A DNA stretch of 64,000 bases from Macromonas bipunctata (lineage in GTDB: Bacteria > Pseudomonadota > Gammaproteobacteria > Burkholderiales > Burkholderiaceae_C). Below the pieces are notes generated by a model. That model made no database searches and had not been told where the DNA came from. It saw nothing but the letters and a program-made list of their open reading frames with translations. The translations under genes were made by a program, and so were the position numbers. Shown here in pieces: positions 1 through 64,000 of this stretch. Location of the stretch: the NCBI RefSeq assembly GCF_002837135.1, contig NZ_NWBQ01000016.1, forward strand, positions 16,567-80,566. The letters run 5' to 3'. The stretch's first letter is position 1. Each line of letters starts with the position of its first letter.

Positions 1-21
1 TACCAATTCCGCCACCTGGGC
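1..21 (-). tRNA. tRNA-Leu, 5' end only (cut by window edge)
   Basis: Read on the minus strand from position 21, the sequence is GCCCAGGTGGCGGAATTGGT followed by A, the characteristic acceptor-stem and D-arm start of a bacterial tRNA-Leu. The anticodon lies outside the window, so the isoacceptor cannot be named. The gene is divergent from rnr. Confidence 0.85.
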
Positions 22-70
22 TTTCAGATAAGCTGTTATTGTAGCGTCAACTTAACCAAGATTTTGAGCC

Positions 71-2356
71 GTGAAAGAAAAAAACCAGAACAACCTACTT
101 GAATTTGAAGGCGTGGTCTCCGGACACCGCGACGGCCACGGTTTTGTGGTGCGCGACGACGGCGAATCCGACCTGTATTTGCCGCCCAACGAGATGCGCG
201 CCGTGCTGCACAAGGACCGCGTCAAGGCCCGCGTGGTGCGCTACGACCGCAAGGGCCGCCCCGAGGGCCGGGTGACGGAAATCGTGGAACGCTCCAGCGC
301 CCCCATCATCGGGCGCCTGCTGCAGGAAAACGGCCTCTGGCTGGTGGCGCCCGAGGACAAACGCTACGGCCAGGACGTGCTGGTCAACAAGCAGGCGCTG
401 GGCAACGCCCAGCCGGGCCAGGTGGTGGTGGTGGAGCTGACCGAGCCCCCCGCGCTGTACGGCCAGCCGGTGGGCCGCATCAAGGAGGTGCTGGGCGACA
501 TCGACGACCCCGGCATGGAGATCGAAATTGCGGTGCGCAAGTACGGCGTGCCGCACGAGTTCTCAGAAGCGGCGGTGGCCCAGGTGCGCGGCTTGCCCGA
601 CCACGTGCGCACCGCCGACTGGAAGCACCGCGTGGATCTGACCGACGTACCGCTGGTGACCATCGACGGCGAGGACGCGCGCGACTTTGACGACGCGGTG
701 TATTGCGAACCCGCCAAGGTGGGGCGCGGCAAAGGCTGGCGCCTGCTGGTGGCGATTGCCGACGTGAGCCATTATGTGGAAACCGGCTCGGCCATCGACA
801 TCGACGCCTACGACCGCGCCACCAGTGTGTACTTTCCGCGCCGCGTCATTCCCATGCTGCCGGAGAAGCTCTCCAACGGCCTGTGCTCGCTCAACCCGGG
901 CGTGGAGCGCCTGTGCATGGTATGCGACATGCTCATCAACGCCAAAGGCGAGATCCATGCCTACCAGTTCTACCCGGCGGTGATGTTCAGCCACGGGCGC
1001 TTGACATACACCGAGGTGGCGGCGATCCTGCAAAACACCCGTGGCTCCGAGGCCCAGCAGCGCCAGCCGCTGGTGCCGCATTTGTTGAACCTGCACGACG
1101 TGTACCGTGCCTTGCTGGCCGCACGTGAGCAACGCGGTGCGGTGGACTTTGAGACCACCGAGACCCAGATTGTGTGCGACGAGTCGGGCCGGATCGAGAA
1201 GATTGTTCCGCGCACCCGCAACGACGCGCACAAGCTGATCGAGGAAGCCATGCTGGCGGCCAACGTCTGTTCCGCCGAGTTCATTGCCCACGCCAAGCAC
1301 CCGGGCCTGTTCCGGGTACACGAAGGCCCCACGCCGCTCAAGATCGAGATTCTGCGCCAGTACCTCAAGGCGCTGGCGGTGCCGTACACCGTGAGCGACG
1401 AGCCCGCGCCGTCGGAATTCCAGCACATTGCCGCCGCCACCGAAGGCCGCCCCGACGCGCCGCAAATCCACCAGATGCTGTTGCGCTCGATGCAGCAGGC
1501 GATCTACTCGCCGCACAACGCCGGGCACTTTGGCTTGGCGTTCGAGGCCTACACCCACTTCACCAGCCCGATCCGGCGTTACCCGGACTTGCTGGTACAC
1601 CGCGTCATCAAGTGCATCCTGGGCGAGCGCCGCTACCAGTTGCCGGTGCTGCCCACGCCGGGCGAGGCGCACGCCAAGCTGGCCAAGCGCCTGGCCACGC
1701 GCAACGCGCCGCCGTCGCTGGACGAGAAGACCGGCAAGCCCAAGAAGGTGTCGGCCGACCTGCTGGCCTGGCAGGCCGCCGGGCTGCACTGCAGCGCCAA
1801 CGAGCGCCGCGCCGATGAGGCCAGCCGCGATGTCGAATCCTGGCTCAAGTGCAAGTACATGCGCGAGCACCTGGGCGAGGAATTCACCGGCGTGGTCACT
1901 TCCGTCACCAGCTTCGGCCTGTTCGTGACGCTGGACAGCCTCTATGTGGAAGGCCTGATCCACATCACCGAACTGGGCGGCGAGTACTACCGCTTTGACG
2001 AGCCCCGCCAGGAGCTGCGCGGCGAGCGCACCGGCATCCGCTATGCGTTGGGCACCAAGGTCAAGGTGCAGGTGAGCCGGGTCGATCTGGACGGGCGCCG
2101 CATCGATTTCCGCCTGGTGTCGGACGACGACGACCTGCTGAACTACAAGCTGTTGCGCGATGTGGTTCGGCCATCGCCCCGCACCACCCCCGCCCCAGCA
2201 GGCGAGGCCGACAGCCGCCCGGCGCGCAAGACAGCGCGGCCCGCTGCCGCTGCTGGCAAGGCCAAGCCAGCAGCGCCCAAGGCCACTGCCGCCACCAAGC
2301 CGCGCCGCACCGCCACCGGTGCTGCCGCCGCCAAACCTCGCAAGGGCAAGCGTTGA
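71..2356 (+). CDS. rnr: Ribonuclease R
   Basis: This is a 761-residue 3'-5' exoribonuclease of the RNB/RNase II family, which degrades structured RNA and takes part in rRNA and tmRNA quality control. N-terminal cold-shock-like RNA-binding domains precede the RNB catalytic domain, whose metal-binding stretch IDGEDARDFDDAV lies near residue 197. The conserved FTSPIRRYPDLL is near residue 495, and an S1 domain (EFTGVVTSVTSFGLFV) spans about 600-690. The last 60 residues are a low-complexity Ala/Lys/Pro/Arg tail, as in many RNase R proteins. The start is GTG at 71; no better upstream start exists before the tRNA-Leu. Length is close to the usual 750-830 residues. Confidence 0.97.
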   Translation: MKEKNQNNLLEFEGVVSGHRDGHGFVVRDDGESDLYLPPNEMRAVLHKDRVKARVVRYDRKGRPEGRVTEIVERSSAPIIGRLLQENGLWLVAPEDKRYGQDVLVNKQALGNAQPGQVVVVELTEPPALYGQPVGRIKEVLGDIDDPGMEIEIAVRKYGVPHEFSEAAVAQVRGLPDHVRTADWKHRVDLTDVPLVTIDGEDARDFDDAVYCEPAKVGRGKGWRLLVAIADVSHYVETGSAIDIDAYDRATSVYFPRRVIPMLPEKLSNGLCSLNPGVERLCMVCDMLINAKGEIHAYQFYPAVMFSHGRLTYTEVAAILQNTRGSEAQQRQPLVPHLLNLHDVYRALLAAREQRGAVDFETTETQIVCDESGRIEKIVPRTRNDAHKLIEEAMLAANVCSAEFIAHAKHPGLFRVHEGPTPLKIEILRQYLKALAVPYTVSDEPAPSEFQHIAAATEGRPDAPQIHQMLLRSMQQAIYSPHNAGHFGLAFEAYTHFTSPIRRYPDLLVHRVIKCILGERRYQLPVLPTPGEAHAKLAKRLATRNAPPSLDEKTGKPKKVSADLLAWQAAGLHCSANERRADEASRDVESWLKCKYMREHLGEEFTGVVTSVTSFGLFVTLDSLYVEGLIHITELGGEYYRFDEPRQELRGERTGIRYALGTKVKVQVSRVDLDGRRIDFRLVSDDDDLLNYKLLRDVVRPSPRTTPAPAGEADSRPARKTARPAAAAGKAKPAAPKATAATKPRRTATGAAAAKPRKGKR

Positions 2357-2357
2357 G

Positions 2358-2912
2358 ATGTTGATGTCTGTCTTGTTGTTTCTGGTCGATACCGCCTTCT
2401 TCTTTTTTGTGGGGGCGGCGCTGCTGCGCGCTTGGATGAACAGCCAGCGCCTGCGCATGACGCAGCAGCCGGGCCTGTTCGTGATGGCCATGACCGACTG
2501 GCTGGTGACGCCGCTGCGCAAGGCCCTGCCCCGGCGCTGGATGCAAGCCAACACCGACTGGGGCAGTCTGATGGCCGCGCTGCTGCTGGCGCTGCTCTAC
2601 GCCACGGTGTGGTTTGCGCTGGTGGGCGGGTGGGCGCAAAGCCTGAACCCGCTGGCCTGGTTGTTCAGCCTGCCGTGGATTGCGGCCAAGTTCCTGCTGC
2701 GCACCGCGCTGCAGGGCGTGATGCTGCTGGCCATTGCGTACGCGGTGCTGTCGTGGGTGCAGCCGTTTTCGCCGATGCAGGGCACGCTGTCGCGGCTGAT
2801 CGACCCGGTGCTGGGCCCGATACGCCGTGTGGTGCCGCAGATTGGCGGGGTTGACCTGTCGGTGCTGGTGCTGTTTGTGCTGCTGCAGATCGGGCTGATG
2901 CTGCTGGGTTGA
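2358..2912 (+). CDS. YggT family integral membrane protein
   Basis: This 184-residue protein is mostly hydrophobic, with four or more membrane segments arranged as two YggT-type repeats. The second repeat contains SWVQPFSPMQGTLSRLIDPV followed by a hydrophobic C-terminus, typical of the family. The function of YggT proteins is poorly defined; roles in osmotic tolerance and membrane organisation have been suggested. The frame stays open far upstream inside rnr, but the ATG at 2358, directly after the rnr stop, is the natural start and gives the usual family length. It is probably co-transcribed with rnr. Confidence 0.85.
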   Translation: MLMSVLLFLVDTAFFFFVGAALLRAWMNSQRLRMTQQPGLFVMAMTDWLVTPLRKALPRRWMQANTDWGSLMAALLLALLYATVWFALVGGWAQSLNPLAWLFSLPWIAAKFLLRTALQGVMLLAIAYAVLSWVQPFSPMQGTLSRLIDPVLGPIRRVVPQIGGVDLSVLVLFVLLQIGLMLLG

Positions 2913-2942
2913 TTCGTTGGCTCAGCTGGGCTGTGGTGCGGG

Positions 2943-4529
2943 TCACGGTGGCGTGATGGCCGCCGCCAGCGCCCCGGCCCGCAGCGCCTGGCCCACTGGC
3001 CACTGGTCGGCCAGCCGACCGTGCTGGTACACCGCCTGTTGCAGGGCGTGCCACGCCTGCGCTTCTGCGCGTTCTGCGCAGGGCGGTATGTTGTCTTGCG
3101 CGTGCAGCAGGCTCCAGTGTGCGCCCACCATCCCGGCCAGCACATCGCCGGTGCCTGCCGTGCCCAGCAGGGCGTTGCCGCTGGGGTTGATGCGTGCGGT
3201 GTGGCTGGGGGCTGCCAGCACGGTGCCCGAGCCCTTGAGCGCCACCAGGCACTGGTAGCGTTCGGCGAGCGTGCGCGCGGCTTGTAGCCGGTCGCGTTGC
3301 ACCGTGGCGCTGGTGGTATCGAGCAGCCGGGCCGCTTCCAGCGGATGTGGCGTCAAGATGGTGTGCTGGTGCCGCGACCGGCGCTGTTGCAGCATCTGTT
3401 GCCACGCGCCGTGGCGGGCTACCATGTTCAGTGCATCGGCGTCCAGCACCAGGCGCGGGCTGTGCGCCAGCAGCGGCGCCAGCACGTGCTGCACCGCTTC
3501 GCCGCCACCGCAGCCGCACACCGTGGTGGCGTGCTGCACCAGCTCCGACTGGGCCAGTGTGGTGGCATCACGCAGCATCAGTTCCGGGTACAGAACATCC
3601 ACGGTGAGGCTGGACGTGCCTGCCGTGGCACCCAGCAGGCCCACGTACACCCGCCCCGCGCCGCTGTGCAGACTGGCACGCGCGGCCAGCAAGGCGGCCC
3701 CGGTCATGCCTTGGCCGTTGACGGCAACGTCCTGCCCGCCCAGCACCAGCACGTCGCCGTGCAGACCCTTGTGTCCACTGTGCTGCTGCTGGCGCTGAGC
3801 AGCGGTGCGCTGACAGGGCGGGTTCAGCCAGGCGTCCGGTGCGAGGCCGCCGCCTGGGTAGGGGGTTGTGCCCAGGTCGTCCAGCCAGATATCGCCCGCC
3901 GCGTCGCGGCCGCTGGCGCTGAACAGCCCGGGCTTGAGCGTCAGCAGCGACAAGGTGTGACGCGGTCCCTGCGGCAGCGCAGGGCAGTCGTGCGGCCAGT
4001 GCCCGGTGTCGGCGTCCAGGCCGCTGGGCAGATCGACGCACAGCACGGGCGCCTTCGTGCCTTGCAACCGTGCCAGCCAGCGCCCCATCGGATGCTCCGC
4101 CGACAAGGGCCGGGGCTGGCTGCCCACCCCCAGCAAGGCGTCAACCGCCAGGTCAAAGTGGGCGGGCGGGGCGTCGGCAAAGCGCACACCGGCGGCCTGC
4201 GCCGTTTCCCAGGCGAAGCGGGCGTCGGCGGGCAGGCGCTCGGGGTTGCCGTGCCAGGTGATGGTCACTTCAATGCCGTGCGAGGCGTGCAATGCGTGCC
4301 AGGCAGCCGCTGCCAGCAGGCCATCGCCGCCGTTGTTGCCCGGACCGCAGGCGACCCAGATGCGGCGCGCGTGCGGGTACAGCGCGCGGCCCAGCCGGAA
4401 CACCGCTTGTGCGGCGCGCCGCATCAGGGCATGGGGCGCGCTGCGGGCCAGTGCTTGCTGTTCCAGCGCGCGGCTGCGTTCCACGCCATACAGGGGCCAG
4501 GCGGTGGCGGAGGAAAGGATGCGGTGCAT
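2943..4529 (-). CDS. nnr: Bifunctional NAD(P)H-hydrate epimerase / ADP-dependent NAD(P)H-hydrate dehydratase
   Basis: This 528-residue protein repairs hydrated NAD(P)H. The N-terminal YjeF epimerase domain carries [10 protein letters not shown] at residues 61-70. The C-terminal ribokinase-like dehydratase domain carries [20 protein letters not shown] near residue 450. The two domains sit in the standard order. The frame is open for 46 codons upstream of the chosen ATG at 4529, but MHRILSS followed by a conserved-looking N-terminus supports this start. The gene is divergent from rpsB and ends close to the convergent YggT gene. Confidence 0.93.
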
Positions 4530-4645
4530 GGTGTTTGGCCCTGGCGAGGGTGGTACAATCAAAGAGTTTTGCAAATTATCGGCCTGCATCGATGGCAAAA
4601 CGCCATTCATCCGCAAACAAACCCCACACAGGTGTTGGTCGTGTG

Positions 4646-4660
4646 TGCACATATTGTGCA
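4646..4660. promoter_or_regulatory. Inverted repeat in the rpsB leader
   Basis: TGCACA-N3-TGTGCA is a perfect 6-bp inverted repeat about 45 bases before rpsB. A TACAAT hexamer at 4554-4559 could be the -10 of the rpsB promoter, although no good -35 is visible. rpsB leaders are commonly autoregulated by S2, so a role as an RNA hairpin is possible. This is an inference from position only. Confidence 0.35.
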
Positions 4661-4706
4661 GCGCCAATCAGGGTTTGCTTTAAGTCCTAACCTCTGGAAA
4701 AAAATC

Positions 4707-5462
4707 ATGTCCATTTCTATGCGCGAAATGCTGGAAGCCGGTGTCCACTTCGGTCACCAAACCCGCTTCTGGAACCCCAAGATGGCCCCGTACATCTTCG
4801 GTCACCGCAACAAGATCCACATCGTCAACCTCGAAAAGACGCTGCCGATGTTCGAGGAAGCCGCCAAGTTCGTGCGCCAGCTGACCTCCAACGGCGGTAC
4901 CGTGCTGATGGTGGGCACCAAGCGCCAGTCGCGCGAGATCGTGGCCCAAGAAGCCGCCCGCGCTGGCGTGCCCTGCGTCGAGCAACGCTGGCTCGGCGGC
5001 ATGCTGACCAACTTCAAGACCGTCAAGACCTCCATCAAGCGCCTGAAGGACATGCAAGCCCAGAAGGAAGCTGGCCTGGACAGCATGTCCAAGAAAGAAC
5101 AGCTGACCTTCAGCCGCCAGATGGAAAAGCTGGAAAAAGACATCGGTGGCATCCAGGATATGGCCGCCCTGCCGGACGCCATCTTCGTGATCGACGTCGG
5201 CTACCACAAGATTGCCATCGCCGAAGCCAAGAAGCTGGGCATTCCGCTGATCGGCGTGGTCGACACCAACCACTCGCCCGAAGGCATTGACTACGTGATC
5301 CCGGGCAACGACGACTCCGCCAAGGCCGTGGCCCTGTACGCCCGTGGCATCGCCGATGCCATCATCGAAGGCCGCAACAGCGCCACCAACGACGTGGTCA
5401 AGGCCGTGCAAGCCGCCGCCGCTGGCGACGAGTTTGTCGAAGTCGAGAACACCGCCGCCTAA
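4707..5462 (+). CDS. rpsB: 30S ribosomal protein S2
   Basis: This 251-residue protein starts [20 protein letters not shown], the classic S2 N-terminus, and contains [17 protein letters not shown] and [17 protein letters not shown]. It is part of the small-subunit head/body junction and needs S1 for function. The ATG at 4707 has a purine-rich GGAAAAA upstream. It heads the rpsB-tsf-pyrH-frr block and is followed by an intrinsic-terminator-like hairpin that probably limits readthrough into tsf. Confidence 0.98.
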
Positions 5463-5482
5463 GCGGTAGCGCCGAGGCAAGA

Positions 5483-5505
5483 AGGGGCTGACAGGCCCCT
5501 TTTTT
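5483..5505 (+). terminator. Intrinsic terminator/attenuator between rpsB and tsf
   Basis: AGGGGC-N6-GCCCCT is followed directly by a run of T, 20 bases after the rpsB stop. In E. coli the rpsB-tsf junction also has a partial terminator that sets the S2:EF-Ts ratio; the same role is inferred here. Confidence 0.8.
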
Positions 5506-5568
5506 GTCACCCGGTTTTCACCCCATCCCCCCATTATTCAGAGTCAGACGACTCAAACGGAGAAAAAA

Positions 5569-6465
5569 ATGGCTGCAATTACCGCGAAAATGGTTGCCGA
5601 TCTGCGCGCCAAGACCGACGCCCCGATGATGGAATGCAAGAAGGCCCTGACCGAAGCCGACGGCAATATGGACAAGGCCGAAGAAATCCTGCGCGTCAAG
5701 CTCGGCAGCAAGGCCGGCAAGGCCGCCAGCCGCGTGACCGCCGAAGGTGTGGTCGCCAGCTTTGTGGACGGCACCACCGGCGCGCTGGTCGAAGTCAACT
5801 GCGAGACCGACTTCGTGTCCAAGAACGAGCTGTTCCTGGCCTTCTGCAACCACGTGGCCCAGCTGGTGGCCCAGCACAACCCGGCCGACGTGGCCGCGCT
5901 GTCCGAGCTGCCGCTGGCCATGGAAGGCTTTGGCCCGACCGTGGAAGAAGTGCGCAAGGGTCTGATTGGCAAGATTGGCGAGAACATGAGCATCCGCCGC
6001 TTTAAGCGTTACAGCGAGGGTGGCCATCTGGCCGTATACCTGCACGGTGTGCGCATTGGCGTGGTGGTGGAGTTTGATGGCGACCTGACCGCCGCCAAGG
6101 ACACCGCTATGCACATCGCTGCCATGAAGCCGGTGGCCCTGTCCAGTGCCGATGTGCCCGCCGATCTGGTGGCCAAAGAGCGCGTGGTGGCCGAAGCCAA
6201 GGCTGCCGAGTCTGGCAAGCCGGCTGAAATCGCCACCAAAATGATCGAAGGTGCGGTGCAAAAGTACCTGAAGGAAGTCTCGCTGCTGGATCAAGTGTTT
6301 GTGAAGGCCGCCGACGGCAAACAAACCGTGGGCGCTTACCTGAAGTCGACCAACACCAACGTCAAGGGTTTCACCATGTTTATCGTGGGCGAAGGCATTG
6401 AGAAGAAGGTGGACGATTTTGCCGCTGAAGTGGCTGCCCAAGTGGCCGCTGCCCAAACCGCCTAA
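5569..6465 (+). CDS. tsf: Elongation factor Ts
   Basis: This 298-residue guanine-nucleotide exchange factor acts on EF-Tu. The N-terminal module [19 protein letters not shown] and the core [10 protein letters not shown] are family signatures, and the length matches betaproteobacterial EF-Ts (about 290-300 residues). The ATG at 5569 follows GGAGAAAAAA. It is co-directional with rpsB and pyrH. Confidence 0.98.
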
Positions 6466-6476
6466 CCGTTGTGGTT

Positions 6477-6540
6477 CAGAGCCGGACGGCTCTGAGTCGG
6501 TATTTTGCTACGGCCGGCCCCGCAAAGGGTCGGCCGTAGC
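6477..6540 (+). other. Two hairpins in the tsf-pyrH gap
   Basis: CAGAGCC-GGAC-GGCTCTG (6477-6494) is a 7-bp stem with a tetraloop. GCTACGGCCG / CGGCCGTAGC (6507-6516 with 6531-6540) is a 10-bp stem with a 14-base loop. Neither is followed by a good T tract, so they may be mRNA processing or stability elements rather than terminators. Confidence 0.55.
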
Positions 6541-6574
6541 CACACTCAAGCCTTAAAATCTTCCCACTCACTTT

Positions 6575-7297
6575 ATGGATGTTCCTATGCCTGTTTACAA
6601 GCGTATTCTTCTCAAACTGTCGGGCGAAGCCCTCATGGGCGACGATGCTTTTGGCATCAACCGCGCCACCATTGTTCGCATGGTTGATGAAGTGGCGGAA
6701 GTGACGCGTTTGGGCGTGGAAGTGGCGGTGGTGATTGGTGGCGGTAACATTTTCCGTGGCGTGGCGGGTGGATCGGTCGGTATGGACCGCGCTACCGCCG
6801 ACTACATGGGCATGTTGGCCACCGTGATGAACGCGTTGGCTTTGGGCGATGCGATGGAGAAAGCCGGGATCAAGGCCCGTGTGATGTCGGCCATTGCCAT
6901 CGACCAAGTGGTGGAGCCGTATGTGCGCCCCAAGGCGCTGCAGTACCTGGAAGAAGGCAAGGTGGTGGTGTTTGCCGCCGGTACCGGCAACCCGTTCTTC
7001 ACCACCGACACCGCCGCTGCGCTGCGCGGGGCCGAGATCGGCGCCGAGATGGTGCTCAAGGCCACCAAGGTCGATGGCGTCTACACCGCCGACCCCAAGA
7101 AAGACCCCAGCGCCACGCGCTACAACACCATCACCTTTGACGAGGCCATGGCGCGCCAGCTGGAGGTGATGGACGCCACCGCATTCGCCCTGTGCCGCGA
7201 CCAGAACCTGCCGATCAAGGTGTTCAGCATCTTCAAGTCCGGTGCCCTGCGCCGTGTTGTGCTGGGCGAGGACGAGGGCACGCTGGTGCACCTCTGA
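6575..7297 (+). CDS. pyrH: UMP kinase
   Basis: This 240-residue protein phosphorylates UMP to UDP. It has the amino-acid-kinase fold: [15 protein letters not shown] at the N-terminus, a GGGNIFRG glycine loop, [17 protein letters not shown], and [17 protein letters not shown]. The start could be ATG 6575 (MDVPMPVYK) or ATG 6587 (MPVYK); neither has a strong ribosome binding site, so the N-terminus is uncertain by four residues. It sits in the conserved rpsB-tsf-pyrH-frr order. Confidence 0.97.
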
Positions 7298-7352
7298 GGC
7301 TTGTGGGCCCCGCCACCTTCTGATCGTATCTCTGAACCCCAAGGAAACCGTC

Positions 7353-7913
7353 ATGGAATTTGCCGATATCAAAAAGAACGCCGAGCAAAAGATGCAGCAG
7401 TCGCTCGAGGCGCTGAAGAACGCGCTGGGCCGCGTGCGCACCGGGCGCGCCAACCCGGCCCTGCTGGACGTGGTGCATGTGGACTACTACGGCTCCATGG
7501 TGCCGCTGTCGCAGGTGGCCAACCTGTCGCTGCTGGACGCGCGCACCATTGGCGTGTCGCCGTGGGAAAAGGGTCTGGGTGCCAAGATCGAGAAGGCCAT
7601 CCGCGAGTCCGACCTGGGCCTGAACCCGGCCAGCCAGGGCGACCTGATCCGCGTGCCGATTCCTGCCATGACCGAAGAGCGCCGCAAGGAGCTGACCAAG
7701 GTGGTGCGCGGCGAGGGCGAGAACGCCAAGATTGCGGTGCGCAACCTGCGCCGCGACGCCAACGAGCACGCCAAGAAGCTGCTCAAGGACAAGCTGATCT
7801 CGGAGGACGACGACCGCCGCTCGCAGGATGAGGTGCAAAAGCTCACCGACCGCATGATTGCCGAGATCGACAAGCTGATCGCGGCCAAAGAGCAGGATCT
7901 GATGGTGATCTGA
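7353..7913 (+). CDS. frr: Ribosome recycling factor
   Basis: This 186-residue protein matches the usual 185. With EF-G it splits post-termination ribosomes. Signatures include [15 protein letters not shown] in the first third, [20 protein letters not shown], and [12 protein letters not shown]. The ATG at 7353 has AAGGAAA upstream. The frame opens earlier, inside pyrH, but the conserved N-terminus begins at this ATG. Confidence 0.97.
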
Positions 7914-7985
7914 GCCCAGGACGGCAGGGGTGGCGTGGGTGTCGCTTCTGCCGTCGGTGTTGTTACGTATTTTTCAGGGGTTGAT

Positions 7986-8696
7986 TTGCCGCAAGTGACC
8001 GACGACTTTTCTGTTCCACACCACGTCGCCATTGTGATGGATGGTAATGGTCGTTGGGCCAAGCGGCGTTTTCTGCCCCGTCTGGTGGGGCACCGCCAGG
8101 GCGTGGAAGTGCTGCGCCAGGTGGTGCGCTGGGCACAGGATCGCGGTGTGCGGGTGCTGACGGTGTTCGCGTTTTCGTCCGAGAACTGGCGTCGTCCTCC
8201 CGACGAGGTGTCGGGTCTGATGGCGCTGGTGGTCAAGGCGCTGGGCCGCTATGTGCCTGAGATGCGCGACCACGGCGTGCGCATCCACTTTCCGGGGCAG
8301 CGCGCGACGCTAGCGCCTGAGGTGCAGCAGGCCCTGCACCTGGCCGAGGCCGACACCGCCCACAACGACCGCCTGGTGCTCAACATCTGCTTCAACTACG
8401 GCGGGCGCTGGGACGTGGTGCAAGCCGCGCAGGCACTGGTGGCGCGTGGCGAGCCCATCACCGAGGAAGGCTTGGCCCGGGCGCTGGCGCTGGCGCACGT
8501 GCCGGATCCGGATTTGCTGATCCGCACCGGTGGCGAGCAGCGCCTGAGCAACTTTCTGCTGTGGCAGGCGGCCTACGCCGAGCTGTTTTTCTCGGACAAG
8601 TGGTGGCCCGAATTTGATGCGGCCGAATTCGACCGCGCCCTGCTGGCCTACGCCCAGCGCGAACGCCGTTTCGGGCGCATTTCGGAACAGCTGTGA
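7986..8696 (+). CDS. uppS: Undecaprenyl diphosphate synthase
   Basis: This cis-prenyltransferase makes undecaprenyl diphosphate, the lipid carrier for peptidoglycan and O-antigen. HHVAIVMDGNGRWAKRR carries the catalytic Asp and the family signature, and DPDLLIRTGGEQRLSNFLLW is the C-terminal signature. No ATG fits the start. TTG 7986 has CAGGGG at 7975-7980 and gives 236 residues; GTG 7935 also has an AGGGG upstream and gives 253. The shorter form begins closer to the conserved block and is preferred. It lies between frr and cdsA. Confidence 0.95.
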   Translation: MPQVTDDFSVPHHVAIVMDGNGRWAKRRFLPRLVGHRQGVEVLRQVVRWAQDRGVRVLTVFAFSSENWRRPPDEVSGLMALVVKALGRYVPEMRDHGVRIHFPGQRATLAPEVQQALHLAEADTAHNDRLVLNICFNYGGRWDVVQAAQALVARGEPITEEGLARALALAHVPDPDLLIRTGGEQRLSNFLLWQAAYAELFFSDKWWPEFDAAEFDRALLAYAQRERRFGRISEQL

Positions 8697-8730
8697 TGCG
8701 GCCTCCACAGCCACAACCCAGGGTGCGCCC

Positions 8731-9564
8731 ATGTTGAAGCAACGCGTGATCACCGCCGTCGGTTTGCTGGCGGTGTTTGTGCCCGCTCTGTTTTACCCCG
8801 ATCCGGCGCCTTTTGGCGTGTTGACCTTGTGCCTGATGGCGGCCTCGGGCTGGGAGTGGGCGCGCCTCAATGGCTGCAGCACGCCCGTCGCACTGGCCTG
8901 GGGCGGGGCGTTGGGCGCTGCGCTGGCGGTCGCCTGGGGCTGGTGGGGTCTGTCGGTGCCAGTGCCGCAGGTGTGGCAGCTGGCTGCGGTGGTCTGGGTG
9001 ATGGTGACGGCGCGGCTGCTGCGCCGTGGCGTGCCTGGTTGGCCTTCGGTGCCGCGCGGGGTGCGCCTGGGGGGGGGGCTTCTGTCGATTGGCCTGGCCT
9101 GGTGGGCGATGGCGCAGGCGATGGCACAGGGCGTGCTGCTGCTGCTGTCGATGCTGTGCCTGGTCTGGATGGCCGACAGCGCGGCCTACTTTGGCGGCAA
9201 GGCTTTCGGGCGCCGCAAGTTGGCCCCGACTATCAGCCCGGGCAAGAGCTGGGCCGGGGTCTACAGCGGCATGGCGGGGGTGCTGCTGCTGGGTGGCGCG
9301 TGGGCGTGGGCCGAGGCGCGCTGGGGCGTGCCGGGGGCGAGTTTGTTTGGCCGCCTGTGGGCGCAAGGCCCGTGGGTGTTTGTGGCCGGCTTGCTGGGCC
9401 TGACCGCCATGGGCGTTGCGGGGGACTTGCTGGAATCGCTGGTCAAGCGCAGCGCAGGCGTCAAGGATTCGAGCGCCCTGTTGCCAGGGCATGGCGGCGT
9501 TTTGGACCGGGTGGACGCCCTGTTGCCGGTGTTGCCGCTGGCCATGTGGCTCATCACACCCTGA
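8731..9564 (+). CDS. cdsA: Phosphatidate cytidylyltransferase
   Basis: This 277-residue polytopic membrane protein makes CDP-diacylglycerol from CTP and phosphatidate. The C-terminal CDS signature is complete: [46 protein letters not shown], and [17 protein letters not shown]. Several hydrophobic segments fill the first 180 residues. The ATG at 8731 begins MLKQRVITA, typical of the family. It is followed by dxr with a 17-base gap. Confidence 0.96.
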
Positions 9565-9581
9565 ACACGGAATTGGAATTG

Positions 9582-10796
9582 ATGGTAAACATGAACGCTG
9601 TGGCCACTGCCACGCCCACGGTGCAGACCCTGACCGTGCTGGGGGCCACGGGCTCGATAGGCCAGAACACGCTGGACGTGGTGGCGCGCCACCCCGGGCG
9701 TTTTGCGGTGTTCGCGCTGACCGCCGCCACCCAGGTCGAGTTGCTGCAGCAGCAGTGCCTGCGCTTTGCGCCGCGTTACGCGGTGATGGCCGACCCCACC
9801 GCCGCCACCGCGCTGCGCGCTGCGCTCCAGCAGCACGGCAGCCGCACCGAGGTCCTCAGCGGTGCGCAGGCGGTGTGCGACGTGGCCGCTGCGCCCGAGG
9901 TGGACACCGTGATGGCGGCCATCGTGGGCGCGGCCGGCCTGCCGCCGTGCGTGGCGGCCGCGCGTGCGGGCAAGAAGCTGCTGCTGGCCAACAAGGAAGC
10001 CCTGGTGGTGGGCGGCGACTGGTTCATGGCGGCGGTGCGTGCCGGTGGCGCCACGCTGCTGCCCATCGACAGCGAGCACTCAGCGGTGTTCCAGTCGTTG
10101 CCGGAAGACCCGGCCACGTGGCAGCGTCGCGTTGAGAAAATCGTGCTGACCGCCTCCGGCGGGCCATTCCGCCAGCGCAACCCTGCCACGCTGGCCAGCG
10201 TTACGCCCGAGGAGGCCTGCGCGCACCCCAACTGGGTCATGGGGCGCAAGATCTCGGTCGATTCCGCCACCATGATGAACAAGGCGCTGGAGGTGATTGA
10301 GGCGCGCTATCTGTTTGGTCTGGCGCCAGCGCAGATTGAGGTGGTGATCCATCCGCAAAGCGTGATCCATTCCATGGTGCAGTACCGCGACCGCTCGGTG
10401 GTGGCACAGTTGGGCACGCCCGACATGCGGGTGCCGATCGCCTACGGCCTGAGCTGGCCGGAGCGCATGGAGTCTGGCGCGCAGGGGCTGGACTTTGCGA
10501 CTCTGGGCGCGCTGACGTTCGAGGTGGCCGACCGCGCACGCTTTCCGGGCCTGTTCCTGGCGTGGGACGCGCTGAACGCCACGCCCGGCACCACGGCGGT
10601 GCTCAACGCCGCCAACGAGGTGGCGGTGGCCGCGTTCCTGGAGCGCCGCCTGCGCTTTGACCAGATCCCGCACGTGAACCAGGCCACGCTGGCGGCCTTT
10701 GTTCCGCCGGTGCCGCAGCAATTGGACGACTTGCTGGCCATCGATGCCGAAGCCCGCGCCGTGGCGCAGCAGCACGTGGCGCGCTGTGCGGCCTGA
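9582..10796 (+). CDS. dxr: 1-deoxy-D-xylulose 5-phosphate reductoisomerase
   Basis: This 404-residue NADPH-dependent enzyme carries out the second step of the MEP isoprenoid pathway. The Rossmann motif [15 protein letters not shown] lies near the N-terminus. [15 protein letters not shown], the substrate loop [11 protein letters not shown] and SASGGPFR-type segment (here [12 protein letters not shown]), and [18 protein letters not shown] are all present. The start may be ATG 9582 or ATG 9591; the frame is open upstream through cdsA. It supplies the precursor used by UppS upstream. Confidence 0.97.
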
Positions 10797-10811
10797 ACCC
10801 GGAACGCCACC

Positions 10812-12200
10812 ATGTTGACCACTTTGCTGGCGTTTGTCCTGGCGCTGGGGTTGCTGATTGCCATCCACGAGTACGGCCACTACCGGGTGGCGCGGGCTTG
10901 TGGCGTCAAGGTGCTGCGCTTTTCCATCGGTTTTGGCCAGCCGCTGTGGCGCTGGGTGTCGCCGCGCACGGGCACCGAATTTGTGCTGAGTGCGCTGCCG
11001 CTGGGCGGCTATGTGCGGATGCTGGACGAGCGCGAGGGGCCGGTGCCCGCCGCCGAGCGCCACCTGTCCTTCAATGCCCAGCCGTTGCGCGCACGTGCCG
11101 CCATTGTGGCGGCGGGGCCGCTGGCCAACCTGGGGCTGGCGGTGTTGCTGTACGCGGCCGTGTTCTGGCATGGCGTGGACGAGCCGCAGCCAGTGCTGTC
11201 GCAGCCGGTCGCGGCCTCGTTGGCCGAACGCGCGGGCCTGCGTGCGGGCGACTGGGTGCTGCGCCTGGAGCCCGTGCCCGACGCCACCGCTGGCACCGCC
11301 AGCGCGCCGGAGCCGGTGCGCTCCTTTGACGACCTGCGCTGGCACCTGACGCGCGCCGCGCTGGCGCAGCAGGATGTGCGGCTGTGGGTGGGCGACAGCG
11401 CCGACGCGCCGGGCCGCGAAGTGCTGCTGCCGCTGTCGCAGGTCGATGCCAGCCAGGCCGATGCGACCCTGTTCCGCCACATTGGCATCGTGGTGCCGTG
11501 GTCGGCCCCGGTGGTGGGTGAACTGTTGCCCGACGGCGCCGCCGCCCAGGCGGGCTTGCGCGAGGGCGACCGCGTGTTGCTGCTCGATGCCCAGCCGGTG
11601 CCCGACGCCCAGACCTTGCGCGCTCGCATCCGCGCAGCGGTCGATGCCCAGGGCCGCGCACTGACGCAGCAATGGACGCTGCAGCGTGGCCAGCAGCGTC
11701 TGGTGCTGGCGGTCACGCCACGCCCCGAACGTCAAGGTGAACAATGGACGGGCCGCGTCGGTGCCTACATCGGCGCCCCACCGGCCATGGTCACGGTGTC
11801 GGAAGATGCGCTGGGGGCGGTCTGGAAGGGCCTGCAGCGCACGTGGGAGGTGTCGCTGCTGTCGGTGCAGATGATGGTCAAGATGGTGCTGGGCGAGGCC
11901 TCGCTCAAGAACCTCAGCGGCCCGCTGACGATGGCCGACTACGCGGGCCAGTCGGCGCGGCTGGGGCTGACCGCCTACGTGCTGTTCGTGGCCCTCATCA
12001 GCGTCAGCCTGGGCGTGCTCAACCTGCTGCCGCTGCCGGTGCTCGATGGCGGGCACCTGATGTATTATCTTTGGGAGGGCGTCACCGGCAGGCCGGTGTC
12101 CCCGGTCTGGATGGAGCGCTTGCAGCGCGGTGGCACGGCGGCCTTGCTGGCCCTGATGTCCGTGGCCATTTTTAACGATATCGCCCGCTTGGTGGGTTGA
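10812..12200 (+). CDS. rseP: Site-2 zinc metalloprotease RseP
   Basis: This 462-residue inner-membrane intramembrane protease cleaves anti-sigma factors such as RseA and remnant signal peptides. The zinc site HEYGH is at residues 19-23 in the first membrane helix. Two PDZ-like regions follow. The C-terminal motif LLPLPVLDGGHLMYYL supplies the third metal ligand, near residue 415. The ATG at 10812 follows the dxr stop by 15 bases. The position between dxr and bamA is the conserved betaproteobacterial arrangement. Confidence 0.96.
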   Translation: MLTTLLAFVLALGLLIAIHEYGHYRVARACGVKVLRFSIGFGQPLWRWVSPRTGTEFVLSALPLGGYVRMLDEREGPVPAAERHLSFNAQPLRARAAIVAAGPLANLGLAVLLYAAVFWHGVDEPQPVLSQPVAASLAERAGLRAGDWVLRLEPVPDATAGTASAPEPVRSFDDLRWHLTRAALAQQDVRLWVGDSADAPGREVLLPLSQVDASQADATLFRHIGIVVPWSAPVVGELLPDGAAAQAGLREGDRVLLLDAQPVPDAQTLRARIRAAVDAQGRALTQQWTLQRGQQRLVLAVTPRPERQGEQWTGRVGAYIGAPPAMVTVSEDALGAVWKGLQRTWEVSLLSVQMMVKMVLGEASLKNLSGPLTMADYAGQSARLGLTAYVLFVALISVSLGVLNLLPLPVLDGGHLMYYLWEGVTGRPVSPVWMERLQRGGTAALLALMSVAIFNDIARLVG

Positions 12201-12213
12201 AATCCCGTACTTC

Positions 12214-14529
12214 ATGAAACAACATACATACCGTTTGCGTTCGGTGGCGTGGGGCGCTGTGCTGTCCACCCTGGTGGCGGCGTTGCCCGCGTGGGCGGTC
12301 GAGCCCTTTGCCGTGCGCGACATCCGGGTCGAGGGCCTGCAGCGGGTCGAGGCCGGCACCATCTTTGCCTCGCTGCCGTTGCGCGTGGGCGACACCTACA
12401 ACGACGACAAGGGCGCCAGCGCCATCCGCTCGCTGTTCGGGCTGGGGCTGTTTTCCGACGTGCGGCTGCAGGTTGATGGCGACGTGCTGGTGGTGGTGGT
12501 CGAAGAGCGGCCCACCGTGGCCGATGTCAGCTTTTCCGGCATCAAGGAGTTCGATGCCGACATGCTGAAGAAAGCCCTGCGCGACGTCGGGCTGGCCGAG
12601 GGCCGGGCTTTTGACAAGGCGTTGGCCGACCGCGCCGAGCAGGAGCTCAAGCGCCAGTACCTGGGCCGCAGCCTGTACGCGGCGCAAGTCACCACCACCG
12701 TCACGCCGATCGAGCGCAACCGCGTCAACCTCAACTTCAGCGTGGCCGAGGGCGACGTGGCCAAGATCGAGGACATCCGCATCGTGGGCAACCAGGCCTT
12801 CAGCGAATCGACCTTGCGCGGTCTGTTTGATCTGGACACCGGCGGCTGGTTGAGCTGGTACACCAAGTCTGACCGCTACTCGCGCGCCAAGCTCAACGCC
12901 GACCTGGAAACGCTGCGTTCGTACTACCTGACGCGCGGCTACCTCGAATTCCGCATCGACTCGACCCAGGTCGCCATGTCGCCCAACAAGGACGCGATGT
13001 CGATCACGATCAATGTCCACGAGGGCCAGCGTTACGTGGTCTCCGGCGTCAGGCTCGAGGGCGACTATCTGGGCAAGGACGACGAGTTCAAGGCGCTGAT
13101 CGCCATCCAGCCCGGCCAGGCCTACAACGCCGAGCAGGTGGCCGACACCACCAAGGCCTTCACCGAATACTTTGGCCGTTTTGGCTACGCCTTTGCGCGC
13201 GTGGAGGCGCTGCCGCTGCTCGACCGCGACCTGCGCACGGTGGAGTTCGTGCTGCGCGCCGAGCCCTCGCGCCGCGCCTATGTGCGCCGCATCAACCTGG
13301 CGGGCAACAACCGCACCCGCGACGAGGTGATCCGGCGCGAGTTCCGCCAGCTGGAATCGGCCTGGTACGACAGCGATCGCATCCGCCTCTCGCGCGACCG
13401 CGTGGACCGGCTGGGCTTCTTCACCGACGTGGCGATTGACACCGAGGAGGTGCCCGGCGCGCCGGATCAGGTGGACTTGAACCTGACGGTGGCCGAAAAG
13501 CCGACCGGCAACCTGTCGCTGGGCGCGGGCTACTCGCAGTCGGAAAAGCTGTCGCTGATCGCGGGTATCCGCCAGGAAAACGTGTTTGGCACCGGCAACT
13601 ACCTGGGGCTGGACGTCAACACCAGCAAGTACAACCGCCAGTTCGTGCTCAGCACCACCGATCCGTACTTCACCCCGGACGGCATCTCGCGCACGCTGGA
13701 TGTGTACTACCGCACCACGCGCCCGCTCGACGAGCAGGAGGGCGACTACCGCCTGGTCACGCCGGGGGCCAGCATCCGCTTTGGCGTGCCGTTCACCGAG
13801 ACCGATACCGTGTTCTTCGGCCTGGGCGTGGAGCAGACCAAGATCGAGCCCGGCATTGGCATGCCGCTGCGCTACTACGACGAGATCGCCGAGTTTGGCG
13901 ATTCCAGCCTGTCGGTGCCGCTGACCGTGGGCTGGGCGCGTGACACCCGCGACAGCGCGCTGGTGCCCACCCAGGGCCGCCTGCAGCGCGTCAACGGCGA
14001 ATGGGGCGTGGGCGGCGACACGCGCTACCTGAAGGCCAGCTACCAGTTCCAGCAGTACATCCCCCTGAACAAGAAGTTCACGCTCGCCTTCAACGCCGAG
14101 GCCGGCTGGGGCAAGGGGCTGGGCGGCAAGCGCTTCCCGCTGTTCAAGAACTTCTACGGCGGCGGCCTGGGCTCGGTGCGCGGCTTCGAGCAGGGCACGC
14201 TGGGCGAGGCGTCGCCGCTGCAGGACGATCCGGGTACGTTGTCGTACGTGGGCGGCTCGCGCAAGCTGGTGTTCAACACCGAGGTGATTGCCCCGTTCCC
14301 CGGTGCGGGCAACGACCGCACGCTGCGCCTGTTCGGCTTCTTTGACGTCGGCAACGTGTACGCCGAAGGCGCTTCGCTCGATGCATCGCAGCTGCGCGCC
14401 TCGACCGGTCTGGGCATCAGCTGGATTTCGCCGATTGGCCCGCTTAGAATCGCGTATGCCCGTCCGGTGCGCGAGCAGCCGGGCGACAAGACCCAAAGTG
14501 TTCAATTCCAGATCGGAACGAGTTTTTGA
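12214..14529 (+). CDS. bamA: Outer membrane protein assembly factor BamA
   Basis: This 771-residue Omp85 protein is the core of the outer-membrane beta-barrel insertion machine. A signal peptide ends at about LPAWA, and five POTRA domains follow (first: EPFAVRDIRVEGLQRVEAG). The C-terminal 16-strand barrel contains the conserved GGLGSVRGFEQGTLG loop (VRGF motif) and ends in phenylalanine (FQIGTSF), the usual barrel-insertion signal. Its stop overlaps the skp start by one base. Confidence 0.98.
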   Translation: MKQHTYRLRSVAWGAVLSTLVAALPAWAVEPFAVRDIRVEGLQRVEAGTIFASLPLRVGDTYNDDKGASAIRSLFGLGLFSDVRLQVDGDVLVVVVEERPTVADVSFSGIKEFDADMLKKALRDVGLAEGRAFDKALADRAEQELKRQYLGRSLYAAQVTTTVTPIERNRVNLNFSVAEGDVAKIEDIRIVGNQAFSESTLRGLFDLDTGGWLSWYTKSDRYSRAKLNADLETLRSYYLTRGYLEFRIDSTQVAMSPNKDAMSITINVHEGQRYVVSGVRLEGDYLGKDDEFKALIAIQPGQAYNAEQVADTTKAFTEYFGRFGYAFARVEALPLLDRDLRTVEFVLRAEPSRRAYVRRINLAGNNRTRDEVIRREFRQLESAWYDSDRIRLSRDRVDRLGFFTDVAIDTEEVPGAPDQVDLNLTVAEKPTGNLSLGAGYSQSEKLSLIAGIRQENVFGTGNYLGLDVNTSKYNRQFVLSTTDPYFTPDGISRTLDVYYRTTRPLDEQEGDYRLVTPGASIRFGVPFTETDTVFFGLGVEQTKIEPGIGMPLRYYDEIAEFGDSSLSVPLTVGWARDTRDSALVPTQGRLQRVNGEWGVGGDTRYLKASYQFQQYIPLNKKFTLAFNAEAGWGKGLGGKRFPLFKNFYGGGLGSVRGFEQGTLGEASPLQDDPGTLSYVGGSRKLVFNTEVIAPFPGAGNDRTLRLFGFFDVGNVYAEGASLDASQLRASTGLGISWISPIGPLRIAYARPVREQPGDKTQSVQFQIGTSF

Positions 14530-15047
14530 TGAAACCGATTCAACGTGTGTTTGTGCGTCAGCTGGCTGCGGCCCTGGTGCTGGGTTGTGCCACCGCCGTG
14601 TCGGTGGCGCAAGATTTCAAGATCGGGTTTGTCAACACCGACCGCATCTTCCGCGAGGCCGCGCTGGCCAAGACGGCACAGGGCAAGCTGGAGCAGGAGT
14701 TCTCCAAGCGTGAGCGCGAGGTGGGGGCGCTGGCCAGCCAGCTCAAGGCCGCCTCCGACAAGTTCGAGAAGGATGCGCCCACGCTGTCCGAAACCCAGCG
14801 CGCCAGCCGCCAGCGCCAGTTGGTGGAGCTGGATCGCGACTTCCAGCGCAAGCGCCGCGAGTTCCAGGAGGATCTGGGCCAGCGCAAGAACGAGGAGCTG
14901 CAGCAGGTGCTGGAGCGTGCCAACCGCGTCATCAAGCAGGTGGCCGAGAGCGAGAAATACGATCTGGTGATCCAGGAAGCCGTGTACATCAACCCCAAGC
15001 ACGACATCACCAACAAAGTCATCAGCAGCCTCAACGGCGCCAAGTAA
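14529..15047 (+). CDS. skp: Periplasmic chaperone Skp/OmpH
   Basis: This 172-residue OmpH-family protein carries unfolded outer-membrane proteins across the periplasm to BamA. A signal peptide ends near TAVSVAQ. The mature part starts [15 protein letters not shown], followed by a long charged coiled-coil (about residues 45-150), the tentacle structure of Skp trimers. The ATG at 14529 overlaps the bamA stop (TGATG), which implies translational coupling. Confidence 0.93.
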
Positions 15048-15078
15048 TGCCTGTATTTTCCCGCCAACTGGGCGTGTG

Positions 15079-16119
15079 ATGGTCACGTTGCACGCCATTT
15101 GCGCCGCCTTGGGCGGCGTTTTGCATGGTGACGGCACGCTGTCGGTGGCCAGGCTGGCCTCGCTGGAAGCGGCGGGGCCGCAGGCGCTGTCGTTCGTGGC
15201 GCAGGCCCGCTACGCCAGCCAGATCGCCACCACTCAGGCTGGGGCACTGGTGGTGCCGCCGGCGCTGGTGGAGGCCGCGCGGGCGCGTGGCGCCTGTATC
15301 GAGACGCCCGACCCCTACCTTTACTTTGCCCGCCTGACGCAGTGGTGGCGCGCGCAGCGCGACGCCGCCGAGGCGCCGCCCGCCACCCGCCAGCCACAGA
15401 TCCACCCCACCGCCTGCATCGACGCTTCGGCGCAACTGGGCGCGGGCGTGGTGGTGGGGCCGTACGCGGTGCTGGAAGCGGGCGTGCAGGTGGGCGAGGG
15501 CGCCCGCATCGGCGCGCATACGGTGCTGGAGCGCCATGCCCGCGTCGGCGCGCACAGCCGCTTGGCACCGCGTGTCACGCTCGGACGCGATTGCGTGGTG
15601 GGCGAACGCTGCATCCTGCACAGCGGTGTCGTCATTGGCGCCGACGGTTTTGGCTTTGCGCCGCACCAAGGCGAGTGGATCAAGATCGAGCAGTTGGGCG
15701 CGGTGCGCATCGGCGACGAGGTGGAAATTGGCGCCAACACCTGCATCGACCGGGGCGCGCTGGAAGACACCGTGATCGAGCACGGCGTCAAGCTGGACAA
15801 CCTGATCCAGATTGGCCACAACGTGCACATTGGCGCGCACACCGCGCTGGCCGGTTGCGTGGGCGTGGCGGGCAGCGCGCGCATTGGTGCCCATTGCACC
15901 GTTGGCGGCGGCGCGGTGGTGCTGGGGCATTTGAGCCTGGCCGATGGCGTACACATCTCCGCCGCCTCGGTGGTGATGCGCTCCATCCGCCAGCCGGGGC
16001 AGTACAGTGGCGTGTTCCCGCTCGACGACAACGCCAGCTGGGAAAAGAACGCCGCCACCTTGCGCCAGCTGCACACCTTGCGGCAACGCATCAAGACATT
16101 GGAAAGCAAATTACCATGA
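15079..16119 (+). CDS. lpxD: UDP-3-O-(3-hydroxyacyl)glucosamine N-acyltransferase
   Basis: This protein of about 346 residues is the third lipid A enzyme. An N-terminal uridine-binding domain ([20 protein letters not shown]) is followed by a left-handed beta-helix of hexapeptide repeats from about residue 105. The typical [21 protein letters not shown] and [17 protein letters not shown] are visible. The start may be GTG 15076 or ATG 15079. The stop overlaps the fabZ start in ATGA. It belongs to the lpxD-fabZ-lpxA-lpxB block. Confidence 0.96.
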
Positions 16120-16556
16120 TGGATATCCACGAAATTCTTAAAAAACTGCCGCATCGCTACCCCATCCTGCTGGTAGACCGTGTGCTGGAGGTGGAAAAAG
16201 GCAAGTCCATCAAGGCGCTCAAGAACATCAGCATCAACGAGCCGCAGTTCACCGGTCACTTTCCGCACCGCCCCGTGTTCCCGGGCGTGCTGATGCTGGA
16301 GGCGATGGCGCAGGCCGCCGCGTTGCTGGCGTTCGAGACCCTGGGCGTGACCCCGGACGACAAGACGGTGTACTACTTCGCCGGCATCGACGGTGCGCGC
16401 TTCAAGCGTCCGGTGGAGCCGGGCGACCAGCTGGTGATGGACGTGACGCTGGAGCGCATGAAGGCCGGCATCTTCAAGTTCAAGGCGGTGGCGCGCGTGG
16501 CCGGCGAGCTGGCCTGCGAGGCCGAGCTGATGTGCACCATGCGCACCATCGCCTGA
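16116..16556 (+). CDS. fabZ: 3-hydroxyacyl-[acyl-carrier-protein] dehydratase FabZ
   Basis: This 146-residue hotdog-fold dehydratase acts in type II fatty acid synthesis. [15 protein letters not shown] and the catalytic segment [20 protein letters not shown] (active-site His and Glu) are intact. The ATG at 16116 overlaps the lpxD stop; a second ATG follows immediately. Its place in the lipid A cluster lets the cell balance hydroxyacyl-ACP use between membrane lipids and LpxA/LpxD. Confidence 0.97.
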
Positions 16557-16581
16557 CCCACGGTACACAGGAGCATCTGGC

Positions 16582-17376
16582 GTGACCCACATCCATTCCA
16601 CCGCGTTGGTGGATCCGCAGGCGCAGCTTGACCCCTCGGTCACGGTGGGGCCTTACACCGTCATCGGCCCGCACGTCAGGATTGGCGCGGGCACCACCGT
16701 GGGCGCGCATTGCGTGATCGAAGGCCGCACCACCATCGGGCGCGACAACCGCATCTTCCAGTTCAACTCGCTGGGCGCCATTCCGCAGGACAAGAAGTAC
16801 GCGGGCGAGCCGTGCGAGCTGGTGATTGGCGACCGCAACACCATCCGCGAGTTCTGCACCTTCAACATCGGCACCCCGGGCGATGCGGGCGTGACCCGGG
16901 TGGGGGACGACAACTGGATCATGGCCTACGTCCATCTGGCGCACGATGTGCAGGTGGGCCACCACACCATCTTTGCCAACAACTCGCAGCTGGCGGGCCA
17001 CGTGCACGTGGGCGACTGGGTGATTCTGGGCGGCTTTACCGTGGTACACCAGTTTGTGCGCATTGGTGCCCACGCCATGACGGCCATGTGCTCGCTGCTG
17101 TTTGCCGATGTGCCACCGTTCGTGATGACACAGGGCCAGCCCGCTGGTGCGCGTTCCATGAACTTCGAGGGCCTGAAGCGCCGTGGCTTCAACGCCGATC
17201 GCATCGCCGCCGTCAAGGCCATGCACAAGGCGCTGTACCGCGACAACCTGACGCTGGAGCAGGCGCAGGCCCGCATCCAGACCCTGCCCCAGCAGTACCC
17301 CGACAGCGCGCCCGATGTGGCCATGATGGCCGAATTTCTGGCCGGTCTGTCGCCGCAGCGCGGCATTGTGCGCTGA
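16582..17376 (+). CDS. lpxA: UDP-N-acetylglucosamine O-acyltransferase
   Basis: This 264-residue protein carries out the first lipid A step. Hexapeptide repeats begin at the N-terminus ([20 protein letters not shown]). The catalytic His region [20 protein letters not shown] is present, and a helical C-terminal domain starts at about residue 190. The start is GTG 16582, with CACAGGAG eleven bases upstream. The gene lies between fabZ and lpxB. Confidence 0.97.
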
Positions 17377-17388
17377 GGGCCGGTGCGC

Positions 17389-18543
17389 ATGGACACGTTG
17401 CGCGTGGCGCTGGTGGCGGGCGAGGCCTCGGGCGACCTGCTGGCGGCGCGCCTGCTGCAAGGTCTGCAGCATCGCTGGCCCCAGGTGCAGGCGGCGGGCA
17501 TCGGCGGGCCGCAACTGTGCGCGCGCGGCTTTGACGCCTGGTGGCCCAGCGACAAGCTGGCGGTGCGCGGCTACGTGGAAGTGCTGCGCCACTACCGCGA
17601 GATCGTCGGCATCCGGCGCCAGCTGTTGCAGCGCCTGCTGGCCGCGCCGCCCGACGTGTTCATTGGCGTGGATGCGCCGGACTTTAACCTGGAGCTGGAA
17701 GGCCAGTTGAAAGCCAGCGGCATCAAGACCGTGCATTTTGTGGCGCCGGCGGTGTGGGCGTGGCGGCCCGAGCGCGTGGACAAGATCCGCCGCTGCGTGG
17801 ACCATGTGCTGTGCATCTTTCCGTTTGAGCCCGAATTGCTGGCGCAGCACGGCATTGCGGCCACCTACGTCGGGCACCCGCTGGCCGAACTGGTGCCCGA
17901 AGCTCCCGACCGCGCGGCGGCCCGGCAGGCGCTGGGTCTACCGAGCGAAGGGCGGCCCCTGGTGGCGCTGTTGCCTGGCAGCCGCGCCGCTGAAATCGCG
18001 CACCTGCTGCCGCGTTTTCTGGCGGCGGTGGCCGAGATGCGCCGCCAGCGCGCCGAACTCGACTTTGTGCTGCCTGCCGTGCCCGCGCTGCAGGCCGACA
18101 TTGAGCGCGCAGTGCAGCAAGCCGGTCTGGCCGACGCGGTGCGCGTCGTGCGGGGCCAATCCCACACCGTGCTGGCCGCGTGTGACGTGACGCTGATTGC
18201 CAGTGGCACCGCCACGCTGGAGGCAGCCCTGTTCAAGCGCCCGATGGTGATTGCCTACCACATGAACTGGCTGTCGTGGCAGCTCACGCAGCGCAAGCGG
18301 CTGCAGCCGTGGGTCGGATTGCCCAACATCCTGGCGCGCGACTTTGTGGTGCCAGAGCTGCTGCAGGAACAAGCCACTCCCGCCGCGCTGGCACAGGCCA
18401 CGCTGGCCTGGCTGGACGACAGCACCGCTGCCGACACGCGGCGCCACGACCTCGAACACTGTTTTACGGAGATGCACCACACGCTGCGGCGTGATTCCAC
18501 GGTGCTGGCCACCCATGCCATCGAAACCCTGCTGGCCCACTGA
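17389..18543 (+). CDS. lpxB: Lipid A disaccharide synthase
   Basis: This 384-residue GT19 glycosyltransferase joins UDP-2,3-diacylglucosamine and lipid [20 protein letters not shown] is the N-terminal signature. [42 protein letters not shown] and [19 protein letters not shown] are further family blocks. ATG 17389 has GAGGG ten bases upstream and is preferred over GTG 17383. rnhB follows after five bases. Confidence 0.96.
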
Positions 18544-18547
18544 ACAG

Positions 18548-19156
18548 GTGCCACTGCCCTGGAGCCCCGAGCCGGTGCTGCTGGCCGGGGTGGACGAGGC
18601 CGGACGTGGCCCGCTGGCCGGGCCGGTGGTGGCCGCTGCCGTGATCCTGGACGACCTGCACCCGATTGCCGGGCTGGCCGACTCCAAGAAACTCAGCGCC
18701 GCGCGCCGCGAAGCGTTGTTCGACGAGATCCGCGCCAAGGCGCTGTGCTGCAGCATTGCCGAGGCGTCGGTGGCGGAAATCGACCGCCTCAACATCCTGC
18801 AGGCTACGCTGCTGGCCATGCAGCGCGCCGTGGCCGGCTTGCGCCTGCGCCCCAGCCTGGTGCAGGTCGATGGCAACCGGCTGCCGCTGCTCGGCATCCG
18901 CGCCGAGGCCATCGTCAAGGGCGATGCCAAGGTCGCGGCGATCTCGGCGGCGTCCATCCTGGCCAAGGTCACGCGCGACCGGGGTTTGCAAGCCTTGCAC
19001 GCGCAGTACCCGCAATACGGTTTTGACCGCCACAAGGGCTATGGCACGGCGGCGCACCTGGCGGCGTTGCACACCCACGGCCCCTGCGAGGCGCACCGGC
19101 GCAGTTTTGCGCCCGTGGCACAAGCGGCCGCCCTTTTTACCGACGGACACCCATGA
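18548..19156 (+). CDS. rnhB: Ribonuclease HII
   Basis: This 202-residue enzyme nicks RNA in RNA-DNA hybrids and misincorporated ribonucleotides. The [20 protein letters not shown] motif provides the first Asp-Glu of the active site. [19 protein letters not shown] and [21 protein letters not shown] complete the family pattern. GTG 18548 just after lpxB is the best start; the open frame upstream belongs to the lpxB overlap. The stop overlaps the following ATG. Confidence 0.95.
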
Positions 19157-19929
19157 CCGAAGTGATCACCTCCCGCGACAACCCGCTGGTCAAGCGCCTG
19201 CGCGCGCTGGCGCAAGACAGCGCCGCCTACCGCAAGCTGGGCCAGATCTGGCTGGAGGGCGACCACCTGTGCCGCGCCCTGCTGGCACGGGGCCGCTGGC
19301 CCGAGATGGTGGTGTGCGCGCAGTCGCAAACCGGCGTGGCCGAGGGCTGGCAGCTGCCGCCCAGCGTGCGCCGCGTGGTGCTGGCCGATGCGCTGATGCG
19401 CCAGCTCAGCGGGCTGGAATCGCCCGCGCTGGTGGGCTTTGTGCTGGCGCTGCCTTCCGTGCCGGTGGTGCAGGCGGGCGTGCCGACCGTGGTGCTGGAC
19501 CGCTTGCAGGATCCGGGCAACGTGGGCTCCATCCTGCGCAGTGCCGCCGCATTCGGGTTCAGGCAGGTGCTGGCGCTCAAGGGCACGGCGGCGTTGTGGT
19601 CGCCCAAGGTGCTGCGTGCGGGCATGGGGGCGCATTTCGGGTTGCACCTGGTCGAAGGCTGTGCGCCCGAGGTGCTGGCCGAGTTGCACACACCGGTGCT
19701 GGCCACCAGCTCGCACCAGGGCAGCTACTTGCACCAAGGTGGCCTGCCCTGGCCCTGCGCCTGGCTGTTGGGGCACGAAGGGCAGGGCGTGGCGCCGCAG
19801 CTGCTGGTGCAGGCCACCCACACCGTGCGCATTGCCCAGCCCGGCGGCGAGGAATCGCTCAACGTGGCCGCCGCCGCCGCCGTTTGTCTGCACGCCAGCG
19901 CACTGCAAATGGGCACTGCGGGCCCTTGA
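19153..19929 (+). CDS. TrmH/SpoU-family RNA 2'-O-methyltransferase
   Basis: This 258-residue SPOUT methyltransferase has an N-terminal substrate-binding domain ([20 protein letters not shown]). The three SPOUT motifs are [25 protein letters not shown] and [11 protein letters not shown]. The TrmH-family 23S rRNA methyltransferases include RlmB; which nucleotide this one modifies cannot be told from sequence. The ATG at 19153 overlaps the rnhB stop. It ends the long plus-strand run before the carA promoter. Confidence 0.9.
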
Positions 19930-19952
19930 AATCGGGCGCCCCCCGTTATAAT
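19926..19952 (+). promoter_or_regulatory. Probable carAB promoter
   Basis: TTGAAA (19926-19931) and a perfect TATAAT (19947-19952) are separated by 15 bases, which is short; CCCTTG at 19923 would give 18. About 115 bases of leader follow before carA. The -35 overlaps the end of the upstream methyltransferase gene. Confidence 0.6.
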
Positions 19953-19983
19953 CTGAAGGTTTACCCTAACCTTACGTGCCCGC

Positions 19984-20042
19984 TTGCGTTTCCGTTGTCA
20001 CCACGGGCGCAAAAGCCACAGCTCGCCCGCTCCCGGGGCGAG
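19984..20042 (+). other. Structured carA leader (two hairpins)
   Basis: TTGCG-N3-CCGT pairs with ACGG-N-CGCAA (about 19984-20013), and CTCGCCC pairs with GGGCGAG (20022-20028 with 20036-20042). There is no T tract, so a terminator is unlikely. The leader may influence carA translation; no known riboswitch was recognised. Confidence 0.35.
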
Positions 20043-20071
20043 TGCGGGCCCGTCCAAAACTGGAGAATCCC

Positions 20072-21238
20072 GTGTTTCCCGTCCCCGCACAAGCCATCCT
20101 CGCGCTCGCAGACGGCACGGTCTTTACTGGCGTTTCCATCGGCGCCACCGGCCAGACCGTGGGCGAAGTGGTGTTCAACACCTCGCTCACCGGCTACCAG
20201 GAAATCCTCACCGACCCCAGCTACCGCCAGCAGCTCGTCACCCTGACGTACCCGCACATCGGCAGCTATGGCATCAACGAGGAAGACGTGGAGGCAGATT
20301 GCATCCACGCCGCCGGCCTGATCATCAAAGACCTGCCCCTGTTGGCTTCCAACTTCCGCTCGACCCTGACGCTGAGCGACTATCTCAAACGCGAAGGCAC
20401 CGTGGCCATTTCGGGGATCGACACCCGCAAGCTCACCCGCCTGCTGCGCGACCACGGTGCCCAGAACGGTGCCATCATCGGCCTGGCCGAGGGCCAAGCC
20501 ATCACCGACGAGGTGAAGGCCCGCGCCATCGCCGCCGCCCAAGCCGCTCCCAGCATGAAGGGGCAGGATCTGGCCCAGGTCGTCACCACCGCCCAGAGCT
20601 ACGCCTGGACGCAAACCGAGTGGAAGCTGGCGCGCGCCGACGGCACCCCCGGCTACGGCGAGCAGACCGCACCGCGCTTCCACGTCGTGGCCTACGACTT
20701 TGGTGTCAAGAAAAACATCCTGCGCATGCTGGCCGAACGCGGCTGCAAGCTGACCGTGGTGCCCGCCAAGACCCCGGCTGCCGACGTGCTGGCCATGAAT
20801 CCGGACGGCGTGTTCCTCTCCAACGGCCCGGGCGACCCGCAGCCGTGCGACTACGCCATTGCCGCCACGCAAGCCATCATCGAGTCCGGCGTGCCCACTT
20901 TTGGCATCTGCCTGGGGCACCAGATCATGGCCCTGGCCTCCGGCGCCAAGACCTTCAAGATGGCCAACAGCCACCATGGCGCCAACCGCCCGGTGAAGGA
21001 TCTGGACACTGGCCGCGTCAGCATCACCAGCCAGAACCATGGCTTTGCGGTGGAGCTCGACTCCCTGCCCGCCCATCTGCGCCCGACCCACATCAGCCTG
21101 TTCGACGGCACGCTGCAAGGGCTGGAACGCACCGACCGGCCCGCGTTCTGCTTCCAGGGCCACCCGGAAGCTTCGCCCGGCCCGCACGACATCGCTTACC
21201 TGTTTGACCGTTTCATCGCCTTGATGGAGAAGAAGTAA
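20072..21238 (+). CDS. carA: Carbamoyl-phosphate synthase small subunit
   Basis: This 388-residue glutaminase subunit supplies ammonia to CarB for arginine and pyrimidine synthesis. The N-terminal half begins [19 protein letters not shown]. The C-terminal class I amidotransferase has the nucleophile in [18 protein letters not shown] and the His/Glu pair in [14 protein letters not shown] 20072, with TGGAGAA ahead of it, gives the family length. The stop abuts the carB ATG with no gap. Confidence 0.97.
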
Positions 21239-24200
21239 ATGCCCAAGCGCACCGACATCAAGAGCATTCTGATCATCGGCGCTGGCCCGATTGTGATCGG
21301 CCAGGCTTGTGAGTTCGACTATTCGGGTGTGCAGGCCTGCAAGGCGCTGCGCGAGGAAGGCTACAAGGTCATCCTGATCAACAGCAACCCCGCCACGATC
21401 ATGACCGACCCGGCCACCGCCGACGTGACCTACATCGAGCCCATCACCTGGCAGACGGTTGAGAAGATCATCGCCAAGGAGCGCCCGGACGCCATCCTGC
21501 CGACCATGGGCGGCCAGACCGCGCTCAACTGTGCGCTCGACCTGTGGCACCACGGCGTGCTGGAAAAGTACAGCGTCGAGCTGATTGGCGCCACGCCCGA
21601 GGCGATCGACAAGGCCGAGGACCGTCTGAAGTTCAAGGACGCCATGACCAAGATTGGTCTGGGTTCCGCGCGCTCCGGCATTGCCCACAGCATGGAAGAG
21701 GCCTGGGCGGTGCAAAAGCAGATGGGCTTCCCGACTGTGATCCGCCCCAGCTTCACGCTGGGTGGCACGGGCGGCGGCATTGCCTACAACCCGGAAGAGT
21801 TCGAGACCATCTGCAAGCGCGGCCTGGAAGCCTCGCCCACCAACGAGCTGCTGATCGAGGAATCGCTGCTGGGCTGGAAAGAGTACGAGATGGAGGTGGT
21901 GCGCGACAAGGCGGACAACTGCATCATCATCTGCTCGATCGAGAACCTGGATCCGATGGGCGTCCACACGGGCGACTCCATCACGGTGGCCCCGGCGCAA
22001 ACGCTGACCGACAAGGAGTACCAGATCATGCGCAACGCCTCGCTGGCGGTGCTGCGTGAGATCGGTGTGGATACCGGCGGCTCCAACGTGCAGTTCTCCA
22101 TCAACCCGAAAGACGGCCGCATGGTGGTGATTGAGATGAACCCGCGTGTGTCGCGTTCGTCAGCGCTGGCCTCCAAGGCCACCGGTTTCCCGATTGCCAA
22201 GGTGGCGGCCAAGCTGGCCGTGGGTTATACGTTGGACGAATTGAAGAACGAAATTACCGGTGGCGCGACCCCGGCTTCGTTTGAGCCTTCCATCGACTAC
22301 GTGGTGACCAAGATCCCGCGTTTTGCGTTCGAAAAATTCCCGACCGCCGACAACCGCCTGACGACGCAAATGAAGTCGGTGGGCGAAGTGATGGCCATGG
22401 GCCGCACGTTCCAGGAGTCGTTCCAGAAAGCCCTGCGTGGCTTGGAAGTCGGCGTGGACGGCATGAACGAGAAAACCCAGGACCGCGAGATTCTGGAGCG
22501 CGAGCTGGGCGAGCCTGGCCCGGACCGCATTTGGTACGTGGGCGATGCGTTTGCCGCTGGCTGGTCGCTGGAGGAAGTCCACCAGTTCACCAAAATTGAC
22601 CCGTGGTTTTTGGTGCAGATCGAGGAAATCGTCAAGATCGAGCTGCAACTGGACAAGCAAGCGGAAGAACAAGGTGAGGGGGCGTTGGCATCCTTGAGCG
22701 CCGACACGCTGCGCACGCTGAAGAAAAAAGGTTTCAGCGACCGCCGTTTGGCCAAGCTGCTCAAAACCACTGAAAAAGCCGTGCGCGACCAACGCCGCGC
22801 GCTGAACGTGCGTCCGGTCTACAAGCGCGTGGATACCTGCGCCGCCGAATTCGCCACCAACACCGCCTACATGTACTCGACCTACGAGGAAGAGTGCGAG
22901 GCGCAGCCGACGGACAAGAAAAAGATCATGGTGCTGGGTGGTGGCCCCAACCGTATCGGCCAAGGCATCGAGTTCGATTACTGCTGCGTCCACGCGGCGC
23001 TGGCCATGCGTGAGGACGGTTACGAGACCATCATGGTCAACTGCAACCCGGAAACCGTGTCCACCGACTACGACACCTCGGATCGCCTGTACTTTGAGCC
23101 GCTGACGCTGGAAGACGTGCTGGAAATCGTGGACAAGGAAAAGCCGGCGGGCGTGATCGTGCAGTACGGCGGTCAGACCCCCTTGAAGCTCGCGCTGGGC
23201 CTGGAAGCCGAAGGCGTGCCGATCATTGGCACCAGCCCGGACATGATTGACGCGGCCGAAGACCGCGAACGCTTCCAGAAGCTGTTGCACGCGCTGGGCC
23301 TGAAGCAACCGCCCAACGCCACCGCCCGCACCGAAGCCGAAGCACTGGAAAAAGCCGCCGAGCTGGGTTACCCGCTGGTGGTGCGCCCCAGTTATGTGCT
23401 GGGTGGTCGTGCGATGGAAATCGTACACGAGCAGCGCGACCTGGAACGCTACATGCGCGAGGCCGTGAAGGTGAGCAACGACAGCCCCGTGCTGCTGGAC
23501 CGCTTCCTGAACGATGCCATCGAATGCGACGTGGATTGCCTGCGCGACAGCGACGGCCAGACCCTGATCGGTGGCGTGATGGAGCACATTGAGCAGGCGG
23601 GCGTGCACTCGGGCGACTCCGCGTGCTCGCTGCCGCCGTACAGCCTGAGCGCCGAGACCGTGGCCGAAATCAAGCGCCAGACCAAGGCCATGGCCGCGTC
23701 GTTGAACGTGGTGGGTCTGATGAACGTGCAGTTCGCGGTGCAAAAGCGCGACGGCCAGGACGTGATCTACGTGCTGGAAGTCAACCCGCGCGCCTCGCGC
23801 ACGGTGCCGTTTGTGTCCAAGGCCACCGGCATCCAGCTGGCCAAGGTGGCGGCGCGCTGCATGGCGGGCCAGACGCTGGCGCAGCAGGGCATCACCGAAG
23901 AGGTGACGCCGCCGTACTACAGCGTCAAGGAAGCGGTGTTCCCGTTCGTCAAGTTCCCGGGCGTGGACACCATCCTCGGCCCGGAAATGAAATCGACCGG
24001 CGAAGTGATGGGCGTGGGCGCCACCTTTGGCGAGGCGTTCGTCAAGAGCCAGCTCGGCGCGGGCACCAAGCTGCCGCGCCCGACCGACGCCGTCAACCGC
24101 GTGTTCCTGTCGATCAAGCAAAACGACAAGCCGCGCGCGGTGGAAGTGGCACGCGAACTGGCGGCGATGGGCTTTGAGCTGGTGGCCACCCGTGGCACTG

Positions 24201-24496
24201 CCGCCGCCATCACCGCCGCCGGCATTGCCTGTGGCACCGTGAATAAGGTGGCCGAAGGCCGCCCCAACATCGTGGACATGATCAAGAACGGCGAGATCGC
24301 CATGGTCATCAACACGGTGGAAGAGCGCCGCAACGCCATCGCCGACTCGCGCTACATCCGCACCTCGGCGCTGCTCAACCGCGTGACCACCTTCACCACC
24401 ATCGCCGGTGCCGAAGCGGCGGTGCAGGGCATGAAGCACCTGGACCAGCTGCCGGTGATCTCGGTGCAGGAGATGCACGCCCAACTGGCGGCCTGA
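21239..24496 (+). CDS. carB: Carbamoyl-phosphate synthase large subunit
   Basis: This 1085-residue protein has two homologous ATP-grasp halves, each with a preATP-grasp domain ([20 protein letters not shown] and [19 protein letters not shown]). An oligomerisation domain lies between the halves. A C-terminal MGS-like allosteric domain (from about residue 945, [19 protein letters not shown]) binds UMP/IMP or ornithine. The start codon follows the carA stop directly, so the two are translated as a pair. Length matches E. coli CarB (1073). Confidence 0.98.
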
Positions 24497-24544
24497 GTCC
24501 TGCGGGGTTGTGCCGCGCTTGAGGCATAATCAACCCCAATCCCC

Positions 24545-24578
24545 ACCGCCGACCGGCAACGCTCGGCGGTTTCTTTTT
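24545..24578 (+). terminator. Intrinsic terminator between carB and greA
   Basis: ACCGCCGA / TCGGCGGT form an 8-bp stem (24545-24552 with 24563-24570) followed by TTTCTTTTT. A CATAAT hexamer at 24525-24530 lies upstream, so the hairpin could end carAB, or attenuate a short greA leader transcript, or both. Confidence 0.8.
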
Positions 24579-24595
24579 GTCTGGAGTACAACAAC

Positions 24596-25072
24596 ATGGC
24601 TACCATTCCTGTGACCAAACGCGGCGCGGAGCTGCTCAAGGACGAGCTGCAACGTCTCAAGACCGTCGAGCGCCCGGCGGTCATCAACGCGATTTCGGAG
24701 GCGCGCGCGCAAGGCGACCTGAGCGAGAACGCCGACTACGACGCGGCCAAGGAGCGCCAGGGCTTCATCGAGGGCCGCATTGCCGAAATCGAGAGCAAGC
24801 TGTCGATGGCGCAGGTGATTGACCCGGCGGCGCTGGACGCTGGCGGACGCGTGGTGTTTGGCGCCACGGTGGAGCTGGAAGAGGAAGCCAGCGGCGAGGC
24901 CGTGACGTACCAGATCGTGGGCGAGGACGAAGCCGATCTCAAGCTCGGTCGCATCAACATCTCCAGCCCGATTGCGCGCGCGCTGATCGGCAAGGAGGAG
25001 GGCGACGTGGCCGAGGTGCAGGCGCCGGGTGGGGTCAAGCGGTTCGAGATCGTGGCGGTGAGCTACATCTGA
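24596..25072 (+). CDS. greA: Transcription elongation factor GreA
   Basis: This 158-residue factor rescues backtracked RNA polymerase by stimulating transcript cleavage. The N-terminal coiled coil has TKRGAELLKDELQRLK and SEARAQGDLSENADYDAAK, which carries the acidic tip (DLSENADYD). The C-terminal FKBP-like domain has ISSPIARALIGKEEGD. The ATG at 24596 has TGGAG ten bases upstream. Its stop overlaps the next gene's ATG. Confidence 0.98.
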   Translation: MATIPVTKRGAELLKDELQRLKTVERPAVINAISEARAQGDLSENADYDAAKERQGFIEGRIAEIESKLSMAQVIDPAALDAGGRVVFGATVELEEEASGEAVTYQIVGEDEADLKLGRINISSPIARALIGKEEGDVAEVQAPGGVKRFEIVAVSYI

Positions 25073-25509
25073 TGCGCCCCGGCGGTGGGCGTTGGCCGTT
25101 GCTGGCCGCCTCGTTGTGGTGGGGCGGCATGACGGCGCTGAGTTTTGTGGCGGTGCCGGTGCTGTTCGCCCAGTTGGGCAGCCCGGCGGTGGCCGGGCCG
25201 GTGGCGGCCAAGTTGTTCCAGTTGCAAAGCTGGGCCAGCGTGGTGCTGGCGTTGGGTTTGCTGCTGTGGTGCCGTTTCAAGGCCGTGCCTGCGTTGTGGC
25301 AGACGCTTTTGCCATGGCTGCTGCTGGCGGCGCTGGCCGGATTGGTGCAGGAGTTTGGCGTGGCGCAGCGCATCCTGCACGCGCGCGCCGCGGGCAACAG
25401 CGTGGCCCTGTGGCACCGCATCGGCACCGGGCTGGTGCTGGTGCAGTGGCTGTGCGCGTTGCGGGTGTGGTGGCGGCTGGCCGCCGATCCACACTGCCGC
25501 AGTGTCTGA
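25072..25509 (+). CDS. DUF4149 family membrane protein
   Basis: This 145-residue hydrophobic protein has about four membrane helices. The N-terminal ASLWWGGMTALSFVAVPVLF and a His in ARAAGNSVALWHRIGTGLVL resemble DUF4149 (TMEM205-like) proteins, whose function is unknown. The ATG at 25072 overlaps the greA stop, so translation is probably coupled. greA followed by a DUF4149 gene recurs in Burkholderiales. Confidence 0.75.
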   Translation: MRPGGGRWPLLAASLWWGGMTALSFVAVPVLFAQLGSPAVAGPVAAKLFQLQSWASVVLALGLLLWCRFKAVPALWQTLLPWLLLAALAGLVQEFGVAQRILHARAAGNSVALWHRIGTGLVLVQWLCALRVWWRLAADPHCRSV

Positions 25510-25584
25510 AAGCGCCTGACGCTGCGCCGCCGGTGCAGTGGTGGCGGCTCGGAAGCCGGCTGAACCGGGCGGGCCCGGTGTGGC

Positions 25585-25968
25585 TCAATCCGGGGCGCTG
25601 TCGTTGCCGTCGTTGTTGGTGTCTGGCCCGGGCGGGAACCACTGCGCCAGCGTGGCCCGGGCCTTGGCCACGTGTTCGTCCTTGATGTGCGCCGCCGTAA
25701 CGGCCGCTGCCGCCACCAGCGCGCCCAGGTCGTCGCTGTAGCCCACGGCGGGCACCAGGTCGGGCACGGCATCGACCGGAAAAATGAAATAGCCCAGCGC
25801 CGTGAACAGCGTGGTCTTGGCCCACGCGGGGGTGTCGGGGTCGCGCGTGGCGTAGTACATCTTCAGCGCCGAGGCCAGCACGGTCTCGCCCGCCGCGCGC
25901 GCGTACGTCTTGACCTTGTGCCAGAAGCCGTCCTCGGAGTACGCGGCGCTGAACTTGTCTTGTGGCAC
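25585..25968 (-). CDS. YkvA family (DUF1232) protein
   Basis: This 127-residue protein has the DUF1232 core LFTALGYFIFPVDAVPDLVPAVGYSDDL, a hydrophobic hairpin with a Pro-Asp-rich turn typical of YkvA. The Asp-rich C-terminus (DTNNDGNDSAPD) is low complexity. The family function is unknown. It is convergent with the DUF4149 gene and lies 17 bases downstream of folD on the same strand, so it may share its transcript. Confidence 0.85.
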   Translation of the reverse strand: MPQDKFSAAYSEDGFWHKVKTYARAAGETVLASALKMYYATRDPDTPAWAKTTLFTALGYFIFPVDAVPDLVPAVGYSDDLGALVAAAAVTAAHIKDEHVAKARATLAQWFPPGPDTNNDGNDSAPD

Positions 25969-25985
25969 GGGGCGCTCTCCGGGGT

Positions 25986-26846
25986 TTACGCCTGCGCGGC
26001 CAGGCTGCGTTCGGCGGATTCGAGCGTGTTGACCATCAGCATGGTGATGGTCATGGGGCCCACGCCGCCAGGCACGGGGGTGATGTAGCCCGCCACTTCT
26101 TTCACGCCGTCAAAGTCCACGTCGCCGCAGAGTTTGCCTTCGTCGTTGCGGTTCATGCCCACGTCCAGCACCACGGCGCCGGGCTTGACCATGTCGGCGG
26201 TCAGCACGTTGCGCTTGCCCACAGCGGCCACGATCACGTCGGCTTGCAGGGTCTGGGCCTTCAGGTCGGCGGTGCGCGAATGGCAGACGGTGACGGTGGC
26301 ATCCTGTTGCAGCAGCATCATGGCCATGGGTTTGCCCACAATGTTGCTGCGCCCGATGACGACGGCGTGCTTGCCGCGCAGGTCGTAGCCGATGGATTCG
26401 AGCATCTTCATGCAGCCGTAGGGCGTGCAGGGCCAAAAGCCCGGCTGGCCCACCATCAGCGCGCCGGCGCTGGCCACGTGGAAGCCGTCCACGTCCTTGG
26501 CGGGGCTGATGGCTTCAATGACCTTGTGGGCGTCGATGTGTGCGGGCAGCGGCAGCTGCACCAGGATGCCGTGGATGGCCGGGTCGTTGTTGAGCGCCTC
26601 GACGCGGGCCAGCAGTTCGGCTTCGGTCAGGCTGGCGTCGTACTTTTCCAGCACGGAGTGCATGCCGGTGTCCTCGCAGGCCTTGACCTTGTTGCGCACG
26701 TACACCTGGCTGGCCGGGTTGTCGCCCACCAGCACCACGGCCAGACCGGGCGTCAGGCCCTGGGCCTTGAGGGCGGCCACACGTTCAGAAACCTGGGTGC
26801 GCAATTGGCGCGAGAGGGCGTTGCCGTCGATGAGTTGGGCGGTCAT
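25986..26846 (-). CDS. folD: Methylenetetrahydrofolate dehydrogenase / methenyltetrahydrofolate cyclohydrolase
   Basis: This 286-residue bifunctional enzyme interconverts 5,10-methylene-THF and 10-formyl-THF. The active-site region is [17 protein letters not shown] (catalytic Lys), and the NADP-binding loop is [20 protein letters not shown]. The C-terminal signature is [19 protein letters not shown]. The ATG at 26846 gives the family length. It sits directly downstream of the response-regulator gene. Confidence 0.97.
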
Positions 26847-26883
26847 GGGGTAAAAAAGAGCAAAGAGGGAAAGAAGGGAGGAA

Positions 26884-27510
26884 TCAAGCCTTGGCCGGTG
26901 CGGGGGCCAGCGCGACCTTGAGCAGGTCGGCCACGGTGTTGGCGTTGAGCTTTTCCATGATGTTGGCGCGGTGCGCCTCCACGGTCTTGATGCTGATGCC
27001 CAGGTCGTCGGCGATCTGCTTGTTCAGGCGCCCGGCCACGATGCGTTCCAGCACCTGGGTCTCGCGCGAGGTGAGCTTGGCCAGCAGCGCCTCGCGGCTG
27101 GCGGCCTGCTGGTGGACGGAGAAGGTCTCGTGCGCCTTGGCCAGCATGCGCTCCACCAGCCCCAGCAATTGCGCTTCGTCAAACGGCTTCTGGATGAAGT
27201 CGAGCGCGCCCTTTTTCATCGATTCGACCGCCATGGGCACGTCGCCGTGGCCGGTGATGAAGACGATGGGCAGCGGCGACTGGCGCTCCAGCAGGCGCTC
27301 TTGCAGCTCCATGCCGCTCATGCCGTCCATGCGGATGTCGGCGATCAGGCAGGCGACTTCGCGCGCCTCGTAGCGGCTCAAAAAGGCTTCGGCGGATTCA
27401 AAGGTGCGCACGCGGTAGTCCTGGCCTTCGAGCAACCATTGCAGGGAATCGCGTACCGCTTCATCGTCGTCCACGACGTACACAGTGCCTTTTTTCGGGG
27501 TCAAACTCAT
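26884..27510 (-). CDS. FixJ/NarL-family response regulator
   Basis: This 208-residue two-component regulator has a receiver domain with acidic residues in YVVDDDEAV, phospho-acceptor Asp58 (IADIRMDG) and Lys in [12 protein letters not shown] LuxR-type HTH at about residues 142-178 reads [20 protein letters not shown]. The architecture is that of FixJ/TodT/DctR-like activators. The ATG at 27510 overlaps the kinase stop (ATGA), and nothing suggests a separate promoter. The target genes are unknown; folD downstream and the aceE operon upstream are candidates only by proximity. Confidence 0.92.
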
Positions 27511-30083
27511 TGCGTTCCTTCGGGGGGGCAGGTGGGGTGCGAGGGGGCCGGCGTGGGCGCTGCGGCAGTGGCAGCGGGCACCGGCACGGGGATCCAGAAG
27601 CTGAACTCGCACCCGACGATCTCGTCGCCATTGTAGAGGTTGCGCGCCTGCAGCCGGCCGTGGTGCGACTCGACGATGGAGCGGCACAGCTTGAGCCCGA
27701 TGCCCATGCCATTGGTCTTGGTGCTGTAGAAGGCCTCGTAGATGCGCTCGAGCATCTCGGCGGGCACGCCGGTGCCGCTGTCCTGCACGCAGAATTCCAC
27801 CACCGGCAGGTGGTCGATGCACTTGGGCCCTACGACGCGCAACTCCATGCGGCGCTGCTGGCTGGGGCGCTGCGCCTGGGCGATGGCCTCGCCGCCGTTC
27901 TTGAGCAGGTTGATGAGCACCTGCTCGATCAGGATCGGATCGACCATGAGCGCGGGCAGGCGCGCCGCCACGTAGCTGTGCAGGCGCACCATGTGGCGGC
28001 GCAGCTCGATGTCGGCCAGCTCGGTGGCGTTGGCCACCATCTGCGCCACATCCGACAGGGTGGGGTTGGGCTCGCTGCGTTTGACGAAGGCGCGGATGCG
28101 CTGGATGATCTGGCCCGCGCGCTGTGCCTGGCGCGCGGTTTTTTCCAGTGCGGCCAGCAAGTCCTCCTCGGCCATCTGGTGCTTTTGCAGGCGCGAGATC
28201 ATGCCGCTGCAGTAGTTGCTGATGGCGGTCAGCGGCTGGTTGAGCTCGTGCGCCACGCTGGAGGCCATCTCGCCCATGGTGATGAGGCGGCTGGCGTTCT
28301 GCGCGCGTTCGGCCTGGCGTGCGGCCTGCTCTTCGGCCTGGCGCCGCGCGGTGATGTCGGTGGCAATCACCATCTGGGCCAGGCGGCCATCGACCCAGGT
28401 CAGGTAGCGCGTGCGCACTTCGAGCCACTTGTCCAGGCCCGGCATCAGGATTTCGGCGTTACCGCTGCTGGCATCGAGCAGCGAGTCGGTGGGCAGGCCG
28501 ACCAGGGCATCGACCTGGTCGTGGTTGTCGTGGGTGTCGGCGTGCGGGGGCAGCGCCGAGCCCAGATCGACCAGCGAGCGGTGACCTTCGCCGCCGGTGC
28601 CAAACCAGGCGCGGTACATCTTGCTGGCAAACAGCAGTTCGGTGCTGCCCAGCGGCGCCACCGAGATGGCGGCGTCCACGCTGTCGAGCACGGTGGTGAA
28701 GCGTTCGTAGGAGGCGCTCAGGGCCTCGCGGATGCGGCGCGGCTCGGTGATGTCGGTGATGGAGGACATCCAGCCCGCCTGCTGGCCGTCGGGCGCAATC
28801 AGCGGCGAGATGTACATGCGCGCGTAGAAGCGGCTGCCGTCCTTGCGCTGCACCGTCATCTCGAAGCCGCCGGGGCTGGGGCCTTCGCGCAGCTCGTTGC
28901 TCAGGCGCTGGCTCAGGGTGTCGTAGTCGGTCTCGGGCCAGTAGGGAAAAGGCGCACTCTGGCCCATCAGTTCTTCCTCGCTCCAGCCGGTCATGCGGCA
29001 AAAGGCGGGGTTGACGTAGGTGATGTGACCGTCCATGTCGAGCGTGCGCATGCCGGTGAGCATGGAGTTTTCCATCGCACGGCGGAAGTTGGTCTCGGCC
29101 ACCAGCGCCTGCTGGGCCTCGATGCGCCGGCGGGTGTGGCGCCAGGTGCCCAGCAGCATCCAGACCGTCAAGGCGCTGAGTGCCCCCACCAGCCAGAAGA
29201 AGGCCTGGCCCATCTTGTCCTGTGCGGTGCGGTAGCTTTCGGCGCGCAGCAGCAGGCTGTCGCCCAAGGGCGAGACCGCCACCTCGTGCGCCTGTGGCTG
29301 GGCGGACCACGGCAGGCGCTGCGGGCTGTGGCGGTAGGTGCCCTGCAGGCTGCCTGCCACCACCTGGCGCTGGCGGTTGACCAACGCCACCGCGTAGCGC
29401 GCCATCACCTCGGGCGGTACGCCAAAGCGCAGCAGGCTGTCGATGCTGTATTCCACCATCAGTGCGCCCCGGAAGTGGTCGGTGTCGTGCAGCGGCACCC
29501 ACAGCAGCAGGCGGTAGGTGTCCTGCTCGGCATCCTGCCCGTAGCGCGTGGGCTCGGAGTAGATGGGCTGGCGCATGTCGCGCGCCAGCGCAAAGCTGGC
29601 GGTCGCCTCGGGCGTGTTGAGCGCCTGTTCGCGCTCGCGCTGCAACTGCTCGGGCGCGCTGGTGGCGCTGTGGCTGGACTGTATTTCGCGTCGCGGTCCC
29701 AGCCACGAGATGGCCACCACCTCGGGGAACTGGCCCAGCAGCGACTCGGCCTGGAACATGAAGTCGTTGTCGGGGTGTGCGCTGTGGGCCAGGCTGCGCG
29801 CCATGCGCATGAGCTGCTCCTGGCGCTCCAGCAGGCGCAGGCGCAGGCGCTGCTGCGCGTACTCGACGTCGCGCGTCACGGTCTCGCGCTCGCGCTCGCG
29901 TTCTTCCAATGAGAAGTAGCTGATGGCGGCTACGATGGTGGCCAGGAACAGCAGTACCGACAGCAGCGGCCCCAGCGCCGCAAAGCGGTCCTGGCGCGAC
30001 GGTGGCAAACGCCGCCACCAGCGGCTCCACCAGCTGGGACGGTGGTGGGTGGCAGGAGATTGCAAGGGGTTGTGTCTGGGCAT
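27507..30083 (-). CDS. Membrane sensor histidine kinase with PAS domains
   Basis: This 858-residue kinase pairs with the FixJ-type regulator. A first membrane helix spans about residues 36-57, a periplasmic sensor region of about 230 residues follows, and a second helix lies at about 290-312. PAS domains begin near residues 335 and 465. The HisKA box MGEMASSVAHELNQPLTAIS has its phosphorylated His near residue 611. The HATPase N-box LINLLKNGGEAI lies near 722, with G-boxes QDSGTGVP and GMGIGLKLCRSI. The tail is Ala/Pro-rich. The ligand is not evident; the layout resembles FixL/DctB-type kinases. It is divergent from aceE. Confidence 0.92.
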   Translation of the reverse strand: MPRHNPLQSPATHHRPSWWSRWWRRLPPSRQDRFAALGPLLSVLLFLATIVAAISYFSLEERERERETVTRDVEYAQQRLRLRLLERQEQLMRMARSLAHSAHPDNDFMFQAESLLGQFPEVVAISWLGPRREIQSSHSATSAPEQLQREREQALNTPEATASFALARDMRQPIYSEPTRYGQDAEQDTYRLLLWVPLHDTDHFRGALMVEYSIDSLLRFGVPPEVMARYAVALVNRQRQVVAGSLQGTYRHSPQRLPWSAQPQAHEVAVSPLGDSLLLRAESYRTAQDKMGQAFFWLVGALSALTVWMLLGTWRHTRRRIEAQQALVAETNFRRAMENSMLTGMRTLDMDGHITYVNPAFCRMTGWSEEELMGQSAPFPYWPETDYDTLSQRLSNELREGPSPGGFEMTVQRKDGSRFYARMYISPLIAPDGQQAGWMSSITDITEPRRIREALSASYERFTTVLDSVDAAISVAPLGSTELLFASKMYRAWFGTGGEGHRSLVDLGSALPPHADTHDNHDQVDALVGLPTDSLLDASSGNAEILMPGLDKWLEVRTRYLTWVDGRLAQMVIATDITARRQAEEQAARQAERAQNASRLITMGEMASSVAHELNQPLTAISNYCSGMISRLQKHQMAEEDLLAALEKTARQAQRAGQIIQRIRAFVKRSEPNPTLSDVAQMVANATELADIELRRHMVRLHSYVAARLPALMVDPILIEQVLINLLKNGGEAIAQAQRPSQQRRMELRVVGPKCIDHLPVVEFCVQDSGTGVPAEMLERIYEAFYSTKTNGMGIGLKLCRSIVESHHGRLQARNLYNGDEIVGCEFSFWIPVPVPAATAAAPTPAPSHPTCPPEGTQ

Positions 30084-30206
30084 GGGGGCCCGAGTCTAAA
30101 TCCAAAGCGGCACGGCAGCGCACCAGGCCATTCCTTGTATTTCATAATAAGAAATGTTTGTGCATATCTTGAAAAATAAAAAAAACCGTGCGACACTCAC
30201 GAATTG

Positions 30207-30224
30207 AAACGTTCTTTTACGTTT
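30207..30224. promoter_or_regulatory. Inverted repeat upstream of aceE
   Basis: AAACGT-N6-ACGTTT is a perfect 6-bp dyad 50 bases before aceE, overlapping a TTGAAA at 30204-30209. The 190-bp divergent region is strikingly AT-rich compared with its surroundings. It could be an operator for the pyruvate dehydrogenase operon; the binding protein is unknown. Confidence 0.4.
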
Positions 30225-30273
30225 AACCTTACATCAGCCTTTCCCTTCAAACCTGCAACAAGGAGACAACCTA

Positions 30274-32976
30274 ATGTCGGACAATCTGCAACAAACGGGC
30301 GCCACAGCATCGGATGTGGACACCCAGGAAACCCGCGAGTGGCTCGATGCCCTCAAGGCGGTGATTGAAAAAGAAGGCGGCGAGCGCGCCCACTTCCTGC
30401 TGGAGCAACTGCTGGAAGAAGCGCGCCAGAACAGCATCGACATGCCGTTCTCAGCCAACACCGCTTACGTCAACACCATTGAAACCAACGAAGAAGCGCG
30501 TTGCCCCGGTAACTTGGAAATTGAAGAGCGCCTGCGCGCCTACATGCGCTGGAACGCGATGGCGATGGTGGTGAAGGCCAATCGCCACAACCCCGAAGAC
30601 GGGGGCGATTTGGGTGGCCACATTGGCTCCTTTGCCTCGCTGGCCACCATGTTTGGCACCGGTTTCAACCACTTCTGGCAAGCTGAGAGCGAGAGCCACG
30701 GTGGTGACTGCGTGTATTTCCAAGGACACGTTTCGCCCGGTATCTACGCCCGTGCCTATTTGGAAGGCCGCCTGACCGAAGAACAGCTGCTCAACTTCCG
30801 CCAAGAAGTGGACGGCAAGGGGCTGTCGAGCTACCCCCATCCCAAGCTGATGCCCGGTTTCTGGCAGTTCCCGACCGTGTCGATGGGCTTGGGCCCGCTG
30901 ATGGCGATCTACCAAGCCCGTTTCCTCAAGTATTTGCACGCCCGTGGCATTGCCGACACCAGCAACCGCAAGGTCTGGGTGTTCTGCGGCGATGGCGAAA
31001 TGGACGAGCCGGAAAGCCTGGGCGCGATTGGCTTGGCCGCACGCGAAGGTTTGGACAACCTGATCTTTGTGATCAACTGCAACCTGCAACGCCTGGATGG
31101 CCCGGTGCGCGGCAACGGCAAAATCGTGCAAGAGTTGGAAGGCGAGTTCCGTGGCGCTGGCTGGAACGTCATCAAGCTGCTGTGGAGCGGCGACTGGGAT
31201 CCGCTGCTGGCCCGCGACAAAGACGGCGCGTTGCGCAAGCTGATGATGGACACGTTGGACGGCGATTACCAGTCCTTCAAAGCGTTTGATGGCGCTTACG
31301 TGCGCAAGAACTTCTTTGGCCGCGACCCGCGCACGCTGGAGATGGTGTCGCACATGAGTGACGACGACATCTGGAACCTGCGCCGTGGTGGCCACGATCC
31401 GCAAAAAGTGTTTGCCGCTTTCGACAAGGCCACCAAGCACCAAGGCCAGCCGACCGTGCTGTTGATCAAGACCGTCAAGGGCTACGGCATGGGCAAGGCC
31501 GGTGAAGCCAAGAACACCGTCCACCAGACCAAAAAACTGACCGACGAAGACATCAAGTACATCCGCGACCGCTTCAACATTCCGGTGCCTGACAGCGAAC
31601 TGGCCAACATCCCGTTTTACAAGCCCGCCGACGACACCCCGGAGATGCAGTACCTGCACGAGCGTCGCAAAGCACTGGGCGGCTACCTGCCCAAACGCCG
31701 CGTCAAGGCCGACGAAAACTTTACCGTCCCGGCGTTGGAGAACTTCAAGGCCGTGTTGGAACCGACCGCCGAAGGCCGTGAGATCTCCACCACGCAAGCC
31801 TACGTGCGCTTCCTGACCCAGCTGCTGCGCGACCAAGCCATCGGCCCGCGCGTGGTGCCGATTCTGGTCGATGAAGCCCGCACCTTCGGCATGGAAGGTC
31901 TGTTCCGCCAGATCGGTATCTACAACCCCTTGGGTCAGCAGTACACCCCTGTGGACCGCGACCAGGTGATGTACTACAAGGAAGACAAGGCGGGCCAGAT
32001 CCTGCAAGAAGGCATCAACGAAGCCGGTGGCATGAGCAGCTGGATTGCCGCCGCCACGTCGTACAGCACGAGCAACCGGATCATGATCCCGTTCTATGTG
32101 TACTACTCGATGTTCGGCTTCCAGCGCATTGGCGACTTGGCTTGGGCAGCGGGTGACATGCAGGCGCGTGGCTTCCTGCTGGGCGGCACTTCCGGGCGCA
32201 CCACGCTCAACGGCGAAGGCCTGCAGCACGAAGATGGTCACAGCCAGATCCTGGCCAACACCATCCCCAACTGCGTCAGTTACGACCCGACCTTCGCGCA
32301 CGAAGTGGGCGTGATCCTGCACCACGGCTTGAAGCGCATGGTCGAGCGCCAGGAAAACGTCTTCTACTACCTGACGCTGCTCAACGAGAACTACGCGATG
32401 CCCGGCCTGACCGCTGGCACCGAAGAGCAGATCATCAAGGGCATGTACCTGTGCAAGCCGGGCGCCGAAGGCGACAAGCGCGTGCAGCTGCTGGGCTCGG
32501 GCACCATCCTGCGCGAAAGCATTGCCGCTCAGGCCCTGCTGGCCACCGACTGGGGCGTGCAGGCCGACGTGTGGAGCTGCCCGTCGTTCAACGAACTGAC
32601 CCGCGACGGCCAGGACGCCGACCGCTGGAACCTGCTGCACCCGCTGGAAACGCCCAAGGTGCCGTTCGTGGCGCAACAGCTGAACACCAGCACCGGCCCG
32701 GTGGTGGCATCGACCGACTACATGAAGGCCTACGCCGAACAGATCCGTCCGTTCATTCCGGCGGGCCGCACCTACAAGGTGCTGGGTACCGACGGCTTTG
32801 GCCGCTCCGACTTCCGCAGCAAGCTGCGCGAGCACTTCGAGATCAACCGCCACTACATTGTGCTGGCCGCACTCAAGTCGCTGGCCGACGAAGGCCAGCT
32901 GCCGCTGGCCAAGGTGGCCGAAGCGATTGCCAAGTACGGCATCAACACCGAAAAAGTGAACCCCCTGTACGCCTAA
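30274..32976 (+). CDS. aceE: Pyruvate dehydrogenase E1 component (homodimeric type)
   Basis: This 900-residue thiamine-diphosphate enzyme decarboxylates pyruvate and acetylates the E2 lipoyl group. The N-terminal part has NRHNPEDGGDLGGHIGSFAS, and the ThDP/Mg motif is in VFCGDGEMDEPESLGAIGLA. Also present are QRLDGPVRGNGKIVQELE and the pyrimidine-domain FGMEGLFRQIGIY. Length matches E. coli AceE (887). The ATG at 30274 follows AAGGAGAC. It is first in aceE-aceF-lpdA. Confidence 0.98.
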   Translation: MSDNLQQTGATASDVDTQETREWLDALKAVIEKEGGERAHFLLEQLLEEARQNSIDMPFSANTAYVNTIETNEEARCPGNLEIEERLRAYMRWNAMAMVVKANRHNPEDGGDLGGHIGSFASLATMFGTGFNHFWQAESESHGGDCVYFQGHVSPGIYARAYLEGRLTEEQLLNFRQEVDGKGLSSYPHPKLMPGFWQFPTVSMGLGPLMAIYQARFLKYLHARGIADTSNRKVWVFCGDGEMDEPESLGAIGLAAREGLDNLIFVINCNLQRLDGPVRGNGKIVQELEGEFRGAGWNVIKLLWSGDWDPLLARDKDGALRKLMMDTLDGDYQSFKAFDGAYVRKNFFGRDPRTLEMVSHMSDDDIWNLRRGGHDPQKVFAAFDKATKHQGQPTVLLIKTVKGYGMGKAGEAKNTVHQTKKLTDEDIKYIRDRFNIPVPDSELANIPFYKPADDTPEMQYLHERRKALGGYLPKRRVKADENFTVPALENFKAVLEPTAEGREISTTQAYVRFLTQLLRDQAIGPRVVPILVDEARTFGMEGLFRQIGIYNPLGQQYTPVDRDQVMYYKEDKAGQILQEGINEAGGMSSWIAAATSYSTSNRIMIPFYVYYSMFGFQRIGDLAWAAGDMQARGFLLGGTSGRTTLNGEGLQHEDGHSQILANTIPNCVSYDPTFAHEVGVILHHGLKRMVERQENVFYYLTLLNENYAMPGLTAGTEEQIIKGMYLCKPGAEGDKRVQLLGSGTILRESIAAQALLATDWGVQADVWSCPSFNELTRDGQDADRWNLLHPLETPKVPFVAQQLNTSTGPVVASTDYMKAYAEQIRPFIPAGRTYKVLGTDGFGRSDFRSKLREHFEINRHYIVLAALKSLADEGQLPLAKVAEAIAKYGINTEKVNPLYA

Positions 32977-32994
32977 TCCCCACGGAGACACAAC

Positions 32995-34650
32995 ATGGCA
33001 TTGGTAGAAATCAAGGTTCCCGACATTGGCGACTTCGACGAAGTGGCCGTGATTGAGCTGCTGGTCAAGCCCGGCGACACGGTGGCGGCTGAGCAATCGC
33101 TCATCACCGTCGAGTCCGACAAGGCGTCGATGGAAATCCCGTCGTCCGCTGCGGGCGTGGTCAAGGAGCTCAAGGTCAAGCTGGGCGACAAGGTCAAGGA
33201 AGGTTCGGTGGTGTTGCTGCTCGAAGCCGAAGGTGGCGCCGCTGCAGCACCGGCCCCGGCCGCTGCTGCGCCTGCACCCGCCGCTGCTCCGGCAGCTGTT
33301 GCAGCCCCGGCTCCGGTGGCCGCTGTGGCAGCAACCGCTGGCCCGGTGGAAGTGCACGTGCCCGACATCGGTGACTTCAAGGACGTGGCCGTGATCGAGG
33401 TCTTCGTCAAGCCCGGCGACGCGATCAAGGTCGAGCAGTCCCTGATCACCGTGGAGTCCGACAAGGCGTCGATGGAGATCCCGTCCAGCCACGCTGGCGT
33501 GCTCAAGGAGCTCAAGGTCAAGGTCGGCGACAAGGTCAACATTGGTGACCTGTTGGCGATCCTGGAAGGCGCCGCTGGCGCTGTGGCACCTGTGGCCGCC
33601 GCACCTGCCGCATCCGCTGCTCCGGCGGTGGCTGCTCCGGCAGCTGTGACCCCGGTGGCTGCTGCCGTGGCCGCCGCACCGGCGCACAACCCCACCGCCA
33701 CGCCGGCGCTGGGCCTGCCGCACGCTTCTCCGTCGGTGCGCAAGTTCGCCCGCGAACTGGGCGTGCCGCTGGACGAGCTCAAGGGCACCGGCCTCAAGGG
33801 CCGCATCACCGCCGAAGACATCCAGAACTTCACCAAGGCCGTCATGGGCGGCGCGGTGCAGACCAAGGCGATCGCGGCTGCGGCGCCCAAGGCGGCGGCG
33901 GGTGGTGGCGGTTCCGAGCTGGGCCTGATTCCGTGGCCCAAGGTGGACTTCGCCAAGTTCGGCCCGATCGAGCGCAAGGAGATGGGCCGCATCAAGAAGA
34001 TCAGCGGTGCCAACCTGCTGCGCAACGCCGTGATGATCCCGGCCGTCACCAACTTTGACGATGCCGACATCACCGACCTCGAAGCCTTCCGCGTCTCCAC
34101 CAACAAGGAAAACGAGAAGAGCGGTGTCAAGGTCACGATGCTGGCCTTCCTGATCAAAGCCTGTGTGGCCGCGCTCAAGAAGTTTCCCGAGTTCAACAGC
34201 TCGCTGGACGGCGACGCGCTGGTCTACAAGCAGTACTACCACATCGGTTTTGCCGCCGACACCCCCAACGGTCTGGTCGTGCCGGTGATCAAGGACGCCG
34301 ACAAGAAGGGCGTGCTGCAGATCAGCCAGGAAATGGGCGAACTGGCCAAGAAGGCGCGCGACGGCAAGCTTGGCCCGGCCGACATGTCCGGCGCCACCTT
34401 CACCATTTCGTCGCTGGGCGGCATTGGTGGGCGTTACTTCACCCCCATCATCAACGCGCCTGAAGTGGCCATTTTGGGTGTGTGCAAGAGCGAAATGGCC
34501 CCCAAGTGGGATGGCAAGCAGTTTGTGCCGCGCCTGATGCTGCCGCTGTCGCTGACGTGGGACCACCGCGTGATCGACGGTGCCGCTGCCGCGCGCTTCA
34601 ACGCTTTCCTGGGTCAGATTCTGGCGGACTTCCGCCGCGTGCTGCTCTGA
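32995..34650 (+). CDS. aceF: Dihydrolipoamide acetyltransferase (PDH E2)
   Basis: This 551-residue protein has two N-terminal lipoyl domains (about 1-75 and 117-192), each with the modified Lys in [12 protein letters not shown]. Ala/Pro linkers separate the domains. A peripheral subunit-binding domain reads [20 protein letters not shown]. The catalytic domain ends with [16 protein letters not shown] (His and Asp of the active site). It forms the core of the pyruvate dehydrogenase complex. The gap to aceE is 18 bases. Confidence 0.97.
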
Positions 34651-34707
34651 TGCGAGACAGGGCAGGGCGGCCTCTGCCGTCCTGCCCGCTACAGAATAGG
34701 AACAAAA

Positions 34708-36534
34708 ATGGCACTGATTGATATCAAAGTCCCCGACATTGGCGACTTTTCTGAAGTGGCGGTGATTGAGCTGCTGGTCAAACCCGGCGACAGCATCAAG
34801 GCCGAACAAAGCCTGATCACCGTGGAATCCGACAAAGCTTCGATGGAAATCCCGTCGTCGCACGCCGGTGTGGTGAAGGAACTCAAGGTCGCGCTGGGCG
34901 ACAAGGTCAGCGAAGGCACGGTGGTGCTGATGCTGGAAGCCGACGGTGCTGGCGCTGCTGCCCCCGCCGCCGCTCCCGCACCGGCCCCGGCAGCGGCGGC
35001 ACCCGCTGCAGCCCCTGCAGCGCCGGTGGTGGCCCCGACCGCCGCCAGCTTCGGCGGCAACGCCGATGTGGAATGCGACCTGCTGGTGCTGGGCGCTGGC
35101 CCGGGCGGCTACTCCGCCGCTTTCCGCGCCGCCGACCTCGGCCTGAAAGTGGTGATTGTGGAACGTTATGCCACCCTGGGCGGCGTGTGCCTGAACGTGG
35201 GTTGCATCCCGTCGAAGGCGCTGTTGCACGTGGCCGCCGTGATGGACGAAGTCAGCCACATGGCCGATTTGGGCGTGGATTTTGGCGCTCCCAGCGTCAA
35301 CATCGACAAGCTGCGCGGCCACAAGGAAAAGGTCATCACCAAGCTGACCGGTGGTTTGGCCGCTATGGCCAAGATGCGCAAAGTCACCATCGTACGCGGC
35401 CTGGGCCAGTTTGTGGGGGCCAACCACGTCGAGGTGGAAGAAACCACCGGCACCGGCCAAGACACAACCGGCAGCAAGAAAGTGGTGGCGTTCAAGCGTT
35501 GCATCATCGCGGCGGGTTCGCAAGCCGTGCGCCTGCCCTTCATGCCGAACGACCCGCGCGTGGTGGACTCCACCGGCGCGCTGGCGCTGCAAAGCGTGCC
35601 CAAGAAGATGCTGATTGTGGGTGGCGGCATCATCGGTCTGGAAATGGGCACCGTGTACAGCACGCTGGGCGCACGCCTGGACGTGGTCGAGATGATGGAC
35701 GGCCTGATGCAGGGCGCAGACCGCGATTTGGTCAAGGTGTGGCAGAAGATGAACGCCAAGCGCTTCGACAATATCATGTTGAAGACCAAGACCGTGGGTG
35801 CCGAGGCCACGCCCGAAGGCATCAAGGTGCAGTTCGAGGGGCTGGACGGCACCAAGAGCGAAGGCGTGTACGACCTGGTGCTTCAAGCCGTGGGCCGCAC
35901 GCCCAACGGCAAGAAAATCGCCGCCGACAAAGCGGGTGTGGCCGTGACCGACCGAGGCTTCATCAACGTCGATATCCAGATGCGCACCAACGTGCCGCAC
36001 ATCTTCGCCATTGGCGACATCGTGGGCCAGCCCATGCTGGCGCACAAGGCGGTGCACGAGGCCCATGTGGCGGCAGAAGTCATCGCCGGTGAGCTGCAGG
36101 GCAACAAGGAACTGGCTTCGGCCGCCTTCAACGCCCGTGTGATTCCGAGCGTGGCTTACACCGACCCCGAAGTGGCGTGGGTCGGCCTGACCGAAGACCA
36201 AGCCAAGGCGCAGGGCATCAAGGTCAAGAAGGGCCTGTTCCCGTGGACGGCTTCGGGCCGCGCCATTGCCAATGGCCGTGACGAAGGATTCACCAAGCTG
36301 TTGTTCGACGACAGTCCCGAAGCACATGGCCACGGCAAGATCCTGGGCGGCGGCATGGTGGGCACCCACGCGGGCGACATGATCGGCGAGATCGCGCTGG
36401 CCATTGAAATGGGCGCCGACGCGGTGGACATCGGCAAAACCATCCACCCGCACCCCACGCTGGGCGAAAGCATCGGCATGGCAGCGGAAGTGGCGCACGG
36501 CTCCTGCACCGACTTGCCGCCGGCGAAGAAGTAA
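34708..36534 (+). CDS. lpdA: Dihydrolipoyl dehydrogenase with N-terminal lipoyl domain (PDH E3)
   Basis: This 608-residue flavoprotein reoxidises dihydrolipoamide on E2. A lipoyl domain (residues 1-75, [12 protein letters not shown]) and an Ala/Pro linker precede the disulfide oxidoreductase; this extra domain is common in betaproteobacterial PDH E3. The redox pair sits in [16 protein letters not shown], the NAD-binding loop in [12 protein letters not shown], and the dimer-interface His-Glu in [11 protein letters not shown]. Its last 561 bases are repeated at 39879-40439 on the far side of a restriction-modification cassette. Confidence 0.97.
35974..36534 (+). repeat. Long direct repeat, copy 1 (3' end of intact lpdA)
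   Basis: This is the upstream member of a 561-bp direct repeat; the partner is 39879-40439. By eye about 38 positions differ (about 93% identity), without indels. Homology begins at ATCCAGATG and stops just past the lpdA stop codon. Confidence 0.95.
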
Positions 36535-36556
36535 GCCGACTCCAAGCCAAACCCAC

Positions 36557-36590
36557 AAAGCCCGATCTGCCAACGGATCGGGCTTTGTGC
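36557..36590 (+). terminator. Terminator of the aceE-aceF-lpdA operon
   Basis: AAAGCCCGATC pairs with GATCGGGCTTT over 11 bp with an 8-base loop (36557-36567 with 36576-36586). The downstream T tract is short (GTGCTTTG), so efficiency is uncertain. It separates the operon from the methyltransferase gene. Confidence 0.75.
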
Positions 36591-36718
36591 TTTGCGCGAT
36601 CAAATAACCGCCGCCGAATACTGTGTTTTTATACACAATGGACTTGTGAATATGGGTTGCTAGGTTCTAAAAAGGGCATAATGTCCGCTACAATTCCCAG
36701 AGAAACGAGGCAGGCAAA

Positions 36719-38782
36719 ATGGCAACAAAACTCAGAACCGGTCCAGACATGGATATCGACGTGGTGCTGAAGTACCTCGCCATTGCCAGGCAGCACCACA
36801 CCCAAGCCGAGATCGCCAAGTACCTCGAAGTCGACGTCAAGACCATCCGTCGCTGGGAGGCAGGCGAAAGCCAGCCCAAACCCTACACCGCCCACGCACT
36901 GCGTCAGCTCATTCTGCCGTTCGGTGCGCCCGATATCGGAAATGCCGCATTCAGATTCATCGATTTGTTCGCTGGCATTGGCGGCATCCGCGCCGCTTTC
37001 GAGGGCATTGGTGGCCAGTGCGTGTTCACCAGCGAGTGGGACAGCTACGCGCAGAAAACCTACGCCGAGAACTTCCACGACGGCCACCTGATCGCCGGTG
37101 ACATCACCAAGGTCGAAGCTAGGGACGTGCCGGATCATGACGTGTTGCTGGCAGGCTTCCCCTGTCAGCCCTTCTCGATTGCAGGAGTGAGCAAGAAAAA
37201 CGCGCTAGGCCGCGCTCATGGCTTCCACGACGAAACGCAGGGGACCCTGTTCTTCGATGTTTGCCGCATCATCGAAGCCAAACGTCCGCGCGCCTTCCTG
37301 CTGGAGAACGTCAAGAACCTCATGTCGCATGACAAGGGTCGCACTTTCGATGTGATCCGCCGCGCGCTGACCGACAACCTCGGCTACCAGATTCACTACC
37401 GCATCATCGACGGTGCCCACTTCACCCCCCAGCACCGCGAGCGGATCATCATTGTCGGCTTCCGCGACGAAGCCGCCGCAAGCGCCTTCAAGTTCGATGC
37501 CGTTCCGCTGCAGCCCAAGGGCAAGGTGGTGATGCGCCACATCTTGCACAAGACCGATGGTTCCGAGCCCCGTATCGAAGCCGACGGCGACAAGTATTTC
37601 AACCATGATCTAGCCTGTGTGCCGGCCAAATACACCCTGACCGACAAGCTCTGGGCTTATTTGCAGAGTTACGCCGCCAAACACAAGGCTGCAGGCAACG
37701 GCTTTGGTTTCGGGCTGGTGTATCCGGACAGCGTTTCGCGCACCCTCTCGGCCCGCTACTACAAGGACGGCTCCGAGATTCTGGTGTGGCAGGGCGAAGG
37801 GCAAAATCCGCGCCGCCTGACGCCGCGTGAGTGCGCGAGGCTGATGGGTTTTCCGGATACTTACCGGATTCCGGTGTCGGATACCAAGGCCTATGAGCAA
37901 TTTTCGCAAGCCGCTGTCATGCCTATGATCGAAGCAGTCGCTAAACTGATGGCTCCGCATCTGACCGCGAAGGAGATGGCGCCGACGCTGCGCGTCGAGG
38001 AGCCGAGGATCATGGCGACATCGAAGAACTGGACGAGGGAACAGCTCAAGCTGGCGTTTCACCTGTATTGCCAACTGCCGTTCGGCAAGTTGCACAAGGG
38101 CAATCAGGAGATCATTCATCTCGCCAAGCTGATTGGTCGCACGCCTTCAGCTGTCGCCATGAAGCTCGTCAATTTCGCCAGTCTCGATCCGGCGATTACC
38201 TCGACAGGACGCAAGGGTTTGGATGGCGCGTCCAATCTGGATCGGGAAGTCTGGGCCGAGTTTCATGCCGACTGGGAAGGGCTAGCCGTCGAGTCCGAAA
38301 TGCTCCGGCGCAGCTTTGATCATGTGCCCGCCGTCGATGAATCTGACGAGCTGCTTATACCGGAAGATTTCACCGGCGAGACGCGCAAGGTCGTCACGGA
38401 GCAGCGCATCAAGCAAAACTTCTTCCGCCGCGCGGTACTCAGTGGTTACGGCGGACGCTGCTGCATGTCCGGCGTTTCCGAACTGCGTCTGCTCATCGCC
38501 AGCCATATCGTTCCGTGGAGCAAAGACAAGCAGAATCGCCTGAATCCAAGCAACGGCCTGTGCTTGTCGGCGATCCACGACCGCGCTTTCGACAAAGGTC
38601 TGATCTCGGTATCTGACGATTTCAGGATCTTGGTTTCTCGTCCGCTACGGCTCAGCAAAGATGATTTCTTACAGCGCAGCCTGTGTGCGTTAGAGGGAAC
38701 AGAGATTGCCTTGCCCGAGCGCTTTCAGCCTGAGCCTGCATTTCTTGCTCAGCATCGCGCTGATATTTTTCTCGGCGATTGA
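36719..38782 (+). CDS. HTH-C5 cytosine DNA methyltransferase fused to HNH endonuclease
   Basis: This 687-residue single frame appears to encode both halves of a restriction-modification system. Residues 10-60 look like an XRE-type HTH (TQAEIAKYLEVDVKTIRRWE), as in Dcm/SsoII-like enzymes that regulate their own expression. Methyltransferase motifs follow: I FIDLFAGIGG (about 79), IV GFPCQPFS with the catalytic Cys near 149, VI ENVKNL, and VIII QHRERIIIVG. Motif X is unusual, with QFSQAAVMP in place of the common QFGNSV. From residue 432 (MATSKNWTREQ) the protein matches the start of stand-alone HNH nucleases, ending in an HNH_2-like domain (ASHIVPW near 594, NPSNGLCLSAIHD near 612). ATG 38012 at the junction has GAGGAG nine bases upstream, so a separate nuclease may also be made. 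Base composition is less GC-rich than the neighbours, suggesting transfer. Specificity is unknown. Confidence 0.85.
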   Translation: MATKLRTGPDMDIDVVLKYLAIARQHHTQAEIAKYLEVDVKTIRRWEAGESQPKPYTAHALRQLILPFGAPDIGNAAFRFIDLFAGIGGIRAAFEGIGGQCVFTSEWDSYAQKTYAENFHDGHLIAGDITKVEARDVPDHDVLLAGFPCQPFSIAGVSKKNALGRAHGFHDETQGTLFFDVCRIIEAKRPRAFLLENVKNLMSHDKGRTFDVIRRALTDNLGYQIHYRIIDGAHFTPQHRERIIIVGFRDEAAASAFKFDAVPLQPKGKVVMRHILHKTDGSEPRIEADGDKYFNHDLACVPAKYTLTDKLWAYLQSYAAKHKAAGNGFGFGLVYPDSVSRTLSARYYKDGSEILVWQGEGQNPRRLTPRECARLMGFPDTYRIPVSDTKAYEQFSQAAVMPMIEAVAKLMAPHLTAKEMAPTLRVEEPRIMATSKNWTREQLKLAFHLYCQLPFGKLHKGNQEIIHLAKLIGRTPSAVAMKLVNFASLDPAITSTGRKGLDGASNLDREVWAEFHADWEGLAVESEMLRRSFDHVPAVDESDELLIPEDFTGETRKVVTEQRIKQNFFRRAVLSGYGGRCCMSGVSELRLLIASHIVPWSKDKQNRLNPSNGLCLSAIHDRAFDKGLISVSDDFRILVSRPLRLSKDDFLQRSLCALEGTEIALPERFQPEPAFLAQHRADIFLGD

Positions 38783-39276
38783 GCACCATGCAACAGCCCG
38801 TCGATTACAGCTTCGCCTTGAACCAGATTGCACGCGCTCAAGCCAGCATTCTGCTGGCTCAGACCGATGATTTGAGTGCTTGCCTGACTGAGTTCATCAA
38901 GCGTGGACTTAAAGAAATTCCGCCGGATTACCTGATGGCGTCGCACGAAGAGCATCAATTGCTTGCACGCCACACGCACGATGAAAGCCCCCGGCACCCC
39001 GGCATGTACCTCAAGTTGCTTCACGGACGACGCAGTACACACGAAGACATGAACGACTGGGGGCCTGATGGGCCGTGGATTGGGCCGCTTAAATGGTTTC
39101 ATTGCACTTACCTGTCCACGATTGGGATTGGTTTTGAAGATGGCAGTGAAATCGCGCCGATGATGCCGGGCGGCGACTTGCCTTCTCCGATGTTTATTTC
39201 TGAAGGCTTGCTGTACTTCAACGGCATGTATTACGGGGATTGGGAGCTTCAAAAGCAAGGTGGTTTTGGCGTTTGA
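38779..39276 (+). CDS. Unrecognised 165-residue protein in the restriction-modification island
   Basis: The frame starts GTG or at ATG 38788 (MQQPVDYSFALNQIARAQA), overlapping the end of the methyltransferase-nuclease gene by four bases. It has no signal peptide or membrane segment. A first helical part is followed by HPGMYLKLLHGRRSTHEDMN, DWGPDGPWIGPLKWFH and a C-terminal LLYFNGMYYGDWEL. Such DWG-DGP-GP proteins occur as hypotheticals in mobile elements as far as I recall, but I cannot assign a function. Overlap with the nuclease gene suggests co-transcription. The same frame remains open after its TGA into the next remnant. Confidence 0.6.
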   Translation: MSTMQQPVDYSFALNQIARAQASILLAQTDDLSACLTEFIKRGLKEIPPDYLMASHEEHQLLARHTHDESPRHPGMYLKLLHGRRSTHEDMNDWGPDGPWIGPLKWFHCTYLSTIGIGFEDGSEIAPMMPGGDLPSPMFISEGLLYFNGMYYGDWELQKQGGFGV

Positions 39277-39339
39277 TGCCGCTTTTCAGCGACTGGCTGG
39301 TTACGCCTTTGGCTAACCCGCCCCACGCCTACTGGCGGC

Positions 39340-39864
39340 ATGTACTGCGAACAAGGGGTAAAAGCGTTCGTTACAAAATTCGGCTCTCCCACTGGAAACG
39401 ATACGTTGTACTTCACCGGCACCCACCGCGCAGGTATGCGCAACGAAAAAACTGGGTTGAGCCTCGTCGTGCGCGGCTTCAACCTATCCCGAAAACTCAT
39501 CGAGGATGTGAACGGGGCGGTGGAGCTTCAAACCGACGATGGCGACTGTGCAGCCGGGTGGTCGTTTGCCGACTTGATGATTGGCTGGAACAGGAAGCAC
39601 GCACAAGCGGCGTACGTCTCGTATGAAAGCGAAAAATTGCTCGCGCCGGTCTACCGCTACTTCAGCCCGGCGCTCCTCGGAGAAGGCACGGACTTCAATC
39701 GCTATCTGAACGCGCTGGCAAGCGGCATCATCATCTTTGATCCCGGATCTAAGGTCATGAACGCCACTACCGATAAATCCACCGTCAAGGCACGCAGTCA
39801 GTTCAGGACTTCCACGCAGCACCTCGCGGCCTTGTACGAAAAATTCGGACCGGAGGCGTTTTGA
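39340..39864 (+). pseudogene. N-terminally truncated restriction endonuclease-like protein (MvaI/BcnI-like)
   Basis: The 174-residue frame begins MYCEQGVKAFVTKFGSP and has no Shine-Dalgarno sequence of note. LYFTGTHRAGMRN, the GWSFADLMIGWNRKHAQAAY block, YRYFSPALL and the end KARSQFRTSTQHLAALY follow the order seen in the C-terminal two thirds of MvaI/BcnI-type nucleases (WSF-L, Y-Y, and a late charged segment before F-R). The usual N-terminal DFxGIEIK-type part is absent. It is in the same frame as the preceding gene, separated only by that gene's TGA and 63 bases, which suggests a deletion joined the two. The family assignment is tentative and rests on remembered motif order. Confidence 0.45.
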
Positions 39865-39878
39865 TCATGCTGCGCGCG

Positions 39879-40439
39879 ATCCAGATGCGCACCAACGTGC
39901 CGCACATCTTCGCCATCGGCGACATCGTGGGCCAGCCCATGTTGGCGCACAAGGCGGTGCACGAGGCACACGTGGCGGCAGAAGTGATTGCCGGCGAACT
40001 GCAAGGCAACAAGGAACTGGCTTCGGCGGCGTTCGACGCCCGTGTGATTCCGAGCGTCGCTTACACCGATCCCGAAGTGGCGTGGGTTGGCCTGACCGAA
40101 GACCATCCCAAGGCGCAGGGCATCAAGGTCAAGAAGGGCTTGTTCCCGTGGACGGCCTCGGGTTGCGCCATTGCCAATGGCCGCGACGAAGGCTTCACCA
40201 AGCTGCTGTTCGACGACAGCCCCGAAGCACACGGCCACGGCAAGATCCTGGGCGGTGGCATGGTGGGCACCCACGCGGGCGACATGATCGGCGAGATCGC
40301 ACTGGCCATTGAAATGGGTGCCGACGCGGTGGACATTGGCAAGACGATTCACCCGCACCCCACGCTGGGCGAAAGCATCGGCATGGCAGCGGAAGTGGCG
40401 CACGGCTCCTGCACCGACTTGCCCCCGAGCAAAAAGTAA
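39879..40439 (+). pseudogene. lpdA 3' fragment (direct repeat copy 2)
   Basis: This stretch encodes the last 186 residues of dihydrolipoyl dehydrogenase without the FAD site, redox disulfide or lipoyl domain, so it cannot be an enzyme. It is collinear with 35974-36534 with no indels. About 38 bases differ, but only five residues do: N to D, QA to HP, R to C, A to S. Mostly silent change means the copy diverged while part of a working gene, probably in another lineage. It forms the right border of the restriction-modification island. Confidence 0.92.
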
Positions 40440-40454
40440 GCGTGATGCGCTGAT

Positions 40455-40515
40455 TTGGCCTTCGGGCCAATGAGCCAGCAAAAAGCCCGGAACGTGTGAA
40501 GCGTCCCGGGCTTTT
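40455..40515. terminator. UUCG hairpin and bidirectional terminator between lpdA fragment and uspA
   Basis: TTGGCC-TTCG-GGCCAA (40455-40470) is a stable tetraloop hairpin. AAAAGCCCGG pairs with CCGGGCTTTT (40481-40490 with 40506-40515), giving T runs on both strands. It serves the convergent genes on either side. Confidence 0.85.
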
Positions 40516-40539
40516 GTCCGTTGAGAACGTGTGCGGTAT

Positions 40540-40962
40540 TCAGCGCACCAACAGCACCGGCACCTTGCAATGGGCCAGCACCTGGGTGGCCACGGATCCC
40601 ATCACCAGATTGGCCAGGGCGCTGTGGCCGTGCGATCCCATGACCACCAGATCAAACTGGCCCGCCGTGGCCTCCTGGGCGATCAACTCGCCAGCGGGGC
40701 CAGCTTGGTACTTCACCTCGGGCGTGATGCCGTGTTGTGCCAAGAACGCCACCGCCGGCGCAGCGACCTTGGCGGCCTCGTCGGCGTAATACCCGTGGGC
40801 CACCTCGGCCCCCACCGCCGCGCGCGCACGCGGGGGCAGAGCCAGCACGGCGGTGAACACGGTGAACTGGTTGTGGGGCCCGAACAGCTCCGGGTGCCCG
40901 GTCAGGTAGTCGAGCATCTTTTGCGTGAACGGACTGCCATCGACGGCCAGCAGGATTTTCAT
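40540..40962 (-). CDS. Universal stress protein (UspA family)
   Basis: This 140-residue protein starts MKILLAVDGSPFTQKMLDYL and ends with the ATP-binding pattern LVVMGSHGHSALANLVMGSV, so it is an ATP-binding type UspA. It would act in the cytoplasm under stress or starvation. ATG 40962 has GGAGGAG upstream on the minus strand. It lies 51 bases downstream of terC and may be read with it. Confidence 0.93.
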   Translation of the reverse strand: MKILLAVDGSPFTQKMLDYLTGHPELFGPHNQFTVFTAVLALPPRARAAVGAEVAHGYYADEAAKVAAPAVAFLAQHGITPEVKYQAGPAGELIAQEATAGQFDLVVMGSHGHSALANLVMGSVATQVLAHCKVPVLLVR

Positions 40963-41013
40963 GGGGGGCTCCTCCAGTGGGTTGAACAACAGCAAATCGG
41001 GGCAGATCGGGCA

Positions 41014-41964
41014 TCACGAGTTGGGCGGGGTCTTGACGCTCCACACCATGGTGATGGCCAGGATGCCCAGCACCACGCCCAGCGACACCGCCACCGGAAT
41101 CTTGAAGATGTCGATCAGCATCATCTTGGTGCCGATGAACACCAGAATCACCGCCAGGCCGTAGTTGAGCAGGTGGAAGCGGCTGGCCGCAGCTTGCAGC
41201 AGGAAAAACATCGCGCGCAAGCCCAGGATGGCAAACACATTGCTGGTCAGCACAATGAACGGGTCTTGCGTGATGGCAAAGATGGCCGGGATCGAGTCCA
41301 CCGCAAAGATCACGTCGGTCAGGCCCACCAGCGCCACCACCATCAGCAGCGGGGTGGCGATCTTCTTGCCGTTCTCCACCGTCCAGAACTTCTCGCCGTC
41401 GTAGTGCTGGCTCACGGGCAGCAGCTTGCGCAGCAGTCTCAGTGCCGGGTTGTCTTCCAGGTCGGATTCTTTGCCAGCGGCCCACCACATCTTGACGCCG
41501 GTGAGCACCAGGAAAGCGCCAAACAGGTACAGGATCCAGTGGAACTGTGCCAGCAGCCAGCCGCCCACCAGGATCATGACGGTGCGCAGCACGATAGCGC
41601 CCACCACACCGATCATCAGCACGCGCTTCTGGAACGTGGGCGGCACGGCAAAGTAGGTGAAGATGAGCAGGAACACGAAGATGTTGTCCACCGCCAGGCT
41701 CTTCTCGATCAGGTAGCCGGTGAGGAACTCCAGCGACTTCTCGTTGGCCAGCGCGGTGGAGCCGGTGGTGTCGCGCACGGCCCACCACAGCAGGCCGTTG
41801 AACATCAGGCTGAGGGCGACCCAGACCAGCGACCAGTTGATCGCCTCTTTGACGCCCACCACGTGGGAGCCCTGCTTGCTGAGCACCACAAAATCGACGA
41901 ACAGCGAGGCCAGCACAATGCCAACAAACGCCAGCCACAGCCACAGGGGCGCAACGGTTTCCAT
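41014..41964 (-). CDS. TerC family membrane protein (probable manganese exporter, Alx-like)
   Basis: This 316-residue polytopic protein has about eight membrane helices. TerC signatures include SLAVDNIFVFLLIFTYFAVP, the acidic ALVGLTDVIFAVDSIPAIFA and TSNVFAILGLRAMFFLL; the conserved Asp residues in membrane helices are likely metal ligands. ATG 41964 is chosen because a probable yybP-ykoY manganese riboswitch occupies the preceding leader and AAGGA lies eight bases upstream. Riboswitch association supports a role in Mn(II) homeostasis, as known for Alx/MntP. Confidence 0.92.
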   Translation of the reverse strand: METVAPLWLWLAFVGIVLASLFVDFVVLSKQGSHVVGVKEAINWSLVWVALSLMFNGLLWWAVRDTTGSTALANEKSLEFLTGYLIEKSLAVDNIFVFLLIFTYFAVPPTFQKRVLMIGVVGAIVLRTVMILVGGWLLAQFHWILYLFGAFLVLTGVKMWWAAGKESDLEDNPALRLLRKLLPVSQHYDGEKFWTVENGKKIATPLLMVVALVGLTDVIFAVDSIPAIFAITQDPFIVLTSNVFAILGLRAMFFLLQAAASRFHLLNYGLAVILVFIGTKMMLIDIFKIPVAVSLGVVLGILAITMVWSVKTPPNS

Positions 41965-42002
41965 ACACAGATCCTTGGGTGAAAGGTGTTGTGAAACAAC
42001 CG

Positions 42003-42143
42003 CAAGGTCTCGCACCGCGCAGCCTTTCAGGTCACTGCGCAGGGCAGATCCGGCGCCCAGCCGGGGCCAGGTCACGTATTGGCGGATGCTGCCACCAGCG
42101 CACCCCGGTGCAAGGGGGGCACACTGGCCTGCTACTCCCCTTG
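42003..42143 (-). promoter_or_regulatory. yybP-ykoY (manganese) riboswitch ahead of terC
   Basis: Reading the minus strand, CAAGGGGAGTAGC (42143-42131) begins the element and GCGAGACCTTG (42013-42003) closes it; GGGGAGUAGC and GCGAGACC are the conserved ends of the yybP-ykoY class. CAAGG at 42143-42139 pairs with CCTTG at 42007-42003 to form the base of P1. The terC Shine-Dalgarno region also reads CAAGG (41977-41973), so CCTTG could instead pair with it. Confidence 0.82.
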
Positions 42144-42243
42144 GGGGGAAGCCCGATTATCTGCCTGCAGCCCCCAGCGCCACAAGCCTGGGTGCTGATG
42201 AAAATTTCGGAAAAATCTGAAGATCGGCCTCGCACCAAAACAA

Positions 42244-42278
42244 AAAAGCCGCAGGCCCGTGGAGGCGCTGCGGCTTTT
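42244..42278 (-). terminator. Terminator of the DUF2322 gene
   Basis: AAAAGCCGCAG pairs with CTGCGGCTTTT (42244-42254 with 42268-42278), 11 bp with T runs on both strands. It lies just past the DUF2322 stop and upstream of the riboswitch. Confidence 0.85.
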
Positions 42279-42310
42279 GCGGGGCCCTTGGCCCGGTACG
42301 TCTGGTGCGA

Positions 42311-42625
42311 TCAGACTGGAATCAGCTTGACGCTGTAGCCCTGGCCGGTGGCCATCACCTCCAGCAGGCGGTCGATGTTGGGGTGCTTGCCCGGGTGGGC
42401 GCGCGCGTCGGTGGTGTGTTCGGCAAACAGCGCCAGGCCTTGCTCGGCGGCGGCCACGTTGATGCTGCCGTGCTGGGCGGCCAGGGCGTGGTACACCGCC
42501 AGCGAGCCAGCCTTGCCGGGCTGGTTCTCGATGGTAGCCACCAGCTCGCCGGCGGTGTTGCGCAGCTCCAGCGCGCTGAGTTGGCCGATGGAGGGGAGTT
42601 GCTTCAGATTGTCGGCAAAAGCCAT
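42311..42625 (-). CDS. DUF2322 family protein
   Basis: This 104-residue soluble protein contains ELVATIENQPGKAGSLAVYH, followed by GLALFAEHTTDARAHPGKHP and NIDRLLEV, matching the DUF2322 pattern. The family function is unknown. ATG 42625 is preferred over an upstream TTG. It is transcribed divergently from hemN, with an FNR-like site between them. Confidence 0.85.
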   Translation of the reverse strand: MAFADNLKQLPSIGQLSALELRNTAGELVATIENQPGKAGSLAVYHALAAQHGSINVAAAEQGLALFAEHTTDARAHPGKHPNIDRLLEVMATGQGYSVKLIPV

Positions 42626-42726
42626 GTTCAAGGCGTCTTTCTGATCAGGTGGAAAGGGATTGCAGCGCGTTATTGTGCCCGCTGCCGTGGCCCCGCAGGG
42701 GCTGGTGCGGGCGGTGCCGGGTTTTT

Positions 42727-42740
42727 TTGATGCAGGTCAA
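42727..42740. promoter_or_regulatory. FNR/ANR-like box upstream of hemN
   Basis: TTGAT-GCAG-GTCAA differs at one base from the consensus TTGAT-N4-ATCAA. It lies 66 bases before the proposed hemN start, a fitting place for oxygen-controlled activation of the anaerobic coproporphyrinogen oxidase. Confidence 0.7.
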
Positions 42741-42805
42741 GTGCCGCTTGGCCGCCTTGCGGCACAGTCGGGAGCCTTGTTGTGCAGCCTTTCCGGAGAC
42801 CCGCC

Positions 42806-44185
42806 TTGAGCCATGTGATTGACGACGATTTGTTGCAGCGTTTTGACGTGCCGGGGCCGCGCTACACCTCCTACCCCACCGCCGACCGCTTTGTCGAAGC
42901 CTTTGGCGAGGCCGATTACATCCAGGCGCTGCAACAGCGCCGCGCCGGGTCGATGGCGCTGCCCTTGTCGCTGTACGTCCACATCCCGTTCTGCGACTCG
43001 CTGTGCTACTACTGCGCCTGCAACAAGGTCATCACCAAGCACCACAGCAAGGCGGCGGAATACTTGCGCTACCTCTCGCATGAGCTGGACTTGCAGGTGG
43101 CGCACCTGGGCAGCGGGCAGAGTGTGTCGCAGCTGCACCTGGGTGGCGGCACGCCCACCTTTTTGAGCGACGAGGAGCTGGCCGACCTGATGGCCATGAT
43201 CCGGCGCCACTTCCAGTTGGTGCCGGGCGGCGAGTATTCGGTCGAGGTCGATCCGCGCACCGTCACGCCGCAGCGGCTGGCGCACCTGTACCAGCTCGGG
43301 TTCAACCGCCTCAGCTTTGGCGTGCAGGACTTTGACCCCACGGTGCAAAAAGCCGTACACCGTGTGCAGCCCGCCGAGCAGGTGTTTGCGCTGGTGCAGG
43401 CCGCGCGCAACCTTGGTTTTGAATCCATCAACGTGGATCTGATCTACGGCCTGCCGCAGCAGACGCCCGAATCCTTCGCGCACACGCTGGAGCAGGTCAG
43501 CACGCTGCGGCCCGACCGCATCGCCCTGTACGCCTACGCCCACCTGCCCGCGCGCTTCAAGCCGCAGCGCCGCATTGTGACGGCGGAACTGCCTGCCGCT
43601 GCCGACAAGCTCAGCATGCTGACGCAGGCGCTCGACCGCTTTGACGACGCGGGTTACGTCTATGTGGGGATGGACCACTTTGCACTGCCCAACGACGCGC
43701 TGGCGGTGGCCAAGCGCCAGGGTCGCCTGCACCGCAACTTCCAGGGCTACAGCACGCAGCCCGATTGCGACTTGCTGGCGCTGGGCGTGTCGGCCATTGG
43801 CCGCGTGGGGGCCACTTACAGCCAGAACGCCAAGACGCTGGAGGAATACTACGACGCGCTCGATCAGGGCCGCCTGCCGATTGTGCGCGGACTGGCCATC
43901 AACCGCGACGACGTGCTGCGCCGCTCCGTCATCATGGCCATCATGTGCCAGGGCGAGGTCGATTTCGAGTCCATCGGGCTGGCGCACCTGATCGACTTCA
44001 AAAGCTACTTTGCGCGTGAGCTGGAGCAGCTGCAGCCGCTGCAGGAATGGGGCCTGGTGCGCTGCCACCCCGACAGCATCAAGGTCACGGCCAGTGGCTG
44101 GTACGTGGTGCGTGCGATTGCGATGGTGTTTGACCGCTACCTGCAGGCCGACCACGACCGGGCGCGCTTTTCCCGCATCATCTGA
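42806..44185 (+). CDS. hemN: Oxygen-independent coproporphyrinogen III oxidase
   Basis: This 459-residue radical SAM enzyme converts coproporphyrinogen III to protoporphyrinogen IX in heme synthesis. The iron-sulfur ligands lie in HIPFCDSLCYYCACNKV (CxxxCxxC plus the following Cys). The HLGGGTPTFL segment and NRLSFGVQDFDPTVQKAVHR are HemN-specific. TTG 42806 with CCGGAG nine bases upstream gives MSHVIDDDLLQRFD and the family length; GTG 42782 is possible. The FNR-like box upstream suggests induction at low oxygen. Confidence 0.96.
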   Translation: MSHVIDDDLLQRFDVPGPRYTSYPTADRFVEAFGEADYIQALQQRRAGSMALPLSLYVHIPFCDSLCYYCACNKVITKHHSKAAEYLRYLSHELDLQVAHLGSGQSVSQLHLGGGTPTFLSDEELADLMAMIRRHFQLVPGGEYSVEVDPRTVTPQRLAHLYQLGFNRLSFGVQDFDPTVQKAVHRVQPAEQVFALVQAARNLGFESINVDLIYGLPQQTPESFAHTLEQVSTLRPDRIALYAYAHLPARFKPQRRIVTAELPAAADKLSMLTQALDRFDDAGYVYVGMDHFALPNDALAVAKRQGRLHRNFQGYSTQPDCDLLALGVSAIGRVGATYSQNAKTLEEYYDALDQGRLPIVRGLAINRDDVLRRSVIMAIMCQGEVDFESIGLAHLIDFKSYFARELEQLQPLQEWGLVRCHPDSIKVTASGWYVVRAIAMVFDRYLQADHDRARFSRII

Positions 44186-44251
44186 GCGCACCGCGTCAAA
44201 ACCAGCGCGGGCAGCGCCGCCCAGGTGCCAGCACTGCTACAGTCTGGCCCC

Positions 44252-44923
44252 ATGTTAGCTTCCATGACGGTATCGGCCCTGGTGATGGGCCTGGTGGGTG
44301 GCCCGCACTGCGTGGCCATGTGTGGCGCGGCGTGCGCCGGCATTGCCCGCGCCGGTGCCCCGCACAGCACGCTGGCGCTGCTCAAGTTCCAACTCAGCCG
44401 CTTGCTGGGCTACAGCCTGTTGGGGGCCGTGGCCGGTGGCACTGTGCAAGGCCTGGCCTGGATGGGCACGCAAACGGCGGTGCTGCGCCCGTTGTGGACC
44501 ATGCTGCACGTGGCCGCGCTGCTGCTGGGCCTGGTGCTGGTGTGGCAGGCGCGCCAGCCCGCTTTTATCGAGGACTGGGGCCAGTGGCTGTGGCGCCGCG
44601 CCCGCCCGCTCATGCAAAAGCTGGGCCGCCAGGCGCCAGTGGTGCTGGGCGTGGGCTGGGCGCTGATGCCGTGTGGCCTGCTGTATTCCGCGTTGCTGGT
44701 GGCCTCGCTGTCGGCGGGGGCGCTCGATGGCGCGGTCATCATGGCGTCATTTGCGCTGGGCACGATGGTCTCATTGGCCGCTGCGCCTTGGCTGCTGTTG
44801 CGCCTGAACCAGGCGCGTTCTGGTGGCTGGGGCATACGGCTGGCGGGGCTGGCGCTGGTGGCCACCTCGGGCTGGGCGCTGTGGATGGGCGTCACCAACC
44901 CGACCGGCTTGTGGTGTGCTTGA
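44252..44923 (+). CDS. Sulfite exporter TauE/SafE-family membrane protein
   Basis: This 223-residue protein has about six membrane helices and the metal-site-like GGPHCVAMCGAACAG near the N-terminus, plus ALMPCGLLYSALLVASLSA. This subgroup, related to CcoS/ActP-linked and CcdA-like families, is often next to hemN, fnr and cbb3 oxidase genes in betaproteobacteria, suggesting copper or cytochrome maturation. That role is inferred from context. ATG 44252 is chosen over GTG 44225. Confidence 0.82.
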   Translation: MLASMTVSALVMGLVGGPHCVAMCGAACAGIARAGAPHSTLALLKFQLSRLLGYSLLGAVAGGTVQGLAWMGTQTAVLRPLWTMLHVAALLLGLVLVWQARQPAFIEDWGQWLWRRARPLMQKLGRQAPVVLGVGWALMPCGLLYSALLVASLSAGALDGAVIMASFALGTMVSLAAAPWLLLRLNQARSGGWGIRLAGLALVATSGWALWMGVTNPTGLWCA

Positions 44924-44933
44924 TTCCGTAGTA

Positions 44934-44949
44934 TGAAATCAATATTTCA
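44934..44949. other. Perfect inverted repeat TGAAAT-N4-ATTTCA
   Basis: This 16-base dyad lies 11 bases after the TauE/SafE gene stop and about 264 bases before aceA, at the edge of a 290-bp AT-rich gene-free stretch. No T tract follows. It may be an operator or a weak transcript-end hairpin. The remainder of the gap holds the two aceA operators and no open frame worth calling. Confidence 0.35.
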
Positions 44950-45076
44950 CATCAAGAAAATCTGGATGTGGTGTGGCAGCCTGCAAGACCTGAATGCTGG
45001 CCAAAAACCTGTTGCCAAGCCCTTGTTTTGTAGATATAAAAATTCAAGTTGTTGATTTTCAAAAATAAAATAAATA

Positions 45077-45090
45077 GTCTTGTATAAGAC
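45077..45090. promoter_or_regulatory. aceA operator site 1
   Basis: GTCTT-GTAT-AAGAC is a perfect 5-bp palindrome inside the 20-bp direct repeat unit 45071-45090. Its partner starts exactly 30 bp downstream. Confidence 0.7.
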
Positions 45091-45106
45091 ATAAGATGTG
45101 TAAATA

Positions 45107-45120
45107 GTCTTCTATAAGAC
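45107..45120. promoter_or_regulatory. aceA operator site 2
   Basis: GTCTT-CTAT-AAGAC is a perfect palindrome in repeat unit 45101-45120, which differs from the first unit at one base. Thirty bp, near three helical turns, separates the sites, so two dimers could bind the same face of DNA. It is about 92 bases before the aceA start. Confidence 0.7.
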
Positions 45121-45212
45121 TTAAACTAGAGTCCAACAACACCGCAGTGGCCAGCACCTGCAGCCAGCCACCCGGTACCCCCGATTTCTGTGATTGAAAC
45201 AAGGAGTTTCTG

Positions 45213-46532
45213 ATGTCCCAAAACCTGACCCGTGAACAGCAAATTGCCGCCCTGGAAAAAGACTGGGCCGAAAACCCCCGCTGGAAGGGCGTCAAGCGTG
45301 GTTACAGCGCCGCCGACGTGGTGCGTCTGCGTGGCAGCCTGCAACCCGAGTACACCCTGGCCCAACGTGGTGCCAAGGTGCTGTGGGACAAGGTCAACGG
45401 TGGTGCCAAGAAGGGCTACGTGAACGCTTTTGGCGCTATCACTGCCGGTCAAGCCATGCAACAAGCCAAGGCAGGCCTGGAAGCCGTGTACCTGTCGGGC
45501 TGGCAAGTGGCCGCCGACGGCAACACCAGCGAGACCATGTACCCCGACCAGTCGTTGTACGCCTACGACTCGGTGCCGACCATGGTGCGCCGCATCAACA
45601 ACACTTTCAAGCGCGCTGACGAAATCCAGTGGAGCCGTGGCATCAACCCCGGCGACGAAGGCTTCATCGACTACTTCCTGCCGATCGTGGCCGATGCTGA
45701 AGCCGGTTTCGGTGGTGTGCTCAACGCCTTCGAGCTGATGAAGAACATGATCGCCTCCGGTGCCGCTGGCGTTCACTTCGAAGACCAACTGGCCGCTGCC
45801 AAGAAGTGCGGCCACATGGGTGGCAAGGTGCTGGTTCCGACCCGTGAAGCCTGCGAAAAGCTGATCTCCGCCCGTTTTGCCGCCGACGTGATGGGCGTGC
45901 CCACCCTGATCCTGGCCCGCACCGACGCTGAAGCCGCCAACCTGATCACCTCCGACTACGACGAGAACGACAAGCCGTTCCTGACTGGCGAGCGCACCCA
46001 AGAAGGCTTCTTCCGCGTCCGCAACGGCCTGGAGCAATCCATCAGCCGTGGCGTGGCTTACGCTCCGTACGCCGACTTGGTGTGGTGCGAAACCGGCGTG
46101 CCGGACATCGGCTTTGCCCGCGAATTTGCCCAAGCCGTGCTGGCCGCTTGCCCCGGCAAGCTGCTGTCGTACAACTGCTCGCCTTCCTTCAACTGGAAGA
46201 AGAACCTCAACGACAGCCAAATCGCTTCCTTCCAGGAAGAACTGTCGGCACTGGGTTACAAGTACCAATTCATCACTTTGGCCGGTATCCACGTCAACTG
46301 GTACAACACCTTCAAGTTTGCCAAGGCCTACGCCGGCGGCGAAGGCATGAAGCACTACGTTGAAATGGTGCAAGAGCCCGAATTCGCGGCCCGCGAACAA
46401 GGCTACACCTTCGTGTCGCACCAACAAGAAGTCGGTACCGGCTACTTCGACGACGTGACCACCGTGATTCAGGGCGGTTCCTCTTCCGTCAAGGCCCTGA
46501 CCGGTTCCACCGAAGAAGAACAGTTCCATTGA
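45213..46532 (+). CDS. aceA: Isocitrate lyase
   Basis: This 439-residue glyoxylate-shunt enzyme cleaves isocitrate to succinate and glyoxylate. The signature KKCGHMGGKVLVPTREA contains the catalytic Cys. LPIVADAEAGFGGVLNAFEL, ARTDAEAANLITSDYD and the NCSPSFNW loop are intact. ATG 45213 has AAGGAG upstream. Tandem palindromes before it suggest specific control, presumably by carbon source. No malate synthase gene lies nearby. Confidence 0.97.
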   Translation: MSQNLTREQQIAALEKDWAENPRWKGVKRGYSAADVVRLRGSLQPEYTLAQRGAKVLWDKVNGGAKKGYVNAFGAITAGQAMQQAKAGLEAVYLSGWQVAADGNTSETMYPDQSLYAYDSVPTMVRRINNTFKRADEIQWSRGINPGDEGFIDYFLPIVADAEAGFGGVLNAFELMKNMIASGAAGVHFEDQLAAAKKCGHMGGKVLVPTREACEKLISARFAADVMGVPTLILARTDAEAANLITSDYDENDKPFLTGERTQEGFFRVRNGLEQSISRGVAYAPYADLVWCETGVPDIGFAREFAQAVLAACPGKLLSYNCSPSFNWKKNLNDSQIASFQEELSALGYKYQFITLAGIHVNWYNTFKFAKAYAGGEGMKHYVEMVQEPEFAAREQGYTFVSHQQEVGTGYFDDVTTVIQGGSSSVKALTGSTEEEQFH

Positions 46533-46580
46533 TCGCCCGGGTGCCCTGCGGGGCACCGGTGTGATGCGTTGAACATACAG

Positions 46581-46620
46581 AAGGCCGTCTCTCCTGGGGG
46601 ATGGCCTTTTGCTTTTTTTT
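46581..46620 (+). terminator. aceA terminator
   Basis: AAGGCC and GGCCTT (46581-46586 with 46603-46608) pair with additional inner TCTCC/GGGGA pairs, followed by TTGC and eight T. A GGTGCC/GGGGCACC hairpin lies between it and the aceA stop. Confidence 0.85.
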
Positions 46621-46646
46621 GGGTTTTGGTTTTTTGGAGCAGTCAC

Positions 46647-47381
46647 ATGGACACCACGGCACCGTTGTTGCAGGCGCTGGCCCCTACGGGGCGTTTGCGT
46701 GCCGTCATCAATTTGGGCAACCCAATTTTGGCCGGGCGCGATGCGTCCAGCGGTGCGCCGGTGGGGGTATCGGTCGATTTGGCCACCGCGCTGGCGCAGC
46801 GTTTGGGCGTGCCTGCCGAGTTGTTGGTGGTCGAGAAAGCCGCCGATTCGGTGGCGGCCGTCACCGAAGGCCGCGCCGACATCGGCTTTTTTGCGGTCGA
46901 TCCGGCGCGTGGGCAGGACATCGCCTTTACCGCACCCTACCTGCTGATCGAGGGCGCGTACATGGTGCGCCATGCCTCGCCGCTGCAGCACAACGACGAG
47001 GTGGATGCGCTCAACCACCGCGTTGTGGTCGGCCAGGGCAGCGCCTACGATTTGTTCCTGAGCCGCGCCTTGCAGCACGCCACCATCGTGCGGGCGCCGT
47101 CGTCCCCTGCCGTGGTGGAGGTGTTCTTGGCGCAAGGCTGCGAGGTGGCGGCCGGCGTCAAGCAGCAGCTGGAGGCCGACGCGCAACGCCTGCCGGGCCT
47201 GCGCGTGCTGCCCGGGCGCTTCATGGTGATCCAGCAGGCGATGGGCACCGCCAAGGCCGCGGGCACGCAAGCTGCGGCCTACGTGGCGGCGTTCGTCGAG
47301 GAGGCCAAGGCCTCGGGCTGGGTGGCGCAAGCCCTGCAGCGGCACGGCATCAGCGGGGCGTCGGTGGCGGGCGCGGCCTGA
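46647..47381 (+). CDS. Amino-acid-type solute-binding protein without signal peptide
   Basis: This 244-residue protein has the SBP_bac_3 fold pattern: LRAVINLGNPILAG at the N-terminus, GVSVDLATALAQRLGVPAEL, VTEGRADIGFFAVDPARG, and a hinge region FTAPYLLIEGAYMV. These proteins normally bind polar amino acids in the periplasm. ATG 46647 with TTTGGAG seven bases upstream gives a protein without an export signal; an upstream extension (from 46569) contains a hydrophobic stretch but runs through the aceA terminator. No transporter genes adjoin. It may be a cytoplasmic sensor-like protein. Confidence 0.75.
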   Translation: MDTTAPLLQALAPTGRLRAVINLGNPILAGRDASSGAPVGVSVDLATALAQRLGVPAELLVVEKAADSVAAVTEGRADIGFFAVDPARGQDIAFTAPYLLIEGAYMVRHASPLQHNDEVDALNHRVVVGQGSAYDLFLSRALQHATIVRAPSSPAVVEVFLAQGCEVAAGVKQQLEADAQRLPGLRVLPGRFMVIQQAMGTAKAAGTQAAAYVAAFVEEAKASGWVAQALQRHGISGASVAGAA

Positions 47382-47487
47382 AAATTCCGGTCAGCCCGGC
47401 TGCGGGCAGAGCGGCGCTGGGTGGGGTTTTGGTTCAGAATGGTGGCCATTGCGTTCTGTGGCCGTTTCAGCGGCCTTGTTTGTTCCC

Positions 47488-47883
47488 ATGAGCCTGCTTC
47501 ACAAATTGACCGCCGCCGAGGTGGCACACTTGGCCCACCGCGCCGGGCACCACGCCTGTTGCGCGCAGTGCCAGCCTTACGCCAGCCCGGGCTGGGAATC
47601 CTTCCCCAGCACCGTCAGCGACGCCGCTCTGCGTCCCGTCGGCGCACTGTGGCTGGCGGGCGAAGACGAGCCCACTCTGGAAGAGCCTACCCGCGCGCCC
47701 GGGGTGGATGTGTGGTCGGCACTGGCGCCGGTGGACTTGGCGCTGCACCCGTACAACCGCTGCCAGGTGTGGGCCTGCCGCCAGTGCGGCAAGCCGTTCT
47801 TGCGCTACACCGAATACGGCGGCTACTACGAGGATCAGCGCATCCGCGAACTGCAACCCGAGCGCTTGGTGGGGGCGGCATGA
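47488..47883 (+). CDS. Hypothetical protein with paired Cys motifs
   Basis: This 131-residue protein starts MSLLHKLTAAEVAHLAHRAG. CCAQC at about residue 31 and CRQCGKPFLRYTEYGGYYED near the C-terminus look like zinc-ribbon-type knuckles. I do not recognise a named family. Its stop overlaps the following thioesterase ATG, so the two are probably translated together; no promoter is obvious. Confidence 0.75.
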   Translation: MSLLHKLTAAEVAHLAHRAGHHACCAQCQPYASPGWESFPSTVSDAALRPVGALWLAGEDEPTLEEPTRAPGVDVWSALAPVDLALHPYNRCQVWACRQCGKPFLRYTEYGGYYEDQRIRELQPERLVGAA

Positions 47884-48311
47884 GCATCTGGTTTCAACCT
47901 TGGGACTTGGCCGAGGCCAACCAGCGCGGCGCCAGTTTTGCCAATGGCCATCTGGGCATCGAATTGACCGAAGTGGGCGCCGATTGCTTGCAGGGCCGCA
48001 TGCCGGTTGATGCCCGCACCCAGCAACCGGCGGGCATTCTGCACGGTGGCGCCTCCGTGCTGTTTGCCGAGACCCTGGCCTCGGTGGCGGCGCTGTACGT
48101 GGTGGACCGCACGCGCTTTGTGTGCGTGGGGCAGGAGATCAACGCCAACCACGTGCGCTCGGTGCGCAGCGGTTGGGTCACGGGCGTGGCGCGGCCTTTG
48201 CACCTGGGCCGCACCAGCCAGGTGTGGGATGTGCGCATCAGCGACGAGCAGGGGCGGCTGGTGTGCGTCTCGCGCGTGACGATGGCGGTGCTGGCGCGTT
48301 CAGCGCAATGA
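47880..48311 (+). CDS. PaaI-type hotdog thioesterase
   Basis: This 143-residue hotdog-fold protein has the family motif QQPAGILHGGASVLFAETLA, with the HGG loop and catalytic acidic residue. Later segments VGQEINANHVRS and GVARPLHLGRTSQVWDV match the PaaI/YdiI group that hydrolyses acyl-CoA, including hydroxybenzoyl-CoA types. The exact substrate is unknown. Its start overlaps the upstream gene and its 3' end overlaps convergent kynB by 12 bases. Confidence 0.9.
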   Translation: MSIWFQPWDLAEANQRGASFANGHLGIELTEVGADCLQGRMPVDARTQQPAGILHGGASVLFAETLASVAALYVVDRTRFVCVGQEINANHVRSVRSGWVTGVARPLHLGRTSQVWDVRISDEQGRLVCVSRVTMAVLARSAQ

Positions 48312-48968
48312 TCGCAACACCGCGCGCACCGGGCTGGCATCCGCCGTCATCCACTTGAGCGGCAGCGCGATCAGCTCGTAATCGCCGGCGGGTATGTCGT
48401 CCAGGTACAGGTTCTCCAGCACGCGCAGGTCGCGCTGGCGGGCCACTTGGTGGCTGGGCAGCGCGGTGCTGTCGGCGGGATCGAGGCTGGCGCTGTCGGT
48501 GCCCACCAGGCGCACCCCGGCATCGGCCAGACGCTGCAGCAGCTCCGGCGCGAGCGCCACCAGGGCGTTATCCCAATGCCGCTGCGGCATGCGTTGGCAG
48601 GTGCGCACCAGCACGCGCGGAGGCAGTGGGCCTGCGCCACCTTGCAGCGCAGCCGCAACGTGCGCCCACTGCACCACCGGCCCCACCCCGATGGCGTGTA
48701 CCACCCGGCACGGCCCGATGAACGGCTCCAGCGCCAGGGCGCCCACCGCCGCGCCGTCCAAGGCGTAATGCAGCGGGGCGTCGGCGTGTGCGCCCAGGTG
48801 CGTGCTGGCGCTGACGCAACCCACGTTCACCACACTGCCGCGCTGGCCGATCTGCGCGTCCCAGTGCTGGCGGTAGGGGCTGTCGCCCGGATAGACCGGG
48901 CTGCTGGCATCGACCGGGGGCGAGATGTCCCACAGGCGGGGCGTGGCGGGCAGTGTGGTGGTGTGCAT
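48300..48968 (-). CDS. kynB: Kynurenine formamidase (cyclase family)
   Basis: This 222-residue metal-dependent hydrolase of the cyclase family begins LWDISPPVDASSPVYPGDSP, a KynB-like start. The metal-binding THLGAHADAPLHY (HxxxD type) is present, and GTDSASLDPADSTALPSH carries the later conserved part. KynB hydrolyses N-formylkynurenine in tryptophan breakdown; kynA and kynU are not in the window, so a related cyclase function is possible. ATG 48968 gives the usual length. Confidence 0.85.
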   Translation of the reverse strand: MHTTTLPATPRLWDISPPVDASSPVYPGDSPYRQHWDAQIGQRGSVVNVGCVSASTHLGAHADAPLHYALDGAAVGALALEPFIGPCRVVHAIGVGPVVQWAHVAAALQGGAGPLPPRVLVRTCQRMPQRHWDNALVALAPELLQRLADAGVRLVGTDSASLDPADSTALPSHQVARQRDLRVLENLYLDDIPAGDYELIALPLKWMTADASPVRAVLRSLR

Positions 48969-49052
48969 GAACGTGTGGCAATGTGGATGGAACAGCGGCG
49001 GTGCCGTACCATGCGAACCCAACCCACAACCCAGATTGAGGCAGGAGCAGAC

Positions 49053-51296
49053 ATGGCCGCACAGTATTTTGATTTTGTCGTGATTGGTGGCGGCGTGGCC
49101 GGGGCCACCGCCGTCGAAACCTTGCGCAGCGAAGGTGCCACCGGCAGCATTGTGCTGCTGTCGGCAGAAAACCAGCTGCCCTACCAGCGTGGGCCGCTGT
49201 CCAAGGCCTTTTTGACCAGCAAGCACATGCCCCCGCCCAGCTTGGTGCTCAGCGCGGACAAGTACGAGGAACTGGCGGTGCAGACTTGGCTGAGCACCTG
49301 CGTCACGGCCATCGAGCCACAGCGCAAGCTGTTGCACACCGCGCCGCATGGCGAAATCGCCTACGGCAAGCTGCTGATTGCCACCGGCATCACGCCCCGG
49401 CGCCTCAACCTGCCCGGCGAGGGGCTGGCGCGCATCCACTGCCTGCACACCTTGCCCGACGACGAGGCCATCCGCAGCAGCGCCCAGAGCACGCAACACG
49501 CGGTGGTGGTGGGCGGCAGCTTCACCGGGCTGGAGGTGGCGGCATCGCTGTGCCAGCGCGGCATTGCCGTGACCGTGATCGAGCGCCAGGACCTGCTGCA
49601 CAAGCTGCACACGCCCGACATTTCGGCCTTCTTCCGCCAGCGATTACAAGAGCAGGGCGTGGAGGTGCTGGTGGACGACGCACCCGCCGAATTCCTGGGC
49701 ACCGAGCACGTGGAGGCCGTGCGCGCCTACGGCGGGCGCACCATTGCGTGCGACATGGTGGTGATCGGTGCCGGTTCCCTGCCCAAGATCGACTTCCTGG
49801 CCAGCAGCGGCATCGAGGTGCAGGACGGCATCGTGGTAGACCGCTTCTTGCAAACCAACCAGCCCGACGTGTTTGCGGCAGGCGACGTGGCCAACTTCTT
49901 CGACCCGGTGTTCAACCGCCGCCGCCGCATCGAGCACTGGGACAACGCCGTCAAGCAAGGGCGCCTGGCTGCGCGCAACATGTTGGGCCGCCACCTGCCG
50001 TACGACGAGGTCAGCTACTTCTACAGCCACATCTTCAACCTCAGCTTCAACCTGCTGGGGCTGATCGAGCCGCCCTACGAGCGCATCGACCGGGGCTCGC
50101 TGGCGTCGGGCTCCTTTGCGTCGTTCTACTTGCGCGACGATGTGCCGATGGCCCTGTTTGCGCTGGGCCGCCCGTCGGAGGAAACCCGCGCCATGGAAGA
50201 CCTCATCAAGCACAAGGTCAACCTCAAGCGCAGCAAGCACCGCCTGCACGACCCCGACTTCCAGCTCACCGAGATCCCGACCCAGACCATCTTCATCCTG
50301 CAGGGCGGCGGCGCGCTGGGGGCGTTCGAGTACGGTGCCGTGCAGGCGCTGGACGAGGCCGGCATCCGCCCGGATGTGGTGGCGGGGGTGTCGATCGGGG
50401 CCTTCAACGGTGCCGTCATCGCCTCCCACCCCGAGCGCCCGGCGCAGGCGCTGCAGGCGTTCTGGGCCGACCTGGCCACGCAAACCCCCGACTGGCCCGA
50501 CGACAACCTGCGGCGCTGGATGGTGTCGGCCCAGATCGCCTTGTACGGGGTGCAGAACTTCTTCCAGCCGCGCTGGCTCATGCCCGCGTACAGCCCCGAG
50601 CAATGGCCCCACCGCTGGACCAGCTTCTACGATACCAACGCCGCGCGCCAGTTGCTGCTCAAGCACGTGGACTTTGCGCGCCTCAAGACCAGCCCGATCC
50701 GGCTCATGGTCAGCGCGGTGGACATCGAAACCAGCGAGCTGGTGGTGTTCGACAGCTACGTGGACGAGCTCACGCCCGAGCACATCCTGGCCAGCGGCAG
50801 CCTGCCGCCGTCGTTTCCGTGGACCACCATCCACGGGCGCCACTACTGGGACGGTGGCATCGTCAGCAACTCGCCACTGGAGCGCGTGGTGGAACGCTGC
50901 GGCTCAGCGGGCAAACAAGTCTTTATCATCGACCTGTTCCCCGGCAAACGCACCGCTTTGCCGCAAAACTTGGCCGAAGTCATGGCCCGGCGCGATGAAA
51001 TTGTCTATTCCGAACGCATCCGCAGCGACGTGCGCAGCCGCGACATGGTGCGCGACTTCCAGACGCTGGTGCAGGAAGTCATGAAAGAATTGCCCCCTGA
51101 GACCGCTGCGCGCGTGCGGCACGAGCCGCGCTTCATCCAAATGATGAGTGAACAAGCCCCCATGACCATCACCCGCATCGTGCGCGAGCACGCCGAAGAA
51201 CAACCCGCTTCGGGCGACTACGATTTTTCCGCGCGCACCATCGCGCTGCTGGGCCGCTCGGGCTACGACATGGCGCGCAAGGCGTTGGGCCTGTAG
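49053..51296 (+). CDS. Fusion: FAD-dependent NAD(P)-disulfide-type oxidoreductase and patatin-like phospholipase
   Basis: This 747-residue protein has two clear parts. Residues 1-400 form a pyridine-nucleotide-disulfide oxidoreductase with FAD loop VIGGGVAGATA (9-19), second Rossmann motif VVVGGSFTGLEVAASL (near 149) and FAD-site FAAGDVANFFDP. It resembles ferredoxin/rubredoxin reductases and AIF-like proteins, without a redox CxxC. From about 417 a patatin domain has the oxyanion loop GGGALGAFEYGA, nucleophile elbow GVSIGAFNG (Ser near 446) and DGGIVSNSPL with the catalytic Asp near 598. ATG 49053 has GAGGCAGGAG upstream. It is divergent from kynB. Its physiological role is unknown. Confidence 0.88.
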   Translation: MAAQYFDFVVIGGGVAGATAVETLRSEGATGSIVLLSAENQLPYQRGPLSKAFLTSKHMPPPSLVLSADKYEELAVQTWLSTCVTAIEPQRKLLHTAPHGEIAYGKLLIATGITPRRLNLPGEGLARIHCLHTLPDDEAIRSSAQSTQHAVVVGGSFTGLEVAASLCQRGIAVTVIERQDLLHKLHTPDISAFFRQRLQEQGVEVLVDDAPAEFLGTEHVEAVRAYGGRTIACDMVVIGAGSLPKIDFLASSGIEVQDGIVVDRFLQTNQPDVFAAGDVANFFDPVFNRRRRIEHWDNAVKQGRLAARNMLGRHLPYDEVSYFYSHIFNLSFNLLGLIEPPYERIDRGSLASGSFASFYLRDDVPMALFALGRPSEETRAMEDLIKHKVNLKRSKHRLHDPDFQLTEIPTQTIFILQGGGALGAFEYGAVQALDEAGIRPDVVAGVSIGAFNGAVIASHPERPAQALQAFWADLATQTPDWPDDNLRRWMVSAQIALYGVQNFFQPRWLMPAYSPEQWPHRWTSFYDTNAARQLLLKHVDFARLKTSPIRLMVSAVDIETSELVVFDSYVDELTPEHILASGSLPPSFPWTTIHGRHYWDGGIVSNSPLERVVERCGSAGKQVFIIDLFPGKRTALPQNLAEVMARRDEIVYSERIRSDVRSRDMVRDFQTLVQEVMKELPPETAARVRHEPRFIQMMSEQAPMTITRIVREHAEEQPASGDYDFSARTIALLGRSGYDMARKALGL

Positions 51297-51356
51297 GTTT
51301 TGTGGGAAAATCCGCCCACTGCACATCCACACAAGAGCGAGAAAGGCAACCTGGTT

Positions 51357-51401
51357 ATGACACCGCGAACGGCCACCGAGGAGTTGGTCACGCCCCATTG
51401 A
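51357..51401 (+). CDS. Putative threonine-rich leader peptide of thrS
   Basis: This 14-codon frame reads MTPRTATEELVTPH, with four threonine codons (ACA, ACG, ACC, ACG). GAAAGG sits ten bases before its ATG. Its end overlaps a hairpin (51391-51396 with 51403-51408), and a terminator lies 54 bases beyond its stop, just before thrS. The arrangement is that of a ribosome-mediated attenuator sensing charged tRNA-Thr. Not confirmed by comparison. Confidence 0.5.
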   Translation: MTPRTATEELVTPH

Positions 51402-51454
51402 GGGGGCGGCAGTTCGCGCCTGCACCGTTTTTGCTTTCTGTTTGGTTTTTTCAG

Positions 51455-51476
51455 CGCGGCCCCGAGCCGCGTTTTT
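51455..51476 (+). terminator. Attenuator terminator in the thrS leader
   Basis: CGCGGC-N5-GCCGCG is followed by TTTTT, 19 bases before thrS. Its left arm overlaps GCCCC (51459-51463), which could pair instead with GGGGC at 51403-51407 to prevent termination. Confidence 0.75.
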
Positions 51477-51494
51477 CGTTTCTGGACTTTATTC

Positions 51495-53402
51495 ATGTTG
51501 AACATCACGCTCCCCGACGGCTCGCAACGTCAATTCCCTGGCCCGGTCACGGTGGCCGAAGTGGCCGCCTCCATTGGTGCTGGGCTGGCCAAGGCCGCGC
51601 TGGCGGGCAAGGTCGATGGCAAGGTGGTGGACACCTCGTACCGGATGGAACAGGATGCCGCTTTGGCCATCGTCACCGCCAAAGATGCCGATGGCTTGGA
51701 TGTGATCCGCCATTCCACCGCCCACTTGCTGGCCTATGCGGTCAAGACCCTGTTCCCCGAAGCCCAAGTCACCATCGGCCCGGTCATCGACAACGGCTTT
51801 TACTACGACTTTTCGTACAAGCGTCCGTTCACGCCCGAAGACCTGACGGCCATCGAAAAGAAAATGACCGAACTGGCCAACAAGGACGAGCCGGTGGTGC
51901 GCCGTGTGCTGCCACGCGACGAGGCCGTGGCCTACTTCAAAGCACTGGGGGAGCACTACAAAGCCGAACTGATTGCCAGCATCCCCAGCAACGAGGACGT
52001 CAGCCTGTACCGCGAAGGTGATTTTGAAGACCTGTGCCGTGGCCCGCACGTGCCCAGCACCGGCAAGCTCAAGCACTTCAAGCTCATGAAAGTGGCCGGT
52101 GCCTACTGGCGTGGCGACCACCGCAACGAAATGCTGCAACGTGTCTATGGCACCGCCTGGGCCACCAAGGACGAGCTGCAACAGTACCTGACCCGGCTGG
52201 AAGAGGCCGAAAAGCGCGACCACCGCAAGCTGGGCCGCGAACTCGACCTGTTCCACATGGACGAACATGCCCCCGGCCTGGTGTTCTGGCACCCCAAGGG
52301 CTGGACGGTGTGGCAGGAAGTCGAGCAATACATGCGCCGTGTCTACCGCGACAACGGTTACCAGGAAGTCAAGGGCCCGCAGATCCTGGAAAAGACCCTG
52401 TGGGAAAAGACCGGCCACTGGGACAAGTACCGCGACAACATGTTTGTCACCGAATCGGAAAAGCGCGACTACGCCTTGAAGCCGATGAACTGCCCCGGCC
52501 ACATCCTGATCTTCAAGCAAGGCATCAAGAGCTACCGCGACCTGCCGCTGCGCTACGGTGAATTTGGCCAATGCCACCGCAACGAGCCCTCTGGCGGCCT
52601 GCACGGCATCATGCGCGTGCGCGGTTTCACGCAAGACGACGGTCACATCTTCTGCACCGAAGACCAAATTTTGGCCGAATGCGACACCTTCACCAAGGTG
52701 CTCAAGCAGGTGTACGCCGACTTTGGTTTCTCCGACATTTTGTACAAAGTGTCCACCCGCCCGGCGGCGCGCATCGGTTCCGACGAGCTGTGGGACAAAG
52801 CCGAACAGGCACTGATGGACAGCCTGCGCCATTCGGGTTGCGAGTTCGTCATTTCTGAAGGCGATGGCGCGTTCTACGGCCCCAAGATCGAATACACCCT
52901 GAAAGATGCGATTGGCCGCGAATGGCAATGCGGCACCATTCAGGTGGACTTCAACCTCAGCGAACGCCTGGACGCGGAGTACGTGGCCGAAGATGGCAGC
53001 CGCCAGCGCCCGGTGATTCTGCACCGTGCTATCGTGGGCAGCTTGGAGCGTTTCATCGGTATTTTGATCGAGCAGCACGCCGGTGCCTTGCCCACGTGGC
53101 TGGCCCCGGTGCAGGTGTCGGTGCTCAACATCACCGACGCGCAGGCCGACTACTGTCGCGAAATTGTCGCAACGCTGCAACGCCAGGGTCTGCGGGTTCA
53201 TCTGGATCTGCGCAACGAAAAAATCACGTATAAAATACGTGAGCAATCGCTGCAAAAGCCGCCTTACATCCTCGTGGTGGGCGACAAGGAAAAAGCATCC
53301 GGTGCTGTTGCCGTCCGCGCGCGGGGCAACCAAGACCTGGGTGTCATGTCGCTGCAGGACTTCGTCCAACGCATTCAGGCCGACGTGCAGGCTCGACGTT
53401 AA
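51495..53402 (+). CDS. thrS: Threonyl-tRNA synthetase
   Basis: This 635-residue class II synthetase has an N-terminal TGS domain ([16 protein letters not shown]). The editing domain contains [19 protein letters not shown] and the late His/Cys of the second editing motif. In the catalytic domain, [10 protein letters not shown] carries the zinc Cys. Motif 2 is in [20 protein letters not shown], and motif 3 in [20 protein letters not shown]-terminal anticodon-binding domain completes the protein. Length matches the family (about 640). It follows a possible attenuator and begins the thrS-infC-rpmI-rplT-pheST-ihfA block. Confidence 0.98.
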
Positions 53403-53505
53403 ACACCTCGCGTGTTGACCGCCGCCCGTCGCCATGCAATCGCGCAAGGCGCTCGGCTGGCGGTTTTCGCTGCCTTGCAGCTGATTTTGACCAAAGGAAA
53501 CTACC

Positions 53506-54114
53506 ATCGCTACCAACTTTCGTGACCGCCGTCAGCGTGATGAGCGCGCTCACCGTTTGAACCGTGAAATCATGGCCCCCGAAGTGCGCCTGTCTGGCCC
53601 TGAAGGCGAAGCCATTGGCATTGTCAGCATCCAAGAAGCCCTGCGCATGGCCGGTGACTTGGACGTGGATTTGGTGGAAATTGCCGCCAACGCCAGCCCG
53701 CCGGTGTGCCGCCTGATCGACTACGGCAAGTTCAAATACGCTGAGCAGAAAAAAGCGGCGGAAGCCAAGTCCAAGCAAAAAGTCATCGAAGTCAAGGAAA
53801 TCAAGTTCCGTCCTGGCACCGATGATGGCGACTACAACATCAAAATGCGCAACATTCGCCGCTTTCTGGAAGATGGCGACAAGTGCAAAATCACGTTGCG
53901 TTTCCGTGGCCGCGAAATCACCCACCAAGAGTTGGGGCTGGCGCTGCTCAACCGCATCCGCGACGAGCTGGCCGATTCGATCATGGTGGAGCAGTTCCCC
54001 AAGCTCGAAGGCCGCCAGATGATCATGATGATTGCACCGGGCCGCAAGAAAACCGGTGGCGGTGGCAACAAACCCGTTGCCGACGCTGGCGCAGAGCCCA
54101 CAGCTGCGGCATAA
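53506..54114 (+). CDS. infC: Translation initiation factor IF-3 (non-canonical ATC start)
   Basis: This 202-residue factor prevents premature subunit joining and proofreads initiation. The N-domain runs from [12 protein letters not shown] to the [11 protein letters not shown] region, with [17 protein letters not shown]. The C-domain has [20 protein letters not shown] and [19 protein letters not shown]. No ATG, GTG or TTG fits the true N-terminus. ATC 53506 has AAAGGAAA at a proper distance upstream, and homologous factors begin with the residues encoded here. Rare AUU/AUC starts underlie IF-3 autoregulation in other bacteria. The first ATG (53572) would truncate the conserved N-terminus. Confidence 0.95.
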
Positions 54115-54130
54115 TCTCGGTTTCTTCAAT

Positions 54131-54238
54131 GCACCCCTGCCTGTTTGGGTCGGGGTGCGTTGTTTTGGGGTGGTTGTTACGTACGCAGCCACACCGCGCC
54201 GCCCATGTGGGCGGCAGCGTTTGGGTCAACCTGACCCA
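54131..54238 (+). other. Structured infC-rpmI spacer (possible ribosomal-protein leader)
   Basis: Three hairpins follow in order: GCACCCC/GGGGTGC (54131-54137 with 54152-54158) followed by GTTGTTTT, which resembles a terminator; CCGCCC-ATGT-GGGCGG (54199-54214); and TGGGTCA-ACC-TGACCCA (54222-54238). In other bacteria L20 represses this operon by binding such leaders. Whether this one does so is inferred from position. Confidence 0.5.
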
Positions 54239-54322
54239 GGCGCTACCCAAGTGGCTCGGGGCCAACAAGACTGCGATGGGGTTCGCAGCGCCTCACGAGC
54301 ACAAATCATAAGGAGCAGTGAC

Positions 54323-54526
54323 ATGCCCAAGATGAAGACCAAGAGCAGTGCGAAGAAACGTTTTCGCGTTCGTCCGGGTGGTACCGTCAAGCGCGGTCAA
54401 GCCTTCAAGCGTCACATTCTGACCAAGAAGACCACCAAAAACAAACGCCACCTGCGTGGTGCAGTGAATGTGCATGAGACCAACATGGGTCACATGGCGC
54501 AAATGCTGCCCGGCATGGGCATTTAA
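54323..54526 (+). CDS. rpmI: 50S ribosomal protein L35
   Basis: This 67-residue very basic protein begins [20 protein letters not shown] and matches L35 in length and sequence. ATG 54323 has AAGGAG upstream. It is followed by rplT with a 24-base gap, the usual order. Confidence 0.97.
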
Positions 54527-54550
54527 TCAACGACGAACCAGGAGAATACT

Positions 54551-54910
54551 ATGCCTCGCGTCAAACGTGGTGTTACCGCACGTGCCCGTCACAAAAAAGT
54601 TCTGAAACTCGCCAAGGGCTTCCGTGGCCGCCGTGGCAATGTCTACCGCATCGCCAAGCAGGCGGTGATGAAGGCAGGCCAATACGCCTACCGTGACCGC
54701 CGTGCCAAGAAGCGCGTGTTCCGCCGCCTGTGGATCGCCCGTATCAACGCCGCTGCACGTGGCCTGGGCCTGACCTACAGCCAGTTCGCCAACGGCCTGA
54801 AGAAGGCTGCGATCCAGATCGACCGCAAGATGCTGGCCGATCTGGCTGTGCACGACGAAGCGGCTTTTGCCGCCATCGTGGCACAAGTCAAGGCCAAGCT
54901 GGCCGCTTGA
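54551..54910 (+). CDS. rplT: 50S ribosomal protein L20
   Basis: This 119-residue basic protein begins [20 protein letters not shown] and carries [20 protein letters not shown] and [21 protein letters not shown]20 is needed early in large-subunit assembly and represses its own operon in several bacteria. ATG 54551 has AGGAG upstream. A terminator follows before pheS. Confidence 0.98.
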
Positions 54911-54951
54911 TGGCCGCCTGGTTGTTGTAACCAGACCTCCATCCGCCATAC

Positions 54952-54982
54952 AAGGCCAGTGCTGCAAGGCTCTGGCCTTTTT
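54952..54982 (+). terminator. Terminator between rplT and pheS
   Basis: AAGGCCAG pairs with CTGGCCTT (54952-54959 with 54972-54979) and is followed by TTT. I looked for a phenylalanine-rich leader peptide ahead of it, as in E. coli pheST, and found none; a short MAAWLL frame there has no Phe. Confidence 0.8.
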
Positions 54983-55036
54983 CATTGGCATTCTTATTTG
55001 CATTCCAGCCCTTGTGGCTCCCGTTGGACCGCCAAG

Positions 55037-56095
55037 ATGAACGACCTTGATGCCCTGGTCAGTGCTGCGCGCGAGTTGTTTGCGCAAGCCGCCACCCCCG
55101 CCGATCTGGAAAACGCCAAAGCCCAGTTTCTGGGCAAGAGCGGTCGTGTGACCGAACTGATGAAGGGCATGGCCGCCCTGAGCGTGGAAGACAAGAAAAC
55201 CCGTGGCGCAGCGGTCAACGTGGCCAAGCAGGCCATTGAAGCGGCCTTGAACGAGCGCCGCGCCGCCTTGGCCGAGGCCGAGTTGCAGCGCCAGTTGCAG
55301 GCCGAGGCGTTGGACGTGACGTTGCCGGGTCGCCAGCGTGGTGTGGGCGGTTTGCACCCCGTGAGCCTGACGCTGGAGCGCATTGAGGCGATTTTTGGCT
55401 CGATGGGGTTTGAGGTGGCCGATGGCCCGGAAATCGAGTGCGATTGGTACAACTTTACCGCCCTGAACACGCCCGAAGACCACCCGGCGCGCTCCATGCA
55501 CGACACGTTTTACGTGGAAGGCGGCAGCCCTGAAGCGCCCAACCTGCTGCGTACCCACACCAGTCCGATGCAAGTGCGCCATGCGGTGCAGCATGTGCAG
55601 CGCCACCGTGGTGCCAGCGAAGGCCTGTTTGCGGGCGAGATGCCCGAAATCCGCGTGATTGTGCCGGGCCGCACCTACCGCGTGGACAGCGATGCGACCC
55701 ATTCGCCGATGTTCCACCAGTGCGAAGGCTTGTGGATAGGTGAGAACATCAGCTTCAAGGATCTGAAGTTCGTGTTCACGGATTTTTGCCGCACCTTTTT
55801 CGAATCGGACGATTTGGTGTTGCGGTTCCGCCCCAGTTTCTTCCCGTTCACAGAGCCGAGCGCGGAAATCGACATTGCGTTTGCCAGCGGGCCGCTGGCC
55901 GGGCGCTGGCTGGAGGTGGGTGGTTGTGGCCAAGTCCACCCAAACGTGGTGCGCAACATGGGCCTCGACCCCGAGCGCTACATTGGCTTTGCCTTTGGCA
56001 TGGGGCCGGACCGCCTGACCATGCTGCGCTATGGTGTGAACGATTTGCGCCTGTTCTTTGACGGCGACATCCGTTTCCTGAGCCAATTCCGCTGA
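55037..56095 (+). CDS. pheS: Phenylalanyl-tRNA synthetase alpha subunit
   Basis: This 352-residue catalytic subunit has an N-terminal coiled coil, then class II motifs. Motif 1 lies around [20 protein letters not shown], motif 2 around [16 protein letters not shown], and motif 3 around [25 protein letters not shown] lies near the substrate site. ATG 55037 starts the conserved [13 protein letters not shown]. It is followed by pheT with a 32-base gap. Confidence 0.97.
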
Positions 56096-56127
56096 TTGTT
56101 GCGCCACCGTTACTGGAGAGTTTTGTC

Positions 56128-58551
56128 ATGCAATTTCCTGAGTCCTGGTTGCGAGAATTTTGCAACCCGCCGCTGAACACCCAGCAATTGGCCGATGCGT
56201 TGACGATGGCCGGTCTGGAAGTCGAAGAATATGTGCCGGTGGCCCCGCCGTTTGCCAAGATTGTGGTGGGCGCGATTGTGGCCGCCGAACAGCACCCCAA
56301 CGCTGACCGCCTGCGCGTGTGTCAGGTGGATGCGGGGCAAGGCGAGCCGCTGCAAATTGTGTGCGGTGCGCCCAATGCGCGCGTCGGCATCAAGGTGCCC
56401 GCTGCTTTGGTGGGGGCCGAATTGCCGCCCGGCGACGACGGCAAACCGTTTGCCATCAAGGTGGGCAAGCTGCGCGGCGTGGAAAGCTACGGCATGTTGT
56501 GTTCGGCGCGTGAGCTCAAGTTGTCCAACGAGAACGCTGGCCTGCTGGAGTTGCCTGAAGATGCACCGGTGGGCACCAGCATCCGCGATTATTTGCAGCT
56601 GGACGACCAATTGTTCACGCTCAAACTGACACCGAATTTGGCGCATTGCCTGAGTGTGTTCGGGATTGCGCGCGAAGTGGCGGCCTTGACCGGCGCACCG
56701 TTGCAAACGCCGACCTTTGCGGCGCAGCCGGTGCAGCACGATCAGGTGTTGCCGGTCCAGGTGCAAGCCCCCGATTTGTGTGGCCGCTTTGCCGGTCGCG
56801 TGGTCAAGGGCATCAACCCGCAGGCCCAAACGCCGCAGTGGATGGTGGACAGGTTGGCACGTTGTGGCCAGCGCAGTGTGTCGGCGTTGGTGGACATTTC
56901 AAACTACGTGATGTTTGAGCTGGGCCGTCCGTCGCACATTTTTGATTTGGACAAAATCCACGGCGGCTTACAGGTGCGCTGGGGCCGTGTGGGTGAACAG
57001 GTCAAGCTGCTCAATGGCAACACCGTGACGGTGGACGAGACCGTGGGCGTGCTGGCCGACGACCAGGGCGTGGAAGCCTTGGCGGGCATCATGGGCGGCG
57101 ATGCCACCGCCGTGGGCGACGACACCCGCAATGTGTTCATTGAGGCCGCGTTCTGGTGGCCCAAGGCGGTGGCGGGGCGTTCGCGCCGCTTCAACTTCAG
57201 CACCGACGCGGGGCACCGCTTTGAGCGGGGTGTGGATCCGCAGCCGTTGGTGGAGCACATCGAGCGCATCACCCAACTGGTGCTGGAGATTTGCGGTGGC
57301 GAAGCTGGCCCGGTGCAAGACCAGCTGGTGAACGTACCGCAGCCGCAACCCGTGACGCTGCGTGTGGCCCGCGCCAACAAGGTGATAGGCATGGCGTTGA
57401 CGCAACAGCAATGCGCCGACGCGCTGCGCAGCCTGAGTCTGCCGGTGGTGGAAGGCGAGGGCACCGTGACCGTGACGCCGCCGTCGTTCCGCTTTGACTT
57501 GCAGATCGAGGAAGACCTGATCGAAGAGGTGGCGCGCGTCATCGGTTATGAGAATTTGCCGCATACGCCACCGCAAGCGCCGGTGACGGCCAAGATTCGC
57601 CCAGAAAACCGCCGTGGCCCGTTTGCGGTGCGCCGCCAACTGGCGCAGTTGGGGTACCAGGAAACCATCAACTTCAGTTTTGTGGAAGAGCGTTGGGAGC
57701 GCGATTACGCGGGCAACGCCAACCCCATCAAGCTGTTGAACCCCATTGCCAGCCACCTGAGCGTGATGCGCTCGTCGCTGTTGGGAAGTTTGCTGCACGT
57801 GCTCAAGTTCAACACCGACCGCAAGGCCGCGCGTGTGCGCGTGTTCGAGATCGGGCGCGTGTTCCGCAAGGACGCGACTGTGCCCGACAGCGTGACCACC
57901 GTGGCCGGGTTTGACCAACCCCTGCGCGTGGCGGGTCTGGCTTGGGGCGATGCGGTACCGCAGCAATGGGGATTGCCCGCGCAGCCGGTCGATTTCTTTG
58001 AAGTCAAGGGCGATGTGGAAGCCTTGCTGACCCCGCGTGTGCCGACGTTTGAGGCCGCCGAGCACCCGGCCATGCACCCGGGCCGTTGTGCGCGTGTGTT
58101 GATCGATGGTCAGCCGGTGGGTTTTGTCGGTGAGTTGCACCCGCGTTGGCGGCAGGCCGAGGGCTGGCAGCAAGCGCCGGTGATGTTCGAGTTGGAATTG
58201 CCTGCGGTGTTGGCGCGCGATGTGCCCGTGGCGCAGCCTGTGCCGCGCCACCAGCCGGTGGAACGCGACATTGCGGTGGTGGTGCAGGAGCGCATCACGC
58301 ACGCGGAGCTGATGGCCGCCATCCACGCCGCACCCAGCCAAGGCTGGCTCCAGGGCGCGGTGCTGTTCGACGTGTACCGCCCCAAGAAGGGCGCGGAAGC
58401 GCCGGGCCTGTCTGCCGACGAGAAGAGCCTTGCCGTGCGCCTGACGCTGGAACGCGCCGATGCCACCCTGACCGACGAGGACATCGACGGCGTGGTGCAG
58501 GCGGTGCTGGCGTCGTTGCAGCAGCGGGTCCAGGCCCGCTTGCGGGGTTGA
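56128..58551 (+). CDS. pheT: Phenylalanyl-tRNA synthetase beta subunit
   Basis: This 807-residue partner of PheS has an N-terminal domain ([20 protein letters not shown]) and an EMAP-like tRNA-binding domain with [21 protein letters not shown]3/B4 editing and B5 domains, including [16 protein letters not shown], follow. The C-terminal ferredoxin-fold anticodon-binding domain starts near [20 protein letters not shown]. Length agrees with the family (about 795-810). ihfA starts five bases after its stop. Confidence 0.98.
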
Positions 58552-58555
58552 GGCC

Positions 58556-58897
58556 ATGCCCGCCGCTGCGTCGATCCCAGGTGTCGGCGCCCTGCCTGCC
58601 CTGACCAAGGCCGAGCTGGTTGAAGCGCTGTGTGAGCAGATGGCGCTGGGCAAGCCGGTGGCCAAGGAGGTGGTGGACGCCTTCTTCGAGCTGCTGCGCG
58701 ATGCACTGGCGCAGGGCGAGGAAGTCAAGCTCGCAGGTTTTGGCCAGTTCCACCTGCGCCAGAAGGCGGCGCGCCCGGGCCGCAACCCGCGCACGGGCGA
58801 GGCGGCGCTGGTGGCGGCGCGCCAGGTGGTCACTTTTCACGCCAGCGCGCTGCTCAAGGAGCGGGTGCAGGCCCATCTGGGTGGCACAATGGACTGA
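58556..58897 (+). CDS. ihfA: Integration host factor alpha subunit
   Basis: This 113-residue DNA-bending protein of the HU/IHF family has [40 protein letters not shown] and the arm motif NPRTGE. The N-terminus is about 13 residues longer than the E. coli protein ([15 protein letters not shown]). The pheT-ihfA arrangement is widely conserved and identifies it as the alpha subunit. In many relatives a MerR-type gene follows; here a polyphosphate kinase gene does. Confidence 0.93.
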
Positions 58898-58923
58898 CAA
58901 CCCACGCGCTGGAGGTGCCCACC

Positions 58924-60519
58924 ATGTTTGAATCGGCAGAAATTGGCCATTGCATCGACAAGAAAACCTTCAAGCAGGAGGTGCCCCGGCTGCGCAAGGC
59001 CTTGCTGGATGCGCAGTACCGCCTGCGCGACGAGGCCAAGACGGCGGTCGTGATTCTGGTCAACGGCGTGGACGGGGCGGGCAAGGGCGAGACCATCAAC
59101 ATCCTCAACGAGTGGATGGATCCGCGCCACATCCGCACCGAGGCTTTTGGCCCGTTGCCGCGTACCGAGACCTTGCAGCATCCCGAGCTGTACCGTTTCT
59201 GGCAGGTGTTGCCGCCCAAAGGCCACATCGGCATTTTGTTTGGTTCGTGGTATTCCGACCCAATTGAAGCGCGCGTACACGGTGAGGACAAGCAAGACCG
59301 TTTTGCACGACGGCTGGAGCGCATCCGCCAGTTTGAACGCATGCTGGTGGCCGAAGGTGTGGTGCTGGTCAAGCTGTGGTTCCACTTGTCCAAGTCGGCG
59401 GCCAAGGCGCGGCTCAAGGCGCTGGCCTCCGACCCCAAGACCGCCTGGCGCGTGAGGCCGCAGGAATGGGACAACCTCAAAAATTACAAAACCTTCATCA
59501 AGGTCAGCGATGAGGCGCTGCGCAAAACCAGCATCGGGCAGGCGCCGTGGGTGGTGATCGAGGGCACCGACCCGGCCTACCGTTATTTGACCGCAGGTCG
59601 CCATTTGCTGCATGTGTTGCAAGCGCACACTGGCCAAGCACCTCAGCCGCCGTTGGCGGCCTTGCCTGCGCCATTCCACGTGCCAGAGGCCACGCCGACC
59701 GAGGCACCTGTGCCCGCACGCAAAAAACGCGCCGCTCCAGTGCCAGAAGAAGAGGCTGGCCTGCTGGCGTTGCCATTGTCGCAGCCGATTGATGGGCGCA
59801 GCTTGCTCAGCGCCCAAGATTACACCCGTATCTTGGAGCGCGACGACTACGAGCGCAAGCTGGAGGCGTTGCAGGGTCGCTTAAATGCGTTGAGCCGCGA
59901 CCCGCGCATGCAAAAACGTTCGCTGGTGGTGGTGTTCGAAGGCATGGACGCGGCGGGCAAGGGCAGCACCATACGGCGCATCACGCAGGCGCTGGACGCA
60001 CGCTTTTACCGCGTGGTGCCGGTGGCCGCGCCCAACGAGAACGAACGCGCCCAGCCCTACCTGTGGCGCTTCTGGCGCTACATTCCGCGCTATGGCCGCG
60101 CTTCGGTGTTTGATCGATCGTGGTATGGCCGCGTGCTGGTGGAGCGGGTGGAGCAGTTCTGCACCGAGGCCGACTGGATGCGCGCCTACAGCGAGATCAA
60201 CGAGTACGAGGAGCAGCTGGTCGAGTCCGGTGTGGTGCTGGTCAAGTTCTGGCTCGCTATCACGCCCGAGGAGCAGTTGCGCCGCTTCGAGGAACGCCAG
60301 AACACGCCGCACAAGGTGTTCAAGATCACCGACGAGGATTGGCGCAACCGCCAGAAGTGGCCGCTGTACGAGAGCGCGGTGTGCGACATGATCGACCGCA
60401 CCTCCACCGGCCCGGCGCCGTGGCACGTGGTGGCCAGCGACGACAAGCTGTTTGTGCGCATTCAGGTGCTCAAGACGCTGTGCCAGCGTCTGGAAGAAGC
60501 GCTGGATCAGGTGGGCTGA
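58924..60519 (+). CDS. pap: Polyphosphate:AMP phosphotransferase (tandem PPK2 domains)
   Basis: This 531-residue protein has two PPK2 domains, the class II arrangement that makes ADP from AMP and polyphosphate. The first domain (about 10-240) has VNGVDGAGKGETINILNEWM and GSWYSDPIEARVHGE. The second (about 300-525) has VVFEGMDAAGKGSTIRRITQ and FDRSWYGRVLVERVE. The Walker A of the first domain is a variant form (GVDGAGKG), as in other Pap proteins where the C-terminal domain is catalytic. An Ala/Pro linker joins them. ATG 58924 has GGAGG upstream. Its end overlaps the convergent flavoprotein gene by 13 bases. Confidence 0.93.
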   Translation: MFESAEIGHCIDKKTFKQEVPRLRKALLDAQYRLRDEAKTAVVILVNGVDGAGKGETINILNEWMDPRHIRTEAFGPLPRTETLQHPELYRFWQVLPPKGHIGILFGSWYSDPIEARVHGEDKQDRFARRLERIRQFERMLVAEGVVLVKLWFHLSKSAAKARLKALASDPKTAWRVRPQEWDNLKNYKTFIKVSDEALRKTSIGQAPWVVIEGTDPAYRYLTAGRHLLHVLQAHTGQAPQPPLAALPAPFHVPEATPTEAPVPARKKRAAPVPEEEAGLLALPLSQPIDGRSLLSAQDYTRILERDDYERKLEALQGRLNALSRDPRMQKRSLVVVFEGMDAAGKGSTIRRITQALDARFYRVVPVAAPNENERAQPYLWRFWRYIPRYGRASVFDRSWYGRVLVERVEQFCTEADWMRAYSEINEYEEQLVESGVVLVKFWLAITPEEQLRRFEERQNTPHKVFKITDEDWRNRQKWPLYESAVCDMIDRTSTGPAPWHVVASDDKLFVRIQVLKTLCQRLEEALDQVG

Positions 60520-61775
60520 AGCGGCGCCGCTGCGGGCGCTGTGGTGGCATTGGCTGCCAGGGCGTGCGCGCAGGCGTAGCCGCTGGCCCAGGCCCACTGA
60601 AAGTTGTAGCCGCCCAGCCAGCCGGTCACGTCCACCACCTCGCCAATGAAGTGCAGGCCAGGCTGGGTCTTGGCTTCCAGCGTCTGGGACGAGAGTTGCT
60701 GCGTGTCCACCCCGCCCACGGTGACTTCGGCTTTGGCGTAGCCCTCGGTGCCGGTGGGGGTGAGGGCCCAGCGGTGCAGGCTGTCGGCCAGCTGGGTCAG
60801 GGCTTTGTCGGGGGTTTCGTTGATGGGACGTTGCCACGCGGGTTGGGCTTGCGTCCAGGTGTGGGCCAGCCGGTTGGGCAGCAGGTGCGCCAGTTCGTTG
60901 GGCAGCAGCTTGCGCGAGCGCGCTTTGGCCTCTTGCAGCCGGGGCTCCAACGCAGCGTCGGGGTGCAGGTCGATGTGCAGCGGCTGGCCCGGCTGCCAGT
61001 AGCTCGATATTTGCAGCACGGCAGGGCCGCTCAGGCCCCGGTGCGTGAACAGCAGGTCTTCGTGGAAGGTGGTGCGCTGTTTTTTCTCGCCGGTGCTGAT
61101 GGCGACCGGCATCGCCAGACCCGCCAGATCGGCAAACGGTGCCCAGGCGTTGCCGTCGAACGTGAGCGGCACCAAGGCGGGGCGAGGCTCCACCACTTTC
61201 AGGCCAAACTGGCGTGCCAGCTTGAAGCCGAAATCGGTGGCACCAATTTTAGGGATGGACAACCCACCTGTGGCCACCACCAGCGAACGGCAGGTGACAA
61301 CGCCCCGGTCGGTGTGCAGGGTGTAGCGGGCTGGGTTATCGCTGGCTGCCTCGTGGTAGGCCACGGACTGCACCGCGCACGGCTGCCAGCGTTGCACGCC
61401 ACCGGCTTCGCATTCGCGCAGCAGCACGTCGATGAGGTCTTGCGCCGAGCGGTCGCAAAACAGTTGGCCTTTGTGCTTTTCGTGAAACGGCACGCCGTGG
61501 CGTTGCAGCAGCGTCATGAAGTCCGCCGGGGTGTAGCGCGACAGGGCCGAGCGGCAAAAGTGCGGGTTCTGGCTCAGGAAGTGCTTGTGCGGGGCACGCG
61601 GGTCGAGGTCGCGGTTGGTGAAGTTGCAGCGCCCGCCGCCGGAGATGCGGATTTTTTCCGCCACTTTGGGCGCATGGTCGATCAGCAGCACGCGCAGCCC
61701 CAGCTGGCCCGCCACCCCGGCACAGAACAGGCCTGCCGCACCGGCCCCCACAATGGTCACATCAAAATAAGACAT
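60507..61775 (-). CDS. YhiN/HI0933-family NAD(P)/FAD-dependent oxidoreductase
   Basis: This 422-residue flavoprotein begins FDVTIVGAGAAGLFCAGVAG and contains VAEKIRISGGGRCNFTN, the HI0933 signature. RSLVVATGGLSIPKIGATDF and TVGGVDTQQLSSQTLEAK follow, and the C-terminal GLHFIGEVVDVTGWLGGYNF closes the FAD site. The family is widespread but without a settled substrate. ATG 61775 fits the length. It lies 30 bases downstream of the frameshifted reductase. Confidence 0.92.
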   Translation of the reverse strand: MSYFDVTIVGAGAAGLFCAGVAGQLGLRVLLIDHAPKVAEKIRISGGGRCNFTNRDLDPRAPHKHFLSQNPHFCRSALSRYTPADFMTLLQRHGVPFHEKHKGQLFCDRSAQDLIDVLLRECEAGGVQRWQPCAVQSVAYHEAASDNPARYTLHTDRGVVTCRSLVVATGGLSIPKIGATDFGFKLARQFGLKVVEPRPALVPLTFDGNAWAPFADLAGLAMPVAISTGEKKQRTTFHEDLLFTHRGLSGPAVLQISSYWQPGQPLHIDLHPDAALEPRLQEAKARSRKLLPNELAHLLPNRLAHTWTQAQPAWQRPINETPDKALTQLADSLHRWALTPTGTEGYAKAEVTVGGVDTQQLSSQTLEAKTQPGLHFIGEVVDVTGWLGGYNFQWAWASGYACAHALAANATTAPAAAPLQPT

Positions 61776-61805
61776 GGCCCGAGTGTATGCCGGTGCCTGC
61801 GGGGC

Positions 61806-62836
61806 TCAGGCCACCTTGTCGAGTTCGGAGGTGAACGCGTCGGCAAAGAATTCTTCTTCGGGCAAGCCGGCGGCAATGTAGTCGCGCTGGGCCGAGGCCA
61901 CCACCACCGGCGCACCGCAGGCGTACACCTGGTGGCCCGACAGGTCGGGCGTGTCTTGCAGCACGGCTTGGTGGACGAAGCCGGTGCGGCCTGTCCACTG
62001 GTCTTCGGGTTGTGCGTCCGACACCACTGGCACATACCGCAGGTGGGGCATGGCAGCGCATTGGGCTTGCAGCCAGGCGCTTTGGTACAAGTCCGCCGGG
62101 CGGCGGCCCCCCAGTACAGCGTGACTGGGCGTGTGATGCCCTGGTGCTGCATGTGTTGCAGTATCGCTTTGATGGGCGCAAAGCCTGTGCCAGAGGCCAG
62201 CAGCACGATGGGCTTGTCGGAATCCTCGCGCAGGAAGAAGCTGCCGTAGGGGCCTTCGATGCGCAGGATTTCTTTTTCTTTCATGCCGCCAAATACGTGG
62301 TCGGTGAACTTGCCCCCCGGCATGTGCCGGATGTGCAGCTCCATCATCGGTTTGTCGGCTTGCAGGTGCGGCGCACTGGCCATCGAGTAACTGCGGCGGC
62401 TGCCGTCGCGCAGCAGGAATTCGACGTACTGGCCTGCGTGATATTTGAAGGTGTCGTTGGCGGGCAGTTGCAGCGTGACGACCATCACGTCGGCGGAAGC
62501 GCGCTCCAGCGCACTCACGCGCACCGGCAGTTTTTTGATGGGGTAGGCGCTTTCGTCCGTCACTTGGCGCGATTCCAGCACCACGTCGCTGTTGGCGCTG
62601 GCACAGCAGGTCAGCACGTAACCGGCGGCCAGTTCGTCGTCGCTGAGGGCTTTGGGCTGGTAGGCGCTGTGCGTGACCTGGCCTGAGAGTTTCTTGCACT
62701 TGCAAGAGCCGCATGCGCCGTCTTTGCAGCCATAGGGCAGGCCGATGCCTTGGCGGATGCCAGCGGTGAGCAGGGTTTCATCGGCGTTGGCCACAAAGCT
62801 GCGGCCACTGGGCTGAACGGTGATCTGAAACGTCAT
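61806..62836 (-). pseudogene. Frameshifted NAD(P)H-ferredoxin-type reductase (CDP-6-deoxy-delta-3,4-glucoseen reductase-like)
   Basis: The first part encodes a plant-type 2Fe-2S domain (GCKDGACGSCKCKK plus a later Cys), then an FAD-binding domain with RSYSMASAPH, and the start of an NAD domain with LLASGTGFAPIKAI. After VTLYWG the frame is lost at a run of six C on the plus strand (62107-62112). One extra base there would restore GRRPADLYQSAW and continue through VYACGAPVVVASAQRDYIAA to a stop at 61806. The intact protein would be about 343 residues, normal for this family. The shift may be a real mutation, slippage or a sequencing error. Without it the frame runs 61757-62836 with a nonsense tail. 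Confidence 0.88.
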
Positions 62837-62875
62837 ACTAGGCGGGTTTGAACAGTGAACAACAAAGGATGGATT

Positions 62876-63787
62876 ATGGCGGTGACAGGGGCTTTGCCCG
62901 CGCGGTTTCGGCGGCCACGGGTGCTGGTGGTGGGGTGTGGTGATGTGGGCACGCGGGTGCTGCCGCGTTTGAACGGGGTACGGGTGCTGGCATTGACCTC
63001 ATCGCCACAGCGGGTGCCAGTGTTGCGTGCCGCTGGGGCGGTGCCGCTGCTGGGCAATCTGGACCAACCCGCCAGTGTGCGCCGCTTGGCCGGGTTGGCG
63101 CAGCGTGTGTTGCACTTGGCTCCGCCACCCAGTGGCCCCGCCGATGCCACCCGCCGCGACGACCCGCGCACCCGCACGCTGGTGCGCGTGTTGGCACGCG
63201 GGCGCAAGCCGCTGGCGCTGGTGTACGGTTCCACCAGCGGTGTGTATGGCGACTGTGCGGGGGCCTGGATCGATGAAACCCGCCCCGTGCAGCCCCAGAC
63301 CGCCCGCGCCCACCGCCGCGTCGCCGCCGAAAACACGTTGCGGCATTGGGGCCGCCGTACGGGGGTGCCGGTGGCGGTGTTGCGCATTCCGGGCATCTAC
63401 GCTCCCGACCGCGAAGGCGGCACGCCGCGCGAGCGCCTGTTGCGTGGCAGCCCGGTGTTGCATGCCGAGGACGACGTATTCACCAACCACATCCATGCCG
63501 ACGACCTGGCCCGCGCCTGCGTGCGTGCGTTGTGGCGTGCGCCGGTGCAGCGTGTGTTCAACGTCTGCGACGACACCGAGCTGCGCATGGGCGATTACAT
63601 GGATCTGGCCGCCGACCTGTACCGCCTACCGCGTCCGCCACGCGTGACGCGGGCCGAGGCCGCGGCACAACTGTCGCCGATGGTGCTGAGCTTCATGGGT
63701 GAATCGCGTCGCTTGCGCAACACCCGCCTCAAGCGTGAGCTTGGTTTGCGCCTGCGCTACCCCACGGTGGTGCAGGGCTTGCGCTGA
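62876..63787 (+). CDS. NAD-dependent epimerase/dehydratase-like (extended SDR) protein
   Basis: This 303-residue protein has the NAD-binding loop VLVVGCGDVGTRVLPRL, VYGSTSGVYGDCAGAWIDET in the catalytic region, and FTNHIHADDLARACVRAL. This is the pattern of YeeZ-like SDR proteins found throughout betaproteobacteria. The typical YxxxK seems replaced by RAHRRVAAE, so catalysis is uncertain. ATG 62876 has AAAGGA upstream and is preferred over GTG 62855. It is divergent from the reductase. Confidence 0.88.
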   Translation: MAVTGALPARFRRPRVLVVGCGDVGTRVLPRLNGVRVLALTSSPQRVPVLRAAGAVPLLGNLDQPASVRRLAGLAQRVLHLAPPPSGPADATRRDDPRTRTLVRVLARGRKPLALVYGSTSGVYGDCAGAWIDETRPVQPQTARAHRRVAAENTLRHWGRRTGVPVAVLRIPGIYAPDREGGTPRERLLRGSPVLHAEDDVFTNHIHADDLARACVRALWRAPVQRVFNVCDDTELRMGDYMDLAADLYRLPRPPRVTRAEAAAQLSPMVLSFMGESRRLRNTRLKRELGLRLRYPTVVQGLR

Positions 63788-63796
63788 CTGTTCAGT

Positions 63797-64000
63797 TCAG
63801 TCGTCCTGCGTGTCGTCCGTCAGGCCGTCTTCCGCGTCTTGTTCGGCTTGCGCCACCGCGTCCAGGTGGGTGCGCACGATTTGGAAGATTTCACGGTAGT
63901 TTTTGCCGTGGCGTGGGGCTGCCCCGGCACTTTCGGGCGGGGTGGGCGTGGCGTTTGCGTCTTTGCGCGCTTGGCGCACCAGCGTGCGCAGGTGCTGCAC
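63797..64000 (-). CDS. darP: Ribosome-associated protein DarP (YjgA/DUF615), C-terminal part
   Basis: Only the last 67 residues are in the window; the start lies beyond the right edge. QHLRTLVRQARKDANA and NYREIFQIVR match the end of YjgA/DarP, a factor of 50S subunit maturation, where the same blocks read roughly QQLRTLIRNAKKE and ARQIFQYLR. A Pro/Ala insert lies between the two blocks, and an acidic tail ends the protein. Convergent with the SDR gene. Confidence 0.8.
   Translation of the reverse strand: MQHLRTLVRQARKDANATPTPPESAGAAPRHGKNYREIFQIVRTHLDAVAQAEQDAEDGLTDDTQDD

What the first reader, a model, noticed from the sequence alone, without database searches (positions are those of the whole stretch)
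36719..38782. Single-gene restriction-modification unit: HTH + C5 methyltransferase + HNH endonuclease
One uninterrupted 687-codon frame carries an XRE-like HTH, C5-methyltransferase motifs I, IV, VI and VIII and, from residue 432, what looks like a complete HNH nuclease that usually exists as its own gene. The join occurs exactly where a free-standing nuclease would begin, at an ATG (38012) with a GAGGAG Shine-Dalgarno nine bases ahead. The locus may therefore make both a bifunctional fusion and a separate nuclease. Motif X (QFSQAAVMP) departs from the usual QFGNSV. Fusion of HTH control, methylation and cleavage raises the question of how premature cleavage is avoided.
Basis: partly seen in the sequence, partly recalled or inferred. 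Interest (0 to 1): 0.75.

Follow-up and report, generated by a model that had tools for sequence, protein, structure and literature searches.

The report
Nuclease-fused cytosine methyltransferase, altered motif X
One gene joins a DNA-marking enzyme to a DNA-cutting enzyme; relatives carry the same join together with the same kind of change near the marking enzyme's cofactor pocket, and the cutting half often survives without the marking half, which is not how ordinary restriction systems behave.

Summary
The 687-codon fusion is real: HTH, Dcm-like C5 methyltransferase, linker, complete HNH protein. Twenty further full-length in-frame fusions, 63-72% identical, were aligned.

(2) The nuclease outlives the methyltransferase: of 108 HNH loci 70 are solitary and 12 keep methyltransferase wreckage; the HNH frame is open in 107. 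Twenty such genomes showed no full-length Dcm-like methyltransferase. That argues against a restriction enzyme whose only antidote is its methyltransferase. (3) Fused genes avoid CCWGG (12 against 130 expected; flanking genes 0.64 of expectation), strongest of 48 palindromic patterns.

An MvaI/BcnI gene downstream is truncated and a small partner ORF follows. Most likely a CCWGG-directed, Type IIC-like fusion built from a mobile McrA-type HNH module. No activity has been tested.

The parts
36719..38782 (+). Fused ORF, 687 aa: HTH - C5 methyltransferase - linker - HNH protein
   Evidence: 20 further full-length fusions in alignment A3
36788..36898 (+). HTH_3 domain, residues 24-60
   Evidence: Pfam PF01381, 1.1e-5
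36950..37945 (+). C5 cytosine methyltransferase domain, residues 78-409; motifs I, IV, VI, VIII intact
   Evidence: Pfam PF00145 1.5e-79; TIGR00675 above cut-off; motif table
37901..37918 (+). Altered motif X, residues 395-400 FSQAAV in place of FGN[SC]V
   Evidence: Gly-Asn absent in 23 of 23 HNH-linked and present in 25 of 25 unlinked methyltransferases (rows)
37997..38014 (+). GAGGAG and ATG at the junction: possible internal start for a free HNH protein
   Evidence: sequence; start codon kept in 23 of 24 fusions, SD strength not conserved
38012..38281 (+). N-terminal helical domain of the HNH protein (its residues 1-90), weakly homeodomain/Myb-like
   Evidence: AF2 model pLDDT 85.6; best matches Z about 5, weak
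38375..38779 (+). HNH nuclease domain (HNH-protein residues 122-256)
   Evidence: VcaM4I Z 12.0, 32% id; TagI Z 11.4; HNH_2; His/Asn columns conserved
38788..39276 (+). Partner ORF directly downstream (about 162 aa, no Pfam or PADLOC match); one of several small ORFs found in this slot
   Evidence: 62 of 107 HNH loci have S1, S2 or this ORF in the slot; homologues behind HNH in L145 and L153; no family match
39340..39864 (+). N-terminally truncated MvaI/BcnI restriction endonuclease gene (profile 77-227 of 227 only)
   Evidence: PF15515 1.5e-18; the 442-aa relative in L038 matches 1-227
39879..40439 (+). Second, truncated copy of the lpdA 3' end behind the island (intact lpdA is 34708-36534)
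   Evidence: 523 of 561 bases identical to 35974-36534

Best explanation
A mobile module made of motif X, a C-terminal helix, an HNH nuclease and a small partner gene has been recombined onto CCWGG-type, HTH-bearing C5 methyltransferases, in the place of a now truncated MvaI/BcnI restriction enzyme. The result is a single-chain, Type IIC-like system. The HTH probably regulates the gene, as in M.SsoII (inferred). The methyltransferase half finds CCWGG through its recognition domain and marks self DNA (inferred). The tethered HNH cuts when the site is unmarked (inferred). By itself the HNH does not attack the unmodified chromosome (indicated by its survival without the methyltransferase); CCWGG targeting would come from the tether, and the downstream partner protein may restrain or license it (inferred). 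Shown here: the fusion and its conservation, the motif X/HNH association, the switch before motif X in one chimera, wrecked or absent methyltransferases beside open HNH genes, CCWGG avoidance, the truncated MvaI gene, and the partner slot. Inferred: specificity, methylation, cleavage, role of the partner.
For: Fusion conserved: 20 further full-length fusions. Both halves under purifying selection: methyltransferase dN/dS 0.04-0.14 in nine fused pairs, HNH 0.035-0.118 in the 16 of 18 pairs with finite dS. Core residues of motifs I, IV, VI and VIII present in all fused rows. CCWGG is the most avoided of 48 palindromic patterns in 24 fused genes relative to neighbours: 12 of 129.8 expected (0.10) against 408 of 637 (0.64) in 127 flanking genes; unlinked methyltransferases 0.48 with flank 0.70. 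The fused HNH part alone has 0 of 29.6 expected. In the 11 of 80 loci where the full-length MvaI query matched, its residues 1-220 were not detected. Twenty genomes with HNH but no fused methyltransferase showed no full-length Dcm-like methyltransferase. Chimera: L121 is 85-98% like its best unlinked relatives per window up to residue 394, then 38% against 59% to a linked one.
Against: Solitary HNH genes are under purifying selection, so the HNH has a use that needs neither the tether nor CCWGG marking. HNH-only genes also avoid CCWGG (0.35 against 0.65 in flanks). CCWGG is not depleted in the host window (249 against 207 expected), so the resident system has not shaped this genome. GGWCC is also low in fused genes (0.17, flank 0.37). 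Deamination is not favoured but not excluded as a cause of CCWGG loss. The altered motif X could mean weak or different modification, and fused methyltransferases look slightly less constrained than unlinked ones (0.02-0.08 in five finite of seven pairs). The model of the whole fusion is poor (pLDDT 63, pTM 0.42), so no domain contact can be read.
Confidence: 0.42

Rival explanations
1. The HNH is an independent, modification-dependent (Type IV-like) nuclease that attacks foreign modified DNA. The fused methyltransferase is a companion whose own product it ignores, or whose methylation is weak because of the altered motif X.
For: Nearest solved folds of the nuclease domain are the modification-dependent enzymes VcaM4I (Z 12.0) and TagI (Z 11.4), with EcoKMcrA at Z 4.0 (by sequence 6yex, 5e-11). 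HNH stands without a methyltransferase in 70 of 108 loci and beside wreckage in 12. No full-length Dcm-like methyltransferase in 20 such genomes.
Against: No recognised modification-sensing domain: the N-terminal part resembles a homeodomain/Myb bundle only weakly (Z about 5). If it cut methylated CCWGG, fusion to an active CCWGG methyltransferase would be suicidal, yet the catalytic motifs are intact. The strong CCWGG avoidance of fused genes is not predicted.
Confidence: 0.3
2. A selfish nuclease module. The HNH cassette invades methyltransferase genes near the conserved stretch before motif X, carries its own replacement C-terminus so that the methyltransferase stays functional, and spreads by recombination rather than by defending the host.
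For: Switch point just before motif X in L121. Linked methyltransferase backbones rejected as one clade (p 8e-5). Fused status needs 18 changes on the HNH tree, at least 10 forced by supported branches.
Against: Most HNH copies compared sit without a methyltransferase in varied neighbourhoods, so no fixed homing site is seen. A linked partner ORF and strong purifying selection suggest a host-level function.
Confidence: 0.1
3. A conventional Type II pair that happens to be fused: the HNH is an orthodox CCWGG restriction enzyme needing its methyltransferase as antidote.
For: Gene order, HTH-methyltransferase anatomy and CCWGG avoidance.
Against: Open, selected HNH genes without methyltransferase, 12 of them beside methyltransferase wreckage. 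The reverse decay, an unlinked methyltransferase with the HNH-type motif X, was not seen among 25.
Confidence: 0.1

Closest known systems
Type IIC / IIG restriction enzymes (BtgZI, MmeI, BpuSI)
   Same: Modification and cleavage domains in one chain (PMC4081073, passages read).
   Different: Per those passages mostly PD-(D/E)XK nuclease with a gamma-class methylation domain, BtgZI with an alpha-class one; here a C5 methyltransferase is followed by an HNH, and the nuclease also lives alone.
M.SsoII / M.Ecl18kI-type HTH-C5 methyltransferases (M.EcoRII recalled as a relative)
   Same: N-terminal regulatory region before a C5 methyltransferase domain (M.SsoII residues 1-71 regulate transcription: PMC3978073, start of abstract in the listing).
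   Different: No nuclease fused there (recalled); sequences of these named enzymes were not compared here.
MvaI/BcnI-type system with Vsr (locus L038)
   Same: Methyltransferase 68% identical to the window's; MvaI remnants occur next to HNH.
   Different: There the REase gene is complete (profile 1-227) and a Vsr is present, motif X is FGNSV; here MvaI is truncated and an HNH is fused.
Modification-dependent HNH endonucleases VcaM4I, TagI, EcoKMcrA
   Same: Nuclease domain fold (Z 12.0, 11.4, 4.0).
   Different: VcaM4I has an EVE and TagI an SRA domain (PMC12707154, passage); no such domain was matched here, and in fusions a methyltransferase precedes the HNH.
Motif X variants: CmoX, M.MpeI N374K, M.HhaI N304A
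   Same: Changes at or near the motif X Asn alter which cofactor is accepted (PMC12783734 and PMC10666283, passages; that M.MpeI N374 is the same position is recalled).
   Different: CmoX uses Arg, the engineered forms Lys or Ala; here Gln, Asp or Glu (once Asn, once Gly) with the preceding Gly also lost, and the change is tied to a nuclease.

Membership tests
C5 cytosine DNA methyltransferase | Profile match and motifs I, IV, VI, VIII | tested here: met
   PF00145 1.5e-79; motifs in all fused rows
C5 cytosine DNA methyltransferase | Motif X with Gly-Asn | tested here: not met
   FSQAAV in the window; Gly-Asn absent in 23 of 23 HNH-linked rows (Gly lost in 23, Asn in 22; L169 keeps Asn). An M.HhaI Q82A/N304A enzyme is described as only modestly reduced in methylation (passage), so this does not exclude the family
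Type IIC restriction-modification (both activities in one chain) | Methyltransferase and nuclease domains in one uninterrupted, conserved ORF | tested here: met
Type IIC restriction-modification (both activities in one chain) | Both activities demonstrated on one recognition sequence | not testable with these tools
   CCWGG is inferred from relatives and site avoidance only
Orthodox Type II restriction enzyme with protective methyltransferase | Nuclease not tolerated without its methyltransferase | tested here: not met
   70 solitary and 12 remnant loci, HNH frame open in 107 of 108; no full-length Dcm-like methyltransferase in 20 genomes. Three of those genomes have divergent C5 enzymes (33-38%), and other protection cannot be excluded
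Type IV modification-dependent HNH endonuclease | McrA-type HNH nuclease fold | tested here: met
   VcaM4I Z 12.0, TagI Z 11.4
Type IV modification-dependent HNH endonuclease | Modification-sensing domain (SRA, EVE, wH) | tested here: inconclusive
   Only HNH_2 in Pfam; weak homeodomain/Myb-like matches
MvaI/BcnI restriction-modification system | Complete MvaI/BcnI endonuclease | tested here: not met
   Profile 77-227 of 227 only in the window
Dcm subfamily (NCBIfam NF007772) | Score above curated cut-off | tested here: not met
   409 bits against a cut-off of 710; the wider TIGR00675 is passed

The most novel reading that the evidence does not exclude
HNH-linked methyltransferases form a natural group of C5 enzymes stripped of the motif X Gly-Asn gate. 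The fused arm may therefore not do ordinary methylation: it could place a bulkier group from a non-standard AdoMet-type cofactor at CCWGG, or only read and flip the base, while the McrA-type HNH judges the resulting mark. That would be a one-chain self-recognition system built from a modification-dependent nuclease plus a re-gated methyltransferase, with an exchangeable small partner gene as its safety catch.
Probability: 0.12. Interest if true: 0.9.

Novelty: new variant of a known kind. Interest (0 to 1): 0.64.

Why it matters
The passages I read on combined restriction enzymes describe PD-(D/E)XK nucleases with alpha- or gamma-class methylation domains; a C5 methyltransferase with a McrA-type HNH is a different design. 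The strict association of the HNH with loss of the motif X Gly-Asn is a natural counterpart of laboratory mutations that change cofactor choice, so the mark these enzymes make is worth measuring. A nuclease that persists where its methyltransferase is wrecked or gone reverses the usual toxin-antitoxin logic, and what keeps it harmless becomes directly testable.

Tried and rejected
Internal start: conserved start codon (23 of 24) but no conserved Shine-Dalgarno (junction mean -2.48, internal Met -2.53, p=0.68; solitary HNH starts -4.10), so I do not claim dual products for the family.

Deamination as the cause of CCWGG loss: in the phase that had a transversion control, transition products are not more enriched than it (nCT_WGG 1.54 and nC[AG]_WGG 1.49 in the methyltransferase part, 0.18 and 1.60 in the HNH part). 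In the other phase the possible transition products C_CWA_G and C_TTG_G stand above the flanks (0.71 and 0.69, 0.92 and 1.27, against 0.41 and 0.41) and I ran no transversion control there. So deamination is not favoured, not excluded.

Sequencing frameshift as the cause of the fusion: rejected by 20 relatives. Single clade of linked methyltransferase backbones: rejected (AU p 8e-5), but only 4 independent pairs lie on supported branches (7 on all), all in the same direction, too few for p<0.05; motif X and HNH lie close together, so hitch-hiking is possible. L121 is the one clear chimera of the seven rows examined. Foreign origin of one lpdA copy: undecided; in the 13 loci L182-L194 the upstream copy is 82-89% and the downstream copy 81-88% identical, upstream nearer in all 13. 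Co-occurrence of HNH with unlinked Dcm-like methyltransferases: too few to test. Full-fusion structure too poor to use. Plasmids and phages: no record with one place covering 80% of the query (the plasmid search hit its 5000-record limit). Viral contigs: five partial HNH relatives, 36-47%. Literature: no paper on a C5 methyltransferase-HNH fusion was in the listings of searches (none; five; two) of the held open library; this is not proof of absence.

Limits and dropped rows. In some searches at most two candidates per genome were scored. One search tested 20 of the 23 genomes with HNH and no fusion (G129, G114, G382 left out). Duplicates of one record (L097, L098, L100, L101, L103, L119, L140, L160) were left out of counts from then on, L089 only from then on. 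L166 (frameshift) and L083 (motif X not covered) were left out; unlinked rows were limited to 48% identity or more. In some searches the HNH-only set of 85 still held two contig-end fusions (L037, L136), the remnant loci and the duplicate L089; the fused set of 24 held L144 (stop in linker) and L166. In one search the 24 fused include the contig-end L037 and L136, and L084 counts as solitary although it has a methyltransferase-like tail. An early note said 27 unlinked rows; the recount is 26, of which 25 cover motif X.

Full report
WHAT IS THERE. The window holds one open frame, 36719-38782 (+), of 687 codons. Pfam finds HTH_3 at 24-60, DNA_methylase at 78-409 (1.5e-79) and HNH_2 at 581-631. 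NCBIfam gives the C5 superfamily model above its cut-off and the Dcm subfamily model below it (409 of 710 bits). A PADLOC HNH model covers 424-685. The junction ATG at 38012 and its GAGGAG are as reported. Downstream are a partner ORF (38788-39276), the C-terminal part of an MvaI/BcnI endonuclease gene (39340-39864, profile 77-227 of 227) and a second copy of the lpdA 3' end (39879-40439, 523 of 561 bases identical to 35974-36534).

THE FUSION IS CONSERVED. Among 399 genomes of the order, the window's genome, three others with full-length fusions and one contig-end partial carry it. In 399 genomes of the family only the window's own was found to. In both searches at most two candidates per genome were scored. 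A scan of species genomes with an HNH alignment kept the best 80 of 584 relatives. Twenty of these are full in-frame fusions, among them Parachitinimonas caeni, Dechloromonas denitrificans, Thiobacillus denitrificans and several Gallionella (record titles). They are 63-72% identical to the window.

MOTIF X GOES WITH THE NUCLEASE. In 23 of 23 non-redundant HNH-linked methyltransferases (22 fused, one split by a stop) the motif X Gly-Asn is replaced: SQ 12, AD 6, SE 2, AE, SN and AG one each. So Gly is lost in 23 and Asn in 22. In 25 of 25 unlinked relatives of 48% identity or more it is GN. The cores of motifs I, IV, VI and VIII are intact in the fused rows. On a tree without the motif X columns, holding the linked methyltransferases together is rejected (p-AU 8e-5); four independent pairs on supported branches all go the same way, too few for significance. 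L121 is 85-98% identical, window by window, to its best unlinked relatives up to residue 394 and then falls to 38%, against 59% to a linked one; in DNA it falls from about 64-86% to 37-39% there. The likeliest reading is that motif X, helix, linker and HNH are exchanged as one block; only one clear chimera was found. Passages of two papers bear on this: Q82 and N304 of M.HhaI lie in motifs IV and X shared by all C5 methyltransferases, and N304A was essential for bulky cofactors (PMC10666283); M.MpeI N374K and the phage enzyme CmoX accept carboxy-AdoMet (PMC12783734). That M.MpeI N374 is the same motif X position is recalled. A Q82A/N304A enzyme is described as only modestly reduced in methylation, so the change does not prove loss of methylation.

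THE NUCLEASE OUTLIVES THE METHYLTRANSFERASE. Of 108 HNH loci, 24 are fused (two at contig ends), 2 are adjacent or frameshifted, 12 have methyltransferase remnants upstream and 70 are solitary by script; the HNH frame is open over the matched stretch in 107. Fused status needs 18 changes on the HNH tree and supported branches force at least 10; gains and losses are not told apart, but the remnants show losses. HNH dN/dS is 0.035-0.118 in the 16 of 18 pairs where dS was finite, solitary pairs included. In 20 genomes with HNH but no fusion, no full-length Dcm-like methyltransferase was found at E 1e-10: G002 holds a 174-residue piece at 64%, G191, G251 and G311 hold fragments, and G002, G097 and G281 hold C5 enzymes of 33-38%. 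In an orthodox Type II system, loss of the genes exposes sites to the remaining restriction enzyme (PMC3874152, passages). So the HNH is probably not simply that.

CCWGG. The window has 249 CCWGG (207 +/- 15 expected) but only one between 36719 and 39864, where the window's rate predicts 12.2. Against synonymous-codon shuffles, 24 fused genes hold 12 of 129.8 expected, while 127 flanking genes hold 408 of 637. The ratio of ratios, 0.15, is the lowest of 48 palindromic patterns; GGWCC is next at 0.47. HNH-only genes give 0.54, also the lowest of their set, and unlinked methyltransferases 0.69, third lowest. The fused HNH part has 0 of 29.6. Deamination is not favoured but not excluded. I read this as long exposure to restriction at CCWGG, by this system or by others of the same specificity.

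MvaI, PARTNER ORFS AND NUCLEASE FOLD. A classical relative has methyltransferase, Vsr and a complete MvaI/BcnI enzyme (L038). In the 11 of 80 HNH loci that matched the full-length MvaI query, residues 1-220 were not detected (in L171 the fragment is on the other strand). Behind the HNH lies S1, S2 or the window-type ORF in 62 of 107 loci, and in 25 of the 26 fused, adjacent or frameshifted ones, L157 being the exception. In 399 genomes, 13 of 15 S1/S2 hits lie beside an HNH (compared); around the other two no HNH was seen. They match no Pfam or PADLOC model, and their role is unknown. The HNH model (pLDDT 85.6) matches VcaM4I and TagI best.

VERDICT. The most likely working is a CCWGG-directed single-chain system in which the methyltransferase half supplies targeting and marking and a McrA-type HNH, harmless by itself, supplies cleavage. 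The main rival is an independent modification-dependent nuclease with a methyltransferase companion. None of the activities has been shown.

Noticed in passing
window 35974-36534 and 39879-40439: A 561-bp duplication of the lpdA 3' end (93% identical) brackets the island, each copy with its own following sequence: long target duplication or donor-borne flank.
   Followed up: partly
L034:9052-9423; L035:9076-9438 and 9439-9816; window 38788-39276; L104, L143, L129, L056, L167: The slot behind the HNH holds one of several dissimilar small ORFs (S1, S2, window type, and by eye a Cys-rich type of about 60-80 aa), like exchangeable partner or immunity genes.
   Followed up: partly
L144 and L129, linker: A stop codon in the linker ahead of the HNH ATG separates the two halves; L144 keeps a methyltransferase matching residues 12-421 next to an open HNH, L129 only a remnant.
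   Followed up: partly
L035 and L112 (HNH): Nearly the same HNH (dN 0.024, dS 0.57) is fused in L035 (Dechloromonas denitrificans, same place as L100) and solitary in a Rhodocyclaceae MAG: a good natural pair for experiments.
   Followed up: no
L002 (G000:C33:57012-57284) and L003 (G000:C13:24074-24631): The window's genome has another HNH relative (46%, 244-aa frame) and a diverged C5 methyltransferase relative (32%) elsewhere.
   Followed up: no
fused genes, 24 loci: GGWCC is also rare in fused genes (13 of 78 expected; flanks 0.37), only partly a habit of the neighbourhood.
   Followed up: no
L067:3819-6174: A diverged HNH relative (58%) is followed by an ORF that looks like Vsr by eye, with a diverged C5 methyltransferase relative (35%) on the opposite strand.
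   Followed up: no
L149, 221-aa ORF behind the HNH: The truncated MvaI frame of L149 still contains GWEMK, by eye like a catalytic ExK, so in some loci part of the MvaI active site may survive.
   Followed up: no
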